Part shown: positions 1 to 64,000 of the stretch, piece after piece
Layout of the letters: each line of letters begins with the position of its first letter
Position numbering within the stretch: the stretch's first letter is position 1
NCBI GenBank assembly: GCA_017539025.1
Contig: JAFYHT010000007.1
Coordinates: forward strand, 1-64,000
Length of the DNA stretch: 64,000 nucleotides
Source: Erysipelotrichaceae bacterium
GTDB taxonomy: Bacteria; Bacillota_I; Bacilli_A; Erysipelotrichales; Erysipelotrichaceae
Direction: 5' to 3'
Translations under genes and position numbers: made by a program
The notes under the pieces: generated by a model
What the model saw: the letters and a program-made list of their open reading frames with translations, nothing else
Told to the model about the DNA's origin: nothing
Databases searched by the model: none

Positions 1-364
1 CCATGACCCGGAAGGTATATTTTCCATCTCCCGACTGTAACGGGAATATGGCCACATCCCCTTCCTTTGAAAGATCGTAATTGTAAGTCTCATCTGTCAG
101 AACCTGAAACTTCAGCTTGGAATCCGATGTTGCCGAAACGGCTACATAGCCTTCTTCCACATGAGAAAGATCGATATAGGCACCGTTCTTGCTTTCAGCG
201 GCATCCTTATCAAAAACCGACTCCGCAAATTCCGGTACTTCATATCTTTCTTCCGGCGGCAATGGTTCATCAGGCGTCTTCCCGCTTTCCTCTGCGCTTG
301 CTTCGCTGCCGCAACCGCATAGGCAGAACAATAATAAGAAGCTCAAAAAGACTTTGAGCTTCAT
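1..364 (-). CDS. Lipoprotein, N-terminal part (3' end outside window)
   Basis: The first 121 residues of a leftward gene are visible; the rest lies outside the window. The N-terminus is Met-Lys followed by a leucine-rich hydrophobic stretch that ends in CLCGC, a plausible lipobox, so the product should be a membrane-anchored lipoprotein. After a Glu/Pro-rich linker comes a beta-rich segment (GAYIDLSHVEEGYVAVSA). I associate this arrangement with transglutaminase-like surface lipoproteins of anaerobic Bacillota, but the catalytic part is not visible, so the function stays open. The start is the ATG at 364, about 50 bases downstream of the stop of the DUF4236 gene, so the two may be co-transcribed. 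Confidence 0.6.
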   Translation of the reverse strand, partial: MKLKVFLSFLLLFCLCGCGSEASAEESGKTPDEPLPPEERYEVPEFAESVFDKDAAESKNGAYIDLSHVEEGYVAVSATSDSKLKFQVLTDETYNYDLSKEGDVAIFPLQSGDGKYTFRVM

Positions 365-412
365 TTTACTGTTATCGGATAAACAAGAAGAACGATATCC
401 CGTTCCTATCCT

Positions 413-1606
413 TTATTTCTCTTCTCTCAGCAGTCTTAAACCTTCCTTGAGGTATTCTCCTGCCGTTTCATAACGATATTCATTCAGTCTTTCTGCGATC
501 TTGCTCAGATCGGAAGACTTGTAACCCAGTTCCTTGAGAGCCTTCAGAGCATCATCCACCAGTTCATTAGTCTTGATGACAGACTCCATCTCATAAGGCT
601 TGATCGCCTTGAAGTTGTAGGCTGTCGACATATTGATCCTGTTTTCAAAATTCAGGATGAACTGATAGAGATCATCGACCTTGCTGAGATCACACTTTTC
701 AAAAGCCTCTCTCTTGTATTTGACGGAATACAGATACTGATCGACCAGATCACCGCTCTTGTCTCTGACTGTCGTGAATGCCGACATGACGACCTCATCG
801 ATATAGGATGAGACATTGAAATAGTTGGCAGTCAGGAAAACGCCCAGTGACAGCACCAGTCTGGCATATTCTTCCTTCATGGCTGCGTTGGTCTTTCTCT
901 TGTATAAAGTCTTTCCGTTGTTGTATGCAGGATATTGCCTGTCGAGATCTTCGATCTCCGGCAGATCCAGGTCGACATAAAGGACATCATCTTCCAGCTC
1001 ATAGTTGACTCTGACATCATATGCCAGTTCCAGATTGTTCATGAAAGAAGACACCATGTTTTCGATCGTATCCTCATCACCGGCGATCGCATATTCGCAA
1101 AGTTCCTTCATCGCCTCGGAATCCAGTTCGTCGACATATTTGCGATACTGTTTCTTGGTCATGACCGGAGCGGTATACTTGTGCAGGTTGACGATCGCTT
1201 CCTGATTCTTTTCATATTCTTCTACGACATCGACGGCATCTTCTTTGGCATCTTCTTCAAGAAGCAGTTCTTCCTTTGTCTCTTCGCCTTTCTTCTTTAA
1301 TGAAGAAGTTTTTCTTTGTTCAGCTTCTTCAGCAGAAATATAAGTCTTCTTTTTCACACCGGAAGAAGAAACGGTCTTTTTCTTTTTCTTTTTATTCCCC
1401 AAAATGCCGCCGGCGATCTTCTGGCGATAAGAAAGACCTGTTCCGGTCATACCAACTGCCGCAGGAGACAGATTCAGATAAGTCCCCTTGGTACCGATAT
1501 TGACGGAAGCACCCCTCTTACCGATGGTCGCACTGACACCGTTCTTGGTGAAATTGACTCTGAGATAATTGCCGATCTTGATCGACTTCGCAAACCTGAT
1601 ACCCAT
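413..1606 (-). CDS. DUF4236 domain protein with Lys/Glu-rich coiled linker
   Basis: 397 residues. The first 60 residues (MGIRFAKSIKIG, then Gly-rich strands such as GKRGASVNIGTKGTYLN) match the small beta-rich DUF4236 domain, whose role is unknown. A strongly charged region follows (about residues 70-135, with a run of lysines and then Glu/Lys-rich helix typical of a coiled coil). A C-terminal globular part of about 250 residues resembles nothing I can name. There is no signal peptide or membrane segment, so it is probably cytoplasmic. It lies about 95 bases downstream of glyA on the same strand; I see no convincing promoter or terminator between them. Confidence 0.7.
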   Translation of the reverse strand: MGIRFAKSIKIGNYLRVNFTKNGVSATIGKRGASVNIGTKGTYLNLSPAAVGMTGTGLSYRQKIAGGILGNKKKKKKTVSSSGVKKKTYISAEEAEQRKTSSLKKKGEETKEELLLEEDAKEDAVDVVEEYEKNQEAIVNLHKYTAPVMTKKQYRKYVDELDSEAMKELCEYAIAGDEDTIENMVSSFMNNLELAYDVRVNYELEDDVLYVDLDLPEIEDLDRQYPAYNNGKTLYKRKTNAAMKEEYARLVLSLGVFLTANYFNVSSYIDEVVMSAFTTVRDKSGDLVDQYLYSVKYKREAFEKCDLSKVDDLYQFILNFENRINMSTAYNFKAIKPYEMESVIKTNELVDDALKALKELGYKSSDLSKIAERLNEYRYETAGEYLKEGLRLLREEK

Positions 1607-1700
1607 ATTGAGCTCCTTTAATGATAAAAGTAACCTTATTAATTAATATTTTAAGCTATTTGAGTCTAATAAGTGACATAAAGAATCGTCTTTTAAGAGA

Positions 1701-2915
1701 TTATACGAAAGCCTCCATCAGCTTTTCGACTCTTGACCTTGCCTCTTCAATGCTTCCCTGATCTTCCGGATGATGGGCAAGCAGAGAAATGATCCTTCCC
1801 ACTTCAATGAATTCTTCTTCCTTGAAACCTCTCGTCGTCATTGCCGGAGTACCGAGCCTGACACCGCTGGTATATGCCGGTTTCTCGCTGTCAAACGGGA
1901 TCGCGTTCTTGTTTACCGTGATATTGACTTCATCCAGTCTTTCTTCCAGCTGCTTGCCGGTGATTCCAAGCGAATTCTTGACATCGACCAGCACCATGTG
2001 ATTATCGGTATCTCCCGATACGATACGGAAGCCTTCTTCTTTCAATGTATTGGCCAGCACTTTCGCGTTTCTGATGACCTGTTTCTGGTATTCGATGAAT
2101 TCCGGCTGCATCGCCTCATAGAAACAGATGGCCTTGCCGGCGATCACATGGCACAACGGCCCGCCCTGGATCCCAGGGAATACCGCCTTATCGAGATCCT
2201 TGGCATACTTCTCCTTGCATAAGATCAGACCGCCTCTGGGACCTCTTAAAGTCTTATGAGTCGTAGATGTCACAAAATCCGCATATGGAACAGGAGAAGG
2301 ATGAAGACCTGCCGCAACAAGACCTGCCACATGGGCCATATCCACCATCAGATAGGCATCGACCTTATCGGCGATGGATCTGAATCTTTCATAATCGATG
2401 AACCTGGCATAAGCGCTTGCTCCGGCTACGATCAGCTTCGGCCTTACTTCCAGAGCGATCCTTTCGACCTCATCGTAATCGATCATCTCGGTTTCACGAT
2501 CCACGCCATAGCTGAAAGTCTCATAGTCTTTTCCCGAAAAACTCAGTTTATAGCCATGAGTCAGATGTCCTCCGGCATCCAAAGACATGCCCAAGATCCT
2601 GTCACCCTGCTTCAATATCGCGCGATAGACCCCCATATTGGCAGAAGAACCGCAATGAGGCTGCACGTTGGCATGTTCCGCATGGAAGAGTTCGCATGCC
2701 CTTTCTTTTGCCAGAGCCTCCGATTCGTCCACATTGATGCAGCCGCCATAGTATCTTCTTCCGGGATATCCCTCCGCATACTTATTGGTCAGACAGCTGC
2801 CGACCGCTTCCATGACATCCTTTGAACAGTAGTTTTCGGAAGCGATCAGTTCGATATTATGTCTTTGACGATCCTCTTCCTGATGAATGATCCTTTCAAT
2901 CTCTTTATCTTTCAT
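1701..2915 (-). CDS. glyA: Serine hydroxymethyltransferase
   Basis: 404 residues, the usual bacterial length. The enzyme interconverts serine and glycine with tetrahydrofolate and supplies one-carbon units. The N-terminal [13 protein letters not shown] and [15 protein letters not shown] motifs and the PLP-lysine motif [14 protein letters not shown] are intact. The ATG at 2915 is preceded by GAGGGAACT as ribosome-binding site. It follows a 50-residue membrane protein gene with a 9-base gap and is probably co-transcribed with it from a -10 box on this strand at about 3117-3122. Confidence 0.97.
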
Positions 2916-2924
2916 AGTTCCCTC

Positions 2925-3077
2925 TTATCTTTTCAGTTTCACGACATAGCCGATGCATATCAAAACAAGATATGCCAGAAAGCCATACATGACAAAAACA
3001 TGATCTGAGTTGAAGACCAGCCTGGAAAAGAAAGATCCCAAGCCGATCAGAAACAATAGATATACTGCTTTATTCAT
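2925..3077 (-). CDS. Small hydrophobic protein, two membrane segments
   Basis: A 50-residue reading frame: MNKAVYLLFLIGLGSFFSRL, then a short polar turn, a second hydrophobic stretch (about residues 27-46) and a C-terminal KLKR. Two transmembrane helices with positive residues at the C-terminus are apparent. AAAGGGG sits 8 bases before the ATG, a good ribosome-binding site, and glyA follows after 9 bases. Shine-Dalgarno sequence, clean membrane topology and tight spacing argue that it is a real gene. I do not recognise the family. Confidence 0.72.
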   Translation of the reverse strand: MNKAVYLLFLIGLGSFFSRLVFNSDHVFVMYGFLAYLVLICIGYVVKLKR

Positions 3078-3116
3078 CTTCGTCCCCTTTGATCATGAGA
3101 CAATCTCTCTACTTTT

Positions 3117-3122
3117 ATTATA
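3117..3122 (-). promoter_or_regulatory. Candidate -10 box for the small protein-glyA operon
   Basis: TATAAT on the minus strand about 40 bases before the first start codon. No good -35 hexamer is found at the usual distance, so this rests on the -10 match and position only. Confidence 0.4.
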
Positions 3123-3166
3123 CCTCGAGACCACCCACTTCTTTCACATCTCAAAGAAATCTTAAC

Positions 3167-3181
3167 TGTTATAATAAAGCT
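3167..3181 (+). promoter_or_regulatory. Extended -10 promoter giving a leaderless barnase mRNA
   Basis: TGTTATAAT (an extended -10, TG-N-TATAAT, at 3167-3175) is followed by AAAGCT and then the ATG at 3182. With the usual spacing of about six bases the transcript would begin at the A of the ATG. No Shine-Dalgarno sequence precedes the start. The -35 region is poor, which suits an extended -10 promoter. Confidence 0.6.
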
Positions 3182-3661
3182 ATGAAGAGATTATTCAGAT
3201 TCATCCTGATCGCCGTCCTTCTGTCGGCCGCATTATATATCGGTTCACGCTTCTTCTATCAGCCAAGTGAACCGGTAGAGCCAGTCATACCGGATATCGT
3301 TGAGACGATCGACTATGAAGGAAGCTATACTTCCAAGGAAGATGTCGCCTTGTATCTGATCACCTATGGAGAACTGCCTCACAATTTCGTCACCAAAAAA
3401 GAAGCCAGAAAGCTCGGCTGGGTCCCTTCCAAAGGAAACCTGCAGGAAGTCTGTGAAGGCTGTTCCATCGGCGGAGATTATTTCACCTACAGAGAAGAGG
3501 AAGGACTTCCATACAAAAAAGGAAGAAATTACTACGAATGCGATATCGACTACAACGGCGGAACAAGGAATGCCAAACGCATCGTCTTTTCCGATGATGG
3601 GCTTATTTACTATACCGGCGATCACTATAAGACTTTTGAACTGCTATATGGAGAACCATGA
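3182..3661 (+). CDS. Membrane-anchored or secreted barnase-family ribonuclease
   Basis: 159 residues from the ATG at 3182. Residues 1-25 are a Lys/Arg start plus a hydrophobic helix (signal peptide or anchor), then a Pro/Glu-rich linker, then a barnase fold from about residue 47. It follows Bacillus barnase closely: YLITYGELPHNFVTKKEA, LGWVPSKGNL, SIGGDYF, and the catalytic set Lys72, Glu119 (YECDIDY), Arg129/Arg133 (TRNAKR) and His148 (GDHYKTF), corresponding to barnase Lys27, Glu73, Arg83/Arg87 and His102. An active guanyl-preferring RNase outside the membrane is expected. A Cys-x-x-Cys pair (91, 94) absent from barnase could form a disulfide. The gene overlaps the barstar gene by four bases. 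An upstream in-frame start at 3089 would bury the promoter and put 31 polar residues before the signal helix, so I rejected it. Confidence 0.9.
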   Translation: MKRLFRFILIAVLLSAALYIGSRFFYQPSEPVEPVIPDIVETIDYEGSYTSKEDVALYLITYGELPHNFVTKKEARKLGWVPSKGNLQEVCEGCSIGGDYFTYREEEGLPYKKGRNYYECDIDYNGGTRNAKRIVFSDDGLIYYTGDHYKTFELLYGEP

Positions 3662-4185
3662 TGAAACAGATCACACTGGATATCGGCCAGCTCAATGAGC
3701 TCGGTTTCAATTACCTTCAGGCCATATTGCCTGACTTTGAGGGAGAAGACTTTGAATCCCTTTATGCATCATTGACTTATCTGGAAGAAACGGAATTCCT
3801 GGTCGAAAACTATGATCAGCTCGATGACTTTTCTTCAGCGATCATCCGCCTGATCAATGAAGTAGCAGACGATTACGGAAACATCACACTGAGCTTTTCC
3901 GAAAACGAATCCAATATCGAAAGAAAAAAGATCGTCATGGATATCCATGAACTCGACAAAAGAGGACATGAATATCTCAAGGAACTCTTCGACTTCCCCG
4001 ACTACTACGGAGAAAACCTCGATGCCCTCTATGACTGCCTGTGTGAACAGGATGACACGGAAGTCATCGTCATGAATTCCGACGATCTTTCTAGATTCTC
4101 ATTAAAAGTGCTGGATGTCTTTGATGAAGTTGCCGACGAATTCGGCAATCTCAAGATCACATATGAATATGACGAAGAAGAGTGA
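3658..4185 (+). CDS. Two-domain barstar-family inhibitor
   Basis: 175 residues (174 if the second ATG at 3661 is used; GGAG lies just upstream of both). Two barstar-like domains in tandem: about residues 3-82 and 91-173. The second is canonical (FPDYYGENLDALYDCL) and keeps Asp122 and Asp126, equivalent to the barnase-contacting Asp35 and Asp39 of barstar. The first keeps the fold signature (LPDFEGEDFESLYASL), but the two contact positions are Glu33 and Ala37. The protein is acidic and lacks a signal peptide, as expected for a cytoplasmic inhibitor protecting the producer. It overlaps the ribonuclease stop codon, so the two are translationally coupled. Confidence 0.92.
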   Translation: MMKQITLDIGQLNELGFNYLQAILPDFEGEDFESLYASLTYLEETEFLVENYDQLDDFSSAIIRLINEVADDYGNITLSFSENESNIERKKIVMDIHELDKRGHEYLKELFDFPDYYGENLDALYDCLCEQDDTEVIVMNSDDLSRFSLKVLDVFDEVADEFGNLKITYEYDEEE

Positions 4186-4205
4186 CCGCAGTCACTCTTC
4201 TTTTT
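4177..4205 (+). terminator. Terminator of the barnase-barstar operon
   Basis: A 10-bp perfect stem (GAAGAGTGAC / GTCACTCTTC) with a CGCA loop followed by five T. The barstar stop codon lies within the left arm. Confidence 0.9.
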
Positions 4206-4207
4206 AC

Positions 4208-4552
4208 TTAATCGTTGATGAGATCCTCAAGGATCTTTTTTTCATCCAGGATCCCCTTTAACATTTCGGAATAATCCATTTCCGTATGAGATCTCAGAAG
4301 CTCTGTGATCTCAACGACCTTCTGATACAAAGGAGTCAGTGACAGATTTCCCGAAACACCCTTCAGCGCATGGGCAGCCTTGAATCCTTCTTCCAGGTCA
4401 TTCTCACTGATTGCCTTTTCCAGCTGATCGAATGATGCCTCAGAAATGATCATGGAGACCATACGCAGATAGAAATCCTCATTGTTCATGCACAGAGCCA
4501 GACCTGCGTCCACATCTGCGCCGTATTCTCTCAGTTTCTCGATACTAATCAT
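4208..4552 (-). CDS. Stand-alone histidine phosphotransfer (HPt) protein
   Basis: 114 residues, all helical in character. The motif AAHALKGVSGNLS with His61 is the phosphorylated histidine of HPt domains, followed by the expected second helix pair. HPt proteins relay phosphate between a hybrid kinase receiver and a second receiver. The only hybrid kinase in the window (13305-14756) ends in a receiver and has no HPt of its own, so it is a candidate partner. The gene follows gpmI after 20 bases and is probably co-transcribed with it. Confidence 0.88.
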   Translation of the reverse strand: MISIEKLREYGADVDAGLALCMNNEDFYLRMVSMIISEASFDQLEKAISENDLEEGFKAAHALKGVSGNLSLTPLYQKVVEITELLRSHTEMDYSEMLKGILDEKKILEDLIND

Positions 4553-4572
4553 TCCGATAAAGTAATCCTTTC

Positions 4573-6138
4573 CTAGATCATTGCCTCATCCCAGGAAGCA
4601 GGAACTTCCAGGTTCAGGAGCTTGAAGACTGTCGCAGCGATATTGCTCAGACCGAATTCACCCTCTTTGATCGTGACATCACCCGCATTGTAGATGATGA
4701 ACGGAACTTTGTTCAGAGTGTGAGAAGTCTTCGGCTTGATCGGATCAGTCTCTTTCTTTCTCTTTTCATACATCTCATCCGCATTGCCATGATCAGCTGT
4801 GATCAGTAAGACACAGTCGTTCCTGTCACAGGCATCCATGATGCGCTTGAGGTTGAGGTCAACAGACTCGACACCGATGATCGTTGCCTCATAGTTTCCG
4901 GTATGACCGACCATATCGCCATTCGGGAAGTTGGTCCTTAAGAACGTATATTTCTTGGAATCGATCGCCTCTACCAGCTGATCGGTGATGTCAGAAGACT
5001 TCATCCAAGGTCTCTCGTCGAATGGGCACAGATCAGACTTGATCTCGACCCAGGTCTCGAGTTCATCGGAGAACTTTTCGCTGCGGTTGCCATTCCAGAA
5101 GTAAGTCACATGACCGAACTTCTGTGTCTCGGAGATCGCATAAGTCCTGATGTTGTTTTTCACCAGATACTCGGACATCGTATCCTTGATTGCCGGCGGA
5201 TTTACCAGATAGTGGTTCGGGATATGTAAGTCACCATCATATTCCAACATGCCTGCGTATAAGACATCGACTTCCTTTGATTTTTCAAACTTGAAGTTGT
5301 TGTTGTCGAAAGCTCTGGAGATCTCTAAGGCTCTGTCACCTCTGAAGTTGAAGTAAATGACAGAATCATGATCCTCGATCGTACCAACCGGCTTGCCATC
5401 CTTGACGATGACGAATTCAGGCAGGTTCTGGTCGTTGACACCTAATTCATTTCTGTAAGTCTCGATCGCAGCTGTTGCGCTTTCAAACTGTCTGCCGATA
5501 CCTGCAACATGGCAATCCCAGCCTCTTCTGACCATTTCCCAGTCAGCTTCGTAACGGTCCATCGTGATATACATTCTGCCGCCGCCGGAAGCGATCGCTG
5601 AATCAAAGCTGTCATCATTTAATGAAGCCATCAGCTCTTCCAGTTCATCGATATACTTCAGACCGGAAGTTTCCGGAACATCTCTGCCATCCATCAGAAC
5701 ATGAACTCTGACTCTGCTGATGCCTTCCTTCTTCGCCTCGGCGATCATCGCCTTGAGGTGAGAGATATTGGAATGGACATTGCCATCTGAAAGTAATCCC
5801 AGGAAATGCAAAGTATGACCTTTTGCGTTTTCGATCAGCTGTTTCCAGGTCTCACTCTGATAGATCGAACCATTTGCGATCGATTCATTGACCAGTTTGG
5901 CACCCTGAGAATAGATCTGTCCGCAACCGATGGCGTTATGGCCGACTTCGGAGTTGCCCATATCGTCATCGCTTGGAAGACCCACAGCCTCGCCATGAGC
6001 CTTGATCTTGGTCCACGGACAAGTTTCCTTCAGATGATCCAGATTCGGTGTATAGGCATTCTTGACGGCATTGCCTTCGACTTTATCGCTTTCGCCGACG
6101 CCATCCATTACCACTAGAACTACAGGTTTATTTATCAT
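4573..6138 (-). CDS. gpmI: 2,3-bisphosphoglycerate-independent phosphoglycerate mutase
   Basis: 521 residues, normal for this manganese-dependent enzyme of glycolysis (3-phosphoglycerate to 2-phosphoglycerate). The N-terminal metal motif VVMDGVG, the phosphoserine motif DMGNSEVGHNAIG and the C-terminal metal motif ITADHGNADEM are intact. The ATG at 6138 is preceded by a purine-rich GAAGGAAAAAAT. The downstream HPt gene is close enough to share the transcript. Confidence 0.97.
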   Translation of the reverse strand: MINKPVVLVVMDGVGESDKVEGNAVKNAYTPNLDHLKETCPWTKIKAHGEAVGLPSDDDMGNSEVGHNAIGCGQIYSQGAKLVNESIANGSIYQSETWKQLIENAKGHTLHFLGLLSDGNVHSNISHLKAMIAEAKKEGISRVRVHVLMDGRDVPETSGLKYIDELEELMASLNDDSFDSAIASGGGRMYITMDRYEADWEMVRRGWDCHVAGIGRQFESATAAIETYRNELGVNDQNLPEFVIVKDGKPVGTIEDHDSVIYFNFRGDRALEISRAFDNNNFKFEKSKEVDVLYAGMLEYDGDLHIPNHYLVNPPAIKDTMSEYLVKNNIRTYAISETQKFGHVTYFWNGNRSEKFSDELETWVEIKSDLCPFDERPWMKSSDITDQLVEAIDSKKYTFLRTNFPNGDMVGHTGNYEATIIGVESVDLNLKRIMDACDRNDCVLLITADHGNADEMYEKRKKETDPIKPKTSHTLNKVPFIIYNAGDVTIKEGEFGLSNIAATVFKLLNLEVPASWDEAMI

Positions 6139-6184
6139 ATTTTTTCCTTCTTTCTTTCATCTAAATCTTAACATAGAAAAGATG

Positions 6185-6207
6185 AAAAAGGCGGATTACC
6201 CTCCGCC
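6185..6207 (-). terminator. Terminator of the epimerase gene
   Basis: On the minus strand: GGCGGA, 6-base loop, TCCGCC, then five T. It separates the epimerase gene from gpmI. Confidence 0.85.
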
Positions 6208-6223
6208 TGTTCAAATCTTTTCC

Positions 6224-7234
6224 TTAATTCCCGTAAAAGTCCCTGTACCACTTCGCAAAACGACTCAGCCCTTCTTTTAAAGAAGTATCCGGCTTGAAAC
6301 CGTAATCCTCCTGAAGCGGTGTCGTATCCGCATAAGTCACTTCCACATCACCTGGCTGCATCTCTACCAGTTCCATGTGTTCATCGATATTGAAGTCCTC
6401 ACTCAAGAGTCCTTCATCCTTGAGACACTGACCCAGAGTATAGACGAAATCCATCAGATTCTCCGGATGATGATTGCCGATATTGTAGAGATTGTAATCT
6501 TGCTTCGGACCCTTTTCCATGATCCTGATGATCCCTTCTACGATATCGTCGACATAAGTGAAATCACGCTTACAGTTGCCGTAATTGAAGATCCTGATCT
6601 TTTCCCCATTCAATAATTTCTTCGTGAATGAGAAATATGCCATATCAGGACGACCTGCCGGACCATAGACCGTAAAGAAACGAAGACCGGTACTCTTGAT
6701 CCCATAGAGATGAGAATAAGTATAAGCCATCAGCTCATTCGTCTTTTTTGTAGCCGCATATAAAGATACAGGATGATCGACCTTGTCATCCGTAGAGAAA
6801 GGAACCTTCGTATTCCCTCCGTATACGGAAGAACTCGATGCATAGATCAGATGATCGACTGGATGATGTCTGACAGCCTCTAATATGTTATAGAAGCCGA
6901 TGACATTGGACTCGATATAGACATCCGGATTCTCGATCGAATATCTCACCCCTGCCTGAGCAGCCAGATTGACGACCAGATCGAAGTGATATTTCTCAAA
7001 CAGATCATCGATGAATGCCTTATCGGAAATATCTCCCTTGATGAAAGTATAATCCCGATTCAGATCATTGATCTTCTTCAAGCGATATTCCTTGATTGCA
7101 ACATCATAATAGTCATTCATATTGTCGACACCGACGATATGGATGTTTTCATTCTCTTTCAGTAATCTCATCGTGAGATAGGAACCGATGAAGCCGTTGC
7201 TTCCGGTGACAAGTATCGTTTTTTCATTCAGCAT
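6224..7234 (-). CDS. UDP-glucuronate 4-epimerase-like SDR enzyme
   Basis: 336 residues of the extended short-chain dehydrogenase family. The NAD motif TGSNGFIGSYL is at residues 11-21, with SSSSVYGG and the catalytic YAATK motif (SLYAATKKTNELMAYTYSHLYG) further on. The run GLRFFTVYGPAGRPDMAYF and the overall length fit UDP-glucuronate (GalA-forming) epimerases. It is divergent from a UDP-glucose dehydrogenase gene whose product would be its substrate, which supports UDP-galacturonate synthesis for a surface polymer. No ribosome-binding site precedes the ATG, and a -35/-10 pair places the transcript start at the ATG. Confidence 0.88.
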   Translation of the reverse strand: MLNEKTILVTGSNGFIGSYLTMRLLKENENIHIVGVDNMNDYYDVAIKEYRLKKINDLNRDYTFIKGDISDKAFIDDLFEKYHFDLVVNLAAQAGVRYSIENPDVYIESNVIGFYNILEAVRHHPVDHLIYASSSSVYGGNTKVPFSTDDKVDHPVSLYAATKKTNELMAYTYSHLYGIKSTGLRFFTVYGPAGRPDMAYFSFTKKLLNGEKIRIFNYGNCKRDFTYVDDIVEGIIRIMEKGPKQDYNLYNIGNHHPENLMDFVYTLGQCLKDEGLLSEDFNIDEHMELVEMQPGDVEVTYADTTPLQEDYGFKPDTSLKEGLSRFAKWYRDFYGN

Positions 7235-7240
7235 AGCTTT

Positions 7241-7269
7241 ATCATACTACCATCATTCATTCTTTTCAA
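7241..7269 (-). promoter_or_regulatory. Promoter of the epimerase gene (leaderless)
   Basis: On the minus strand TTGAAA (7264-7269), 17-base spacer, TATGAT (7241-7246), then AAAGCT and the ATG at 7234 (A of the ATG = 7234). The predicted transcript start coincides with the start codon. The -35 touches the left palindrome at 7269. Confidence 0.7.
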
Positions 7270-7287
7270 TGTTACTATTAATAACAT
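7269..7287. promoter_or_regulatory. Palindromic operator, copy 1
   Basis: ATGTTACTATTAATAACAT: arms ATGTTA/TAACAT separated by 7 bases. It abuts the -35 of the epimerase promoter. Same half-sites and spacing as copy 2 at 7312-7330. The natural candidate to bind is the XRE domain encoded just to the right. Confidence 0.6.
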
Positions 7288-7311
7288 TATCAATCTATTT
7301 ATTGTAATTTC

Positions 7312-7330
7312 ATGTTATTTTATATAACAT
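7312..7330. promoter_or_regulatory. Palindromic operator, copy 2
   Basis: ATGTTATTTTATATAACAT: arms ATGTTA/TAACAT (7 bp if the next A/T pair is counted) with the same 19-bp geometry as copy 1; centres are 43 bp apart, about four helical turns. It overlaps the likely -10 (TATAAC) of the dehydrogenase gene, so binding there should repress it. Confidence 0.62.
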
Positions 7331-7349
7331 AATAAGGGAGGTTTCATTT

Positions 7350-8828
7350 ATGAACAGGATCAGTATAGAAAACCTATCAAAAGTAATAAAGAACAAAAGG
7401 GAAAAACTCAATCTTTCCCAGTCTCAGCTGGCAAAGAAGACAAATATCAATCGTGCAATGATCTCCAAGATCGAAAACGGCAGTTATATGCCGTCAATTC
7501 CGCAGCTGGAAGATCTCATGGAAGTATTGAACTTCGACTTTGAAGAGATAAGAGAAAACGCAAAAGAAACAAAGAAAGAAACGCAGATCATATCGCGCAA
7601 GATCGCCGTTGCCGGAACGGGCTATGTCGGCATGTCGATCGCCGTCCTGCTTGCCCAGCACAACAGCGTCAAAGCAGTCGATATCATTAAAGAGAAAGTC
7701 GATCTGATCAATCAGAAGAGATCACCGATCCAGGATGACTATCTGGAAGACTATCTGAAAAACAAGGATCTGGATCTGGAGGCAACATTAGATGCGAAGT
7801 ACGCCTACAGCGATACCGATTATGTAGTCGTCGCAGCGCCAACCAATTACGACCCGCAAAAGAACTACTTCGATACCAGCGCAGTTGAAACGGTCATCGA
7901 CCTGGTCATGGAATACAATCCCGATGCGTATATCATCATCAAGTCGACCATCCCTGTCGGCTTCACCAGAAGGATCAGAAAAGTAAAGAATAACAGCAGG
8001 ATCTTATTCTCACCGGAATTTTTAAGAGAATCCAAAGCCTTATATGACAATCTCTATCCATCCAGGATCATCGTCGGAGCGGATCTGGAAGATAAGGAAA
8101 ACGTCAAAGCAGCTGAAGAATTCGTCACCCTTCTGGCACAAGGTGCGATCAAGGAAGACATCGACACCAGAGTCATGGGCCTGACCGAAGCGGAAGCCGT
8201 CAAACTCTTTGCGAATACCTATCTGGCACTGAGAGTCTCCTACTTCAACGAACTGGATACCTATGCCGAAACAAAAGGACTGGATACCAGATCCATCATC
8301 GACGGAGTCTGCCTGGATCCGCGTATCGGAACTCACTACAACAATCCATCCTTCGGCTATGGCGGCTATTGTCTGCCGAAAGATACCAAGCAGCTTCTGG
8401 CCAACTTTGAAGATGTACCGGAAAACCTGATCGAAGCGATCGTCGAATCCAACAGGACCAGAAAAGACTTCATCGCCGATCGAGTCCTGGATATCGCAGG
8501 AGCCTATGGCAATTCCGCTCAATACGACAGACAGAAAGAAAAACGAGTCGTCGTGGGCGTCTATCGTCTGACGATGAAATCCAATTCCGATAACTTCAGA
8601 CAATCCTCCATCCAGGGTGTCATGAAACGTATCAAAGCCAAAGGAGCAGAGGTCATCATCTACGAACCGACACTCAAAGACGGCGATACCTTCTTCGGAT
8701 CGAAAGTCGTCAACAATCTCAATAAATTCAAAAAGCTGTCGCAGGCGATCATTGCGAACCGCTACGACAGCTGTCTGGATGATGTAGTCGATAAAGTCTA
8801 CACCAGAGATCTTTACAGAAGAGACTAG
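7350..8828 (+). CDS. XRE-type HTH fused to UDP-glucose 6-dehydrogenase
   Basis: 492 residues. Residues 8-70 form an XRE/Cro helix-turn-helix ([23 protein letters not shown]). Residues 83-492 are a complete UDP-glucose/GDP-mannose dehydrogenase: NAD motif [14 protein letters not shown], substrate-binding SPEFLRE, Lys285 and catalytic Cys341 in [14 protein letters not shown]. The enzyme oxidises UDP-glucose to UDP-glucuronate with two NAD+. GGGAGG lies 10 bases before the ATG. One reading frame covers both domains with no break. The HTH and the paired palindromes upstream suggest that it regulates itself and the divergent epimerase. The enzyme call is firm; DNA binding is inferred. Confidence 0.93.
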
Positions 8829-8842
8829 TTCTCTTCTTTTTT
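8817..8842 (+). terminator. Terminator after the XRE-dehydrogenase gene
   Basis: AGAAGAGA, short loop, TCTCTTCT followed by a T run; it lies between convergent genes at the end of this gene and the end of gpsA. Confidence 0.75.
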
Positions 8843-9854
8843 AATCCCTGAAATTCATTTCGTTTTTCTTGTCTCTGCCCATCAGAGCAGCCACTGCCGT
8901 AGCCGGATCGACTTCTTCTTTGACGACCGCATTGACCATGGCGGTGATCGGCATCTCGACCTGATACTTTTCGATCAGTCTCATCGCTGCCGGCAAGGCA
9001 TTGACGCCTTCTACGACCATGCCAACCTGTTTGACAGCCTCGGAAGGTTTGACACCCTGTCCGATCAGCATGCCGCATCGATTGTTTCTGGAATGTATGG
9101 ATGTCGCTGTGACGATCAGATCGCCGACACCTGCCAGACCTGAGAAAGTCTCCTGCTTGGCACCCATCGCCAGACCCAGCCTTGTCATCTCGACCATGCC
9201 TCTGGTGATGATCGCAGCCTTTGCGTTATCGCCATTTCCAAGTCCGGTGGAAATACCGGAAGCCAGAGCGATGATATTCTTCAAAGCACCGCATAACTCG
9301 ATACCCAAGACATCGTCATTGGTATAGACTCTCATACATGTATTCATGAAGATATCCTGGACCTTCCTGGCGGCACTTTCATCCTTGCAGGCAGAAACGA
9401 TCGTTGTTGGCATATCTCTGGCAACTTCTTCTGCGTGTGTCGGACCCGACAGTGCAACGATCTTGATGTTGTCGTGCTTGCCGTCACTTAAAACATCCCC
9501 GATGACCTGAGACATCGTAAACAGAGTATCCGCTTCAATACCCTTGGCGACATCAACGATGATCTGTCCGTCAGGAATGAAGTCTCTTGCCTTTTCAGTT
9601 GTCGATCTGACAAAGACCGAAGGAACCGCAAACAGTAAGATCTCCTTATCCTTACATACCTCAGAGATATCCTTGGTAAAAACGATGGAATCAGGGACCA
9701 CCATTCCCGGAAGATTCTTATGGATCCTCTTCGTGCTCAGCTCATCGATCTCACTCTCGATCGCCGACCAGGCTGTCACTTCATAGTTGTCATTCGCCAG
9801 CATCCTTGCCAGCGCAATACCCCAGGTACCTGTACCTAATACACCAATTTTCAT
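8841..9854 (-). CDS. gpsA: Glycerol-3-phosphate dehydrogenase [NAD(P)+]
   Basis: 337 residues, the standard length. It makes sn-glycerol 3-phosphate from dihydroxyacetone phosphate for phospholipid synthesis. NAD motif GVLGTGTWGIALARML, the VAKGIE motif, and ALSGPTHAEEVA with GALKNIIALASGISTGLGNGDNAKAA carrying the catalytic lysine are all present. GAGGTGG precedes the ATG by 7 bases. A -10 box (TATAAT, minus strand, 9879-9884) lies just after the terminator of the upstream operon. Confidence 0.97.
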   Translation of the reverse strand: MKIGVLGTGTWGIALARMLANDNYEVTAWSAIESEIDELSTKRIHKNLPGMVVPDSIVFTKDISEVCKDKEILLFAVPSVFVRSTTEKARDFIPDGQIIVDVAKGIEADTLFTMSQVIGDVLSDGKHDNIKIVALSGPTHAEEVARDMPTTIVSACKDESAARKVQDIFMNTCMRVYTNDDVLGIELCGALKNIIALASGISTGLGNGDNAKAAIITRGMVEMTRLGLAMGAKQETFSGLAGVGDLIVTATSIHSRNNRCGMLIGQGVKPSEAVKQVGMVVEGVNALPAAMRLIEKYQVEMPITAMVNAVVKEEVDPATAVAALMGRDKKNEMNFRD

Positions 9855-9882
9855 ACTGTTACCACCTCGTACATCTCAATTA

Positions 9883-9908
9883 TAAAATAAAAGGAACTTT
9901 CGTTCCTT
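9883..9908 (-). terminator. Terminator of the Lrp-aminotransferase operon
   Basis: Minus strand: AAGGAAC, GAAA loop, GTTCCTT, then TTTATTTT. The gpsA -10 box overlaps its end. Confidence 0.8.
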
Positions 9909-9911
9909 AAA

Positions 9912-11078
9912 TCATCTGTATTTCCCAAGGAAATGCTCGAGCTTTTCAATCGCCAGCTTGATCTCATCCAGAGAATAAGCATAGGAGATCCTGACATAGC
10001 CCTCTCCGGCATCACCAAACGCGTTGCCTGGGACAAGGGCGAGGTTTTCTTCATCGAGCAGCTTCTCACAGAATTCTTCACACTTCAGACCTGTGATCTG
10101 AATTGAAGGGAAGACATAGAAAGCACCCTGAGGCATATGGGTCTTGAGACCGATGCGGTTGAGTTCCTTGACGATGTAATTCCTTCTCTGCTTGAAACTC
10201 AGAAACATTTCCTCAATATCGCGATCGCCGTTGTTAACGGCTTCAATCGCTGCGTATTGGGAAGGTGTGGTCGCACACATGATCGTATACTGATGGATCT
10301 TCAAAGCCATATCGATGATATCCTGATGTGCCAGGATATAACCGACACGATAGCCGGTCATCGAATAAGCTTTGGAGAAACCGTTGATGACGATGACTCT
10401 GTCCTTGATCTCATCGAAAGAAGCGATCGAACAGTGTTTTCCTTCATAAGTGAGTTCCGCATAGATCTCATCGGTGATCGCAAAGATGTTGTGTGCCTTC
10501 AAGATCGGAACGATCTTCCTGTAATCGCTGCCCGTCATGATGCCGCCTGTCGGATTGCCTGGGAAGTTGAGTATGACAGCCTTCGTATTTTCGCTGATCG
10601 CATTTCTTAAGGCATGCGGAGTCAGTTTGAATTCATCTTCTTCCTTGAGTTCCACTTCAACGACCTTGCCTCCGGCCATTTCAATGATCGCCGCATAAGC
10701 GACATATGCTGGAGTCGGAAGGATGACCTCATCACCCGGTTTCAAGACGGTCCTCAATATGATATCGATCGCCTCGGAACCGCCGACTGTGATGATACAG
10801 TTCTTATCCGGATCATAATCGACATCGAAACGTCTCTTGTAGTAATCGCAGATCCCTTTCCTCAGATCAGGCAGACCCTTGTTTCCGGTATAGAAAGTCC
10901 TGCCCTTTTCGATCGCATGGATGGCCTCTTCTCTGATATGCCATGGCGTGATGAAATCCGGCTCGCCAACACCCAGTGAGACGACGCCCTTTCTGGTGGC
11001 GGCGATATCAAAAAACTTACGGATCCCGCTTGGCTTGATATATCTTATGGTCTGATTGATTTCCTCATCAAAGATCAT
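9912..11078 (-). CDS. Class I/II PLP aminotransferase
   Basis: 388 residues of fold-type I aminotransferases, PatA/AspC-like. Features: SLGVGEPDF near residue 34, GSEAIDI, the FPGNPTGG motif, TDEIYAEL and the PLP lysine in NGFSKAYSMTGYRVGY. It is co-transcribed with an Lrp-type regulator (ATGA overlap at 11075-11078), which suggests control by an amino acid. The exact substrate cannot be read from the sequence; aspartate, aromatic or N-acetyl-diaminopimelate-type substrates are all possible. Confidence 0.88.
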   Translation of the reverse strand: MIFDEEINQTIRYIKPSGIRKFFDIAATRKGVVSLGVGEPDFITPWHIREEAIHAIEKGRTFYTGNKGLPDLRKGICDYYKRRFDVDYDPDKNCIITVGGSEAIDIILRTVLKPGDEVILPTPAYVAYAAIIEMAGGKVVEVELKEEDEFKLTPHALRNAISENTKAVILNFPGNPTGGIMTGSDYRKIVPILKAHNIFAITDEIYAELTYEGKHCSIASFDEIKDRVIVINGFSKAYSMTGYRVGYILAHQDIIDMALKIHQYTIMCATTPSQYAAIEAVNNGDRDIEEMFLSFKQRRNYIVKELNRIGLKTHMPQGAFYVFPSIQITGLKCEEFCEKLLDEENLALVPGNAFGDAGEGYVRISYAYSLDEIKLAIEKLEHFLGKYR

Positions 11079-11557
11079 GGTGTAACAAGTAACCTTTCTC
11101 CATCTTCACGCTCATCCTCAAAAAGGATGCCGTTCTTCTTGTATTCCTTTAAGACGAACATCGTCTCAGTGCCGTTGACACCCTCAGTAGGAGCCAGCTT
11201 GTGAGCGACGAAACTGGAAAGTTCACGCATGTTCCTGGCATTGACCACCAGCATGAATTCCGCCTTGCCCGAGATCAAAGACAGCGATTCCACTTCCGGA
11301 TATCTGGCGATCCTGGCAGCCAGCTTGTCGTAACCCGCATCCCTCTCCGGAACGCAGTTGACGAAAATGACAGCCTTGGAGATCTCCACATCTGCCTTTT
11401 CCCAGTTGATGATCGTGTGATAACCGGCGATGACGCTGTTTCTCTCGTATTCGCTGATCTTGTTTTCAACATCCGCTTCCTTTTCGTTCAGCAGTGCCGC
11501 AAGATCCTTTACTTCATAACGCGCATTGTTTTCCAGCAGTTTCAGTAATTCATCCAT
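11075..11557 (-). CDS. Lrp/AsnC-family transcriptional regulator
   Basis: 160 residues: an N-terminal winged HTH (LLKLLENNARYEVKDLAALLNEKEADVENKISEYERNSVI, split here only for description) followed by the RAM/AsnC ligand domain, with the typical GYHTIINWE and SLISGKAEFMLVV segments. It probably senses an amino acid and regulates itself and the aminotransferase that overlaps its stop. GAGGGTCTGATT before the ATG acts as ribosome-binding site. Confidence 0.9.
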   Translation of the reverse strand: MDELLKLLENNARYEVKDLAALLNEKEADVENKISEYERNSVIAGYHTIINWEKADVEISKAVIFVNCVPERDAGYDKLAARIARYPEVESLSLISGKAEFMLVVNARNMRELSSFVAHKLAPTEGVNGTETMFVLKEYKKNGILFEDEREDGERLLVTP

Positions 11558-11615
11558 AATCAGACCCTCACATTTTTATTAAATTATTCTATCATCATCA
11601 ATCCATAAAGTATAG

Positions 11616-11634
11616 AAAAAGCAGGTTTCCCTGC
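11616..11634 (-). terminator. Terminator of the HAD-to-GtrA operon
   Basis: Minus strand GCAGG, GAAA loop, CCTGC, then TTTTT. It ends the leftward transcript that begins upstream of 17007. Confidence 0.8.
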
Positions 11635-11641
11635 CTGATCG

Positions 11642-12136
11642 TTATTCCTTGACTTCCTTGTTTTTGAAAACGAAGATCTTGGAAATGAAATAGTTCGTGA
11701 TCGCCGTGACCGGGATCAGGATCAGCTTGATGATCCTGATATCAAAACCGAGGACATCGACAAACAGTAAGATCGTCAGCTCCTCCACGCCCAGCGTGAA
11801 GATCCTTGCTGAAGCAAACTTGATCAGTTCATTGATGAAACTGTTGTTTGTCCTGTCAAAGTAGAGATATCTGAACAGTACGAATGAGATCAGTGTTGAA
11901 AGCATCCACGCCAGAACATTGGCGATCGTTCCATATAAACTGAGCGATTCCGCCAGAATGATCGTGAACGCATAATTGGCTACTGTAGAAATGAATCCTA
12001 AGAAACAATAGATCCAGAACGCCTTCTTCCATTCGTATAACGGCTTGACGATCCTGATGATCGGTAAAGACACGATCCAGTCAAAGATTGCAAACTGCGG
12101 CTTATTGTTTACATCATTTATCTGTTTTTCTTCCAT
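11642..12136 (-). CDS. GtrA-family membrane protein
   Basis: 164 residues from the ATG that overlaps the preceding stop (TGATG). Four hydrophobic segments and the motifs FLGFISTVANYAF and AITNYFISKIFVF are typical of GtrA-like proteins, small four-helix membrane proteins linked to export or flipping of polyprenyl-linked sugars. No glycosyltransferase partner lies beside it. It is the last gene of its operon. Confidence 0.85.
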   Translation of the reverse strand: MEEKQINDVNNKPQFAIFDWIVSLPIIRIVKPLYEWKKAFWIYCFLGFISTVANYAFTIILAESLSLYGTIANVLAWMLSTLISFVLFRYLYFDRTNNSFINELIKFASARIFTLGVEELTILLFVDVLGFDIRIIKLILIPVTAITNYFISKIFVFKNKEVKE

Positions 12137-13302
12137 CAATATAATTCCTTCATCTTTTCTGCAAGCCCGTCGAGTGTTTCAAGCGGAACTGAACATAATC
12201 CCACTCTGATCCCGTGATTGACCTTGATCGTATAGATGTGATGATCGAGCAGCCTCTTATGGTAGGCATCCCTTTCATCGTTGTCCTTCATCTTCAAAGT
12301 CACAAAGAATCCGTCGGCAGACTGATATAATTCTAAACCACAATCTCCTGCTTGTCTAATGAATAATTCAGTCCTTTCCTTCAGCATCCCTTTGGCTGCC
12401 TCCAGTTCTTCGTCATATTCTTCCCTGTGATTCTTCAAGATATCCGCAATATTGAGCATTGCCGCATTATTCAGATTCGACCATGTCGCTCTTGCCGTCC
12501 TGGAACACAGATTCATGTAGTGGTCCAAGAATTCCTCATCGTTATTGATGGCGATCAGAGCACCAAGTCTTTGTCCATAGTAGGAGAAAGCCTTGGAACA
12601 GGATGCCGCCAGTAAGACCAATACATTATCGGAAATCTCATTGAACAGTTCAAAGTAAGCCTTTGGATCACCTGTCGCATAATCGATATAAGCGATATCA
12701 CACAACAATATCACTTCCTTATCCAAGGAATTGAGCTTATCCATGATCTGCTTCCACTCATCCAATGGATAGGCGTGGCCCAAAGGATTCTCGCAAGGAG
12801 AATTGATGACCAGGAATACCTTTTCATCAACTTCATCGATCGTTTTGAACAGATCATTCAGATCATAGACATCATAGTTCAGTACATTGAGATTCCTCTC
12901 ATCCGCAATGACCCTGTAGTTGCCCCAGGAGATCTGAGGATAGATGATGGTATCTCCTTCATCCAGACACGTATTGACGGCCGAAGCGATCGCACCGGTA
13001 CCACCCGGTGTTGCCATAGCCTTGAAATGATTCTTGACTCTTTTATCCAGAACAAAGTCAGCGATCAGATCGATGTATTCCTGATTGCCTGCAGGAGAAG
13101 CGGCATAGGCAGCTCTTTGGACAGGCGTGATCTTGGCCTCGCTTTCAAAGACACAGCGATAGGTGAACATCTTTCCATCTTCTCCATAAAGACATCCGGC
13201 TGTCGCATTGATCGCTTCCGGATCAGCCTTGGCAGCCCTGACTACTGAAAAGATGTTGTCGACATATCTTTTCGTATTCTCATTCTTTCTGACAAATCTC
13301 AT
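12136..13302 (-). CDS. PLP-dependent aminotransferase (aromatic/aspartate type)
   Basis: 388 residues from the ATG at 13302, which has GAGGAG 6 bases upstream; a TTG two codons earlier is less likely. Fold-type I aminotransferase: TPGGTGAIASAV, SWGNYRVI, INSPCENPLGH (in place of NPTG), DIAYIDYA and the PLP lysine in ASCSKAFSYYGQRLGAL. It resembles TyrB/AspC-like enzymes by the SKAFSYYGQR region. It sits in an operon directly after the histidine kinase (kinase stop TGA at 13305). Substrate unknown. Confidence 0.85.
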   Translation of the reverse strand: MRFVRKNENTKRYVDNIFSVVRAAKADPEAINATAGCLYGEDGKMFTYRCVFESEAKITPVQRAAYAASPAGNQEYIDLIADFVLDKRVKNHFKAMATPGGTGAIASAVNTCLDEGDTIIYPQISWGNYRVIADERNLNVLNYDVYDLNDLFKTIDEVDEKVFLVINSPCENPLGHAYPLDEWKQIMDKLNSLDKEVILLCDIAYIDYATGDPKAYFELFNEISDNVLVLLAASCSKAFSYYGQRLGALIAINNDEEFLDHYMNLCSRTARATWSNLNNAAMLNIADILKNHREEYDEELEAAKGMLKERTELFIRQAGDCGLELYQSADGFFVTLKMKDNDERDAYHKRLLDHHIYTIKVNHGIRVGLCSVPLETLDGLAEKMKELY

Positions 13303-13304
13303 CT

Positions 13305-14756
13305 TCAACTCCTCAAAACATCACTGATCGTTTTCAACATGTTATCTACATCGATCGGCTTGGCGATATGACCGTTCATTCCCGCCGATACAGCCGCATC
13401 GATATCTTCCTTGAATGCATTGGCCGTCATCGCGATGATCGGCACATCATTTCCATCTTCCCTGATCTTCCTGCTGGCTTCATATCCATCCATGACAGGC
13501 ATCTGGATATCCATCAGGATCAGATCATATTCATTTTCTCTGGCCTTGTCGACAGCGATCTGACCATTCTCCGCATGATCGGCGATAAAGCCTTCCTTAT
13601 TCAATAAAGCCAAAGCGATCTCGCGATTGACCGGATTGTCTTCACAAAGCAAGACTCTGAGTCCTTCAAAACTGTCGATCTGTTTCTTTTCCCTCTTCCT
13701 ACATGGAGCGTTTTCATCTTCGGAAAGCGTGAACGGGATATGGATCGTAAACTCACTTCCCTGTCCCTGCACAGAAGAGACATCGATCGTACCACCCATC
13801 ATATCGACGATACTCTTGGTGATCGACATGCCAAGACCTGTTCCCTGTATCTTGGAAACGGAAGAAGTCCTTTCTCTTTCAAACGGATGGAAGATATCTT
13901 TCAGAAATTCAGGAGACATACCGATACCGGTATCTTTTACCTTGAATTCATATAAGACCTTTTCGTCCTGCTTTCCGATCTCCTTTAAAGAAATCGTGAC
14001 CTTTCCATGTTCAGGAGTGAACTTCCAGGCATTGGAAAGCAGATTCATGATCGCCCTGGAAAGCTGTGTCCTATCACACAGAACACAGTTGTGTTCCATC
14101 TGAAAATCTCTTGTGAACTCGATCTCCTTATCTCTCATCTGATTGTCGATCAGATCGGCAATGTCATTCATCAGAACCTTCAGATCGCAGTTTTCTTCCT
14201 TCAGATCCAGCCTTCCGGATTCGATCCTTGACATTTCCAGGACATCATCGATGATCGAAAGCAGCTGGAAAGAAGAAGCGGAGATCTTATCGAGATAGTT
14301 CATCCTTTCTTCTTTTGTGATCTCTTCATCCATTGCCAGCTGGGTAAAACCCATGATCGCATTCAAAGGTGTTCTGATGTCATGAGACATATTGGAAAGG
14401 AAGAAAGTCTTGGCTTTGTTGGCACTTTTCTCGGCAGAAAGATCAGACTGCAGCTGCTCATTCTCCTTGATCCTTTCGGCGATCCTTTCCACCATCACTT
14501 CCATCAGGAAGACGAAGATGCTTCCGCCAAACAGGATACCGGCAACGACATAATCCGGATGACCGAACAAGCCGATGAAGATATAGCCGAAGAAAAACAG
14601 TACCAGCAATACGATCGGCATCCTTAAAGTGGTTTCTCCCTCTTTCCATTCACCCTTTTTTGAAATATAACGGGAAAATCTGACAAAGGCAAAGATGTTG
14701 TAAGCCATCAGGATCGTTCCCAAAAGGATCAGTGATCTGATTATCATTCCTTTCAT
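13305..14756 (-). CDS. Hybrid sensor histidine kinase (HisKA-HATPase-REC)
   Basis: 483 residues from the ATG at 14756 (GAGGGGG upstream, just after the acpS stop). Three hydrophobic segments (about 5-25, 47-63, 70-90), a coiled linker, then HisKA with [13 protein letters not shown] (His125), a HATPase with [16 protein letters not shown] and GTGLGMSI, and a C-terminal receiver (LLCEDNPVN, phospho-Asp in [10 protein letters not shown], Lys in IAKPID). No extracellular sensor domain is visible between the membrane helices, so it may sense the membrane or a small ligand. A receiver without an HPt or output domain needs a separate HPt protein; one is encoded at 4208-4552. Confidence 0.92.
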
Positions 14757-14760
14757 TCTT

Positions 14761-15102
14761 CTATGCCCCCTCTTCAAGAATCGCGACTGCAGTCGCATAG
14801 TTTCGCTCATGTGAGATCGATATCAGTATCTTGTAATCCTTATAGCTGATCATCGGCTTTCCTTTTTCATCATTGATGATATTGAGATCGTTCATGTTGG
14901 GGATCTCGTGATCAGACAGACACTTGATGATGGATTCTTTTGCGGCAAAACGGCCTGCCAAAAACTGTATCCTTCTCTCCTCAGAAAAAGACATCGCCCT
15001 TTCAAATTCTTCTTCAGAAAGCACTTTGCGCATAAAAGATTCAGAAATCGCTTTTCTGACTCTTGCGATCTCAACGATATCCGTTCCTATCCCTGTGATC
15101 AT
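14761..15102 (-). CDS. acpS: Holo-[acyl-carrier-protein] synthase
   Basis: 113 residues. It transfers 4'-phosphopantetheine from CoA to acyl carrier protein. The [12 protein letters not shown] metal/CoA motif and [12 protein letters not shown] motif are intact and the length is normal. It overlaps the rarA stop by four bases (ATGA) and belongs to the same operon as the kinase that follows. Confidence 0.95.
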
Positions 15103-16355
15103 TTGTACAATCTCCTCAGGTCATTCGTCCTTGGATTCTTCTTCAGCTCTTCATAGATCAGCTTCAGTTGCTGCTCATAGCGGTTGTTGTTGAAGGACGG
15201 GAAAAGATCGAGATCCTTCAATTCATCCGGAAGATACTGTATCTTATGGAAACAGTCATACCTGTCATAGGAATACTGTTCTTCTTTATTCAATCCGACC
15301 GGAGTCAGATTGAGATACTTCGGCATATCATAGGCCTTGTGTTCAACGATATCCGTTGCCTTATGTAATGCATCCACCGCTGTCCTTGATTTTGGCGAAA
15401 GACATAAGTCGATGACATGAACACCCAAAGGGATGATCGCTTCCGGGAAACCGACATGTTCCGCTGCTTCACAAGCGGCGATCGTTCTGGACGCCAGCTG
15501 CGGATTGGCCAGTCCGATATCTTCATAAGCGATGACCAGTAATCTTCTGGAGATCGATTCCACATCGCCTGATTGTGCCAGTAAAGATAGATAATATAAG
15601 GCTGCATTGGGATCGGAACCTCTGATCGACTTCTGGAAAGCAGATAAAAGATCATAATGTCCGTCATCTGAGGCAAAAGATCGGTTGTTGACATTCCTGC
15701 AGTTTTCTTTGACGACCTCTTTAGTGATCCTCTTGTCCTTACATATGATGGCTGAAAGCTCCAGGATATTCAAAGCCCATCTGATATCGCCGTTGACAGT
15801 ATCACAGATCAGATCCAAAGCATCCTCATCGATCTGATATTCGCCATTAAGTCCTTCTTTGGAAGCCATCGCATTTGCGATGCCTTGTTTGATATCATCA
15901 TTATTCAAAGGCTTGAATTCAAAAAGATGACATCTCGAACGGATGGCCGGATTGATCGAATGATAAGGATTGGCGGTCGTTGCGCCGATCAAGATGACAG
16001 AACCATCTTCCACATGTGGAAGCAACAGATCCTGTTTATCCTTATTCAATCGATGGACCTCATCGCAGATCAGGATCAGAGAACCCGACATCTTCGCCTC
16101 TAAAAAGATCGCATCGAGATCCTTCTTGTTTCCGGTAACCGCATTGAATCTTCTGTATGGCTTATGCAGCTCATTGGCGATGACTTTTGCCAGAGTCGTC
16201 TTACCCGTTCCCGGAGGACCGTAAAAGATACACGAAAAGATCGTGTCGTTTTCAATACACTTGCGGATCACACCATCTTTTCCGACCAGGTCTTTCTGAC
16301 CTAAAATCTCATCAAGACTGCTGGGTCTAAGCCTGAATGCCAGTGGTTGTCTCAT
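15099..16355 (-). CDS. rarA: Replication-associated AAA+ ATPase RarA/MgsA
   Basis: 418 residues. N-terminal MRQPLAFRLRPSSLDEILGQ, Walker A GPPGTGKTTLA, Walker B LICDEVHRL and sensor 1 ATTANPYHSI (the family usually has TTENPSF) are followed by the C-terminal tetramerisation region (SAFQKSIRGSDPNAALYYL, AYEDIGLANP). It acts at stalled replication forks. The start overlaps the end of the HAD gene by 29 bases. Confidence 0.95.
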   Translation of the reverse strand: MRQPLAFRLRPSSLDEILGQKDLVGKDGVIRKCIENDTIFSCIFYGPPGTGKTTLAKVIANELHKPYRRFNAVTGNKKDLDAIFLEAKMSGSLILICDEVHRLNKDKQDLLLPHVEDGSVILIGATTANPYHSINPAIRSRCHLFEFKPLNNDDIKQGIANAMASKEGLNGEYQIDEDALDLICDTVNGDIRWALNILELSAIICKDKRITKEVVKENCRNVNNRSFASDDGHYDLLSAFQKSIRGSDPNAALYYLSLLAQSGDVESISRRLLVIAYEDIGLANPQLASRTIAACEAAEHVGFPEAIIPLGVHVIDLCLSPKSRTAVDALHKATDIVEHKAYDMPKYLNLTPVGLNKEEQYSYDRYDCFHKIQYLPDELKDLDLFPSFNNNRYEQQLKLIYEELKKNPRTNDLRRLYK

Positions 16356-17007
16356 TCTGTTCCTTTATATACGGGATCGCCTTTGCGATATTGTCGATCA
16401 CCATGATGGACTTGTCAAAGTCTTCTTGTGTGAGCTGCGCCAGATCCTGAACGATGATCAAAGGACATCCGCCCTTGATCGCAGCCTGTGCACCGTTATG
16501 TCCGTCTTCAAATACCAGAGCGTCTTTTACCTCGACACCGAAGTGTTCGATCGCCTTTAAGAAGATATCCGGTTCCGGCTTTCCATGTTCCACCATATCT
16601 CCGGCAATGACATAATCAAAATAATCCGCAATTCCGGCGTTCTTCAGACAGGCCATCGTCTTTTCATAAATAGTGGAAGTCGCTACCGCCATCGGGATCC
16701 CTTCTTCTTTCAGGAAATCCAACATTTCGATGACTCCCGGCATGACAGGGATCGCTTCATGAAAAATGATCTTATCGATCCTCTCCCAATAAAGACGGAG
16801 ATACTCATCGATCGGATAATCTTCCCCATGAGCCTCAAGGACTTTTTTAGGATAGATATCCCAACTGTTTCCCATCAGCGAACAAAGAAATTCCTTGCTT
16901 AAAGGTCTGCCAAGTATCTTGGATACTTCCATGCCGTTCTTGATGTACAATACCCGCTCTGAATCCAGAAGCAGGCCATCCATATCAAATACACATAATC
17001 TGATCAT
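16327..17007 (-). CDS. HAD-superfamily phosphatase/phosphomutase (beta-PGM-like)
   Basis: 226 residues. Motif I FDMDGLLLDSE, motif II ATSTI, the motif III lysine (HGKPEPDIFLKA) and motif IV FEDGHNGAQAA are present, with a helical cap between motifs I and II. This fits the beta-phosphoglucomutase/GPH-like subfamily; the substrate is open. It is the first gene of a leftward operon. TATAAT (minus strand, 17016-17021) lies 8 bases from the ATG and there is no real Shine-Dalgarno, so the mRNA may be almost leaderless. Confidence 0.87.
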   Translation of the reverse strand: MIRLCVFDMDGLLLDSERVLYIKNGMEVSKILGRPLSKEFLCSLMGNSWDIYPKKVLEAHGEDYPIDEYLRLYWERIDKIIFHEAIPVMPGVIEMLDFLKEEGIPMAVATSTIYEKTMACLKNAGIADYFDYVIAGDMVEHGKPEPDIFLKAIEHFGVEVKDALVFEDGHNGAQAAIKGGCPLIIVQDLAQLTQEDFDKSIMVIDNIAKAIPYIKEQNETTTGIQA

Positions 17008-17118
17008 ACATTTCCATTATAACGTATGATCACTGATTGAAATGACTTAGTTCAATATAGAAACAGATGTCAAATAAGGTATCATAGTATTGTAAAAAAT
17101 AAAGGAGAAAAATGATTT

Positions 17119-18291
17119 ATGAGCAGGTATGATACAGACTACAAAGATATGGGCCTGATGACCAGAGCGGTCAAACTCGGTGAAGGACCTGATCCCGTTA
17201 CCAGAGCACTGAATACGCCGATCTATGAAACATCCACATTCGGCTATGAAACAGCTGAACAGTATGATGAGATGCTGGCACTTGGAGCGGAATGGGCTCC
17301 TGATATCTATATCTATTCCCGTACAACAAACCCGACGACAAACGCTGTCGAAAAGAAAGTCGCATCTTTAGAACATGCGGAAGACGCAGTGATCTGTGCC
17401 TGCGGCATGGCAGCTATTTCCAATGCGTTATTGTCATTCCTGGATGCAGGAGACCACGTCATCTGTTCCGATGATACCTTCATGTGCACTTCCAGTATGT
17501 TTGCGGACATCTTACCGGCAAAAGGCATTGAAACATGCAGAGTTGAAGTCCTCGATGTAGAAAACGTTGAAAAAGCAATGCGTCCGAATACGAAAGTCGT
17601 CTATCTGGAAGCATTATCCAACCCGCAGCTCAAGCTGGCAAACCTGCCTAAGATCGCTGAGATCGCTCATAAACACGGATGCAAGTTCATCGTTGACAAT
17701 ACTTTCCTGTCACCGATCGTCATGAATCCTCTCGATCTGGGAGCTGACATCGTCGTCAACTCCGGTACAAAATACTATGTCGGACACGGCGATGCATTAT
17801 GCGGTATCGTAGCCGGAAGCAAGAAAGATATGGACAGAGTCCGTTACTACTACGACAACCTGGGTTCTCATATCAGCCCGTTCAACGCATGGATCGTCCT
17901 TCGTTCCATCCGTACGATGCCATTAAGACTGCGCCAGCAGTGTGAAAACGCAATGGCTCTGGCAAAGTGGTTCGAATCCCGTCCGGAAGTCGACTTCGTC
18001 ACTTATCCGGGACTTCCAAGCCATGGCCAGCATGAACTGGCAAAGCAGATGTTCAACGATGGACTGTTTGGCGGCATGCTTTGTGTCCACCTCAAAGGCG
18101 GATATGAAGAAATGTGCAAGTTCTGTGATGCCACAAGGATCCCGCCTGTCGCAACCAGCTTAGGCGATGTCGTCACACTCATGTTCCCGAAGAAAGCCTA
18201 CAACAATCTGATCCGTATCTCGACAGGCTGTGAAGATGTCAAAGACCTGATCGCTGACTTCGAACAGGCATTTGAAGCATTAAAAGGATAA
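17119..18291 (+). CDS. Cys/Met-metabolism PLP enzyme (methionine gamma-lyase-like)
   Basis: 390 residues of the cystathionine gamma-synthase/lyase family. YSRTTNPTTNAVEKKVASLE, CACGMAAISNALLSFLDAGDH, VDNTFLSPI and the PLP lysine in VVNSGTKYYVGHGD are all recognisable. Family members act as cystathionine synthase, cystathionine lyase, O-acetylhomoserine sulfhydrylase or methionine gamma-lyase, and the sequence does not decide between them; the isolated position without other Met-synthesis genes slightly favours a lyase. AAAGGAG lies upstream and the gene ends in its own hairpin. Confidence 0.9.
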   Translation: MSRYDTDYKDMGLMTRAVKLGEGPDPVTRALNTPIYETSTFGYETAEQYDEMLALGAEWAPDIYIYSRTTNPTTNAVEKKVASLEHAEDAVICACGMAAISNALLSFLDAGDHVICSDDTFMCTSSMFADILPAKGIETCRVEVLDVENVEKAMRPNTKVVYLEALSNPQLKLANLPKIAEIAHKHGCKFIVDNTFLSPIVMNPLDLGADIVVNSGTKYYVGHGDALCGIVAGSKKDMDRVRYYYDNLGSHISPFNAWIVLRSIRTMPLRLRQQCENAMALAKWFESRPEVDFVTYPGLPSHGQHELAKQMFNDGLFGGMLCVHLKGGYEEMCKFCDATRIPPVATSLGDVVTLMFPKKAYNNLIRISTGCEDVKDLIADFEQAFEALKG

Positions 18292-18293
18292 AC

Positions 18294-18325
18294 AAAAAAG
18301 CAGGACCCGTAAGGGTCCTTTCTCA
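18294..18325. terminator. Bidirectional terminator
   Basis: AGGACCC, GTAA loop, GGGTCCT. On the minus strand it is followed by GCTTTTTTG, a good terminator for the lipoprotein gene; on the plus strand by TTTCTC, a weaker one for the lyase gene. Confidence 0.78.
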
Positions 18326-18336
18326 TAAATAGATCT

Positions 18337-19410
18337 TTATTTGTAGAATCGTTCATCCAGCAGGTTTCCCTCACCATCATAACGGGCTCCATGAGTCTTG
18401 TTACCGTTTTCGTCATATTCGGAAACGGTATACCACTTGATAGAGCCATCTGGATCATAACAGGTTTCACCGGATAGTTTTCCGCACTTGCTGTCATACT
18501 GGTAATCAATATAACCATGTAAGGTTTTGTCAAGCGTGTAGTCATACATACGGGATACTCTTCCATCACTGTCATATTCATACTCATTATAGGAAGAATC
18601 TTCAGGTAAGAGAGTTCCATTCTTATAGTAGTAGGTATATGTACGTGAGCCGTGTTCATCATATTCATAGCGCAATTCGTCACTAAGGACGCCTTCCATG
18701 TCATACTGCCGCTCATCCCTCAGAAGACCATTCTCATCAAAGGTATATTCGACCCGATACAGATTGCCTGTCTTGTGACCGATGATATAATCCGTTGAGT
18801 AATGATCACCGTCCCATACAGTATCAACCGAACCGGTCTGATTGCCGTTTGCATCAAAGCTGACGGCAGTACGTACGTGCCCGCCTGCATCATATCGCAG
18901 ATACAAAGTGTAGATCAGTTTTCCATCGCTATAGCCGGTGACCATATGAGTATTGCCAAGAAAGTCCCTGATAAAACCGTCACGGACATCATCCATCAGT
19001 TTCTGATATTTTTCAGACAGATCATCCTTTCCATTGGCATATTCCATCAGTCCTTCTGCGGCTTTCTCGATCTCGTCCCGATATACCTCAGCATAGTATA
19101 GTCCGATTGCGGCTTCTTCGTTATCCGGGTCCAGTTGTTGAGCCTTGGAGAAGTCGGCATAAGCTTTCTGATAGTTTTCCTCGACGCTTAATACATCAGT
19201 AGGCATCATATAGCAATAAGCTCTTTCTATATATAGCTGGGCATTATCAGGGTCATCCTGAATGGCAGCACTAAGCTCGCTGATCGCACTTTCACGATCA
19301 CCTGCTTCGATGTATTCCTGGGCCTTGCCGTAATGATCCACAGATCCGGAAGTCGAACACCCGGACAGCATTACAAAAATAAGCAATGCTATAAAAATAA
19401 ACTTCTTCAT
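18337..19410 (-). CDS. Lipoprotein with TPR region and beta-strand repeats
   Basis: 357 residues. Signal peptide with lipobox LSGC (Cys18). Residues about 25-125 hold tetratricopeptide-like helices (YIEAGDRESAISELSAAIQDDPDNAQLYIERAYCYM; then AYADFSKAQQLDPDNEEAA). The C-terminal half carries short repeats of the form Y-x-Y-D-x-x-G (for example YTFDENGLL, YEYDEHGSR, YEYDSDGRV, SEYDENGNK, ARYDGEGNL), like MORN/toxin_YD-type hairpins. It would sit on the outer face of the membrane. Role unknown. It lies 30 bases after psuG with a poor ribosome-binding site. Confidence 0.8.
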   Translation of the reverse strand: MKKFIFIALLIFVMLSGCSTSGSVDHYGKAQEYIEAGDRESAISELSAAIQDDPDNAQLYIERAYCYMMPTDVLSVEENYQKAYADFSKAQQLDPDNEEAAIGLYYAEVYRDEIEKAAEGLMEYANGKDDLSEKYQKLMDDVRDGFIRDFLGNTHMVTGYSDGKLIYTLYLRYDAGGHVRTAVSFDANGNQTGSVDTVWDGDHYSTDYIIGHKTGNLYRVEYTFDENGLLRDERQYDMEGVLSDELRYEYDEHGSRTYTYYYKNGTLLPEDSSYNEYEYDSDGRVSRMYDYTLDKTLHGYIDYQYDSKCGKLSGETCYDPDGSIKWYTVSEYDENGNKTHGARYDGEGNLLDERFYK

Positions 19411-19439
19411 TATGGTCTTTATCAGAGTCTTTTAATAAA

Positions 19440-20360
19440 CTATTTGATCTTTGCGTATTCAACAGCGATCTGGGAAGCGACCTTCGCATTGTTGTATGCC
19501 AGCTGCAGGTTGGAAGCCAGTGAATCGCCACCGGTCAGTTCCTTGATGGTAGCCAGCAGGAACGGAGTCGTTGCCTTGCCATGAATGCCCTTTTCTTTTG
19601 CCATCTCGACAGCCTGATCGATGACTTTGTCGATGACATTATGATCCATGGAATACTCATGTGGGATCGGATTGCCTACGACAAGTCCGCCCTCAAGACC
19701 TAAATCCCACTTGGTCTTCATGATGCGTGCAACTTCTTCGGCATCCTTGACATCGTAGTCAACACCAAATCCTGATGATTCACAATAGAAGCATGGGAAG
19801 TCCTTCGTCTGATAACCCAGTACAGGAACACCATAAGTTTCAAGATATTCCAGAGTCAGTCCGATATCCAGAATGGACTTGCATCCGGCAGATACGACGC
19901 ATACATTGGTATGAGCGAACTCCTGCAGATCAGCAGAAATATCCATCGTCTCCTGTGCACCTCTGTGTACACCGCCGATGCCGCCTGTCGCAAACACTCT
20001 GATGCCGGCCATATCAGCGATCATCATCGTTGTCGCAACTGTCGTAGCAGCCGGTTTCTTGGTTGCCAGATAGACTGCAACATCCCTGCGGGAAGCCTTA
20101 GCGATATTCTCACCATGACACATGAATTCCAGTTCTTCCGCATTCAGACCGACCTTCAGCTTGCCATCAAGGATCGCCATCGTAGCCGGGATGGCACCCT
20201 GTCCTCTGACGACTTCCTCGACCTTATGCGCAAATTCCAGGTTCTCCGGATAAGGCATACCGTGAGAAAGGATCGTTGATTCCAATGCAACGATCGGCTT
20301 GTTTTCAGCGATCGCCTTTTCGATCTCCGGTGTGATTGATAAATAGTCTTTGTAGTTCAT
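19440..20360 (-). CDS. psuG: Pseudouridine-5'-phosphate glycosidase
   Basis: 306 residues. It breaks the C-C glycosidic bond of pseudouridine 5'-phosphate to give uracil and ribose 5-phosphate. The family motifs KPIVALESTILSHGMPYPENLEFA, GGIGGVHRG, VSAGCKSILD and NPIPHEYSMD are intact. It overlaps the kinase gene by four bases, so pseudouridine is first phosphorylated by that kinase and then cleaved here. Confidence 0.96.
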   Translation of the reverse strand: MNYKDYLSITPEIEKAIAENKPIVALESTILSHGMPYPENLEFAHKVEEVVRGQGAIPATMAILDGKLKVGLNAEELEFMCHGENIAKASRRDVAVYLATKKPAATTVATTMMIADMAGIRVFATGGIGGVHRGAQETMDISADLQEFAHTNVCVVSAGCKSILDIGLTLEYLETYGVPVLGYQTKDFPCFYCESSGFGVDYDVKDAEEVARIMKTKWDLGLEGGLVVGNPIPHEYSMDHNVIDKVIDQAVEMAKEKGIHGKATTPFLLATIKELTGGDSLASNLQLAYNNAKVASQIAVEYAKIK

Positions 20361-21454
20361 TTTTTACTCTCCTTTATGATCTCGTCCAGTAATCCTATGG
20401 ACATATTTTCGTTAATGGTTTCCATACAGCGCACTGCAGCCAGACCTGCTGCCAGGCCATAGTCTACGATATCAGAAACATCCAAGCCATTGACCTCCCC
20501 ATAGACTAAGGCAGCCATCAGCGCATCACCAGCGCCGGAAGCATTCACCATGCGCTTCTCTTCCTTGAACTTGCGCTTGATCCTGATATCTTTATCCATA
20601 TACAAGATACCATCTTTTGACAGTGAAGTGACGATCTTCTTCAGTCCCTGATCCAGCAGTTTGTGACAGGCTTCATCGAGTTCCTTATCATTGCTGACCT
20701 TCATTCCCGAAAGACTTTCCAGTTCAGATCGGTTAGGCTTGATCAGATCGAAATACTTTACATATGGTTTCATCTTCAAAGCGAAGTTATCCGAGATCGG
20801 ATCGATATAGATCCCAACCTTGTCCTTACAGATATCGATGATCGTTTCGATCGATTCATTGCTTAAAGACGGATCGATGACCACCAGTGAAGCATTGGCA
20901 ATGATCTTTTCCTTGCTTCGCAGATAATCAGGCGTGATATGTTCCAGTATCGACATATCGCAGATCGCCAGATACATGTCATTGTTTTCATCCTGTACCT
21001 GCATGAAGACACCGGAGGAAGCTCCTTTGACCAAGAGAGAATCGCTGTAATCGATGCCGTTTTCCTGAAAGTCTTCAATGATGCTCTTTCCATAACTGTC
21101 ATCGCCATATGCCGTGATCATCCTGGCCTTGCCGCCAAGCCTGACATAATTGGTGATGATGTTGTGCATGACACCGCCTACAGAACTTGTGATATCCGCC
21201 GGATGATCGTAATGTGTTCTGATCGGGATCCTGGACTTTCCATAGACATCGACATTGCTGGCGCCGATCCCAACGATATAGGACTCATCATTGACGATAT
21301 AGCCCTTTCCCAGCAGATAACCCTGCCTTTGCAGAGAAGAAATATGCACGGCAACAGTCGATCTGGATATATGCAAAAGCTCAGCGATCTGGCTCTGTTC
21401 GATGGTCGGATCTGCCTTAATGATCTCAAGTATTTCTTTTTCCTTATTTGTCAT
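20357..21454 (-). CDS. psuK: Pseudouridine kinase-like PfkB protein with N-terminal HTH
   Basis: 365 residues. Residues 1-55 form a winged HTH (ILEIIKADPTIEQSQIAELLHISRSTVAVHISSLQRQGY) and residues about 60-365 a PfkB sugar kinase (GIGASNVDVYG, the GGVMHNIITNYVRLGG motif, and the catalytic GAGDALMAAL motif). Such HTH-kinases are known next to psuG. The HTH suggests control of its own operon. A palindrome overlaps the -10 box upstream. Confidence 0.9.
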   Translation of the reverse strand: MTNKEKEILEIIKADPTIEQSQIAELLHISRSTVAVHISSLQRQGYLLGKGYIVNDESYIVGIGASNVDVYGKSRIPIRTHYDHPADITSSVGGVMHNIITNYVRLGGKARMITAYGDDSYGKSIIEDFQENGIDYSDSLLVKGASSGVFMQVQDENNDMYLAICDMSILEHITPDYLRSKEKIIANASLVVIDPSLSNESIETIIDICKDKVGIYIDPISDNFALKMKPYVKYFDLIKPNRSELESLSGMKVSNDKELDEACHKLLDQGLKKIVTSLSKDGILYMDKDIRIKRKFKEEKRMVNASGAGDALMAALVYGEVNGLDVSDIVDYGLAAGLAAVRCMETINENMSIGLLDEIIKESKK

Positions 21455-21478
21455 AATGATGTTTAGCTATATAAGCAC

Positions 21479-21513
21479 ATGTTTATTATAACATCTGAGC
21501 ATTCATGTGGAAA
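21479..21513 (-). promoter_or_regulatory. psuK promoter with overlapping palindrome
   Basis: Minus strand TTTCCA (21508-21513), 17 bases, TATAAT (21485-21490). The palindrome ATGTTTATTATAACAT (arms ATGTT/AACAT, 21479-21494) covers the -10, a good position for a repressor site; the HTH of the downstream kinase is the obvious candidate. Confidence 0.55.
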
Positions 21514-21562
21514 TAAAATCAAAAATAAGAGATAATTAAGACAACAAAAAAGGAGAAATTCA

Positions 21563-22150
21563 ATGGCAAAATTCGTATGTAAAGTATGTGGTTACGTTTA
21601 TGAAGGTGATGTCCCTCCGACAGAGTGCCCTGTATGCCACACCGGTGCTGAAAACTTTGAAGAAGTCAAAGGTGAAATGAAACTCGCAGCCGAGCACAAG
21701 TTCGGAATCTATGGCGAAACCGTCAAAAACAACCCGAATATCCCGGCTGAAGATAAGAAGTATATCTATGATCAGCTGGTAGCTAATTTCAACGGTGAAT
21801 GCTCAGAAGTAGGCATGTACCTGGCTATGGCTAGAGTCGCTCACAGAGAAGGCTATCCTGAAGCAGGTCTGTACTGGGAAAAGGCAGCTTTTGAAGAAGC
21901 AGAACATGCAGCAAAATTCGCTGAACTCTTAGGTTCTGACCTCGAAGCAAACATGACCGATTCCACAAAGGCCAACCTCAAGTGGAGAGTTGATTGCGAA
22001 TACGGCGCAACTGCAGGCAAGACTGAGCTGGCTACTCTGGCAAAGAAATACAATCTCGATGCGATCCATGACACAGTACATGAAATGGCAAGAGATGAAG
22101 CCAGACACGGCAAAGCCCTCGAAGGCTTACTTAACAGACTGTTCAAATAA
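21563..22150 (+). CDS. Reverse rubrerythrin
   Basis: 195 residues. An N-terminal rubredoxin-like iron site (CKVCGY ... CPVCHTG) is followed by a diiron ferritin-like four-helix domain with EXXH-type ligands ([45 protein letters not shown]). The rubredoxin domain at the N-terminus marks the reverse rubrerythrins of anaerobes, which reduce hydrogen peroxide. AAGGAG lies 7 bases before the ATG. Confidence 0.95.
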
Positions 22151-22159
22151 GAAAAGACA

Positions 22160-22185
22160 GGGAGAAACAGAAGTTTCTCCCTTTT
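22160..22185 (+). terminator. Hairpin between rubrerythrin and nucleoside hydrolase genes
   Basis: GGGAGAAAC, AGAA loop, GTTTCTCCC then TTTTC. It lies just before the ribosome-binding site of the next gene, so it probably ends most rubrerythrin transcripts and lets some read through. Confidence 0.7.
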
Positions 22186-22201
22186 CAAAAGGAGAATCAT
22201 T

Positions 22202-23170
22202 ATGCCAAGAAAAGTCATATTAGACGTCGATACCGGATCCGATGACGCATGTGCGATCATGTTGGGATATCTGCACAAGGATATCGACCTTGTAGCTGTC
22301 TGCACCGTCAAAGGAAACCAGCCCATTGAATACACGACAGAAAACACATTAAGGATCAGAGATCTCTTACACGCCGACTTTCCTGTCTACAAGGGATGCT
22401 CCGGATCCCTAGTCAAGAATATCGTTTATCCACGTATCCCGCCGACAGCCAATGCCGATGCCTATGATGAGCAAGGAAACAAGATCCACATCCACCAGGA
22501 ACTTTTTGATCTGCCTGAGTCAGACGGAAAGATCGAAGCACTCAATGCCCCGAACTTCTATGTCGATTATCTCAACAAAACAAAGGAACCGGTCACGATC
22601 GTAGCAGTCGGACCTCTGACTAATCTGGCAGTTGCCTTCATCATGGATCCATCCATCGTAAAAAATATCGAAGAGATCGTCATCATGGGCGGTGCCTGGA
22701 ATATCACCAACGCCACACTGGCAGCGGAATTCAACATCTACGATGATCCGGAAGCTGCACAAAGAGTCTTACATTGCGGCGCAAAGATCACGATGGTACC
22801 GTTGGACGCAACGCATACCGCATATATCTCACAGGATGATGCCAATGAATTAAGGAAGATCAACACCCCTGCATCTTTATTTGCGGCAGATCTGATCGAC
22901 CTCAGGATCAAGGTCCATGACTATGCCCAGCCACTGGAAGTTGCTCATACCTGTGCATTACACGATCCTTTGACGATCGCCTATCTGATCGATCCGAATG
23001 TCCTTGAGGACGTCAAGTTCTGCAATGTTGAAGTATCACTCAGCGGACTCACCGAAGGACAGACCTGTGTCGACCAGAGAGCGATCCAGGAAAACAGGAA
23101 CGTTCACTTCGCCTTCAGAGGAAATCACGAACTCTTCTCGAAGATCTTCATTGACGCTTTCAGGAGCTAA
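22202..23170 (+). CDS. Nucleoside hydrolase (inosine-uridine preferring type)
   Basis: 322 residues. It hydrolyses N-ribosides to base and ribose. The calcium-binding aspartate cluster DVDTGSDD is at residues 8-15, [12 protein letters not shown] and MGGAWNITN follow, and the C-terminal active-site HDPL motif ([14 protein letters not shown]) is intact. AAAGGAG precedes the ATG. deoC follows after one base, so ribosides and deoxyribose phosphate are handled together. Confidence 0.93.
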
Positions 23171-23171
23171 A

Positions 23172-23885
23172 ATGATCGATATCAGATCACTTGATGAGAA
23201 GAAGCTCTGTAAGCTCTTTGACCATACCTTCCTAAAAGCCTACGCCTCAAAGAAAGACTTTGAAAAGCTATGTCAGGAAGCAAGAGAAAATGATTTCATG
23301 ATGGTAGCCATCAATTCTTATCCGGTGAAGCTGTGCAAGGAGTTCTTAAAAGGAACAGATGTCCACGCCGGTGCTGCGATCTCTTTCCCTCTAGGACAAT
23401 CCACGATTGAAACAAAATGTTTCGAAACAAGGAAGGCCATTGAAGACGGAGCCGATGAGATCGACTACGTCATCAACATCGGCAAAGTCAAAGACAAAGA
23501 CTATGACTACATCCGAAAAGAAATGGAAGAGATCGTAAAGATCTGCAGAGAAAGCAAAGTCCTTGTCAAAGTCATCTTTGAAAACTGCTATCTGGAAAAA
23601 GAGGAGATCATCGAACTCTGTCAGATCGCAAAACAAGTAAAACCTGATTTCATCAAGACCTCGACCGGCTTTGGTACATCAGGTGCGACTATTGAAGATG
23701 TGAAACTGATGAAAGAAACCGTTGGCGATGAAGTTAAAGTCAAAGCAGCCGGAGGCATCAGAGACTGGGATACATGCAAGGCGATGATAGAAGCCGGAGC
23801 CGAAAGGATCGGCACCAGCGCATCACTTAATATCCTTGAAGGTTTCAGAAGCGAAAGACAACAAAACAAAGGGACATCACAATAA
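23172..23885 (+). CDS. deoC: Deoxyribose-phosphate aldolase
   Basis: 237 residues from the ATG at 23172 (AGGAG in the end of the preceding gene); a longer in-frame start at 22998 would lie inside the nucleoside hydrolase gene. It cleaves deoxyribose 5-phosphate to acetaldehyde and glyceraldehyde 3-phosphate. Family features: the DHTFLKAYA motif, [10 protein letters not shown] with the catalytic lysine region, [12 protein letters not shown] carrying the Schiff-base lysine, and [12 protein letters not shown]. Confidence 0.95.
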
Positions 23886-23899
23886 GTGATGCCCCTTTT
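23871..23899. terminator. Bidirectional terminator
   Basis: GGGACATCAC / GTGATGCCCC with TTTTC on the plus strand and TTTGTTTTG on the minus strand. It ends deoC and the convergent ABC operon. Confidence 0.8.
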
Positions 23900-23914
23900 C
23901 TTATGAATCGTTTT

Positions 23915-24646
23915 TTACTCCAGATTCAATCTCTTATCCAGGATGAACCAAGTCAATGCACAATACAATCCTGCAAAGATGATCGGCTTGATATACCACG
24001 AGATACTAAGCGCAAAGAAATCCGTATAGTCCGATATGAAGATCCTGCTCGGGAAGAAGAAAGCTCTTATTGCAATCATGACGATGATAAATATGATGGC
24101 AATCATCGTCTGATGCTTTCCGAACAGATGAGCGACTGCATATGCCGCAAAGAACAGGCAAGTCGTCGCGATCAGTTCCAGAGTACCAAAGATCATCAAT
24201 TCAATTAATAAACCCCAGAAATTGATATCCAAATGCATCAGCTCTTCAAATGCTTCTTTGATCTCATTCACGCTGCTGCCGATCAGACCCATGATCATGA
24301 TGCAGACAAACACGCAGAGCAGTTCCAGAACCGCCCAGATGATCACATTGATCACCTTAGAAGCGATGTGTGTCAATGTGCTGACAGGAAGCGCAAAAGA
24401 GAAATAACCTTCGTTTTTCAATAAACTATTGACGAAACGGTTGACCGTAAAGAAGATCGTAATCAAGAAGGAACAGGTAAGCAAGATGGTCAGGATGATC
24501 GTCAGAGCAATAAAGACAAAGCCTGTTGTCAGACGAAGTCTTGACATCAATGAACAGACAAACGTCAATCCGATCATTGTAATAAAGATCGGAAACATCG
24601 TTCTGGACGTCGCCTTAAAATCATATTTGATCAGTTTTCCTAACAT
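23915..24646 (-). CDS. ABC transporter permease
   Basis: 243 residues with about six hydrophobic segments and no other domain. It overlaps the ATPase gene by 7 bases and is the last gene of a GntR-ATPase-permease operon. Such YtrA-type systems respond to cell-wall-active compounds or peptides in other Bacillota; here the substrate is unknown. GGAGGTG precedes the ATG. Confidence 0.85.
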   Translation of the reverse strand: MLGKLIKYDFKATSRTMFPIFITMIGLTFVCSLMSRLRLTTGFVFIALTIILTILLTCSFLITIFFTVNRFVNSLLKNEGYFSFALPVSTLTHIASKVINVIIWAVLELLCVFVCIMIMGLIGSSVNEIKEAFEELMHLDINFWGLLIELMIFGTLELIATTCLFFAAYAVAHLFGKHQTMIAIIFIIVMIAIRAFFFPSRIFISDYTDFFALSISWYIKPIIFAGLYCALTWFILDKRLNLE

Positions 24647-25335
24647 CTGAACACCTCCCTGAAATAATCATCGACACTCTTGCCGGTATTCTCTCTGATC
24701 TCATCGACACTCTGATGTAAGACGACATTGCCTTCTTTTAAGAAGATCGCCTCATCCAGAACACTCTCGACATCTGCGATCAGATGAGTCGAAATCAGTA
24801 CCGTGGCACTTTCATCATAATTGGATATGATCGTTTTAAGAATGAAATCCCTGGCAGCCGGGTCGACACCCGCGATCGGCTCATCCAAGAGATAGAGCTT
24901 TGCATGTCTTGACATCGTCATGATCAGCTGCACCTTTTCTTTGGTACCCTTGGACATCTTCTTCAAAGGGATATCCGTCAGAATGCTTAAGGATGCCAGC
25001 ATCGCGATCGCTCTTGCCCGATCGAAATCCACAAAGAAATCCTCATACATATTCATCAGTTCCGTGATATTCATCCATTCCGGCAGAAAGTTTCTGTCCG
25101 GAAGATACGATACCATGGCTTTTGTCTCCGGCGAAGGTTTTTCACCGCAGATCGTGATCTCTCCGGTACTTGGTACCAGTAATCTGGAAGCCAGTTTGAT
25201 CAGTGTTGTCTTTCCTGAACCGTTTGGTCCCAACAACCCGACGATCTTTCCTTCTTCCAGTGTGAATGTTACATCATTCAAAGCTCTTTTTGAGCCATAT
25301 AACTTGCTTAGCCCTTTACAAGCCAATGTTTCCAT
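24640..25335 (-). CDS. ABC transporter ATP-binding protein
   Basis: 231 residues. Walker A GPNGSGKTTLIKL, signature region MSKGTKEKVQLIM (a variant of LSGGQ), Walker B LYLLDEPIAGVDP and the switch histidine in STHLI are visible. It belongs to the drug/peptide exporter group and pairs with the permease downstream. It overlaps the GntR gene by 20 bases. Confidence 0.93.
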   Translation of the reverse strand: METLACKGLSKLYGSKRALNDVTFTLEEGKIVGLLGPNGSGKTTLIKLASRLLVPSTGEITICGEKPSPETKAMVSYLPDRNFLPEWMNITELMNMYEDFFVDFDRARAIAMLASLSILTDIPLKKMSKGTKEKVQLIMTMSRHAKLYLLDEPIAGVDPAARDFILKTIISNYDESATVLISTHLIADVESVLDEAIFLKEGNVVLHQSVDEIRENTGKSVDDYFREVFRC

Positions 25336-25699
25336 CTTTCAAACCCTCCCATCTGTTGACAGCATCTCTGATCGCCTGATCATCCATGCCCAGATTCCTT
25401 AATTTCACAAACAGATCTCTGATATAGGAATCGCTGAGATCATCACGCAATTCCTTCATCTTCTTTTCGTCGATAATGACATAGCGTCCACTGGTCCTTT
25501 CACTCTGGACCAGCCCCTGCCGTTCTAGCTCCGCGAAAGCCTTCTGTACAGTATTGGGGTTGACGCCGATTTCCATTGCCAGATCCCTGACAGCCGGAAG
25601 TTTGTCTCCGCTTTGATACTTTCCGGAAACGATATCGACCTTCAACAGTTCAATGATCTGAAGATAAATAGGAATATCATCTGAAAACTTCCATCCCAT
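25316..25699 (-). CDS. GntR-family regulator (YtrA type)
   Basis: 127 residues: a GntR winged HTH (PIYLQIIELLKVDIVSG, DKLPAVRDLAMEIGVNPNTVQKAF, LERQGLV) followed by a short helical tail rather than a large ligand domain, which defines the YtrA subfamily. These usually repress the ABC transporter genes that follow them, as here. Two palindromes lie in and after its promoter. Confidence 0.93.
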   Translation of the reverse strand: MGWKFSDDIPIYLQIIELLKVDIVSGKYQSGDKLPAVRDLAMEIGVNPNTVQKAFAELERQGLVQSERTSGRYVIIDEKKMKELRDDLSDSYIRDLFVKLRNLGMDDQAIRDAVNRWEGLKDGNIGL

Positions 25700-25715
25700 A
25701 ACAAATCCTTTCTAC

Positions 25716-25741
25716 TATTGTATTAATACACTAATACAATA
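25716..25741. promoter_or_regulatory. GntR operator overlapping the -10 box
   Basis: Inverted repeat with 10-bp arms TATTGTATTA / TAATACAATA around a 6-base centre. It covers the -10 (TATTGT, minus strand, 25736-25741) and the region after it, where a repressor would block transcription. Confidence 0.6.
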
Positions 25742-25764
25742 ACACAGGTATATACCTGTGTCAA
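25736..25764 (-). promoter_or_regulatory. Promoter of the GntR-ABC operon, with a palindrome as spacer
   Basis: Minus strand TTGACA (25759-25764), 17-base spacer, TATTGT (25736-25741). The spacer is almost entirely a perfect 20-bp palindrome at 25742-25761 (half-site ACACAGGTAT). This could be a second regulator site. Confidence 0.6.
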
Positions 25765-25777
25765 CATGCTTATATAA

Positions 25778-25803
25778 AAAATACAGATTTTCATCTGTAT
25801 TCC
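25778..25803 (-). terminator. Terminator of the deacetylase-like gene
   Basis: Minus strand AATACAGAT, GAAA loop, ATCTGTATT, then TTTTT. It separates this gene from the GntR operon. Confidence 0.82.
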
Positions 25804-25809
25804 TTATTC

Positions 25810-27291
25810 TTATAATCCGATCGTAAATTCCAATTCTCCGGGATCACATATCTTCCCGTTGATGCAGAATCTGACACTTGATGGCTTCTGATCGAATTTC
25901 ACAATCAGCTTTCCATCCTTCATATCCGCATCATATTCCGATCCATCCCTTTCGATCCAGAAGTCACCATAGGAGACATAATCACAAGTCACTGCACCTT
26001 TTGATCTGGCATATTCTACCATCTTCGGATAGATCTGCTTTGCATATAAACCAAAGTATTGCGGATGACAGAAGAACAGTAAAGGCAATCCTCTTTCCAT
26101 CTTATCATCGATCAGCTTCTTGTAGGTATTTAAGATCTCTTCTGCCTTTGGCATCTCAAGACCCTCATCTTTATTCTTCAACATCCATCTGCAGACATTG
26201 AAACCATCACAAGGGATCTGTAATGGAGACTCCTGTTTTCCTTCGTTCATCGGGAAATAAGGATAGTCATCGATCGCGTAACCAAAGTCTCTGCTGTGTA
26301 CATATCCCTTGTCCTTCAAGGCTTTGCCAAGGTTTGCACAATACATACCTCTTGGGGATGCATAAGACTTGATCGGATCGATCTCTAAGGAATTCATCCA
26401 TTCCTCATATACCTCAAGGTCTCTGATATTTTCTTCATAGGAATCCTTTGCGTTATGAACTCCTCCGTGACAGCCAATGAGATTGTTTTCTGAGATCTTC
26501 TTGAGTTTCTCTTTCAGATCGGGATCATCTTCACAGAGTTGCTTATTGATATAGAAAAGGAACTTCGTATCCGTTTCTTTCGATACTTGGATCAGATCAT
26601 TGATACCTTCCGTCAATAAACCATCACCATCGATACTGTAGCCAAAGATATTGTCTACACCGTCCGGATAATACCAAAGAGATATATATGGATATCCGGC
26701 CTTATTCATGGTATCCATGATGACGCTTCTTAAGGCTGCACCGACTTTCTGCTTATCAACTGATGAGATTCTCTCATCAAAATCGATCAGCTGGCTCGTA
26801 TCCCTGAGTGTACTTCCTTCATATGTCTGGATCTCTGACATCGGTACACCACTATAGATGATGTGGCCCTTGCCATATTCCTTATCGATGAATACAGGAT
26901 AGAATCCGGGTCTCAGATTATTTTTGATACTGCGGAATTCATGAAGGGTCAATTCCCCTTTTCCCTGTCCTGAGAAAACAGAAATGTTGCTGCAGATCCT
27001 GGTCATGCCCTGACCACAGAAACTCAGATCGATCCACTCGATTGCTGCTCTGCATACAAAACCCACATCAAAAGAAAAGGTATGACTGTTGGCACCGCTG
27101 AGTATCGCGATCCCGCCATCACTTACATAATCATAAGCCCATTCAGGAAATACCGATTCAAAACATGTTACTGGAGCATCTTCTCTTACTGAAGACACCT
27201 TATATAATGTTTTGTCCTGTCTTAACAGCTGTTCAAAACCGCCGCTGTATTCTTTATTTTCATCTTTGTATACCGCAATATATGGCCTCAT
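25810..27291 (-). CDS. Polysaccharide-deacetylase-like protein with ThuA-like N-terminus
   Basis: 493 residues from the ATG at 27291 (GAGGTGG upstream; a GTG three codons earlier is possible). Residues 1-170 look like a glutamine-amidotransferase/ThuA-like alpha/beta domain (GGIAILSGANSH; GKGHIIYSGVPM). Residues about 215-450 resemble a NodB/polysaccharide deacetylase barrel: YSIDGDG in place of the catalytic Asp motif, HGGVHNAKD for the metal histidines and FFCHPQYFG near the end. No signal peptide. It could remodel a glycan or act on a small molecule; I am not certain it is catalytically active. Confidence 0.65.
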   Translation of the reverse strand: MRPYIAVYKDENKEYSGGFEQLLRQDKTLYKVSSVREDAPVTCFESVFPEWAYDYVSDGGIAILSGANSHTFSFDVGFVCRAAIEWIDLSFCGQGMTRICSNISVFSGQGKGELTLHEFRSIKNNLRPGFYPVFIDKEYGKGHIIYSGVPMSEIQTYEGSTLRDTSQLIDFDERISSVDKQKVGAALRSVIMDTMNKAGYPYISLWYYPDGVDNIFGYSIDGDGLLTEGINDLIQVSKETDTKFLFYINKQLCEDDPDLKEKLKKISENNLIGCHGGVHNAKDSYEENIRDLEVYEEWMNSLEIDPIKSYASPRGMYCANLGKALKDKGYVHSRDFGYAIDDYPYFPMNEGKQESPLQIPCDGFNVCRWMLKNKDEGLEMPKAEEILNTYKKLIDDKMERGLPLLFFCHPQYFGLYAKQIYPKMVEYARSKGAVTCDYVSYGDFWIERDGSEYDADMKDGKLIVKFDQKPSSVRFCINGKICDPGELEFTIGL

Positions 27292-27355
27292 GATCTCCAC
27301 CTCTTATTCAAACGAATTATAACATGTCTGGTCTTGACTGAAGTTTCAGGCATAA

Positions 27356-27378
27356 GAAAAACACCCTTGCGGGTGTGA
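27356..27378 (-). terminator. Terminator of tRNA-Arg
   Basis: Minus strand ACACCC, GCAA loop, GGGTGT, then TTTTT, nine bases after the tRNA CCA end. Confidence 0.82.
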
Positions 27379-27386
27379 TATCCTAA

Positions 27387-27463
27387 TGGCGTCCATGGAG
27401 AGACTCGAACTCCCGACCGTCCGCTTAGAAGGCGGATGCTCTATCCAACTGAGCTACATGGAC
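27387..27463 (-). tRNA. tRNA-Arg (anticodon TCT)
   Basis: 77 bases including an encoded CCA. Acceptor GTCCATG pairs with CATGGAC, D-arm GCTC/GAGC, anticodon stem TCCGC/GCGGA with loop CTTCTAA (anticodon TCT), T-arm with TTCGAGT. It reads the AGA codon, which is common in the genes of this window. It stands alone, with its own terminator. Confidence 0.96.
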
Positions 27464-27545
27464 AGCATTAATATCCTAACACTTTCAATGCACAATTTCA
27501 AATCAAATTTCAATAAGCTATAATTTTAAACAAGAGGACAAGACT

Positions 27546-28988
27546 ATGAAAATCATATTATTCATTCTGTTAGTACTGATCGTACTGCTTCTGATCGCTG
27601 TCATCAGGACGGCGATGCTTGAAAACAAGACCTCATCCTATCACGGATCTGATGATGATCTTCGAAGCAATGCCTATGCATTGAAACTGCAGAAGATGAT
27701 ACAGGTCGAGACAGTATCTTATGCGGATCATCCGGATCCAGACAAATTCAGGAAACTTCACAAGGCAATGGAAGAGCTCTTCCCCAATGTCTTTTCTCAT
27801 TGTGAGAAATACGACATCGACGGAAATCTCCTGGTCAGATGGAAAGGCAAGGATCCTTCCATGCAGCCGATCATCCTGATCTCCCATCTGGATGTCGTTC
27901 CGGCAGAAGGACAGTGGAAATATCCGCCGTTTGAAGGAAAGATCGTCGACGGAAAGATATATGGCAGAGGTGCATTTGATGTCAAATGCGGTGTCTGCAG
28001 CTTCTATCAGGCTGTTGAAGAACTGATCGAAGAAGGTTATGTTCCTCCATGTGATATTTACCTGGGTTCCAGCTGCACCGAAGAGATCGGCGGAGATGGT
28101 GCACCTAAGATCGTCAAATGGTTTACTGACAGGAATATCCGACTCTTCATGGTTTGCGATGAAGGCGGAGCGATCACAGAAGATCCAATGACCGGCATCA
28201 AAGGCAACTTTGCCATGGTCGGAATCTTCGAAAAAGGATATGGTGATCTCAAGATCTCCGCAAAAGGCAATGGCGGACACTCCTCTTCTCCGGGAAAGAA
28301 CACCCCGATCGCAAGACTTGCGAAATTCGAAGCCGAGATCGAAAAGAAATCACCGTTCAAGGTCCAGTTCACTCCTGCCCTTGACGGTATGTTAGAAAAT
28401 CTGGCCCCTTACTGCAACAGTTTCTTACTAAAACTTGTCTTCCATAACCTCTGGCTATTTAAGCCGTTATTGAAGAAAGTCATGCCGATGATCTCGCCGC
28501 AGGCTGCAGCGATGCTTCAGACGACGATGTGCTTCACGATGCAGAAAGGATCCGATGCCTATAACGTCATCCCACAGGAAGCCTACGTCACAGCCAATCT
28601 GCGTTTCATTCCTTTCCAGGCAAAGAAAGAATCGATCGAGATCGTCAGGAATATCGCAAAGAAATACGATCTGGAAGTCGAAGAAGTCAATTGCTCGGAT
28701 CCAACCGGATCTCTGGATCTCAATGGTCCGCAATTCAACATGACAAAGAAAGCCATCGCCAAAGTCTTCCCTGATGTTGCCTGTGTTCCATATATCGTGA
28801 CCGGTGGTACCGATTCCCGTTTCTACGATAAATATGTCGATGCCTGTGTCCGCTTTGAACCGATCAACTCTTCCAGAGAACAGCTTGGCGCAATGCACGG
28901 CATCGATGAAAACATCGATATCAACACTCTTCCACCGGCTGTTGACTACTACAAAGAGATCATCAGACTGCAGGAAGAAAGAGTATGA
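27546..28988 (+). CDS. M20-family metallopeptidase, membrane-anchored
   Basis: 480 residues. An N-terminal hydrophobic helix (residues 2-22) should anchor it. M20 dizinc motifs: SHLDVVPAEG (His and the following Asp), GRGAFDVKCG (bridging Asp), CTEEIGGDGA (general base Glu and ligand Glu) and the C-terminal VTGGTDSRFYDK / GIDENID region. A carboxypeptidase or dipeptidase with a dimerisation domain in the middle is expected. The esterase gene follows with a four-base overlap. Confidence 0.9.
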   Translation: MKIILFILLVLIVLLLIAVIRTAMLENKTSSYHGSDDDLRSNAYALKLQKMIQVETVSYADHPDPDKFRKLHKAMEELFPNVFSHCEKYDIDGNLLVRWKGKDPSMQPIILISHLDVVPAEGQWKYPPFEGKIVDGKIYGRGAFDVKCGVCSFYQAVEELIEEGYVPPCDIYLGSSCTEEIGGDGAPKIVKWFTDRNIRLFMVCDEGGAITEDPMTGIKGNFAMVGIFEKGYGDLKISAKGNGGHSSSPGKNTPIARLAKFEAEIEKKSPFKVQFTPALDGMLENLAPYCNSFLLKLVFHNLWLFKPLLKKVMPMISPQAAAMLQTTMCFTMQKGSDAYNVIPQEAYVTANLRFIPFQAKKESIEIVRNIAKKYDLEVEEVNCSDPTGSLDLNGPQFNMTKKAIAKVFPDVACVPYIVTGGTDSRFYDKYVDACVRFEPINSSREQLGAMHGIDENIDINTLPPAVDYYKEIIRLQEERV

Positions 28989-29662
28989 AGATCGATCAGG
29001 TCAACATCGAGATCTTCCTTCCGGAAGAAACAGAAAAACCGCTTCCTCTTGTCATCCTGAATGATGACATGAATCAGGGAAAAGAAACCTATGATCTGTG
29101 CAAGCAGATGAACACAAAACCATTTGTCATGGTCTATCTGAGCAGATTTGACTGGAATTCAGATTTATCTCCCTGGCCATGTGATCCGATCTTCAGAAAA
29201 GGAGAACCGTTTGCCGGCAAAGCGGATGAATACCTCGAACTGATCACAGAAAAGATATTACCGGCAATTCAAGATGAACTGAATCAGAAAGGTATCATTA
29301 TTTCATACAACGCCATTGCCGGGTATTCCCTGGCAGGGCTATTTGCCTTATATGCCGCAACAAAAACAGACCTCTTTCACAGGATCGTTTCCGCATCCGG
29401 ATCGTTGTGGTACCCGGACTTTGAAAAATACTTCATGGAAAACGGGATCAGTCCAGATATCGACAGAATATATCTGTCGCTTGGAGATCTCGAATCCAGG
29501 ACAAAGAACCCGATCATGTCTACCGTTCAGGATAAGACAGAAAGGATCTGTCAGTATCTCTCAGACAAAATAAAAGCAGTCTTTGAACTCAATGAAGGAA
29601 ATCACTTCAAAGATGCTTCACTCAGGACTGCCAAAGGGATCAGATATATTCTGGAAGATTAA
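28985..29662 (+). CDS. Esterase, alpha/beta hydrolase fold (esterase D/Fes-like)
   Basis: 225 residues. The nucleophile elbow GYSLAGLFAL and the upstream oxyanion region place it with esterase D/enterochelin-esterase-like hydrolases; the acid and the C-terminal histidine (GNHFKDA) follow in order. No signal peptide. It overlaps the M20 peptidase gene by four bases (ATGA), so the two work in the same transcript. The substrate is unknown; no siderophore genes are near. Confidence 0.8.
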   Translation: MKIDQVNIEIFLPEETEKPLPLVILNDDMNQGKETYDLCKQMNTKPFVMVYLSRFDWNSDLSPWPCDPIFRKGEPFAGKADEYLELITEKILPAIQDELNQKGIIISYNAIAGYSLAGLFALYAATKTDLFHRIVSASGSLWYPDFEKYFMENGISPDIDRIYLSLGDLESRTKNPIMSTVQDKTERICQYLSDKIKAVFELNEGNHFKDASLRTAKGIRYILED

Positions 29663-30087
29663 TAGTTGATCGGATCTCTTCCGGTAAACAGCCTTCCCAG
29701 ATAATTTGCCCATCTCTCAGGATAAAAGGAAGAATATCTGTATCTTCCTTTTCTTCTACTCATGATGTAATGAGGAGAGTTTGCCCAGAAGAAAGATGGG
29801 ATGCCGATGACGAGAAGATAGAATGGCCCTAACAGTAAAGACTGGATGGAATGACCGTATTCATGGACGATGACTCTTTCATCATCCGTTCCCAGAAACA
29901 GAAACATGCCCATCGACATCGAAGCGGGGTTGTTCCATCTGGTGACCAGTGCACCATAGAAGAATCTCCTTTCTTCTTTCGGACCTGTCAGTAAAACATA
30001 GATCCATATCAAAAAACCCAGGACGTTCTGAATGATGCCCCAGGTCATCTGGATAAAATAGTAGATAAACAGTTTAAATATCTTCAT
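29659..30087 (-). CDS. Small membrane protein with HEYGH zinc-like motif
   Basis: 142 residues (ATG at 30087). A long hydrophobic N-terminal region (about 10-37) is followed by [19 protein letters not shown], where HEYGH matches the HEXXH zinc-ligand pattern within a membrane segment, and a basic C-terminus. HEXXH with a membrane helix suggests a metalloprotease-like protein, but it is much shorter than known site-2 proteases. It overlaps the end of mtnA by 14 bases and so is translated from the same mRNA. Confidence 0.7.
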
Positions 30088-31180
30088 CAAACAGTTTCTT
30101 CAGATTGACATCAAACGGCGGGTAGACGATACCCTTTTCCGTAACGATGCCTGCTAAGAGTTCATGATCTGTCACGTCAAAGGACGGGTTGTAGCACTTC
30201 ACATCAGCCGGAGCCATTGGTTTTTCATACCACATGGTCTTGATCTCATCGGGATCTCTTAATTCGATCCTGATGTGATCACCATCCGGACAGTTCATGT
30301 CGATGGTCGAAGTCGGACCCAATGAATAGACCGGGATCCCATAGTGTTTCGCCAAGATCGCCACACCGGATGTACCGATCTTGTTGGCGACATCACCATT
30401 TGCCGCAATGCGGTCACAGCCGACAAAGCAGGCATTGATCCATCCATTCTTCATGACGATGGAAGCCATATTGTCACAGATCAGCGTCACATCGACACCG
30501 GCTCTGCTCAGTTCAAAGGAAGTCAGTCTGGCACCCTGTAAGAGCGGCCTTGTCTCATCGGCATAAACTCTGATGTCCATACCTCTGGCCTTAGCCAGCA
30601 GGAAAGGGCCCTGTGCCGTACCAAATGAAGTTGCCAGAGGTCCGGCGTTGCAATGAGTCAGAACGCCATCTCCATCTTTCAGTAAAGATAATCCATATTC
30701 GCAGATCTTCAGACACATTTCGATGTCTTCGTTGTGAATGGCGATCGCCTCTTTTTTCAACAGAGAAACGATCTCTTTTACTTCTTTTTCTTTATTGTCA
30801 TCAACGACCTTTTCCATCCTTTTTAAAGCCCAGGAAAGATTGACTGCTGTCGGTCTTGATGAATTGAGATATTCCTTATTCTTTTCAAAGTTCTCACAGA
30901 ACTGCTCAAAAGGCAGATCTTCATCCTTCTTTGACAACACGAACATCATGTATCCCGCAAAGATCCCGATTGCCGGAGCACCTCTGATCTCAAGCTTCTT
31001 GATCGCCTGATAAGCTGTCTCAAGATCACTGATCGTCTTGTATTCCAGGACATTCGGCAGCTTGACCTGATCAATGATCACAACACTTCGATCATCTTCA
31101 GACAGCCTGATATTATCGGTGATACCGACACTTTCGATCTCTTGTTTTGCCTTACTTAAACTGGCTTGGATGTTTGACAT
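30074..31180 (-). CDS. mtnA: S-methyl-5-thioribose-1-phosphate isomerase
   Basis: 368 residues of the eIF2B-like isomerase family. The catalytic cysteine is in [11 protein letters not shown] and the catalytic aspartate in [33 protein letters not shown] is diagnostic. The enzyme turns methylthioribose 1-phosphate (or the 5-deoxy analogue) into the ribulose form in methionine salvage or the 5-deoxyribose shunt. No dedicated MtnK is in the window. It starts inside the end of the MetRS-like gene (29-base overlap); AGGAAG precedes the ATG. Confidence 0.93.
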
Positions 31181-33116
31181 AGAAGTCTTCCTTTTCCTTC
31201 AATTCTTTTAACTTGTGGTTTTCCTTATCATCGATCAGATCATAGAGATCAGAGAAGATATTATCCCAGCTGAAGAACTTATCCGGATCGATATTGAGAT
31301 AGTCACAGATCTTCTCACAGCCTTCCGGAACGACCGGATGAGATAATACTGCAGCGACCTTGATCATATAGAACGCATCGATCAGCGTCTGTCTGATATT
31401 CTCTTCGTTATTGGAGTTCTTTGACCAGAACTTGGAAGCATTGCGGATATAGGAATCCAGATCGTTGTATACCTGATGCAGCTCAAAACGATACATGTGA
31501 TTCTCGTAATTGAGGATCGCTCTTTCTGCAATCTGCTTATATTCCGGTGATACTTCACCATAAGGTAACACACCATCAAAATACTTCTGTGTTGAATAGA
31601 AACAGCCTCTGACCATTCTGTTGAAGACATTGGTATAGAGATTGCCCTGCGCTAAAACAGGATCCGGTTCATTCTGATTTGCGTCAGGATTGAGTGGCTG
31701 AGGCATGAAAGAAACGGACTTGTTTCCTAAAGCCAGAGAAATGAAATGAGCCCTCAACTGATCAGCTGTGTAATAGTTGAGCAGGTCAGCAGCCATCGGT
31801 GGCTTGACGGAACCTGATGAAGAAGCCTTCTTATCCAGGAAAAGGATGTGGTGGTTGGCAACCAATGTCGTCAGTTGCAGATTACCGTCTTTTGGATGGA
31901 TGGTCAGATTGTCCTTACCCTGCTGAGCCATCCACAAAGGCATTTGGGCAACACCATAGAAATAGATGTTATCCTGGCCAATGAACTGGAATACTTCCGC
32001 TTCCTTGTCACACCAGTACTTCTTCCATTCATCATCACTCTTGCCGATCCTCTTGAAATAAGCCTTAGTGAAAGAGATCGGTGCCCAAAGGCTTTCCGGC
32101 CATACCCAGACTGTGAGATCTTCCTCATCTTCCAGTTTCGGTGCCTTGACGCCCCACTCGATATTGCCTGTGAGTCTTAACGGAACCAGAGTCTTTCCGG
32201 TACGATAATGGATGCCGGCCTTCGTCAGGATCGGACATGCTTTTTCTCTTAATTCAAGCTTGTCAAAAGTGACGGTAAAACTGCCCTTAATGTTTTCCAG
32301 ATCGGAATTGACGTGTTCCGGCAGATCCTTTTCGATCGCCAGATACTGATCAAGGAACTTGCCCTGGATATAGATGATCGGTGCACCAAGAGATTCTTCC
32401 ATCGTCTCGGAAACGATCCTTCTGACATTTGGTTTCTTCTTGATGTCATCGACATATTCTTTCAATAAGCCATTAAATTCCGTCAGTTTGAAATACCAGT
32501 TGGTGACATCTCTCATCTCCGGAGTCTCACCGGAAAGTGTAGATTTCGGATCGATGAGTTCTTCCGGCATATACTGATGGCCGAGATCACACTCATCCGC
32601 ATAACCCTTTTCCGACTGACAGTTTTCGATCGGGCACTTGCCTACGACCTGTCTGCCGTTGAGGAAACAGTGATATTTGGGATCATAGAACTGTTTGGTG
32701 ACCATCTTTTCCAGCCAGCCGTTTTCATAGAGCTTCCTGATGAATTCATTGGTCTCTTCCTGATGGACTTCCTTAGTATCGCCAAGACCGGAAGCACCGA
32801 AAAGATTCAGAGAGATCTTATAATCACGCAATGTCTTTTCTTGCGTATCATGATTCTCCTGTACGTAATCTTCGATCGTGCCCTTATAGCCTTCCGCATC
32901 AACCTTCTTACGATAGCCCTCAGCGATCGGTGAACCATAGCAGTCGGTTCCGGATACGAATACGACGTTGTCCTTGCCGATACGATCTCTCATAAACCTT
33001 GCGAAAACATCCGCATGGACAAACATGCCTCCGACATGACCGAAGTGTAATGATTTATTGCCATAAGGCATACCACCTGTGATCACGGCTCTTTTTGGAA
33101 ACTCAGGACGTCCCAT
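31152..33116 (-). CDS. Methionyl-tRNA-synthetase-like class I tRNA ligase
   Basis: 654 residues. The N-terminal nucleotide motif is HFGH (normally HIGH) in [15 protein letters not shown], a zinc-finger insertion has [17 protein letters not shown] and a further Cys, and the catalytic domain holds [12 protein letters not shown], close to MetRS FIGKDI. The KMSKS loop position reads DKKASSSG, so the signature is changed. A C-terminal anticodon-binding helical domain is present, but there is no tRNA-binding OB tail. Either the only MetRS of this organism or a paralogue. AAGGGGG precedes the ATG, and mtnA follows in the same operon. Confidence 0.82.
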
Positions 33117-33165
33117 CTTCTATTCCCCCTTATCAAATACCCATATATTATAACAAATTAACTTT

Positions 33166-34593
33166 TTACAGATCGTAATAGTTCCTGAACTCTGCAGGAT
33201 GAGGATACTTCTGTACTTCTCTTTCCTCTTTGGCGATCAGCTTCAACCAGTTATTGATCAGCTCCTCACTGAAGACTCCGCCTTGTAAGAGATAGTCATG
33301 GTCCTGTTTTAAGGCATCCAGAGCCTCAGGCAGACTGGTCGGAAGGTGTTCCAGCTTTGCCTTTTCTTCATCACTCAAATCATAGAGATTGAAATCAAAC
33401 GGACCCCAGTTGTGATCCTTCGGATCGATCCTGTTTCTGATGCCATCGATCCCAGCCATCAGGATCGCTGCGAAAGCGTAATATGGATTACAAGTCGCAT
33501 CACCTGAACGCAGCTCGAATCTGACCGCATCCTCACTCTTGACATAACCCGGGATCCTGATCACGGCACTGCGATTACTGGAAGCATAACCGATCGTGAC
33601 CGGAGCCTCAAAACCCGGAACCAGACGGCGGTAGGAATTCGTCGTCGGGTCAAGCAACGCACTTAAAGAACGAACATGTTTCAGTAAACCGCCGATGAAA
33701 TACATCGCCGTATCAGACAGATTGGCATAAGCACCCTTCTTATAGAAAAGATTCTTCCCTTCTTTCCTTAGCTGCATGTGTACATGCATGCCATTGCCTG
33801 CTTCATCGCCGATCGGTTTAGGCATAAAGGTCGCAGTCATGCCTTCTCTGGCAGCCGCATTCCTGATGAGATACTTTGTCATCATCGTGTCATCTGCCAG
33901 CTTGCGAAGATCACCGAGTTCCACCTCGATCTCCATCTGACCGCTTCCGCCGACTTCATGGTGGTGATACTTCACTTCGATACCGCATTCCTTCATCAGT
34001 TCACAGATCTCGTTCCTCAGATCGAAACAGAGATCCATCGGCTGATCGATGTGGTATCCGCCCTTTTTCAATGTGTGATATCCGCTTGAATTCTCCATTT
34101 CGGAAGACCATTCCGATTCGATCGAATGAAGTCTCGATGAAACTTCACTTCCCGATACCTTGTAGCTCATCGAGTCAAACAGTGAGAACTCATATTCCGG
34201 AGCGATGACAAATTCATCTGCGATATTACATTTCTTCATGTAATCCATCGCAGCTTTCACAACATTCCTCGGATACTGTTCAAACGGAACGTTTTCTTTC
34301 TTTTCAATGACATAGACATTCGCCATCATCGATAAAGTCGGCGTTGCCGCAAACGGTTCCTCATAGGCACTGGAAAGATCCGGATAGAATACCATATCTG
34401 ATTTTTCAACTCTGGCATAGCCATAATTGGAGGCATCAAAACCGATGCCCTCTTTCATCATCTTCTCATTCAGTCTTTCTGATGGAATAGAAAGATGTCT
34501 GAATCTTCCCCGCAGATCGACAAGTTTGAGATCGATGATCTTTATATTGTTCTCTTTGATATAAGCTTTTGCTTCCTTGATATTTTTGAACAT
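33166..34593 (-). CDS. glnA: Glutamine synthetase, type I
   Basis: 475 residues from the ATG at 34593 (GAGGAG 6 bases upstream). It makes glutamine from glutamate and ammonia. Motifs: DLRGRFRH, APEYEFSLFDS, the ATP/metal motif HHEVGGSGQMEIEVE, KPIGDEAGNGMHVHMQL and NSYRRLVPGFEAP. I see no adenylylation-loop tyrosine context of the GSI-beta type, so it is probably feedback-controlled. It is divergent from a sugar kinase gene. Confidence 0.95.
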   Translation of the reverse strand: MFKNIKEAKAYIKENNIKIIDLKLVDLRGRFRHLSIPSERLNEKMMKEGIGFDASNYGYARVEKSDMVFYPDLSSAYEEPFAATPTLSMMANVYVIEKKENVPFEQYPRNVVKAAMDYMKKCNIADEFVIAPEYEFSLFDSMSYKVSGSEVSSRLHSIESEWSSEMENSSGYHTLKKGGYHIDQPMDLCFDLRNEICELMKECGIEVKYHHHEVGGSGQMEIEVELGDLRKLADDTMMTKYLIRNAAAREGMTATFMPKPIGDEAGNGMHVHMQLRKEGKNLFYKKGAYANLSDTAMYFIGGLLKHVRSLSALLDPTTNSYRRLVPGFEAPVTIGYASSNRSAVIRIPGYVKSEDAVRFELRSGDATCNPYYAFAAILMAGIDGIRNRIDPKDHNWGPFDFNLYDLSDEEKAKLEHLPTSLPEALDALKQDHDYLLQGGVFSEELINNWLKLIAKEEREVQKYPHPAEFRNYYDL

Positions 34594-34611
34594 AATGAAC
34601 TCCTCATCCCT

Positions 34612-34621
34612 ATTATATAAT
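34612..34621. promoter_or_regulatory. Symmetric -10 shared by glnA and the sugar kinase gene
   Basis: ATTATATAAT reads as TATAAT on both strands (plus 34616-34621; minus 34612-34617). On the plus strand GGAACT and then ATG follow, so the kinase mRNA would be leaderless; on the minus strand glnA has a short leader with GAGGAG. No clear -35 on either side. Confidence 0.55.
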
Positions 34622-34627
34622 GGAACT

Positions 34628-35554
34628 ATGGACAAGTACTTACTGACAATATTAGGCAGCAGTGTCGACTATTTCTATGAATCCGACACTTATCCAATCG
34701 TGGGAGACTTTTCTCATGCCCGCTATATCACCTCTTCTGCCGGTGGTTGTCCGCTCAATGTCGGAGCCATCTGTGCAGCAAAAGGAATGAACGTATCAGC
34801 TCTGGATATGCTAGGAAAGAAGGATGATACAACTCCTTTCCTGCTAAGTGAACTCAAGCGTCTTCATTTCAATACCGATCATGTTGAAATCAGGGAAAAT
34901 GTATCCAATGGCAAAGTCATCATCATCCTGACCGGTGATCAGAGAACGATGTTTGTCGTCGATCCGATCAGACCGCCTTATGAGATGAACGATCAGATAC
35001 AGGACCTCTTAAATGGATCGACCTATATCTATTCTCTGATGCATATGATCAATCGTTCCTTCACAAGTCTGGATCCCCTGTTACAAGCCAAAGAAAACGG
35101 CGCAAAGATCATTCTGGATGGTTCTTCAAAATACGATGACCCTTCAAGAGTCAAGATCCTATATGACTTATGCGATGGTCTCTTCATCAATGAAACAGAC
35201 TATGCCAGACTCAAAGAAAACTCGCCATCAGAACCGAAAGATATCATCTTAGACAACGGCGGAGAATTCGTCATCATTACGAAGGGATCCAAAGGATCCA
35301 CTCTCTATCTGAAAGACAAAGAGATCTATAAGCCATCTCTTTCCAATCTGAAAGTACTGGATTCCACCGGTGCAGGAGATGCCTTTGCGGGATGCTTTAT
35401 CGCTTGTCTGCTGAATGATATGCCATATGAAAAAGCTCTGGCCTATGCAACTGTCAACGGTGCCTATGCATGCACGGTATTCGGCGGACTGGGTGGAGTG
35501 GCCTCGTTTGAACAACTGGAAGAATTTGCCAAGGAGCATGATTATGAACTATGA
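34628..35554 (+). CDS. PfkB-family carbohydrate kinase
   Basis: 308 residues from the ATG at 34628. Ribokinase/fructokinase fold: GGCPLNVGAICAAKG (substrate region), DGSSKYDD, and the catalytic GAGDAFAGCFIA motif with the base Asp. The substrate is a sugar or sugar-like compound, not fixed by the sequence. It overlaps the SIS-domain gene by 11 bases; the pair recalls kinase plus SIS systems that break down fructosamine-type amino sugars. No Shine-Dalgarno precedes the ATG. Confidence 0.88.
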   Translation: MDKYLLTILGSSVDYFYESDTYPIVGDFSHARYITSSAGGCPLNVGAICAAKGMNVSALDMLGKKDDTTPFLLSELKRLHFNTDHVEIRENVSNGKVIIILTGDQRTMFVVDPIRPPYEMNDQIQDLLNGSTYIYSLMHMINRSFTSLDPLLQAKENGAKIILDGSSKYDDPSRVKILYDLCDGLFINETDYARLKENSPSEPKDIILDNGGEFVIITKGSKGSTLYLKDKEIYKPSLSNLKVLDSTGAGDAFAGCFIACLLNDMPYEKALAYATVNGAYACTVFGGLGGVASFEQLEEFAKEHDYEL

Positions 35555-36452
35555 CAAGATGATGGATTGCTTTGCGACACTCAATGAAAAAGTCGAATAT
35601 GCGATAGTTAATACCGATCTGAAAGCTTTCTTTGAAAAACTTGACGAGATCAAAGGACCGACTCTGGTCTGCGGTGTCGGTGGATCCAGTGTTGTCGCCT
35701 CTTTTCTGGCAAAGGTATTGAGAGAAAAGAAACATGAGATCGCCACTTTCACCTTTCCAAGAGATCTCAAGCATATGGATCTCAGCGGCTATGAAAACAT
35801 CATTTCCGTATCCTATTCCGGAAGCAACATCGGCGCAAAAGTGATGTTTGATACCGATCTGAAGAAATATCTTCTGACAGGAAATCCACAGGAAGACTGT
35901 GAAAACATCGTATATACGATGAAAAAGGAGCTCTCTTATGTCTCGATCTCCGCAACCATCGTACCTTTGACGCTCTTATTGCTGTATTATCAAAACGATA
36001 TTGGTATTGTTCGGGAAATACTTGAGGAAGAGATCCACACGGATTCCGATAATTCGTTCTATGAAGTCATGTCCGGGTATGAAACATCTACAGCCGGAAT
36101 CATGCTGGAATCATCGATCACAGAATCAGGAATGGCAGCCTGCGTCGTCCATGACAAATACAACTATTGCCACGGAAGGATCAATCTCAGCCGACATTCT
36201 AATGCCGATCTGATCTTCCTTCGCACAGGAAATGAGCTGGATGATCTTCTGATCGATCATCTTCCATCTCACTTCAAAAAGATCATCACCATTCCTCGAA
36301 AATACGAAGATGATGTGATCAATGATTACTATATGACACTGATGTCATTAAAACTGATTAGAGACATCGCACTAAATAAAGGAAAAGACATCTCCGATAT
36401 GAACGAACTCGGTGATAACGATGTCTTCTATCTCTTCAACGGAGAAATGTAA
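35544..36452 (+). CDS. SIS-domain protein (sugar isomerase/deglycase-like)
   Basis: 302 residues from the ATG at 35544, with AAGGAG in the end of the kinase gene. The first SIS half has VCGVGGSSVVASFLAKVL and ISVSYSGSNIGA, the typical phosphosugar loop; the second half is degenerate. Relatives include glucosamine-phosphate deaminase-like and fructosamine-phosphate deglycase enzymes. Together with the kinase it may convert a phosphorylated amino sugar or amino-acid adduct. Exact substrate unknown. Confidence 0.78.
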   Translation: MNYDKMMDCFATLNEKVEYAIVNTDLKAFFEKLDEIKGPTLVCGVGGSSVVASFLAKVLREKKHEIATFTFPRDLKHMDLSGYENIISVSYSGSNIGAKVMFDTDLKKYLLTGNPQEDCENIVYTMKKELSYVSISATIVPLTLLLLYYQNDIGIVREILEEEIHTDSDNSFYEVMSGYETSTAGIMLESSITESGMAACVVHDKYNYCHGRINLSRHSNADLIFLRTGNELDDLLIDHLPSHFKKIITIPRKYEDDVINDYYMTLMSLKLIRDIALNKGKDISDMNELGDNDVFYLFNGEM

Positions 36453-36478
36453 AACAGAGAGTTGCCTCTCTGTTTTTT
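36453..36478. terminator. Bidirectional terminator
   Basis: AACAGAGAG, TTGC loop, CTCTCTGTT then TTTT; the left flank carries AAAA. It lies between the SIS gene and the convergent beta-galactosidase gene. Confidence 0.82.
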
Positions 36479-38249
36479 AATCATTCAGTATTTTTTCAAA
36501 CAGCCTGTTCAGAGTATCTTCATCAAAGGAAGCACCCATGTAGTAACACTTTCCTTTGCCATACTCATTTTCGACAGCTGCGGCATATTCTCCAAACGGA
36601 TTGTTTTTCCAGGAAAGGATCTGCTTTCCTTCTTTTACTTTCAACAGTTCCTCAAAAACATAGCCTTTTCCTTCAACACCTTCGTATTCGCAAAGGCTGT
36701 ACTGATCATCGAGAAGTGATTCATGTTCCTCGATCACACAGCCCGTCAGATCACTGAGATCCACCGGTATGCGCTTGCCGAATACCAGATTGTTATCGGT
36801 ATCTTTCCAGGCGGTCCTTGGCGTCAGTAAGACTTTGCCGCCATCAGAGACATAATCTTTTAATCTCTTCTTGAATTCATCCGACATGACGATCATGTAA
36901 GGAAGGATCACCAGTCTGTATTTCGAGAAATCAACGGAAGAATCGATGATATCGCAGTTCATATTTCTCAGATACATCTGACGATACAGTTTCATGCATT
37001 CTCCTTCATAAGAGAAGACATCAGACTGCCTCTGTATCTGCATGGAAGACTTGGAATCATAGTCATAGATGATGCAGACATCGGACTTCGGATAAGTGAC
37101 AGGCTTCTTCTTTGCTTCCTCAAAGAAAGCCTTTGTTTCGTAGTACTTCCTTCTCTTTTCATTATCCGCATCCAGGATACCGAAACAGAACTGTTCCGCA
37201 CCCTTGATGAAACCTCTGTAACGGAAGAAGATCAGACTTTCCACACCGTGGTCCAGAGAATCCAGAGCCCACTTCTTTGCCTCATCCGGTTTTGGTGCAT
37301 AGCCGATATCGTTATGACCCTGCTGGCCCATGATCGACTCTGTCACCCAGAAGTTCTTTCTCGAGAAACCTCTGGCAAAATCAACAGTGAATGACAGATC
37401 GCTGCCAGATAACGGAGCCTTCTGTCCACCCCATACCGGGTAGTTATTGTAGGAAACGAAATCCAGGTGTCTTGAGATCGCAAACGGATCGAATGCCTTG
37501 TTGATGATGCCGCCTTCAAAGTCGTGGCTGATCGGATGATTGTGATCATGTTTCCTGACCGCATCCGCAAGATCGCCGATGTATTTTTCAGCCGAAAGGC
37601 TTCTGAAACGCATCCACTCCAGTCTCAAAGAAGGATTCTGTGCCGTAAAGGAAGCTTTCGGCAAAGGGATCTGATCGAAATCATTGTAAGTCTGCGTCCA
37701 GAAAGATGTACCCCATCTCTCATTGAGTTCATGGATATCCTGATATTTGTTTCTCAGGTATTCGATGAATTTCTTGTGGCAGCTGTCGCAATAGCACATA
37801 TCAGAACCTTCATGTCCGATCTCATTATCGACCTGCCAGGCGACGATCGCTTCTTCATCCTTGTAGTGCTCTGCCATCTTTTCTGCCAATGCAAAAGCCT
37901 TTTCCAGATAAATGTCGCTGTTGTAGCAATAACCTCTTCTTGCCCCATATGGCTGTCTGTATCCTTTGTCATCCACATTCATGATCTCAGGATGCTTCGT
38001 ATACAGCCATGCCGGCATGGTAGCGGTCGGTACGCACATCATGATCTTCAAACCATGTGCCTTGGCTCTTTCAATGACATAGTCAAAGAAAGAGAAATCA
38101 TATTTACCTTCTTCAGGTTCAAATCTGTCCCAGGCAAAATCAGCGATCCTGATCAGATTGGCACCCAGTTCAACGATGTTTTCCAGATCCTCTTCCAGAA
38201 GATCCAGACCCCATTGTTCAGGATAGTAATCGACACCTAAATATCTCAT
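36477..38249 (-). CDS. GH42 beta-galactosidase
   Basis: 590 residues. The TIM barrel begins YLGVDYYPEQW; the acid/base Glu lies in WQVDNEIGHEG, the nucleophile in FWVTESIMGQQGH, and the GH42 zinc-binding cysteines in CYCDSCHKK. A trimerisation domain follows (LVILPYMIVM) and a C-terminal Greek-key domain. No signal peptide, so it acts on imported galactosides. It is the last gene of the MFS-hydrolase-GH42 operon (ATGA overlap at 38246). Confidence 0.93.
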   Translation of the reverse strand: MRYLGVDYYPEQWGLDLLEEDLENIVELGANLIRIADFAWDRFEPEEGKYDFSFFDYVIERAKAHGLKIMMCVPTATMPAWLYTKHPEIMNVDDKGYRQPYGARRGYCYNSDIYLEKAFALAEKMAEHYKDEEAIVAWQVDNEIGHEGSDMCYCDSCHKKFIEYLRNKYQDIHELNERWGTSFWTQTYNDFDQIPLPKASFTAQNPSLRLEWMRFRSLSAEKYIGDLADAVRKHDHNHPISHDFEGGIINKAFDPFAISRHLDFVSYNNYPVWGGQKAPLSGSDLSFTVDFARGFSRKNFWVTESIMGQQGHNDIGYAPKPDEAKKWALDSLDHGVESLIFFRYRGFIKGAEQFCFGILDADNEKRRKYYETKAFFEEAKKKPVTYPKSDVCIIYDYDSKSSMQIQRQSDVFSYEGECMKLYRQMYLRNMNCDIIDSSVDFSKYRLVILPYMIVMSDEFKKRLKDYVSDGGKVLLTPRTAWKDTDNNLVFGKRIPVDLSDLTGCVIEEHESLLDDQYSLCEYEGVEGKGYVFEELLKVKEGKQILSWKNNPFGEYAAAVENEYGKGKCYYMGASFDEDTLNRLFEKILND

Positions 38250-39208
38250 TTGATCTCTCCATCAAGCAGTTTATTGACCAAAGCAGTATACTCTTTCGTT
38301 GCCATCATATAAGCAGCCGCATGGCCACATCCATCTACCAGTAACAGTTCTTTCGGTGATCTACATGCTTCATACATCTTTTCGCTCATGTAACAAGGGA
38401 CAAAATGATCTTCCTTGCCATGGATGAATACGATCGGAACATTACTTTCCTCAACACATTTTTCACCCATTGATGTATTGAAACTGACACCGGTGATGAT
38501 GACAGACCAGAACCACGCCAGATCACCAAACGGGAAGTAAGGCAGATGATAGATATCCTTGATCAGATACTTGGAAATGTTGACGATCGAATCAAAACCG
38601 CAGTCATCGATGATGCCGCAGACATTCTCAAGATGTTCATTGGCACAATGAATGACGGTAGCTCCACCCATGGAAACACCATGGAGATAGATCTTTGGAT
38701 CATCATACATCTGATTGACCAGAGTCACCCATCTGGCAACATCACGCTTGTCATTCTCAGAGAAACCGAGATACTTGCCTTCCGACTTGCCATGAGCTCT
38801 GTCATTCAGCAGTAAGACAGTCGAACCCCTCTCCTGATAGATCCTGATCCTGTCCGCAAAATCCTCTTCCATGGAAGACTTGTAACCATGGACACAGATG
38901 ACGACTTCTTTCGGATCACCCTCCAGAAGATAGCCATACAATGTGAGATTATCAAAAGATTTGATCGTCAGTTCCTTCAGATCGAGTTCATTGAACGCAT
39001 CGATATACGGAGCACGGAATGCATAATACCTTCCGGCAGTCGGACGCATCAGGTCCGTTTCCGAATCGATCGAAGAAGGATCAAGGGCGCTGTCTTTGTC
39101 GCCCTTGTTCTGATCATTATAAAGAAATACCGAGTTAAAGATATAGTATCCGGCTGCCAGTGAAGCAATCACAAGCAACAGGAATAACACGATCAGTATG
39201 ATCTTCAT
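38246..39208 (-). CDS. Membrane-anchored alpha/beta hydrolase
   Basis: 320 residues. The N-terminal helix (about 2-26) is an uncleaved anchor or signal. The hydrolase core has VVICVHGYKSS, the nucleophile elbow GVSMGGATVIHCA, FIHGKEDHFVP for the acid and GCGHAAAY for the histidine. The family includes esterases and acyl hydrolases. It sits between the transporter and beta-galactosidase genes; a deacetylating role on an acetylated galactoside is possible but unproven. Confidence 0.82.
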   Translation of the reverse strand: MKIILIVLFLLLVIASLAAGYYIFNSVFLYNDQNKGDKDSALDPSSIDSETDLMRPTAGRYYAFRAPYIDAFNELDLKELTIKSFDNLTLYGYLLEGDPKEVVICVHGYKSSMEEDFADRIRIYQERGSTVLLLNDRAHGKSEGKYLGFSENDKRDVARWVTLVNQMYDDPKIYLHGVSMGGATVIHCANEHLENVCGIIDDCGFDSIVNISKYLIKDIYHLPYFPFGDLAWFWSVIITGVSFNTSMGEKCVEESNVPIVFIHGKEDHFVPCYMSEKMYEACRSPKELLLVDGCGHAAAYMMATKEYTALVNKLLDGEIK

Positions 39209-39209
39209 C

Positions 39210-40616
39210 CTAGTCTACCTGAACATTCTCCAGATCGACACCCTTGGTCTCCCTGACCTTGAGCATCATGATGACAAGAGAGATCGCCATCAGAGGCAGA
39301 TAAGCAATCGTCAATACGATCGGCAGGTTGGTAGAACCGGCAATCATCGTAACGACATTGTTATAGATCATATTGAAACCCATACCGAACATACCGATCA
39401 GCTGCATGGAACCGACAACGGAAGCACGCATTTCTGTCGGAGTAGATTCGGAAGTGATGACGAAGTAGATCATATCGGAGATCGACCATAAGCCGGCAAT
39501 AGAGATACCGTAAGCCAGGCCGACGATATAAGGATTCAACGGTCTGATGCATCCATAGGCAAATACCGCCAAGCCCAATGCTGCCCATAAGCCAAGGATC
39601 AAAGCCGACTTCTTTCTGCCTAATGCATCGGTGATGAAACCGCCGATCATCGTGAAGATACCGTTGATGACCGGATAGAACATCAGGATGATGTTGACTG
39701 CATCGGCAGACATGACACCGTTGTATTTTCCTGCTTCCAGCATCGGCTGATATTTACCGGTATAGCCGGTTGAGAAAGCCATCAGTAACGCAACGATCGC
39801 GATCGCTCTGGTCTGTTTGTTTCCAAGGATAAATCTGAAAGCATCCCATACGGAAACGCTGTTCTTCTTTTCTTCTTCTTCGATCTGCTTTTCTGCAGCA
39901 GCTGCCGCAGCTCTTTCTTCTTCAGAAGCTCTCAGGTACTGTAATCTCTTCTGGGTAAAGACAGGAGTCTCTCTGACCAGATAGATCGCCACAATACCGA
40001 TGACAAAAGCCAGGATGATCGGAATGATGAAGACGTTTCTCCATGTGGAAGGAACCGCATCATTGACAAAGAGCTTGACGAAGAGGCCCAGTAAAGAGAC
40101 TGAGATCAGTGCCAGACCCTTGGTGATCGAACACAGCTTTGCGCGGTGCTCCTTCGGTGCACATTCCATGATGTAGATGACCTGCACATCATTTGGTGTA
40201 AAGAAAGTCATGATGACAGCACCGACGACATATAATGCGATACTCTTTGATAAGATACAGATCAACATACCGACACCCATACCGATGGTATTGATGATCA
40301 GGAACAGTCTTCTGCCATACTTATCAGCCAATGATTTGTAGAATGGCGAGATCAGATAGGAAAGATAACCGGCCATCGTAACAAAACCCAGCGTAGCTGA
40401 AGCCTTGTCATAATCAGTGGACGGATAAATGACATTGAAAAGGTCTCTTACCGTCTGAACTTCAACGATACCTCTGACACTTGAGGCAAGTTCATCGACG
40501 ATGTAGACGATACTTAAAACGACGATCAGGATAGAGAAGTAGTGCTGATGGCCATGAAAAGCCTCAGCCTTTTCGAGCTTCTCCAGCTCTCGTCTTTCTT
40601 TTTCGGATGTACTCAT
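39210..40616 (-). CDS. MFS transporter
   Basis: 468 residues from the ATG at 40616, which has AGGGGG upstream; an earlier in-frame start at 40685 would lie in the terminator of the previous gene. Twelve hydrophobic segments, the MFS loop ADKYGRRLFL and a second DALGRKKSALI, plus an Ala/Glu-rich cytoplasmic loop between helices 6 and 7. It is probably the sugar or galactoside importer for the beta-galactosidase operon. A TATAAT box (minus, 40651-40656) starts the operon. Confidence 0.88.
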   Translation of the reverse strand: MSTSEKERRELEKLEKAEAFHGHQHYFSILIVVLSIVYIVDELASSVRGIVEVQTVRDLFNVIYPSTDYDKASATLGFVTMAGYLSYLISPFYKSLADKYGRRLFLIINTIGMGVGMLICILSKSIALYVVGAVIMTFFTPNDVQVIYIMECAPKEHRAKLCSITKGLALISVSLLGLFVKLFVNDAVPSTWRNVFIIPIILAFVIGIVAIYLVRETPVFTQKRLQYLRASEEERAAAAAAEKQIEEEEKKNSVSVWDAFRFILGNKQTRAIAIVALLMAFSTGYTGKYQPMLEAGKYNGVMSADAVNIILMFYPVINGIFTMIGGFITDALGRKKSALILGLWAALGLAVFAYGCIRPLNPYIVGLAYGISIAGLWSISDMIYFVITSESTPTEMRASVVGSMQLIGMFGMGFNMIYNNVVTMIAGSTNLPIVLTIAYLPLMAISLVIMMLKVRETKGVDLENVQVD

Positions 40617-40656
40617 ATGATTCTTGAATTCCCCCTGTAAAACTAATTCCATTATA

Positions 40657-40682
40657 AAAGAAAACTTCTCTTTCGAGAAGTT
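40657..40682 (-). terminator. Terminator of the flavodoxin-acyltransferase operon
   Basis: Minus strand AACTTCTC, GAAA loop, GAGAAGTT, then TTCTTTT. The -10 box of the next operon follows at once. Confidence 0.78.
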
Positions 40683-41515
40683 CATCTTGGTAGTTCTTCG
40701 GGAACCGGATCCTTGATCTTTTCCATCAGCATCTTTGGATTCTCCATGATGTATTTCATCAGCTTCAGTGATTTCGCAAAATAGAAGCCGTCAGCGATCC
40801 TTTCATCCAGTGTGACAGTGATCTCAACCTTATCTCTGCCCTTTTCATCCTTGTAGATCGTACCGATCGTAGCCATCATCGAATTGGTACCGAAATTACT
40901 TAAGTGATGGTAGCAGGAATCCGCACCGATCGAACCCAGATTGGATAAAAGACAAGTCGTATAGTTTGGATCACCCTTTGCCAGATCCTCAGGATAAATG
41001 CCATGGTATTCCATCCTGCTTAATACCCAGAATAAGATCTCCAGTACGAAACGCGGAAGACTGCCGACGAATTGCATCGTCTTATCCAGTGAATTGCTTC
41101 CCTGGCTCCTTGCCTTCTTGACATCGCCGAGGATGATCTTGGAGATCATATCAAGGTCCATATCCTCTGTGACCTTGAGAGTCATCAGTGTTTCAACGGC
41201 TTCATCCTCAAATTTCTGCTTGGCAACGAAAGACAGAGTGATATCATTTCTTTGCCAGTACTTCCTGCCGGCAATGAAGATATTCAGCTTCGGACGGTGA
41301 TAGATCGTCCTGGCGGCAGCTGTACAGATACAATGGAAAAGCTTATAATTTGTCCCTTCTTCCTCGTTGTGCTTCTTGATGAATTTCAGGAGCTCTGTGA
41401 CGTCGATCGTACAGGTCGTAGAGACTTCTGCCTCAGTCCTTTTCGGCATCACATAAGGAACGATGGAATGAAACGGATCGGGATCATTTACGATTACAGC
41501 ATCTCTTCTTTTCAT
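40682..41515 (-). CDS. CAT/E2-fold acyltransferase-like protein, catalytic His replaced
   Basis: 277 residues in the chloramphenicol-acetyltransferase/2-oxoacid-dehydrogenase E2 fold: VSTTCTIDVTELLKFIKK, LSNLGSIGADSCYHHLSNFG and TVTLDERIADGFYFAKSL. The last should be the catalytic DHRxxDG motif but reads DERIADG, so the general-base histidine is missing. It has no lipoyl domain. An inactive or altered acyltransferase is likely. It is overlapped by the flavodoxin-like gene upstream (ATGA). Confidence 0.78.
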   Translation of the reverse strand: MKRRDAVIVNDPDPFHSIVPYVMPKRTEAEVSTTCTIDVTELLKFIKKHNEEEGTNYKLFHCICTAAARTIYHRPKLNIFIAGRKYWQRNDITLSFVAKQKFEDEAVETLMTLKVTEDMDLDMISKIILGDVKKARSQGSNSLDKTMQFVGSLPRFVLEILFWVLSRMEYHGIYPEDLAKGDPNYTTCLLSNLGSIGADSCYHHLSNFGTNSMMATIGTIYKDEKGRDKVEITVTLDERIADGFYFAKSLKLMKYIMENPKMLMEKIKDPVPEELPR

Positions 41516-42018
41516 CCGACGTACGCCTTGATCCTTTCATCTGATTCATATACCTTGACACCTCTGATCGCCAGACCATCGGTGATATTGGCACCCTTCA
41601 AAGCACCCTGCATCTCTAACAGCGAAATGCCAAAAGTACCTTCATCATTGGTACAGAACGGTCTGATCGTCTTTCCACTGAAATCATAAGCATCTAAAAA
41701 TGAAGCGATCGCTCTTGGGTAAGTGCGATACCAGATCGGGAAACCGATATAGATCGTATCATATTCATCCATATTCAGACGGACACCGCCCTTTAAAGCC
41801 GGATGTTCGTTGTTTTCATCTTCTCTTCTTGACCTTCTCAGACAGTCATCATATTTGAACGGATAAGGTTCTTCCTCTTCGATCTTGTAGAGATCACCCG
41901 AAGTCAATTCTGCGATCTTTTCCGCAACGACCTCAGTATTTCCTTTCTCCAGAACGACGATCTCGTTGTCCTGCAGGTTTTCACCGATATGTGAAAAATA
42001 AGCTACAAGTGTTTTCAT
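41512..42018 (-). CDS. Flavodoxin-like protein
   Basis: 168 residues from the ATG at 42018 (GAGGGAG upstream; a TTG six codons earlier is less likely). Flavodoxin fold: TLVAYFSHIGEN (FMN phosphate loop), YDTIYIGFPIWYRTYPRAI and ICTNDEGTF-like strand near the end. It resembles the NADPH-dependent FMN reductase/flavodoxin group found as single-domain proteins in Bacillota. Substrate or partner is unknown. A TATAAT at 42045-42050 (minus strand) is its likely promoter. Confidence 0.85.
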   Translation of the reverse strand: MKTLVAYFSHIGENLQDNEIVVLEKGNTEVVAEKIAELTSGDLYKIEEEEPYPFKYDDCLRRSRREDENNEHPALKGGVRLNMDEYDTIYIGFPIWYRTYPRAIASFLDAYDFSGKTIRPFCTNDEGTFGISLLEMQGALKGANITDGLAIRGVKVYESDERIKAYVG

Positions 42019-42052
42019 ACAATCATTCTCCCTCAATATTAATAATTATACA

Positions 42053-42823
42053 TCAGTTCGTATCATGAGCTATGTTGTTCATCCTGACTTCCAGGTACAC
42101 TTTTTCCATGCATACATCGAAAGGATCTTCGTTGTGTTCTGTCGTCGCAAGATAATCCTTCATCGCAGCACCGAAATCATATTCCGCATGGATATTGTCA
42201 TTTCCATAAGACAGCTCGGTAATGAACTGCGGACGATAATCCGGCATGCGGTAATACTTGACCAGGACAGGGAATTCATGGGTATACATCAGTGTGCCCT
42301 TTTCCATCTGCACATATTCTCTGGCCTTTTCCGTCACATAGTCATTGATCAGGAAATAATCATCATAACGAAGTTCCACTCTGCTCATATCTTCCGACAA
42401 AGAAAGATCCGTAATGATTTTCAGACAGGTGTTTACCAGTTCCTTGTATTTTATGGAAAGATAGATATTGACCTTGTCATGTTCAAAATCAGGCTCGATC
42501 CCGATATCATCGATCACAAAATCCTCAGGCAAAGAAAGAAAATCCCTCATTGAATCGATCGTGATCACTTTATACAGATAATAAGCCGGAACATCATACT
42601 TGTAGATGTAATTCACCTTGTCATAGAAGATGTGATCCTCGAATTTATCATTCGGGTTTGCATCCATCTGCGCCTGATAGTCATACGCAAACTTATCAGA
42701 GTATTCATCCATATTGTTGACAGTCTTATAGGCATAAAATGCAAGACCTCCTGCCGCCAGCAATATCACCAGCAACAGTATCAAAAGGAATTTTCCGAAA
42801 CTGAATCTTTTTTTCTTTTCCAT
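42053..42823 (-). CDS. Membrane-anchored protein of unknown function
   Basis: 256 residues. A Lys-rich start, one transmembrane helix (about residues 10-32) and a 220-residue extracellular part rich in Tyr, Asp and Glu, with no domain I recognise. Its topology (N-terminus inside, body outside) is clear, its role is not. AAGGTTAAG before the ATG is a fair ribosome-binding site. It is on the same strand as the flavodoxin gene, after it in reverse order, with a 34-base gap. Confidence 0.7.
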   Translation of the reverse strand: MEKKKRFSFGKFLLILLLVILLAAGGLAFYAYKTVNNMDEYSDKFAYDYQAQMDANPNDKFEDHIFYDKVNYIYKYDVPAYYLYKVITIDSMRDFLSLPEDFVIDDIGIEPDFEHDKVNIYLSIKYKELVNTCLKIITDLSLSEDMSRVELRYDDYFLINDYVTEKAREYVQMEKGTLMYTHEFPVLVKYYRMPDYRPQFITELSYGNDNIHAEYDFGAAMKDYLATTEHNEDPFDVCMEKVYLEVRMNNIAHDTN

Positions 42824-42866
42824 TGTCTTAACCTTCTTATCAAAATCATATCACAATCCGACAAGA

Positions 42867-42890
42867 GAAAAATCAGGCATAAAGCCTGAC
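42867..42890 (-). terminator. Terminator of the nucleoside ABC operon
   Basis: Minus strand TCAGGC, TTTAT loop, GCCTGA, then TTTTT. Confidence 0.78.
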
Positions 42891-42935
42891 CCTTCCCATG
42901 AAAGAATAACAACCACGGATCCAACAATCCAATGA

Positions 42936-43892
42936 TTAGCGCATTGATTTATCGTACGGCTGACCGGAAGCCTTCGGCGCATGGTCATGTTTTGACGTGA
43001 CAGCCAGAGCGACCAGCGTGATGATGAATGGAAGGCTCTTATAGAAAGCCGCAGGAAGACCTAAGTTGTTCAGGAAAGGAATTCCTGAATAAGCATTGGC
43101 GATCGTCTTGCAGAAAGCGAAGAACGCCGCTGCACCAAGCAAAGGCAGAGAACGCCACTGACCGAAGATCAGGACTGACATCGCCAGATAACCGTAACCA
43201 CCGACAGTTTGCGAATAGTGAGTCGCAACCGGAATGATGTACATCAGACCGCCCATACCGCCGATGAAACCGGCAATGATCAAAGCAGCATATCTGTATC
43301 TCTGAACATTGACACCGAGTGATTCGGCAGCCTGAGGATTCTCACCACAGGCACACATTCTTAAACCGAATCTGGTCTTGCTGAGAACGATCGCGGAAAT
43401 GATGAAGATCGCGATACCGATATAGTTGGTGATATAAGTCCTTGTGAAGAACATATCGCCGATGACAGGGATGTCGCCCAGTACCGGAACTTTCTCGATC
43501 AGGAAATCATTCCTGATGGAAAGGTGCTCGGAACCATCCTGAAGGACTCTGGCAAAGAAGACACAGAATGCCGGAGCGAATGTGTTCATTGCCATACCGA
43601 CGATCGTCTGGTCGGCATTCAGATTGATCGATGCCACTGCAAGCAAGAGCGTCAGCAATACACCCATGACACCCGCAAACAGCAAGGAGATGATCAGTCT
43701 CATCTGACCGGCAACAACGCCATCCAGCCATTGCAGACAAAGCACACCCCACATACAGGACCACACCATGACGGAGTCAAGACCCATGTGGATGACACCG
43801 CTTCTCTCAGAGAACATACCGGAGATCGATACTACCAGTAATGGAGTGAAGAAATACATGAAATATCTTGCGATGAAATATAACATTTCCAT
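42936..43892 (-). CDS. Nucleoside ABC transporter permease (second subunit)
   Basis: 318 residues, about eight membrane segments. The ISGMFSERSGVIHMGLDSVM start and AADQTIVGMAMN / FGLRMCACGENPQAAESLGV motifs are typical of the NupQ/YufQ-type permease that pairs with BmpA-like binding proteins. It follows the first permease after one base. It is the last gene of the transporter operon. Confidence 0.93.
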   Translation of the reverse strand: MEMLYFIARYFMYFFTPLLVVSISGMFSERSGVIHMGLDSVMVWSCMWGVLCLQWLDGVVAGQMRLIISLLFAGVMGVLLTLLLAVASINLNADQTIVGMAMNTFAPAFCVFFARVLQDGSEHLSIRNDFLIEKVPVLGDIPVIGDMFFTRTYITNYIGIAIFIISAIVLSKTRFGLRMCACGENPQAAESLGVNVQRYRYAALIIAGFIGGMGGLMYIIPVATHYSQTVGGYGYLAMSVLIFGQWRSLPLLGAAAFFAFCKTIANAYSGIPFLNNLGLPAAFYKSLPFIITLVALAVTSKHDHAPKASGQPYDKSMR

Positions 43893-43893
43893 A

Positions 43894-45018
43894 CTATTTA
43901 AGCTCCTCTCCGGTCACCTTATTGATTTCTTTGGTCTGTTTGATCAGTGCTTTTTCAATCATCTGTTTCAGGAACAGTGAGAACGCAGCGAAATAAATGA
44001 TAACGGAAGTAATAACGGAAACGATCTCTCTCTGGAAACCGAAGATCTGCATGTAGTTGCCGCCGACTGTCAAAAACGCAAGGAACAGTGCACCAAAGAT
44101 CGCACCGATCGGTGAGTTGTTCGCAAGACAGCAGACAGCGATACCATTGAAACCTTCAGCTGCCAGTCCTTCCTTCATTGTGATATAAGTACCGGAAACA
44201 GACAGGTGTGTCAAACCACCTCCCAGTCCGCACAAAGCACCGGAAAGTAAGATCGAAGTCATGATATTCTGTTTTGACTTGATACCGGCATATTTGGAAG
44301 CATCCGCATTCTTACCGCAGGCTTTCAATTCGTAACCCAATAACGTCTTTTCCATCAATACCCAGCACAGGATCGCAACGATTATGGCGATGATGATACC
44401 GATATCAGCCGTTCTGTTCTGTGTCAGAGCCGGCATGAATCCCTGTGGCAGTTTGCATGGTGCAGGAACTGCTCTGGTCTGACCTTTCAGAGGGTCGTAG
44501 CAGTATTCAGAGATCCAGTGCATGATGTAGTACATTTCAATGTAGTTGAACATGATCGTACCGATGACGACGTTGACATTGAAATATGCCTTCAGGATGC
44601 CCGGGATCAATGCCCAGGCAGCACCGGCGATCGTTGCGGCGATCAATGGAACGATCCAGGACAATGGAGTCGGCAGATCCTTGGCATAATATAATGCCGT
44701 CAGGATGGCAGCCAATGCTCCGACAGAATACTGTCCGGGACCGCCGATATTGAAGATACCTGCCTGGAACGCAACACACATCGCAACACCGGTACAAAGG
44801 ATCGGCGTAGCGAAATAGAACAGAGTTCCCAGATTCTTCATTCCTCCCATCTGGAAACCGCCGGTCACAAGCGTTGTGAATGCGGCGAGACCCTTGGATG
44901 GGTTGGTAAGCATCAGAACGATAAAGGCAATGATCAAGCCACCGACGATAGCGATCAGGGAAGACAGAAGACCTGTATAATCAGAAATGTTGAATTTCTT
45001 CTTTGCTTTTACACTCAT
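43894..45018 (-). CDS. Nucleoside ABC transporter permease (first subunit)
   Basis: 374 residues with about nine membrane segments; CVAFQAGIFNIGGPGQYSVGA and GYELKACGKNADASKYAGI mark NupP/YufP-type permeases. It overlaps the ATPase gene by four bases. The two permeases and the ATPase form the importer fed by the lipoprotein encoded at 46633. Confidence 0.93.
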   Translation of the reverse strand: MSVKAKKKFNISDYTGLLSSLIAIVGGLIIAFIVLMLTNPSKGLAAFTTLVTGGFQMGGMKNLGTLFYFATPILCTGVAMCVAFQAGIFNIGGPGQYSVGALAAILTALYYAKDLPTPLSWIVPLIAATIAGAAWALIPGILKAYFNVNVVIGTIMFNYIEMYYIMHWISEYCYDPLKGQTRAVPAPCKLPQGFMPALTQNRTADIGIIIAIIVAILCWVLMEKTLLGYELKACGKNADASKYAGIKSKQNIMTSILLSGALCGLGGGLTHLSVSGTYITMKEGLAAEGFNGIAVCCLANNSPIGAIFGALFLAFLTVGGNYMQIFGFQREIVSVITSVIIYFAAFSLFLKQMIEKALIKQTKEINKVTGEELK

Positions 45019-46553
45019 GATTCTCTCCCCTCTCTCTTGACACCTGCCATGTACAGACCGACCTCTTCGACTGTCACGTTCTTCGGATCGAGGTTACCCA
45101 TGATCTCTCCTTCAAACATGACAAGGATCCTGTCGGCCACATCCATGACTTCATCAAGTTCAAATGACATCAGAAGGACTGCCTTGTCTTCATCACGCTG
45201 CTCAACGAGCTGTTTGTGAATGAACTCGATCGCACCGACATCCAGACCTCTGGTCGGCTGTACAGCTACCAGAAGATCACAGCCCTGATCGATCTCTCTG
45301 GCAACGATCGCTTTCTGCTGGTTACCACCGGACATCGATCTTGCCATAGTGATCTTACCCTGACCGGAACGGATATCGAATTTGTCGATCAGTTCATCGG
45401 CATACGTATCAAATTTACCGAATTTCAAGAAACCGCCTTTGGAAACGAAATCCGGCTTAAAATAGTTCTTCAAAGCGAGATTGTAAGACAGAGGATAATC
45501 CAGGATCAGACCGTATTTATGTCTGTCTTCCGGAATATGAGACATGATCAGATTTCTTTCTCTGATCGATTTCTTCGTATAATCGACACCATTGATCGTA
45601 ACAGTTCCTTCGTTGATCGGCATGATACCGGTCAGACCGTAGATCAGTTCGCTCTGGCCATTTCCATCAATACCTGCGATCGCAACGATCTCGCCTCTTC
45701 TGACAGAGAAAGAAACGTCATTGACGACCTTCTTTTTGGTCTCGTCATTGATCATCGTCAGGTGGTCAACCTTCAGTACTTCTTCCTTTGGCTCAGCCGG
45801 TTTCTTTTCAACATGGAAGTTGACCTCTCTGCCAACCATGAGTTCGCCCATCTGGGTCGTCGTCGTTTCAGCTGCATTCAAAGTCTGGATCAGCTTTCCA
45901 CGACGCAAGATCGTAACTCTGTCTGAAACTCTCTTTATTTCCTCGAGCTTATGAGAGATGAACAGGATGGTGTGGCCTTCTTTTGCCAGACCCTTCATGA
46001 TCTCCATCAGCTCGTCGATTTCCTGCGGAGTTAAAACAGCAGTCGGTTCATCAAAGATCAGGATCTCAGCTTCTCTGTAAAGCATCTTCAGGATCTCACA
46101 GCGCTGCTGCTGACCGACCGTGATGTTTTCGATCAAAGCATCCGGATCGACAGCCAGACCATACTTCTGTGACAATGCGACTACTTTCTTACGGCAGCTG
46201 TCCATATCCAGGAATGCACCCTTTACAGTCTCACTGCCCAAAATGATATTCTGCAATACTGTATAATTCTGTACCAGTTTAAAGTGCTGGTGCACCATAC
46301 CGATACCAAGCTCGGTCGCAACACGCGGGTTGGTGATCTTTACTTCTTTTCCCCTTATTGAGATTGTACCTTCTTCAGGTGTATACATACCGAAAAGAAC
46401 ACTCATCAGTGTGGACTTACCCGCGCCGTTTTCTCCAAGCAAGGCATGGATCTCTCCTTTGCGGATATCCAGGCTGATATCGTTACAGGCGATAATGCCC
46501 GGGAACTTTTTGGTGATGTGACGGAACTCAATAATGTTTTCCGTATTTTCCAT
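45015..46553 (-). CDS. Nucleoside ABC transporter ATPase (two ABC domains)
   Basis: 512 residues with two ABC domains, as in NupO/YufO and sugar importer ATPases. First domain: GENGAGKSTLMS, Walker B ILIFDEPTAVLTP. Second domain: GIDGNGQSE (a changed Walker A, usual in this family), SGGNQQKAIVAREI, and Walker B DLLVAVQPTRGLD. The order binding protein, ATPase, permease, permease is standard. GAAAGGAAAAGAGT is the ribosome-binding region, after a strong hairpin. Confidence 0.95.
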   Translation of the reverse strand: MENTENIIEFRHITKKFPGIIACNDISLDIRKGEIHALLGENGAGKSTLMSVLFGMYTPEEGTISIRGKEVKITNPRVATELGIGMVHQHFKLVQNYTVLQNIILGSETVKGAFLDMDSCRKKVVALSQKYGLAVDPDALIENITVGQQQRCEILKMLYREAEILIFDEPTAVLTPQEIDELMEIMKGLAKEGHTILFISHKLEEIKRVSDRVTILRRGKLIQTLNAAETTTTQMGELMVGREVNFHVEKKPAEPKEEVLKVDHLTMINDETKKKVVNDVSFSVRRGEIVAIAGIDGNGQSELIYGLTGIMPINEGTVTINGVDYTKKSIRERNLIMSHIPEDRHKYGLILDYPLSYNLALKNYFKPDFVSKGGFLKFGKFDTYADELIDKFDIRSGQGKITMARSMSGGNQQKAIVAREIDQGCDLLVAVQPTRGLDVGAIEFIHKQLVEQRDEDKAVLLMSFELDEVMDVADRILVMFEGEIMGNLDPKNVTVEEVGLYMAGVKREGRES

Positions 46554-46570
46554 ACTCTTTTCCTTTCGCT

Positions 46571-46612
46571 AAATAAAGGCAAGGAGGTGCACAAAACGCA
46601 CACCTCCTGTAA
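46571..46612 (-). terminator. Hairpin between binding-protein and ATPase genes
   Basis: Minus strand AGGAGGTG, loop, CACCTCCT, followed by TTGCCTTTATTT. It probably reduces read-through so that the lipoprotein is made in excess over the transporter. Confidence 0.7.
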
Positions 46613-46632
46613 AAAGTTTTAAATTTTAGATA

Positions 46633-47805
46633 TTACTGCTCGTAGTAAGTAACGTTGACGTACTTGTACTCGATCGGAGCAACAGACGGAGAAGTTGTTG
46701 CTTCTGTCGGAAGAGTGTTGTGAACAGCGATAACCTGCTGCTTGACAGCATTGTATTCTTCCTCAGTGAAGACATTCCAGTTCTCAGCTCTGTATGGGGC
46801 AAGGATTGAAGCATCTTCAGCAGCACCCATTCTGATCAGACCTGCATCTGTGTAAGCAGCCCAGTCAGCACCACCTGCATAAGCAGCCTTAACAGCTCTG
46901 TAAATAGTGATCTCGAGTTCCTTCATAGCAGAAGTGATGAAGATCGGCTCATTTTCAGCGCCATCAGCAGCTCTGGTGAAGTATTCATCAGTATCAACAC
47001 CGACGATCTTTCTGCCTTCGCCATCTTTCGCAGCCTGCAGAACTGAGTAAACGATGGAACCACCACAAGAGAAGATAACTTCTGTGCCATTGGTGTACCA
47101 TTCAGAAGCACGAGTAACGATATCAGGTGTCTGATCGAATGTGCCTGTGTAGAAGTACTTCATATCGATTGCCTTTTCAGCAAGACCGAGTTCTTCAGCA
47201 GCATCGTTCGCACCAGCTACGAAACCGTAACCGAATCTGACAACTGCCGGAACAGCCATACCACCCATAAAGGCGAGGTTTCTGTAACCGTCTTTGACAA
47301 CAGCGTAACCAGCCATGTAACCACAATCCTGTTCAGCGAATGTGATCATAGCCAGGTTGTCCTGATGATCTAATGAATCATCTACACCGTCGTAGTCATA
47401 GTCGATGTTGTAAAGGTCATCAGCATCAACGAAGATAACCTTGACATTCGGATAGTTAGGAATTTCCTGGCACAGTGCAGCATCCCAAAGGAAGCCAACC
47501 GCAACCAGTACATCAGCAGTCATCTGATTGACAGCCTGTTCGAAAATAGCAGTTCTGGAAGCATCATCTGAGCCTGCAGGCTGTAAGTAAGTGTACTTTA
47601 AGCCATTCTCTTCACAGTAATCTCTGATACCGTAGAATGAGTGCTCGTTGAAGCCGCCATCATAGATAGAACCTAAGTCAGCCAGGAATACGACATCGAA
47701 ATGTTCGCCTGTAGCTGCTGGCTCGCCGCCTTCTTCCTTCTTAGCACAGCCGAATAAGCTGCAAGCGAGAAGAACAGCGAGAACTAACGTAAGAAATTTC
47801 TTCAT
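46633..47805 (-). CDS. BmpA/PnrA-family nucleoside-binding lipoprotein
   Basis: 390 residues. Signal peptide with lipobox SLFGC (Cys20). The body has VFLADLGSIYDGGFNEHSFYG, ADVLVAVGFLWD, VDADDLYNIDYDYDGVDDSLDHQDNLA, GYMAGYAVVKDGY and FSCGGSIVYSVLQAAK, all typical of the PnrA-type purine nucleoside receptors. It captures nucleosides outside the cell for the ATPase and permeases that follow. AAGGAG precedes the ATG by about 9 bases. Confidence 0.93.
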   Translation of the reverse strand: MKKFLTLVLAVLLACSLFGCAKKEEGGEPAATGEHFDVVFLADLGSIYDGGFNEHSFYGIRDYCEENGLKYTYLQPAGSDDASRTAIFEQAVNQMTADVLVAVGFLWDAALCQEIPNYPNVKVIFVDADDLYNIDYDYDGVDDSLDHQDNLAMITFAEQDCGYMAGYAVVKDGYRNLAFMGGMAVPAVVRFGYGFVAGANDAAEELGLAEKAIDMKYFYTGTFDQTPDIVTRASEWYTNGTEVIFSCGGSIVYSVLQAAKDGEGRKIVGVDTDEYFTRAADGAENEPIFITSAMKELEITIYRAVKAAYAGGADWAAYTDAGLIRMGAAEDASILAPYRAENWNVFTEEEYNAVKQQVIAVHNTLPTEATTSPSVAPIEYKYVNVTYYEQ

Positions 47806-47913
47806 TTTTTTCTCCTTCTTTCTTAGAAATATTCAGAAATGCATACACTCAAAAAATCTTTCTATGATTGATACATCAATTCTGATCAGTTCAATGCGTG
47901 CATATCTAAAACA

Positions 47914-47943
47914 ATTTTATCATCCTTTCAAAAGCCTATACAA
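47914..47943 (-). promoter_or_regulatory. Promoter of the nucleoside ABC operon
   Basis: Minus strand TTGTAT (47938-47943), 18-base spacer, TAAAAT (47914-47919). The leader of about 100 bases has a small hairpin (ATTGAT/ATCAAT) but I see no riboswitch consensus. Confidence 0.5.
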
Positions 47944-47953
47944 GGGGCATTCA

Positions 47954-48610
47954 TCATTTTGCTGTGAAGAGCTCACCCTGTCTGTCGACATATTCTAATG
48001 TCTTATCCAGGACATAGCCAAGGATGTATCCCGTACACAAAACGTCGACGATCGTACCGATCCCGATCACTCCCTTCATCGCCCATCCGATCAGGAAAAA
48101 CGCGGCATCGGAGATCATCTGTGTATACTTGATATCCAGTTTGATCAGATCCGTTAAGAAGATCGGAACGAACTGGAAACAGCCGATCCCCATCTTGCAT
48201 CCGATACTTAAAGCATAACCGATCGAAGTCGTGATCAGACCTGCCAAAAGGATCAGAAGTTTTGTCAAAAGCGAGATCGAAGTAAGCGGGAAATTGCTTC
48301 GCAACATTCCCTCAAACAGGTCGATCAGAGGCCCTCCCAGAAACATACCGATGATCGTACCGATACCCAGATGCTTTCTTTCAAATAAGAAGATCAGTAT
48401 CGTCAGTATGACATTGCATATGGTCGAAATCTGTCCATAAGACAATCCGCACGCATTATGTAAGCCGTCGACGAATACGCTGATCGGATCGGTACCCAGT
48501 CCACAGGCATAGTAGCAGCCTACGCCGAAAGAAGACAATACAGTACCGACAATACTGATCGCGATCCTGATAAATAAAGCTCTGTAATTGAGATCCTTCA
48601 GTTTATCCAT
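47954..48610 (-). CDS. YczE/YitT-like membrane protein
   Basis: 218 residues from the ATG at 48610 (a GTG two codons earlier is possible). Five or six membrane segments with Gly/Cys-rich turns (FGVGCYYACGLGTDPISVFVDGLHNACG; SIGCKMGIGCFQFVP) match the YczE-type integral membrane family, of unknown function. It overlaps the third nucleoside phosphorylase gene by 8 bases and ends the catabolic operon just before the importer operon, so a role in nucleoside or base transport is plausible. Confidence 0.8.
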   Translation of the reverse strand: MDKLKDLNYRALFIRIAISIVGTVLSSFGVGCYYACGLGTDPISVFVDGLHNACGLSYGQISTICNVILTILIFLFERKHLGIGTIIGMFLGGPLIDLFEGMLRSNFPLTSISLLTKLLILLAGLITTSIGYALSIGCKMGIGCFQFVPIFLTDLIKLDIKYTQMISDAAFFLIGWAMKGVIGIGTIVDVLCTGYILGYVLDKTLEYVDRQGELFTAK

Positions 48611-49424
48611 TTTCACGAATATCTTCTAAATCAGGAAGCTTATCGATGATCTCGATCGCCCTCAAAGTGATCTTGGTCATCAGCTCCACTCTTTTGGCAT
48701 AATCGGACTGATTGCTGGTAGACATCGAGCCATAGGTCTTGCCCAGATAGTCTCCGCACATCAGTATCGTACCGGTACGGATACCGCCTAAAAGCGATCC
48801 CACCGTAAACAAAGCAGAAGATTCATTCTCGACCGCCAGTACTCCGGCATCTTCCCAGACCTTGATCCTTTCAAGTGTTCCCTCTTGCCCGCCATGGGCA
48901 CCCGGAGATTCAAGATAGAAAGAATCATGAGAACGGATGATGCCGAGATATGGCTTGACACCGTATTCGATACAAGCCTGCCTCAAAGCACAGACGACAT
49001 CCACATCGGCAACAGCCGGATATTCCAAAGGGATATATTCCTTGGAAGCACCCTCTCCTCTGACTGCTGCAGTCGCAATGACGAACGCATCTGATGGAAG
49101 ATTTGGCTGCCAGGATCCGGAAGTCCCCATACGGATCATCGTCTTGACACCGAGATGATTGAGTTCTTCCACTGCTACCGATACTGCCATGGCACCCATT
49201 CCGGTACACATGACCGATACCGGTACATCGTGATAGGTTCCGGTATATGTCGGATTGCCTCTGGAAACAGCTGCCAGCCTTGACTCATCAAAATACTTTG
49301 CGACCATCTCGCATCTTGCGGGATCAGCAGGCAGGATGAAATGCTTTCCGCAGTCATTCTCATCCAGACCGATATGCCACATCTTGCCGTTATTGTTGGT
49401 CAGCTTGACGGACTTATATTTCAT
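48603..49424 (-). CDS. Nucleoside phosphorylase, paralogue 3
   Basis: 273 residues of the uridine/purine nucleoside phosphorylase-I family. The phosphate loop reads LPADPARCEMVA (usual GDP replaced by ADP), MIRMGTSGSW keeps the Arg, and VENESSALFTV keeps the ribose-binding Glu. The base-binding region SHDSFYLESPGAHGG differs from true uridine phosphorylase (compare 55476-56222), so the base specificity is likely different. It overlaps paralogue 2 by 11 bases. Confidence 0.88.
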   Translation of the reverse strand: MKYKSVKLTNNNGKMWHIGLDENDCGKHFILPADPARCEMVAKYFDESRLAAVSRGNPTYTGTYHDVPVSVMCTGMGAMAVSVAVEELNHLGVKTMIRMGTSGSWQPNLPSDAFVIATAAVRGEGASKEYIPLEYPAVADVDVVCALRQACIEYGVKPYLGIIRSHDSFYLESPGAHGGQEGTLERIKVWEDAGVLAVENESSALFTVGSLLGGIRTGTILMCGDYLGKTYGSMSTSNQSDYAKRVELMTKITLRAIEIIDKLPDLEDIRENG

Positions 49425-50217
49425 ACTCTTCTCCCTTGATCAGCTTGGACATTGCCAGTGTCGCGATATGGATGGTATCCATGATCTTATTCTGATAATC
49501 CTTTTCATAATCCATCGCCTCACCTGTTGCCAGGTTGTCAGTTACGACATAGATGCATCCTGCCTGTAACTGCAGTATTGAAGCAACCGTATACAATGTC
49601 GCACATTCGTTGTCAACGCAGGCAACACCGACTTTCTGCCACGGAGCGATCCTTTCTTCCACACCGTCATGCGCAAAAGGAGATTCCAGGAATAAACCAT
49701 CATGCGTCCTTGTGATACCTGTTTCCACTTCGATGCCAAGTTCCTTGGCACTCTGCAACAGCGCAAAGAAAGCATCCAGATCGCAAACTGCCGGATACTG
49801 GATATTGACATATTCCAATGTCGCACCCTCACATCTGCAGGCACCGATCGGAACAAAGATCGTACCCGGTTTGATATTCGGATCGATGGCGTAGCAGGAA
49901 CCGACCTTGATCATCTTCCTGCAATCGATGTGTCTTAACTCTTCCACAGCGATCTCAGTCGGCATACAGCCGTTGCCGATCGACATGCATGACATACGTA
50001 CGCCATGGCACATACCGGTATAGCTGATATATTCTCTGTGGAAAGCCTGTCTTTCAGCGCTGTCGAATGTATCCTTGATCAGTTCCACTCTTTCGAGATT
50101 ACTTGTGAGGATGCAACCCTCACCGATCTGAGTTTTATCGATACCCAGATGATGGACCTTGTTTCCTTTTTCCAGCTGAGGAACGGAGTCAAAACCATTT
50201 TTCACCATGTCTGCCAT
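49414..50217 (-). CDS. Nucleoside phosphorylase, paralogue 2 (divergent)
   Basis: 267 residues. It has the same fold as its neighbours, but the phosphate loop reads LTSNLERVELI (no GDP) and the RVGT motif has become MIKVGSC, replacing a phosphate-binding Arg by Lys. The ribose-site Glu region (VDNECATLYTV) is kept. It may have another activity or act together with paralogues 1 and 3. AAGGAG precedes the ATG, which overlaps the stop of paralogue 1 by one base. Confidence 0.85.
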   Translation of the reverse strand: MADMVKNGFDSVPQLEKGNKVHHLGIDKTQIGEGCILTSNLERVELIKDTFDSAERQAFHREYISYTGMCHGVRMSCMSIGNGCMPTEIAVEELRHIDCRKMIKVGSCYAIDPNIKPGTIFVPIGACRCEGATLEYVNIQYPAVCDLDAFFALLQSAKELGIEVETGITRTHDGLFLESPFAHDGVEERIAPWQKVGVACVDNECATLYTVASILQLQAGCIYVVTDNLATGEAMDYEKDYQNKIMDTIHIATLAMSKLIKGEEYEI

Positions 50218-51050
50218 TATCTGATCACTCCTTTCTTCTCCATTTCATCAAGGATCTCTGTTGCCCTGACAGCGATCTTTGAACATACCAGGATCCTCTT
50301 GTCCATGAAGTCATCCTCAAATGCCTCCGGATAAGCTTCTTCGGATTTCGGACCGGTATAGTAGATCGTATCCTCGACCATTGAAGTATGAGAAACACAG
50401 ATGGAACCGCATCTCAAACCAAGCTGCGGACCGACAGTGAATAAAGTGGCTGACTCATTCTCGACCATCTTGACACCGGCATCGACCCAAGGTTTCATCC
50501 TCTCATAGGTATCGATCATCGCCGTTGAAGTCTCACGGTAATATGAATCATGGGCGCGGTACAAGCCAACGATCGGGTCTTCACCGAATTCCTTGCAAGC
50601 CATGATCAGAGCCTTTGTGACATAAGGATCGGCAATCGCCGGATACTCCGGTGGGACATACTCGTAGGAGTTGCCGTCCCCTCTGACACAGCCTGTCGCA
50701 ATGATGATCCTGCCAGGCTGATAGTCTGTCAGCAAAGCTGCACCGGTACCGACTCTGATCAGATTCTTCATACCGATCTGGCAACACTCTTCCGCAACCG
50801 TAGATACTGCTAAAGGACCCATACCGGAAGATACGACAGAGATCGGCACATCGTTTGGTGTTACACCGCTGTAGGTATAATAGGTTCTCTGACCATTGAC
50901 GAAATGTGCTTCCTTGAAACAGCCGGCAATGACCTTTGATCTTGCCAGATCACCCGGCATCAAAACGGTCGGCGCGATATCACCTTCTTTGAGACCTGTA
51001 AAATAAAGCCTTCCCTTCGAATCAAGATATTTCTTTTCCCTGACTCTCAT
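50217..51050 (-). CDS. Nucleoside phosphorylase, paralogue 1
   Basis: 277 residues. Phosphate loop LMPGDLARSKVIA, LIRVGTGAAL and VENESATLFTV are close to the family consensus, with HDSYYRETSTAMID in the base-binding part. It breaks a nucleoside to base and ribose 1-phosphate; which nucleoside is not clear. AAGGAGG directly precedes the ATG, which follows the amidohydrolase stop. Confidence 0.9.
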   Translation of the reverse strand: MRVREKKYLDSKGRLYFTGLKEGDIAPTVLMPGDLARSKVIAGCFKEAHFVNGQRTYYTYSGVTPNDVPISVVSSGMGPLAVSTVAEECCQIGMKNLIRVGTGAALLTDYQPGRIIIATGCVRGDGNSYEYVPPEYPAIADPYVTKALIMACKEFGEDPIVGLYRAHDSYYRETSTAMIDTYERMKPWVDAGVKMVENESATLFTVGPQLGLRCGSICVSHTSMVEDTIYYTGPKSEEAYPEAFEDDFMDKRILVCSKIAVRATEILDEMEKKGVIR

Positions 51051-52388
51051 TTAAACCTCCTTCACATAACCTGTTCTGACATTGAGTTTATGGATCAGTT
51101 CATTACATTTGTTCAGAATGAACTGTTCATCGAAATTCTGTATCCTCTTGTTTCTGACCTTCAAAGCACCCGCAACGAATACCGTATCCACCGCATGACC
51201 GGTACCGGCATACAAGAGATTGCCGATCCTGTGATCTCTGTCAGTCAAAGACAGGTCGTCTTCCATATTGACTAAAACAAGATCCGCCAGATTTCCTTCC
51301 TTGATCTCACCAAGGTCATCATAGCCAAGAGCTTTTGCGCCATTGACTGTCATCATCTTGAATGTCGTACCTGCATCCATGACTGTCGGATCAAGAGTGA
51401 TAGCCTTTTGCAGATAAGAACCAGCCTTGCCTTCTCTGACCATATCCTTGGTACCGCTTGATGCCTCTCCGTCGCAACCCATCGCAACCGGAATGCCTCT
51501 TTGTAACATCTGAGCGATCTTAGGGATTCCATCCGAGATCTTCATATTGGTATTCGGACAATGTACCGGGATCGCACCGGTCTTTGCGATGATATCCAGT
51601 TCGTGATCGCTTAACCAGATGGAGTGTGCCAACAAGGTCTTATTGTCTAAAACACCGAGGTATTCAAGTGCCTCAGCTTCGCCACCCAGACCATATTCTT
51701 TCGCAACTCTTTCCGTCTCCATCTTTCCCTCACCCAGGTGAGTATGGAAGACAAGACCCTTGTCGTTTGCCCAGGCTTTCAAGGTCTTTGCCATGTTTGC
51801 AGAAACCGCAGGAAGACCAGCCGGTGCAGCAGAAGCTCTCATCAGTCCATGGTTCCTGCCATGACACTTGGCATAGACTTCTTCACATCTTCTGACCGCC
51901 TCATCCACCGATATGATCGGCGTTACTTCATTCTCCGGAACATCGGTCGTCGAAATGCCAAACGTTACTCTTACACCGGCATCTTCAAACGCCTGCAATG
52001 TCGCATCCAGGTGTTCATAACCGCCCATCTCATTGATGGTCGTCGTACCAAACCTCATCGCCGAAAGACATGACAACAATGTCGCATAGTAGTAATCCTC
52101 ATCTGTCATGTAGTCCTCAAAAGTAAACAGCCTCACCAGCCATTCTGTGATCACCAGGTCATCCAGCGGACCCTTGATAAAAGTCTGGTAGACATGAGAA
52201 TGACAATCCGTAAATCCCGGCAGCGCCAACATGTTGTGGGCATCGATGATCGTCGCCTCTGGGCACTCTTTCGGATCGATGTGATCAGCGATCTTTTTGA
52301 ACCTGTCCCCTTCAATAAGAATGTCCTTTGTTGCAGTCGACAGATCATCTAGATTGCCGACATCCGCATTTCTGATCAGAAAACTCAT
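51051..52388 (-). CDS. TRZ/ATZ-family amidohydrolase (deaminase-like)
   Basis: 445 residues from the ATG at 52388, with AAAGGAG upstream. Metal-dependent deaminase of the chlorohydrolase/guanine deaminase/MTA-SAH deaminase group: HSHVYQT (first two histidines), HTHLGEG, HSIWLSD, and GCDGEASSG carrying the catalytic Asp. It should remove an amino group or halide from a heterocycle. With the phosphorylases that follow, adenosine-like or modified nucleosides are likely substrates. It overlaps the nitrilase-like gene by four bases (ATGA). Confidence 0.9.
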   Translation of the reverse strand: MSFLIRNADVGNLDDLSTATKDILIEGDRFKKIADHIDPKECPEATIIDAHNMLALPGFTDCHSHVYQTFIKGPLDDLVITEWLVRLFTFEDYMTDEDYYYATLLSCLSAMRFGTTTINEMGGYEHLDATLQAFEDAGVRVTFGISTTDVPENEVTPIISVDEAVRRCEEVYAKCHGRNHGLMRASAAPAGLPAVSANMAKTLKAWANDKGLVFHTHLGEGKMETERVAKEYGLGGEAEALEYLGVLDNKTLLAHSIWLSDHELDIIAKTGAIPVHCPNTNMKISDGIPKIAQMLQRGIPVAMGCDGEASSGTKDMVREGKAGSYLQKAITLDPTVMDAGTTFKMMTVNGAKALGYDDLGEIKEGNLADLVLVNMEDDLSLTDRDHRIGNLLYAGTGHAVDTVFVAGALKVRNKRIQNFDEQFILNKCNELIHKLNVRTGYVKEV

Positions 52389-53140
52389 AATTGATCTTCT
52401 CCTTTGCATATATCCTTATAAGCAGCGGGATTCCTGTCCCGCATATAGTCTCTTTCATCGATCAGATCCATATCGATATCCACTTCACCGATCCCCTCTT
52501 CGTTCCTCTTCATCAGAAGCGATCTTCCGTGAGGATCATAGGCATAGATCATCGGGATCGGGTCACAGTAATGGGTACATCCTACGACGAAACATCTGTT
52601 TTCGATCGCTCTTGCCTTGGCGATCGTCGTCCACTCATCAAACTGCTGTTCATGCCACATCCCGGTGCCTACCGTATTGAACAGGATCCTGGCACCCTTG
52701 ATCGCCTCTATCCTTGCCACTTCAGGGAAATGAATCTCGTAACATAAGACGATCCCCATCTTTCCAAACGGCGAATCAAACGGTTCGATCTCCATCCCCA
52801 ACTTTGCGTGATTGTTTTTATCACCAAGCGTTAATGCAGTCTTGCAATGAGAATGGATGACGCCTCTTTCAGGATCGATGGCGTGGGTGTAGAGACTCTT
52901 TTCTTCTCCCTGGTCCTCGCTTCCGACAATGATCCACTTATCGTATTTCTTTGCCAGAGCAGAGGCTTCCTCAAGCCTTTGAGAAGGCAGATATCCTTCC
53001 GGAAAAACGACGATCTCGCCGTGAGATTGTTTCAGATACTCTTCCATCTGGACTATCTCATCAGCACATCGCTTTTCGCTTTTTCCGAAACCGACTCTGG
53101 GCAAAGGACAGACAAGGCTTACTTTAAAACGATCTTTCAT
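52385..53140 (-). CDS. Carbon-nitrogen hydrolase (nitrilase superfamily)
   Basis: 251 residues. The catalytic Glu-Lys-Cys triad lies in VVFPEGYLPS, HCKTALTLG and GIVLCYEIHFPE. Members include carbamoylases, ureidopropionase-like and omega-amidases; in a nucleobase operon an amide or carbamoyl hydrolase is plausible. It is the first gene of the operon, with AAGGAG at 53144-53149 (minus strand), directly after an intrinsic terminator in the leader. Confidence 0.88.
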   Translation of the reverse strand: MKDRFKVSLVCPLPRVGFGKSEKRCADEIVQMEEYLKQSHGEIVVFPEGYLPSQRLEEASALAKKYDKWIIVGSEDQGEEKSLYTHAIDPERGVIHSHCKTALTLGDKNNHAKLGMEIEPFDSPFGKMGIVLCYEIHFPEVARIEAIKGARILFNTVGTGMWHEQQFDEWTTIAKARAIENRCFVVGCTHYCDPIPMIYAYDPHGRSLLMKRNEEGIGEVDIDMDLIDERDYMRDRNPAAYKDICKGEDQL

Positions 53141-53151
53141 ACAGCTCCTTG

Positions 53152-53243
53152 AAACAAAATAAGCCGACTCTTGTGAAAGCCGGCCAACTAACTTCGTTGA
53201 TATGGATTAGATCCACTCTTGTACTTCTACAGAAGCAACTTTA
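53152..53243 (-). ncRNA. Leader RNA with terminator upstream of the nitrilase-phosphorylase operon
   Basis: From the predicted transcript start the leader has small hairpins (CTTC/GAAG; TGGAT/ATCCA; CAAC/GTTG) and then GCCGGCTT-loop-GAGTCGGC at 53163-53184, followed by TTATTTTGTTT: an intrinsic terminator only about 20 bases before the start codon. The 8-mer ACAAGAGT occurs twice on the minus strand (53215-53222; 53167-53174), the second copy inside the terminator, where the first could compete. This looks like an attenuator. It does not fit the purine riboswitch consensus that I know. Confidence 0.55.
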
Positions 53244-53250
53244 CAATTTC

Positions 53251-53278
53251 ATTCTATCACGATTCAAAGCCCCGTCAA
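53251..53278 (-). promoter_or_regulatory. Promoter of the nitrilase-phosphorylase operon
   Basis: Minus strand TTGACG (53273-53278), 16-base spacer, TAGAAT (53251-53256). Confidence 0.65.
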
Positions 53279-53285
53279 TAAAATC

Positions 53286-53294
53286 TGCTATACT
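53286..53294 (+). promoter_or_regulatory. Extended -10 for the second nucleoside hydrolase gene
   Basis: TGCTATACT (TG-N-TATACT). It is back to back with the promoter of the nitrilase operon, so the two may compete or be regulated together. Confidence 0.45.
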
Positions 53295-53312
53295 GAATTT
53301 GAGGAAAAAACG

Positions 53313-54302
53313 ATGAAAAAGAATAAAGTGATATTTGACTGTGATGTCGGCTGCGACGATGCCGTTGCGCTGATCTCCCTTTTACTGTCGGATAATGTCG
53401 AAGTGATCGCGATCACCTGTGTCAGAGGCAATATCCCTGTCGAAAACGTCGTCAATAACGCATTGAAAATCAGTGCCCTTTGCCATAAGGATGTCCCGGT
53501 ATATAAAGGTTGTAGCGAGCCGATGGTCAGGAATCTGATCAAAGGAAGAGACTACAACACACTGATGGAACGCATCCACATGGAGATCGACGGCAAGGAG
53601 ATCCTGATCCACGAAAAAGACTTCGATCTGCCTCTTGGGGAAAGGAAAGCGGAAGAGAAACATGCCTGCACCTATCTGATCGAAACCCTGATGAAAGCTG
53701 AAGAAAAAATCGACATCTGTGCAGTGGGACCACTGACCAATCTGGGTATGGCGTTAAGACTGGAACCGAAGATCGTTAATCATATCGGCACGATCTACAT
53801 CATGGGCGGCGGCCTCTATATCGGCAACCGTACTCCGCTTGCTGAAGCAAACTTCTACGATGATCCGGAAGCCGCCGAGATCGTACTGACGTCCGGCACC
53901 AAATGCCTGATCTGTCCGATCGAACCATGTGAAGAAGGTGCTACCTATACAAAAGAAGATCTCGCTGATATCAAAGGATGCAATAATCAGATATCCGACT
54001 TCCTGGTCAAAGAACTGCAAGGTTACATCGATCGATGCAACATCCTGTTCAATACAGACATCGATTCCTGCTGCGTCTACGACTATGCGGCAGTCGCACC
54101 GCTGATCGATGAATCCGTCATCACAGAAAAAAGAAAAGATATCGTCAGAGTCGATATCTCAGGCGGTATGGCAGACGGCCAGATGGTCGTCGACAGAAGA
54201 GGAATGTTCAACAACGACAGCAAAACAGAAGTCATCTATCACATGGATGCAAAGAAGCTGCATGAGATCCTGCTTCAAGAATTATCACAGTTCAGAGCCT
54301 GA
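53313..54302 (+). CDS. Nucleoside hydrolase-like protein, active-site His replaced
   Basis: 329 residues. Calcium-binding Asp cluster [20 protein letters not shown] and MGGGLYIGN are intact. The C-terminal HDP motif, which carries the catalytic His, is here VYDYAAVAP (CCVYDYAAVAPLID against [14 protein letters not shown] in the homologue at 22202). The Asp is kept and the His is Tyr. It may be altered in activity or specificity. GAGG lies upstream of the ATG, and the gene stands divergent from the operon of purine genes. Confidence 0.85.
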   Translation: MKKNKVIFDCDVGCDDAVALISLLLSDNVEVIAITCVRGNIPVENVVNNALKISALCHKDVPVYKGCSEPMVRNLIKGRDYNTLMERIHMEIDGKEILIHEKDFDLPLGERKAEEKHACTYLIETLMKAEEKIDICAVGPLTNLGMALRLEPKIVNHIGTIYIMGGGLYIGNRTPLAEANFYDDPEAAEIVLTSGTKCLICPIEPCEEGATYTKEDLADIKGCNNQISDFLVKELQGYIDRCNILFNTDIDSCCVYDYAAVAPLIDESVITEKRKDIVRVDISGGMADGQMVVDRRGMFNNDSKTEVIYHMDAKKLHEILLQELSQFRA

Positions 54303-54319
54303 AAACGGCTCTTTTTTTA
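54294..54319 (+). terminator. Terminator of the second nucleoside hydrolase gene
   Basis: AGAGCC, TGAAAAC loop, GGCTCT, then seven T. Confidence 0.83.
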
Positions 54320-54323
54320 TTCG

Positions 54324-54355
54324 AAAAAAATGCTTATATCTCCCAGATATAAGCA
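54324..54355 (-). terminator. Terminator of the Rpn nuclease gene
   Basis: Minus strand: 11-bp stem TGCTTATATCT/AGATATAAGCA with a GGG loop, then seven T. Confidence 0.85.
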
Positions 54356-54363
54356 CTCATTCC

Positions 54364-55320
54364 TTAACTGATTTTACATTGTTGTTTCGATAGCTGATAC
54401 TCTTTGAAATCATAACCGAAGAAATCACAGGCTTCTTTTTCGGAAGAAAACAGACCCTTCGTCACAGTCTGAGTGACTGTATGAAAAATGCCGGAAAGTC
54501 TCTCTTCTTTTCTGCCCTGAATAACACCTTCTTTCATGCCTTTCTCATGACCTTCCTGCATGCCTCTTTCAAGGCCTTCCCGCAAGCCTCTTTCAAGGCC
54601 TTTTAATCTGGCTTTTTCCTCGATCTCTTCAAACGTCATTCTCGCCCTGATCTCCTTTGGATCTTTCATGATCTCTTTAACCTTATTTTCCAGTTCGCTG
54701 GTGAAATTGTCAACCGGATCGCCTGAGATAAGATATCTGATCAGATTGGCGACATTAGGAGAAATCTGATCAAGGACTTTGCTGGTCGTGTTGACCACGA
54801 TACATCTCGCACCATCATCATAATCAGGTGCTCCATCATCGTCTTCTCTCATGCGGAAACGATAGATCGGTCTGCCCAATTTAAATGGGTCGTAAGTACA
54901 GATCATGATGACATAACAGTTTTTCAATCTGCCGTACAGTTTTCCTTTGCTCATATCTTCGATGCTCATCATGGCGATATAGTATCGGATCCTGTGTTCC
55001 AGATCCTTATCTACATACGTCTGCATCTCAACACCATAAAGTTCCTTGTTGTTTTTTGCCATGACGTCAAATCTGACGGAACGGATATCTTTGGAAATAT
55101 CTATGCCGTTTTCTCCTTGGATCAGAGTCAGCTTGTCGATCTGAAAACCGAGGATCATCTCGATCAGCTTTTTTGCGAGTTTTGGATTTTTCTGTAATAC
55201 TCTGCAGAAGACAAAATTATCCGTAAACCAGCAGAACTTTTCCTGTTCATCTGAGCTCTGCTTTCGATCAGATACAGAGACATCTGTAATGACAACATCG
55301 ATCATATTTTCGTGATTCAA
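54364..55320 (-). CDS. Rpn-family PD-(D/E)XK nuclease/transposase-like protein
   Basis: 318 residues from a TTG start at 55320, which has an ideal AAGGAGG 8 bases upstream; an ATG 12 codons earlier lacks one. The PD-(D/E)XK core shows RFDVMAKN and YGVEMQTY (Asp85, Glu98, Gln100). Rpn proteins are recA-independent recombination-promoting nucleases, often in mobile, multi-copy families. The C-terminus (about 241-272) has octapeptide repeats such as GLERGLRE and GLERGMQE; at the DNA level a 17-bp stretch is repeated 24 bp apart. Confidence 0.88.
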   Translation of the reverse strand: MNHENMIDVVITDVSVSDRKQSSDEQEKFCWFTDNFVFCRVLQKNPKLAKKLIEMILGFQIDKLTLIQGENGIDISKDIRSVRFDVMAKNNKELYGVEMQTYVDKDLEHRIRYYIAMMSIEDMSKGKLYGRLKNCYVIMICTYDPFKLGRPIYRFRMREDDDGAPDYDDGARCIVVNTTSKVLDQISPNVANLIRYLISGDPVDNFTSELENKVKEIMKDPKEIRARMTFEEIEEKARLKGLERGLREGLERGMQEGHEKGMKEGVIQGRKEERLSGIFHTVTQTVTKGLFSSEKEACDFFGYDFKEYQLSKQQCKIS

Positions 55321-55416
55321 ATGTATTACCTCCTTGAAGGATAGAAAAGCCTTCATACATTATTCGCCGAAAATACATCGAATACCTAAATCTTTTTTCA
55401 GAAATTGATATTTTTC

Positions 55417-55453
55417 AAAAAAAAAAAAACGGTCATATCATATGATATGACCG
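55417..55453 (-). terminator. Terminator of the pyrimidine operon
   Basis: A perfect 24-bp palindrome at 55430-55453 (half-site CGGTCATATCAT), followed on the minus strand by a run of 13 T. One of the strongest terminators in the window. Confidence 0.9.
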
Positions 55454-55475
55454 CATTGACGATCTGATATTGATC

Positions 55476-56222
55476 CTATTGTTTCATTTTGTCTTCTTCG
55501 ATCAGAGTCCTGATCGCTTCACAAGCAACTTCAACCGACTTTTCCATTTCAGTGAAAGCCATGATCGCACCTGCTCTGCACTTCCTGATCGATGAGATGA
55601 CGAATAAGGCAGCACATTCCATTTCCGAAGAAACGACATGCCCTCTTCTCCAGGCTTCCCAGCGTTCTCTGAGTCTTGCCTCAGCAGGCATGGTCTCCGG
55701 AGAATGCTGGCCATAGAAAGAATCCTTGGATTGCGTGATGCCTTCCAAGAAATTGTAACCCAGCTTTTCTGCCGCATCAGCCAGAGCCGCTGTGACATGT
55801 CTGTCGGCTACTGCCGGATACTCGATCGGGATATAGTGGATCGTAGTGCCTTCATCTCTGACTGCCGCATTGTTGATGACGCCATCCAGAGACTCATCAT
55901 ATGATTCATCACAGACTCTACCGGCTGTTCCGACTCTGATGAAAGTATCCGCACCGCATTTGATCAGTTCTTCCAAAGCTATCGCTGTCGAAGGACAGCC
56001 CATACCGGTAGATGTGACAGAAACTTTTTCCCCATTCAGATAACCTGTCCAGGTCTTGTGTTCCCTGTTGTGGGCGATCAGCTTGGGATCATCAAAATAA
56101 GAAGCGATCAGATCTGTACGGAACGGATCACCGGGAAGAAGCACATATCTTCCGACATCTCCCGGTCTGATCTGTGTATGATATTGAAGCTCAGCTTCCT
56201 TATCGAATACATGTCTTGTCAT
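55476..56222 (-). CDS. udp: Uridine phosphorylase
   Basis: 248 residues. Phosphate loop LLPGDPFRTDLIAS, FIRVGTAG, the base region ITQSKDSFYGQHSPETMP and EMECAALFVI match uridine phosphorylase. It turns uridine plus phosphate into uracil and ribose 1-phosphate. The cytidine deaminase gene directly upstream supplies uridine from cytidine. A terminator follows. Confidence 0.93.
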   Translation of the reverse strand: MTRHVFDKEAELQYHTQIRPGDVGRYVLLPGDPFRTDLIASYFDDPKLIAHNREHKTWTGYLNGEKVSVTSTGMGCPSTAIALEELIKCGADTFIRVGTAGRVCDESYDESLDGVINNAAVRDEGTTIHYIPIEYPAVADRHVTAALADAAEKLGYNFLEGITQSKDSFYGQHSPETMPAEARLRERWEAWRRGHVVSSEMECAALFVISSIRKCRAGAIMAFTEMEKSVEVACEAIRTLIEEDKMKQ

Positions 56223-56224
56223 AT

Positions 56225-56656
56225 TTATCCTCTGAATCCGTACCCGTCGTTTTCAACGACGTAGTTGCATTCCGGAAGCATTTCTCTGAGTTTGAATACC
56301 TTGTATTCCGTTTCGGATTTGCCGCAGATCACTTCAAAATCATCCGGTCTGCAGAATTCGGACATCACCTGTCTGCATACGCCACATGGTGTGCAATATC
56401 CCTGTGAGCCCTTCTGCGCATCACCGCCGACGATCGCGATCTTGTCAAAATCATATTCACCTTCAGAAACTGCCTTGAAGAAAGCTGTCCTCTCCGCACA
56501 GACTGTGGCAGAGAAACCGCTGTTTTCAATGTTACAACCCAGATATACTTTTCCTTGTTTTGTCAGTAAGGCGGCACCGACCTTCCAGTTGGAATACGGT
56601 GCGTATGCCTTTTCTCTGGCCTCAAACGCCAGCTTTACCAGTTCCTCGTATGTCAT
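56225..56656 (-). CDS. cdd: Cytidine deaminase
   Basis: 143 residues. Zinc motif CAERTAFFKAV (Cys and catalytic Glu) and PCGVCRQVMSEF (two Cys) are intact, along with the substrate motif NIENSGFSAT. It deaminates cytidine to uridine. The gene sits between the fucose-isomerase-like gene and udp with gaps of two or three bases. Confidence 0.95.
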   Translation of the reverse strand: MTYEELVKLAFEAREKAYAPYSNWKVGAALLTKQGKVYLGCNIENSGFSATVCAERTAFFKAVSEGEYDFDKIAIVGGDAQKGSQGYCTPCGVCRQVMSEFCRPDDFEVICGKSETEYKVFKLREMLPECNYVVENDGYGFRG

Positions 56657-56659
56657 GGC

Positions 56660-57853
56660 TTACAACCACCTGAAGAATTCTTCAACGATATGCGTATGAT
56701 CGCCTTCAATGATCAGATGATGATTGCCGATCGATTCTCTTAAGAAGTAAGTGACCGGACGATCCATCTTCAGCTGAATCTGGGTACGGCAGAGATTGAA
56801 TTCGCTTAAGTTCTTCAATAATTCTGCCTTGGAAAGGAAGTATTCATTCATCAGACCATCACACTTGAAGACAGTGACAGGACCTTCCTTCAGTTTGCCT
56901 CTGAAAGCAACACCCAGCTGCGATTCAAAGTGAGTCATGATCTCAAAACTCTGCGGCATATTGATCGGCAATGTGCAATGCGCAAAGACGATCTCGTTGT
57001 TGTCGGTATCGATACGGCTCGGATTTGCCATGAAGACAGGCTCACCTGTCAGTTCACCAAGGACCGCCATAGAGATCAGTGCCGGAACATCACCCTCGCA
57101 GGATGCATAGATCCCTTCCGCATTCAGAATAGCCAGAGCAGCACAGCCCGTAGAATGAACGGTGTCCAGCAGATCGAAACATCTGACTGTTACGCCATTG
57201 AGCTCATACTTATCGACGATCCTTCTCAATGCTCCATAGATGCATAATGCTTCATGGACTTCTTTTTCGTCATAGCCCTTGGATCTGATCAGCTCAGTAT
57301 ACTGATTCTCTTTGTATTCTTTCTTTGCGATCTCCTCAAAGAACTCTTCCATTGGCACATCGATGATCTCGATATTGTTGTATTCTTTTGATTCATCCGC
57401 ATCGACATCGGAAGAGATCAGCCAATCGGAAGGCTTACCGACTCTGGCGATCTTAAATCCATCAAGCCTCTTTTTTGTCTTGAAGACCTGAGCGAGATCC
57501 TTCAGTCTTTGGGCAACGAATTCATCGGAACCGTGGATGATCTCACCCGGGAGATCATTCTGTCTCAGATAAGAAAGGATCTCCATGGAAGCTGCCAGTG
57601 AATTGTTGGCACCGGTCGTCAGAAGGAAGTAAGGCTGAGGAAGCTTGTCCATATCCTTTAAGAAGATACCTTCCGTACCGCCGCCGCCGATGAATTCGAC
57701 AGCCATGTCGTAGTCTTTGATATGATCGACATCTGTCACCTCAAAATCAAAACCCGTCAGTTCACTCAGCTTTTTCAGCCACGGAAAGTTTCCGTCATTG
57801 GCAATTGAAGCAGCTGCAGTCGCTGAAACAACATAATAAACACCTATTTTCAT
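56660..57853 (-). CDS. L-fucose isomerase-like protein
   Basis: 397 residues. The two-part Rossmann-like body and the C-terminal region (IYASCEGDVPALISMAVLGEL; a late GEPVFMANPSRID and FAHCTLPINMP) resemble the L-fucose/L-arabinose isomerase family, in which the C-terminal part binds a metal ion and the sugar. It heads the udp-cdd operon, which is an unexpected place for a sugar isomerase, so the substrate could be a pentose from nucleosides or something else. AGGAG lies 9 bases before the ATG. Confidence 0.75.
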   Translation of the reverse strand: MKIGVYYVVSATAAASIANDGNFPWLKKLSELTGFDFEVTDVDHIKDYDMAVEFIGGGGTEGIFLKDMDKLPQPYFLLTTGANNSLAASMEILSYLRQNDLPGEIIHGSDEFVAQRLKDLAQVFKTKKRLDGFKIARVGKPSDWLISSDVDADESKEYNNIEIIDVPMEEFFEEIAKKEYKENQYTELIRSKGYDEKEVHEALCIYGALRRIVDKYELNGVTVRCFDLLDTVHSTGCAALAILNAEGIYASCEGDVPALISMAVLGELTGEPVFMANPSRIDTDNNEIVFAHCTLPINMPQSFEIMTHFESQLGVAFRGKLKEGPVTVFKCDGLMNEYFLSKAELLKNLSEFNLCRTQIQLKMDRPVTYFLRESIGNHHLIIEGDHTHIVEEFFRWL

Positions 57854-57900
57854 ATTGTCGTTCTCCTGTTACCTTCATTTTATCATTTATTCAATTGACC

Positions 57901-57919
57901 GATATTATAGAATAATATC
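57901..57919. promoter_or_regulatory. Palindrome in the isomerase/transporter intergenic region
   Basis: GATATTATAGAATAATATC: perfect 8-bp arms GATATTAT/ATAATATC around AGA, overlapping a likely -10 (TAATAT) of the transporter gene and 14 bases from its ATG. A candidate operator for coordinated control of both directions. Confidence 0.5.
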
Positions 57920-57932
57920 AGAGGGTATTCTT

Positions 57933-59267
57933 ATGAAATTCAATTACAAACGCACACTGATCGTGGGACTTGCCTTTTTATCCATCTGTGCTTTCTGGCA
58001 GATGTATGACAACGTCATCCCGCTCATCTTGACAAACACGTTCCATCTCAACGAGACCTATTCCGGCGCCATCATGGCAGCTGATAATGTTCTGGCGCTG
58101 ATCTTACTTCCTTTATTCGGATCACTGTCAGACAAGACCAATACCAAAATAGGCAAACGTATGCCATTCATCCTCTTTGGTACAGGCATGGCCGTCATTT
58201 TGATGAACATCTTACCAATACTGGATAATTCCTACTACAAAAACGCAAGTTCCTTCAAGGTGATCTCCTTTGTCATCACATTGGGATTATTGCTGATCGC
58301 GATGGGAACCTATCGTTCACCGGCTGTTGCACTCATGCCGGATGTCACACCGAAACCACTCAGATCAAAAGCCAACGCCATCATCAATCTGATGGGTGCA
58401 GTCGGCGGCATCATCTATCTGGGTGTTGCAGCACTTCTTTATCCAAATTCAAAGACCCATGGGGTCGAGCACGTCAACTATCAGATACTGTTCATCGTCG
58501 TATCAGCCATCATGTTTGTAGCGGTAGGACTGCTGTATCTGTTTGTCAAGGAACCGAAACTCGTCGCTGAAAACAAGAAACTGGAAGAAGCACATCCGGA
58601 ATGGAATCTGGCTGAAGATGACGGATCGGGAAATGAAAAACTGCCACCGGAAGTCAAACGTTCACTTGGATTCCTATTAGCTTCTATTGCGTTATGGTTC
58701 ATCGGCTACAATGCCGTCACGACCTGGTTTACAACTTATGTATCGGTTGTCATGGGACAGGGCTTAGGCGGCGCAAGTACATGTTTACTTGTCGCAACCG
58801 CAGGAGCCATCGTCTCCTATATCCCTATCGGCAATATCGCATCCAAGATCGGCAGAAAGAAAACGATCATGGGCGGCATCATATTGTTGTCTTCAATGTT
58901 CTTGTGCGGATTCATCCTCACCAGCATCTTTGACAGGATCAATCCGATCATGTTCGTATGCTTCGCACTGGTCGGACTTGCCTGGGCAGCGATCAACGTC
59001 AACTCTCTTCCGATGGTCGTCGAGATGTGTAAGGGCTCGGATATCGGAAAGTTCACCGGCTACTACTACACCGCATCCATGGCAGCCCAGATCGTTACAC
59101 CGATCTTAGCCGGAACTTTGATGAGAGTGATCTCCTACAAGATATTATTCATCTATGCGGCATTCTTCGTTCTTTGTTCCTTTGTCACAATGACACAGGT
59201 CAGACACGGCGATCAGAAAGTGGAAGCCAAAAAAGGACTTGCAGCATACGAAGATATGGATGACTGA
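57933..59267 (+). CDS. MFS transporter of the GPH (sugar/nucleoside symporter) type
   Basis: 444 residues from the ATG at 57933 (GAGGG 8 bases upstream). Twelve membrane segments; SDKTNTKIGKRMPFILFGTGMAVIL in the first loop and GNIASKIGRKKTIM in the second are typical of glycoside-pentoside-hexuronide symporters (melibiose/xyloside type). It is divergent from the isomerase-cdd-udp operon, so it probably imports a nucleoside or sugar for it. Confidence 0.85.
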   Translation: MKFNYKRTLIVGLAFLSICAFWQMYDNVIPLILTNTFHLNETYSGAIMAADNVLALILLPLFGSLSDKTNTKIGKRMPFILFGTGMAVILMNILPILDNSYYKNASSFKVISFVITLGLLLIAMGTYRSPAVALMPDVTPKPLRSKANAIINLMGAVGGIIYLGVAALLYPNSKTHGVEHVNYQILFIVVSAIMFVAVGLLYLFVKEPKLVAENKKLEEAHPEWNLAEDDGSGNEKLPPEVKRSLGFLLASIALWFIGYNAVTTWFTTYVSVVMGQGLGGASTCLLVATAGAIVSYIPIGNIASKIGRKKTIMGGIILLSSMFLCGFILTSIFDRINPIMFVCFALVGLAWAAINVNSLPMVVEMCKGSDIGKFTGYYYTASMAAQIVTPILAGTLMRVISYKILFIYAAFFVLCSFVTMTQVRHGDQKVEAKKGLAAYEDMDD

Positions 59268-59299
59268 TATCAGAGAATCACAACAGGTCATCTAATATA

Positions 59300-59347
59300 A
59301 GCAGGCTAAGGAAGCATTCTTTGTCGTCCTGTCAAGCCTGCTTTTTT
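59300..59347 (+). terminator. Terminator of the GPH transporter gene
   Basis: AGCAGGCT pairs with AGCCTGCT across a 27-base loop, followed by six T. Confidence 0.72.
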
Positions 59348-59366
59348 CTGGCAAAACAGCAGATAA

Positions 59367-59394
59367 TTGACAGGTATTCGACAAATGTTATAAT
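59367..59394 (+). promoter_or_regulatory. Promoter of the TetR gene
   Basis: TTGACA (59367-59372), 16-base spacer, TATAAT (59389-59394), with TG two bases before the -10. Confidence 0.75.
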
Positions 59395-59406
59395 TAAATC
59401 ATAGGA

Positions 59407-59433
59407 TTTAAATCACATGTTTTAAATCACATG
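59407..59433 (+). repeat. Two 13-bp direct repeats in the TetR leader
   Basis: TTTAAATCACATG at 59407-59419 and again at 59421-59433, one base apart and directly after the transcript start. This placement suits an operator, presumably for the TetR protein itself. Confidence 0.65.
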
Positions 59434-59449
59434 ATTCAAAGGAGTTCTC

Positions 59450-60058
59450 ATGCCGCCGAAACCAAAATTTACAAGAGAAGAAATCATCGATGCAGCATTC
59501 GAGATCGTCAGATCGAATGGAATGGAAGCTTTGACATCCCGTGTACTCGGAAAGAAAATGGGGAGTTCCGCCAGACCGATCTTTACGATTTTCAAAGACA
59601 TGAACGAACTGAAAAATGAGGTCAGATCAAAAGCGGAAGATATGCTGAACGAATATCTCAGCAGGGCCGAGAATTATGAACCCTTGTATAAACAGGCTGT
59701 GAAAGAAACGATACAGTTTGCTTCTGATGAACCGAATCTGTTTTATCTGATTTTTATGACAGATAATGGTGAAGCGATCAATTTTGAATTTCTGAAAGAT
59801 AAATTCAAAAACGAGATCGCACACTATCTTGATGTTATGAAAAAAAATTACCAGTTGAGCGAAGAAGAATCAATGATCATCTTCAAGCACAGCAGTATAT
59901 ATATTTATGGAGTCGGAGCAATGTGCGCCTCCAGACTCTGCTATTTCAGTGATGAACAGCTCAATCAGCTGCTAGGTGAAGTATTTATGGCTATGCTGAT
60001 GTACATCAGATCAGGCAAATATAAGGAAAAGACACCTATTCCAAAGGAGCTTGAATAG
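59450..60058 (+). CDS. TetR-family regulator
   Basis: 202 residues. N-terminal HTH (FTREEIIDAAFEIVRSNGMEALTSRVLGKKMGSSARPIF) and a larger, less conserved ligand domain. The second helix reads MGSSARPIFTIFKDMNEL, a known TetR subgroup. It is followed by the Cys-rich KTR gene, 18 bases later, and may control it together with the PTS gene. GGAG precedes the ATG. Confidence 0.88.
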   Translation: MPPKPKFTREEIIDAAFEIVRSNGMEALTSRVLGKKMGSSARPIFTIFKDMNELKNEVRSKAEDMLNEYLSRAENYEPLYKQAVKETIQFASDEPNLFYLIFMTDNGEAINFEFLKDKFKNEIAHYLDVMKKNYQLSEEESMIIFKHSSIYIYGVGAMCASRLCYFSDEQLNQLLGEVFMAMLMYIRSGKYKEKTPIPKELE

Positions 60059-60076
60059 AAAAAGGAGCTGAAGCAT

Positions 60077-60268
60077 ATGAAAGAAAACGATGTGCATGAT
60101 GATCTTAAGTGGATATTATGTCCCAGATGTCACAACAAGACCAGGACAAAGATCAGAGATGACACCATCCTGGAGAATTTCCCTCTATACTGTCCGAAGT
60201 GCAAAGGAGAATTCCTTATCTCATTAAAAAACAACCGAATAATCTATTTGAATAAGCCAGACGATTAA
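60077..60268 (+). CDS. Cysteine-rich KTR protein
   Basis: 63 residues. The pattern CPRC-H-NKTRTKIRDDT ... NFPLYCPKCKGEF fits the small Cys_rich_KTR family: two CxxC pairs binding one zinc, with the KTR motif between them. This family is often near TetR-type regulators; its function is unknown. AAAGGAG lies 12 bases before the ATG. Confidence 0.85.
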   Translation: MKENDVHDDLKWILCPRCHNKTRTKIRDDTILENFPLYCPKCKGEFLISLKNNRIIYLNKPDD

Positions 60269-60310
60269 CGCAGAGCTAGAAAGATATTATTTAGCTGCTG
60301 CGTTTTTATT
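60269..60310 (+). terminator. Terminator of the TetR-KTR operon
   Basis: CGCAG-AGCTA pairs with TAGCT-(G)-CTGCG, loop of 13 bases, then TTTTTATTTT. Confidence 0.75.
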
Positions 60311-60393
60311 TTGAAGGAGGTGAAAACGGAAGAGAAAGAAAAGAATCTATGAACAGATTTCAAATGAATGTTTTTTTAAGAAAGGGGATTTTT

Positions 60394-61692
60394 ATGAAAG
60401 AAGATAAGAAAAACAAATTCATGACTTACATGGAAGAAAAGTTTATTCCGTTTGCGGCAAAACTCGGAACACAGAGACATCTGCTGGCACTGCGTGACGG
60501 TGTCGTCATGATGATGCCGCTTCTGATCCTTGGTGCATTCTCCATGATCGTTGCCGAATTCCCGATTCAGGGATTCCTGGATTTCATGGCGAATACTTTC
60601 GGAGAAGACTGGAATGCCTTTGAAGGCGTCATTATGAATGCAACTTACGGTATCGCTGCTCTTGTTGCCTGCTATGGCGTTACCAGCTCGCTGGTAAAAA
60701 GCTACGGTATCGATGGAACACCGGCCGGTGTCATCGGCCTTTCAGCATTGATGACAGTTGTCGTTCCGTCTGTCTTAAGCAGTGGTGAAGAGACCGTTGA
60801 AGCATGGATCGCAGGCAGCCTTGATGCGACACTTCTGTTTACGGCATTACTGGTTGCGCTGATCACAGGTGAGATCTACAGATTCTTTGTCCAGAAGAAA
60901 ATCACGATCAAACTTCCTGATTCCGTACCTCAGGCGGTAGCGACTCAGTTCACAGCTCTGATCCCTGGTGTCGTGATCATTATCCTGTTCACGATCGTCA
61001 GACTCCTTTTTGCCAAGACGGTCTGGGGCGGTTTCCCTGAATTCATTTCCGATGTCATCTCAACACCACTCAGACATGCAGGCACTTCCTATTTCGGAAC
61101 GCTGGTCGCCTGCCTGATGGAACATCTGCTTTGGTCTTTTGGTCTGCACGGTTCTGCGATCGTCATCTTCCCGATCTTCGAACCACTGTGGCTCATCAAC
61201 ATGGCAGAAAACATCTCTTCCGGCGCAAGGAATATCGTTACATTCACGTTCTATGAGAACGGTGTATGGATCGGTGGTTCCGGTGCTACTCTGGCAGTCG
61301 TTATCTATATGTTGTTCTTTGCGAAATCAGAACTGTTAAAGGACGTCGGTAAGATCGGCATCGCTCCTGGTATTTTCAATATCAATGAACCGGTCACTTT
61401 CGGTCTTCCTATCGTTCTCAACCCGATCCTGATGATCCCTTATATCCTGGCTCCGATCGCCGCTATGACGGTTCAGTATCTGGGCACAGCTATCGGCTTG
61501 TTCCCATTATGCAATAACATGGTTCCATGGACCTGCCCGATCCTGATCTCCGGATTCTTAACGACCGGAAGTTTCATGGGCGTCATTGCTCAGCTGTGCG
61601 GTATCGCTGCTGCATTCCTGGTATGGCTGCCGTTCATCAAAGCCTATGATGACAAGTGCTATGCCGAAGAAATAGAAGCTAAAGCAGAATAA
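60394..61692 (+). CDS. PTS EIIC (cellobiose/lactose-type)
   Basis: 432 residues from the ATG at 60394 (AAAGGGG before it). About ten membrane segments of the EIIC Lac/Cel type, with the signature GIFNINEPVTFGLPIVLNP and LHGSAIVIFPIF. It lacks EIIA and EIIB domains, and no PTS partners are near, so it must use distant or shared ones. It lies after the terminator of the TetR operon, with a good ribosome-binding site, so it probably has its own promoter. Confidence 0.9.
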   Translation: MKEDKKNKFMTYMEEKFIPFAAKLGTQRHLLALRDGVVMMMPLLILGAFSMIVAEFPIQGFLDFMANTFGEDWNAFEGVIMNATYGIAALVACYGVTSSLVKSYGIDGTPAGVIGLSALMTVVVPSVLSSGEETVEAWIAGSLDATLLFTALLVALITGEIYRFFVQKKITIKLPDSVPQAVATQFTALIPGVVIIILFTIVRLLFAKTVWGGFPEFISDVISTPLRHAGTSYFGTLVACLMEHLLWSFGLHGSAIVIFPIFEPLWLINMAENISSGARNIVTFTFYENGVWIGGSGATLAVVIYMLFFAKSELLKDVGKIGIAPGIFNINEPVTFGLPIVLNPILMIPYILAPIAAMTVQYLGTAIGLFPLCNNMVPWTCPILISGFLTTGSFMGVIAQLCGIAAAFLVWLPFIKAYDDKCYAEEIEAKAE

Positions 61693-61713
61693 TAACAGAA
61701 ATCATCATTTCGG

Positions 61714-61738
61714 AAGAAGCACAGTGTGCTTCTTTTTT
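61714..61738 (+). terminator. Terminator of the PTS EIIC gene
   Basis: GAAGCAC, AGT loop, GTGCTTC, then six T. Confidence 0.82.
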
Positions 61739-61754
61739 CTATTCAGGCATAATG

Positions 61755-61790
61755 AAAAGCCCTGTAACGCTTACGCTCATACAGGGCTTT
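61755..61790. terminator. Terminator of pyk (works in both directions)
   Basis: AGCCCTGT/ACAGGGCT with a 14-base loop and TTTTCATT on the minus strand. Confidence 0.75.
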
Positions 61791-61819
61791 ATTTGTTTAT
61801 ATAAGTTGTTTCGATCTGC

Positions 61820-63238
61820 CTATTTGACTGTGATGATCTTCATGAAGTTGGCAGAACCCTCGCCTGTCGGATAACCGGCAGACAGGATGATCTGTGCACC
61901 CGGCTTGATACCATAGGATTTGACAACACTGGAAGCCAGTTCGTCGTCATTGGTCATATTGTTCTGCACATATGAGAAGATCGGTTTGACACCCCAGTAA
62001 AGCTCAAGCTTGCCCTGAGTGGACTTCGTAAACGTGACCGCAAAGATAGGAACCGGCGGGCGATACTTGGAGATCCTTCTGGCAGTCGTACCACCCTGCG
62101 TGAAGACGACGATCGCGGCGATATCAAGCGTCAAAGTTGCATCAGAGATCGCGATACCGATCGCATCCTGAATGGTCTTGTTGTTGGTCATCTTGGCATG
62201 TTCAAGATTCTCTCTGTAAGGAATGATCTTTTCACTTGCTTCGGCAATCTTTGCCATCGTTTCAACAGCCTCAACCGGATATTCACCGGCAGCCGTTTCT
62301 GCCGACAACATGACCGCATCGGAACCATCCAGTACCGCATTGGAAACATCGGCTGCTTCCGCACGCGTACATCTTGGATTGCTTGTCATGGAATCCAACA
62401 TATGAGTTGCCGTAATGACAGCCTTACCCTTCTGGTTGGCAAGTTCGATGATCTTCTTCTGATAGATCGGAACGAAAGCTGTTTCTACTTCGACGCCCAG
62501 ATCGCCTCTGGCAACCATGACGCCATCTGCCGCTTCTAAGATCTCATCGAGATTGTCGAAACCTTCCTGGTTTTCGATCTTCGCAATGATCTGGATCTTC
62601 GGCTTGCCCATCTCGGTGATGATCTTTCTGATCTTCATGACATCTTCCGCTCTTCTGACGAAAGAAGCTGCGATGAAATCGACATCGTTGTTGCAACCAA
62701 AACGGATATCCTCATCATCCTTCATGGAAACAAAAGGCATTGACAGTTTGACACCCGGAACGTTACATCCCTTCTTGGAAGCCAGCGGACCGTTGACCTC
62801 AACTCTGGCCTTCATCTCATTGCCGTCATTCTCTAAAATCGTCAGTCTCTGTTTTCCATCATTGACCAGGATAAAGTCATTTGGCTTGATGTCATCAAAA
62901 ACTTCCTTGCACTGGATCGTAAAACGATCATGTGTTCCTTCGATGTCTTCTCTCTGTATGGTGACGATCTCACCCTTCTGATAATTCTCAACATCATTCG
63001 CAAAAGTTCCCAGTCTGATCTCAGGACCCTTGGTATCCATCATGATACCCAGATTGATCCCGTTCTCCTTTTCAACCTTTCTGACCGTGTTGATCCTGGC
63101 CAGGTGTTCCTCATGTGTTCCATGAGAAAAGTTCAGTCTTACGATATTCATACCTGCATTGGCCATCTTCAGGATCGTATCATACGAATCCGAAGCCGGA
63201 CCCAGTGTGCAGATGATCTTCGTCTGCTTACCAATCAT
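61820..63238 (-). CDS. pyk: Pyruvate kinase
   Basis: 472 residues, the core enzyme without the extra C-terminal PEP-utilising domain found in some Bacillota. It makes pyruvate and ATP from phosphoenolpyruvate. The N-terminal TKIICTLGPAS, MVARGDLGVEV, TATHMLDSMTSNPRCTRAEAADVSNAVLDGSDAVMLSAETAAGEYP and the C-terminal allosteric region (FTQGGTTARRISKYRPPVPIFAVT) are intact. Confidence 0.97.
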   Translation of the reverse strand: MIGKQTKIICTLGPASDSYDTILKMANAGMNIVRLNFSHGTHEEHLARINTVRKVEKENGINLGIMMDTKGPEIRLGTFANDVENYQKGEIVTIQREDIEGTHDRFTIQCKEVFDDIKPNDFILVNDGKQRLTILENDGNEMKARVEVNGPLASKKGCNVPGVKLSMPFVSMKDDEDIRFGCNNDVDFIAASFVRRAEDVMKIRKIITEMGKPKIQIIAKIENQEGFDNLDEILEAADGVMVARGDLGVEVETAFVPIYQKKIIELANQKGKAVITATHMLDSMTSNPRCTRAEAADVSNAVLDGSDAVMLSAETAAGEYPVEAVETMAKIAEASEKIIPYRENLEHAKMTNNKTIQDAIGIAISDATLTLDIAAIVVFTQGGTTARRISKYRPPVPIFAVTFTKSTQGKLELYWGVKPIFSYVQNNMTNDDELASSVVKSYGIKPGAQIILSAGYPTGEGSANFMKIITVK

Positions 63239-63254
63239 AATCTATATAACTCCT

Positions 63255-64000
63255 TTATTTTGAACTTTCTTTACTGAGATATGCGTTCGCTGTCTGGACT
63301 GTCGCCTCAAGCTGCTCATACGTCTCTTCTTTTTTATCAAATGAATCAAAAGCCGCATTGATCAGATCGAATGTATCGATGAGCTGATTCTTGGCCTGTG
63401 AAATATTGACGATCTTCTTATCGTGGGATTCCAGAGTGATGAAATCGGAAACGATCCCGCTCAACATCGGCAGATAGTGATCATAAAGCCTTCTGAGTTT
63501 GTCGACATTGTCATCGATCTTGGATTCGCAATCTTTGATCTTATCCACTGTCACATCGATCTTTTCCTTGATCTGCTTATCGGAAACCTTTCTTCTCAAA
63601 GACTTCAAGGAAGTGATCGCTTCGTTGCCCTTGATCTTGAGATCTTCTTGCGCCGCATACGTCCTCATGCGGAAAGACAGATTGATGACGTCCTTATCCT
63701 TGATCTTATCCAAGAATGCACAGATCTGATTGTAGAGATCGGGATCGTCACTGTTGAGCTTCTTCAAAGTCGTTTCACTTCCATCGGGAAGCGTTACGAT
63801 CAGAGTCGCCGCATTGGACTTTCCTTTCTTGTCTTCCTTATGCATCCTGGTATCTTTCACCATATACAGCTCACTGTACTGGCTCAAGAAATCATCGATC
63901 TTGCGGATATCGATCTGTTTCTTTCTCTTTCTCCCTCTTTCATCCAGCACTTCATATTTCAGCGTGTTGTCCTTGATCAGAGTGCTTCTGCCTGAAACGG
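63255..64000 (-). CDS. XpaC-like helical protein, N-terminus outside the window
   Basis: The frame runs without a stop from 63255 to the right edge (about 248 codons visible); a GTG at 63950 is an internal codon and not needed as the start. The product is charged, helical and Lys/Asp-rich. The C-terminal third (YLPMLSGIVSDFITLESHDKK, ending in a helix with YEQLEATVQTANAYLS) resembles XpaC/5-bromo-4-chloroindolyl-phosphate-hydrolysis proteins, of unknown function. It is followed after 16 bases by pyk, so the two may be co-transcribed. Confidence 0.6.
   Translation of the reverse strand, partial: VSGRSTLIKDNTLKYEVLDERGRKRKKQIDIRKIDDFLSQYSELYMVKDTRMHKEDKKGKSNAATLIVTLPDGSETTLKKLNSDDPDLYNQICAFLDKIKDKDVINLSFRMRTYAAQEDLKIKGNEAITSLKSLRRKVSDKQIKEKIDVTVDKIKDCESKIDDNVDKLRRLYDHYLPMLSGIVSDFITLESHDKKIVNISQAKNQLIDTFDLINAAFDSFDKKEETYEQLEATVQTANAYLSKESSK

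Follow-up and report, generated by a model that had tools for sequence, protein, structure and literature searches.

Two adjacent genes in the window (the whole 64,000-nucleotide stretch of DNA analysed here, from a rumen member of the Erysipelotrichaceae), NP_A and NP_B, probably encode partner subunits of a single hetero-oligomeric nucleoside phosphorylase, in which A would be the catalytic subunit and B a prozyme-like donor; we put the probability of this reading at roughly three in four. Comparison of their sequences shows that A and B are old paralogues: every examined genome with one also has the other, the two diverge in parallel, and the losses in their active sites are complementary. 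The locus contains the following features:

42936..45018, minus strand: two ABC permeases (42936-43892 and 43894-45018), named by sequence features rather than family search, syntenic in relatives
45015..46553, minus strand: ABC importer ATPase, named in the same way, syntenic in relatives
46633..47805, minus strand: PnrA/BMP-type nucleoside-binding lipoprotein of an ABC importer (PF02608)
47954..48616, minus strand: YczE-like membrane protein (PF02588, 27.6 bits against a cut-off of 24.3; NF052291, 66.4 against 205)
48603..49424, minus strand: NP_C, proposed self-sufficient phosphorylase of the same clade (PF01048, residue table, occurrence without A-B)
49414..50217, minus strand: NP_B, proposed non-catalytic donor subunit (PF01048, residue tables, AF2 monomer model)
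50217..51050, minus strand: NP_A, proposed catalytic subunit (PF01048, residue tables, AF2 monomer model)
51051..52409, minus strand: TRZ/ATZ-type amidohydrolase, probable purine-nucleoside deaminase (PF01979)
52385..53140, minus strand: nitrilase-superfamily hydrolase, accessory (PF00795)
53313..54302, plus strand: divergent nucleoside hydrolase (IUNH; PF01156, 257.7 bits)
55476..56222, minus strand: NP_D, ordinary uridine-phosphorylase-like protein of the S. pyogenes type (TIGR01718, 244.4 bits against 280.3)

The first-pass annotation had described three phosphorylase genes overlapping end to end, and this is accurate for A-B-C: NP_A and NP_B overlap by 1 nt (TAATG) and NP_B and NP_C by 11 nt. 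The nitrilase and deaminase genes overlap by 25 nt, NP_C and the YczE-like gene overlap by 14 nt, and the deaminase and NP_A abut with zero overlap. The motifs quoted at that stage are real (GDLAR in A, TSNLER in B, PADPAR in C; RVGT/KVGS/RMGT), and profiles bear out the deaminase, the nitrilase and the PnrA-type binding protein as companions; the YczE-like assignment holds only in part, as the protein barely reaches the PF02588 cut-off and lies below that of NF052291. NP_D, a cytidine deaminase and the nucleoside hydrolase belong to the cluster as well and had been missed. All three phosphorylase-fold proteins exceed the PF01048 cut-off of 25.1 bits (A 84.1, B 92.9, C 115.8) and miss the 280.3 cut-off of TIGR01718, the uridine phosphorylase equivalog (C 200.1, A 148.0, B 144.8). 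PF01048 has 12 matches in the source genome, 4 of them inside the window. Because the arrangement is kept in 10 of the 36 same-genus genomes searched (the copy in G015 is split across two contigs), it is beyond chance, and a trio that might have proved not to be conserved elsewhere does recur.

Nucleoside phosphorylases are textbook homo-oligomers with active sites shared across subunit interfaces. To our knowledge, the known S. pyogenes-type and other NP-I members are homo-oligomers that carry all of their active-site residues in one chain. By sequence, the closest solved relative for each of A, B and C is PDB 3qpb, the S. pyogenes-type uridine phosphorylase (NP-I), which has the same fold, a dimer-interface active site, and the motifs of A and C; in that enzyme the own-site and lent residues are in one chain, whereas here they are divided over two genes. 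What is lent is described for hexameric phosphorylases, where each active site borrows a His, which contacts the sugar 5'-OH, and an Arg, which contacts phosphate, from the adjacent subunit (PMC7271239, PMC3434127). In PcUP1 phosphate is held by Gly35, Thr107, Arg39, and Arg104, while the neighbouring monomer supplies His19 and Arg59, and activity falls when Arg39, Arg59, or Arg104 is changed to Glu in PcUP1/PcUP2 (PMC7271239); His4* and Arg43* of BsPNP233 are likewise lent by the neighbouring subunit (PMC3434127).

We counted the corresponding residues in E. coli UP numbering. Ordinary relatives keep H8, R48, G26, D27, R30, and R91 in 15 of 15 sequences. A keeps its own site: G26, D27, R30, R91, and T94 are present in 26/26 and E196 and E198 in 27/27, and the window protein has the GDLAR phosphate loop (G33, D34, R37), R99, T102, and E197-N-E199. 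Judged by the own-chain residues G26, R30, R91, T94, and E198, A has the make-up of a catalytic NP-I subunit. The residues it would lend to a neighbour are another matter: H8 is lost in 22/26 and R48 in 11/26, and at least one of the two is gone in 24/26, so that in those 24 A by sequence lacks the same-chain His and Arg of a self-sufficient homo-oligomeric NP-I enzyme. In window NP_A the lent His has become F17 and the lent Arg, R55, is still present, as R48 is in A of the window's genus generally; in the clade without R48 the His position holds F, R, Q, C, or H. There are two caveats to a dependence of A on B. The A proteins of loci L091 and L092, the only ones with both lent residues, need not depend on B, and where R48 is lost, the preceding position carries Arg in 10 of 11 rows and Lys in the other, which might substitute for it.

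B presents the reciprocal pattern. The two lent residues are kept without exception (H8 28/28, R48 28/28; H23 and R61 in window NP_B), and the residues of its own phosphate site are largely replaced: G26 is found in 0/28, R91 in 1/28 (Lys in 27), T94 in 6/28, and R30 in 16/28, the remaining 12 forming one clade with Q, E, D, L, or M at that position. In window NP_B the phosphate loop reads S39-N-L-E-R, the R91 equivalent is K104, and the T94 equivalent is Ser. By residue content B is thus not a catalytic NP-I subunit, since it does not hold the own-chain set G26, R30, R91, T94, E198, and the tree and residue table together show it to be, like a prozyme, a paralogue of its partner with catalytic residues lost. 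Simple decay does not describe its pocket: E198 is kept in 28/28 and Lys stands at 91 in 27/28, so the pocket may bind something. K104 and GxGCMP are conserved in B and differ from A and C, and the B alignment has 34 invariant columns among 25 sequences. AF2 monomer models of both proteins adopt the NP-I fold and match hexameric NP-I enzymes (A, pLDDT 81.9; B, pLDDT 89.7, Z about 32-33), and the H8-to-R48 spacing in the 26 A and 28 B sequences has the same length as in the S. pyogenes enzyme.

These counts are of rows that are not independent, 10 of them coming from one genus. We left out A_L067 and B_L067 (near copies of the L128 pair), oth_L003, oth_L005, and oth_L007 (far, on long branches), and oth_L076 (identical to oth_L038); A_L104, which is truncated, was counted at E196-E198 only; Cx_L127, an extra C-like protein, was tabulated apart from C; and the partial C_L058 of G015 was not used. 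The named loci L081-L089 duplicate ones already reached through G-handle genomes and were counted once, and L090, L094, L095, L097, and L100 stand in for their G-handle copies.

The pairing of A and B is strict. We searched 272 genomes from the family of the window: 16 have a strong match to A, the same 16 have a strong match to B, and none has one only (Fisher p = 3.7e-26, not corrected for relatedness). The pair recurs in Clostridia, with Bittarella massiliensis GD6, where it lies on NZ_LN908977.1, among the carriers, and in the family of Bittarella both genes are in the same 4 of 247 genomes; none of the 20 carriers over both families has A only or B only, and every locus with both genes has A immediately upstream of B. 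The weakest B matches (243-244 bits) are just above the best C match (238.6), so genomes carrying a more divergent B and no A may have escaped detection. A sample of the phylum and a sample of the class Clostridia contained no further A-B carriers. Because B is rare, most of the A-B diversity came from a pattern search, which favours its conserved GxGCMP motif.

In the tree, a single branch sets off each of A, B, and C from the rest (SH-aLRT 99, 97, and 99), and each clade has Erysipelotrichaceae and Clostridia members, in agreement with the earlier statement that they are not recent copies. The branch uniting A+B+C has a support of 86, and the tree leaves the branching order of the three unsettled. 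The A and B subtrees match, with a distance correlation of 0.970 over 26 loci, compared with 0.885 for A-C (14 loci) and 0.856 for A-deaminase (22 loci). Two enzymes in one operon would be expected to show strict co-occurrence and matched trees too; however, C, in the same operon, shows less of both. B evolves faster than A (distance ratio about 1.3), and all three genes are under purifying selection, with median dN/dS of 0.039 for A, 0.083 for B, and 0.072 for C (36 pairs each).

C stands apart. It keeps H8, R48, R30, R91, T94, and E198 in 21/21, and from these residues we propose that NP_C, a member of the same clade, works in the same pathway as a self-sufficient phosphorylase separate from A-B; NP_D has both own-site and lent residues. 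The phosphate-loop Gly of C is Ala in 12/21, window NP_C included. We do not claim a link between this change and A-B, since the Ala forms are all in carriers (12/12) but so are 5 of 9 Gly forms, and the four non-carriers are close relatives. A hetero-oligomeric phosphorylase, one of the possibilities raised in the first-pass annotation, therefore gains strong support for A and B from their constant pairing and reciprocal losses but not for C, which is present with the deaminase and YczE-like genes but without A-B in G004, G006, G017, and G032. As A-B also occurs without detected C (G269 and G284, both draft genomes), we discarded a single three-subunit enzyme as a general rule.

With respect to substrate, the deaminase is the commonest companion of A-B (22/26 loci). 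In nucleoside deaminases, HxH, a His, and an Asp bind metal and a Glu binds ribose. The motifs HxH, HTHLxEG, LAHS, and CDGEAS are present in 22/22 deaminases; the Glu of the window protein aligns with one of 4f0r, and Gln (4/22) or Asp (1/22) replaces it in others. This protein resembles the MTA/SAH and 5'-deoxyadenosine deaminases, which are TRZ/ATZ amidohydrolases. Among solved structures 4f0r, an MTA/SAH deaminase, comes closest (E 3.3e-45), and among NCBIfam models a 5'-deoxyadenosine deaminase scores highest, yet the protein misses the cut-off of each of the 25 NCBIfam models shown (PRK07228, 277.3 against 522; PRK15493, 131.1 against 779). A pathway for unusual nucleosides, the other possibility raised in the first-pass annotation, may exist, given the nearness to MTA/SAH deaminases. 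In L041 and L046 we found no nitrilase gene upstream of the deaminase, and in the Clostridia loci no homologue beside the deaminase, and we dropped the nitrilase as a core part. Base specificity could not be assigned by motif: A, B, and C are without the Gln/Arg pair described for uridine phosphorylases (PMC7271239), but those columns are gapped in the alignment and the S. pyogenes enzyme also lacks that Arg there, and we do not claim purine specificity. M197 of the uridine phosphorylase family is N in A (27/27) and C (21/21).

In the mechanism we propose, A and B would assemble most likely as an (AB)3 hexamer, a trimer of AB dimers. The A-side site would be completed by the His of B, contacting the sugar 5'-OH, and the Arg of B, contacting phosphate; the B-side site, without the phosphate loop and the phosphate-activating Arg, would be incapable of phosphorolysis, leaving one working site per AB dimer. 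B would be a donor pseudoenzyme like the trypanosome prozymes. More tentatively, the BMP-type ABC system might import a purine nucleoside, the adjacent amidohydrolase might deaminate it, and A-B might then convert the product to base and (deoxy)pentose 1-phosphate.

We considered several other explanations. A could be a self-sufficient homo-oligomer acting on 5'-deoxy or 5'-thio nucleosides, with B a separate nucleoside-binding or regulatory protein; loss of the His that holds the 5'-OH would suit such substrates, as would the likeness of the deaminase to 5'-deoxyadenosine and MTA/SAH deaminases, and A of the window's genus retains R48 (L091 and L092 retain both lent residues). We regard this as unlikely, because the other A clade loses the phosphate Arg too, with a variable His position, which a change of substrate fits poorly, and because it leaves unexplained both the strict pairing and the retention in 28/28 B proteins of exactly the two lent residues despite loss of their own phosphate site. 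Still less probable is a set of three independent homo-oligomeric phosphorylases, each of A, B, and C with a substrate of its own and B binding phosphate or another anion through its Lys and altered loop. Shared PF01048 membership, the NP-I folds of the A and B models, purifying selection on all three, and the conserved E198 and Lys of B are compatible with this, but the loop Gly of B is gone in every sequence and R30 in one clade, and A-only or B-only genomes would be predicted, whereas 0/20 carriers are such. Arg-to-Glu changes at the R30, R48, and R91 equivalents lower the activity of PcUP1/PcUP2 (PMC7271239), which also argues against it, although these are charge reversals and not the changes seen here. 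That B is a functionless duplicate in decay would accord with its lost catalytic residues and faster evolution, but we give it next to no credence: every carrier, in Erysipelotrichaceae and Clostridia loci alike, retains B, with dN/dS of about 0.08 and many invariant columns, and we set the idea aside on purifying selection.

A further alternative overlaps our preferred reading of A and B as one enzyme. B might be mainly regulatory within an A-B hetero-oligomer, its altered pocket binding a nucleoside or base and switching A. The B-specific K104 and GxGCMP would suit this, and trypanosome prozymes activate allosterically (PMC3663545), but regulation alone gives no reason for B to keep precisely the two residues lent to a partner, and we think it rather doubtful. 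A version combining both, in which A-B is an obligate hetero-oligomer that needs the His and Arg of the pseudoenzyme and the remodelled pocket of B, with its invariant Glu and a Lys where Arg is usual, is an allosteric sensor, making the enzyme both split and gated, is a tentative possibility.

The nearest parallels to a split A-B enzyme lie elsewhere. Trypanosomatid prozymes of deoxyhypusine synthase and AdoMetDC likewise pair a catalytic with a catalytically dead paralogue, active as a hetero-oligomer (PMC3663545), and arose by duplication; they belong to other enzyme families and another kingdom, and their effect is described as allosteric, whereas we propose that B lends two residues directly. 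An engineered hybrid PfPNP hexamer of native and M183L subunits, with alternating active and weak subunits, works (PMC7949152); it shares the idea of a mixed-subunit NP-I hexamer but is an artificial fusion of alleles of one gene, in contrast to natural, old paralogues. No natural heteromeric nucleoside phosphorylase appeared among the papers listed by our searches of the open-access literature (PMC).

To label both A and B uridine phosphorylases, as profile searches would suggest, is probably a mistake in each case. A natural pair with the catalytic half in one copy and the lent half in the other would offer a clean bacterial case of the passage from homomer to obligate heteromer after duplication. 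If the split and gated version were true, A-B would form a separate class, spread over gut Erysipelotrichaceae and Clostridia, in a family known for homo-oligomers.

The minus strand from 53140 down to 42936 carries, in order, a nitrilase-superfamily hydrolase, a TRZ/ATZ amidohydrolase (51051-52409, the deaminase below), the NP-I phosphorylases NP_A, NP_B and NP_C (A, B and C), a YczE-like protein and an importer. A and B overlap by 1 base, within TAATG, and B and C by 11 bases. The genes of this region considered here are as follows:

50217-51050, 49414-50217 and 48603-49424, minus strand: three NP-I phosphorylases, in gene order A-B-C
after C, minus strand: YczE-like membrane protein
last in the 53140-42936 cluster, minus strand: BMP/PnrA-type ABC importer
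starting at 53313, divergent from the cluster: nucleoside hydrolase gene
55476-56222, beyond the nucleoside hydrolase: fourth phosphorylase, followed by genes for a cytidine deaminase and an isomerase-like protein

There are 12 PF01048 matches in the genome. The nucleoside hydrolase is separated from the fourth phosphorylase by an ORF (54364-55356) which we take to resemble a PD-(D/E)XK nuclease-type transposase; because no homologue was detected in the regions from 20 relatives, it looks recently inserted. Upstream of the cytidine deaminase, and in several relatives also of the fourth phosphorylase, lies a gene (56660-57853) for a 397-aa protein. This protein has no Pfam match and a weak score against sulfoquinovose isomerase (74 bits; cut-off 700), and it may be a sugar isomerase for a nucleoside-derived pentose.

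Passages of the structural papers place the NP-I active site between two subunits, with most residues from one monomer and a His and an Arg lent by its neighbor (PMC7271239, PMC3434127). The lent His holds the sugar 5'-OH and the lent Arg the phosphate, as do His19 and Arg59 of PcUP1 (PMC7271239); the corresponding residues crossing the interface of BsPNP233 are His4* and Arg43* (PMC3434127), and in E. coli UP and PNP, too, the active site is described as built from two subunits (PMC7226091). We read these columns (E. coli UP numbering) from an alignment of A, B, C, and other relatives. B retains the lent His and the lent Arg in 28/28 sequences each, and has lost the loop Gly (0/28) and nearly always Arg91 (1/28, with Lys in 27); Thr94 is kept in 6/28 and Arg30 in 16/28. 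A has the loop Gly, Asp27, Arg30, Arg91, and Thr94 in 26/26 each and Glu196 and Glu198 in 27/27, with the lent His in 4/26 and the lent Arg in 15/26. Since the spacing between the two lent residues in A and B equals that of the S. pyogenes enzyme, these columns are independent of gap placement. All 21 C proteins keep His8, Arg48, Asp27, Arg30, Arg91, Thr94, Glu196, and Glu198, the loop Gly being present in 9 and replaced by Ala in 12; His8, Arg48, Gly26, Asp27, Arg30, and Arg91 are invariant in the 15 other relatives. The C loop reads PAD in 12/21 proteins, all from A-B carriers, and PGD in 5 A-B carriers and all 4 non-carriers.

Most likely, A and B pair into a dimer in which A's pocket contributes a phosphate loop and a catalytic Arg of its own and receives from B the missing His and, in A's second clade, also the missing Arg; B's own pocket lacks both phosphate loop and Arg. 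Should the usual trimer of dimers form, this would leave one working site per AB dimer and three per hexamer. Both models have the NP-I fold (pLDDT 81.9 for A, with two loops below 50, and 89.7 for B) and match hexameric phosphorylases. At the level of residues, three features count against a simple pattern of complementary losses: B keeps Glu198 (28/28), A's second clade has Arg (10/11) or Lys (1/11) immediately preceding the site of the lost lent Arg, and two A proteins of the 26, L091 and L092 alone, have both lent residues and are complete. The nearest working analogies to A-B are trypanosome prozymes (PMC3663545) and a PfPNP hexamer engineered as a hybrid (PMC7949152). The fold and chemistry are known; an active site split between paralogues was not found described in the open-access library searched, nor was any natural heteromeric nucleoside phosphorylase, preprints and most subscription papers being outside this scope.

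The trio is an A-B pair plus a separate C. We compared gene order across 20 regions from relatives; those closely related at this locus and carrying a name are Erysipelotrichaceae MAGs, of which most come from the ruminant gut. The complete A-B-C cluster is found in 10/36 same-genus genomes searched (G000, G005, G009, G011, G013, G015, where it is spread over two contigs, G021, G029, G031, and G033), four (G004, G006, G017, and G032) lack both A and B and carry the deaminase, C, and YczE, and G035 and G038 have a remoter A-B pair (44-51% and 37-41% identical to the window's A and B) located away from C. Among 272 genomes of the window's family, A matches of 447-467 bits occur in 16, the best non-A match being a C at 309 bits. 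B matches of at least 243 bits occur in the same 16, a narrow threshold against the best C (238.6), with the calls confirmed by gene neighborhood. In Bittarella's family, A and B likewise share the same 4 of 247 genomes. A scan of named genome contigs yielded 29 loci, with A-B pairs also in MAGs of Oscillospiraceae and Clostridia, in Bittarella massiliensis GD6, and in Candidatus Schneewindia gallinarum. In the Clostridia loci, the gene order is often A-B-deaminase. The sole B observed without an adjoining A (L090, also present as the copy L063) lies where its contig ends. Two A-B pairs of different clades apparently surround one deaminase in G285 (L128 on C69, L090 on C90) and in G284 (L129 on C106), the second pair in each being interrupted by a contig end. 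At L127 (13630-15336, G1122), two neighboring C-type phosphorylases adjoin a full A-B pair with the same deaminase and YczE; one is just 47% identical to the window's C and, by sequence, appears to be a further paralogue of the clade.

In a 98-row tree, a single branch separates each of the groups A (28 rows), B (29 rows), and C (21 rows) from the rest (SH-aLRT 99, 97, and 99), and the three plus one extra C-like protein join at support 86, their branching order not being settled by the tree. The same groups appear in the A and B subtrees, and A-B pairwise distances correlate at 0.970 over 26 loci (0/999 permutations as high). At the 14 loci with C, the correlations are 0.972 for A-B, 0.885 for A-C, and 0.911 for B-C; at the 22 with the deaminase, they are 0.975 for A-B, 0.856 for A-deaminase, and 0.846 for B-deaminase. 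Median dN/dS over 36 pairs is 0.039, 0.083, and 0.072 for A, B, and C, ratios that are rough because dS is high (medians 1.4-1.8; 1, 4, and 3 saturated pairs, respectively).

Beside the ribose Glu, Asn stands in place of Met197 in A (27/27), C (21/21), and B (16/28), and Met is present in 14/15 other relatives; Asn at this position is a possible mark of changed sugar specificity for the whole A/B/C clade. NP_C, complete save for the loop Gly, could act alone. Because the nearest solved structures to the deaminase are MTA/SAH deaminases, its metal-ligand motifs are present in 22/22, and a BMP-type importer goes with the cluster, a route of import, deamination, and phosphorolysis is plausible.
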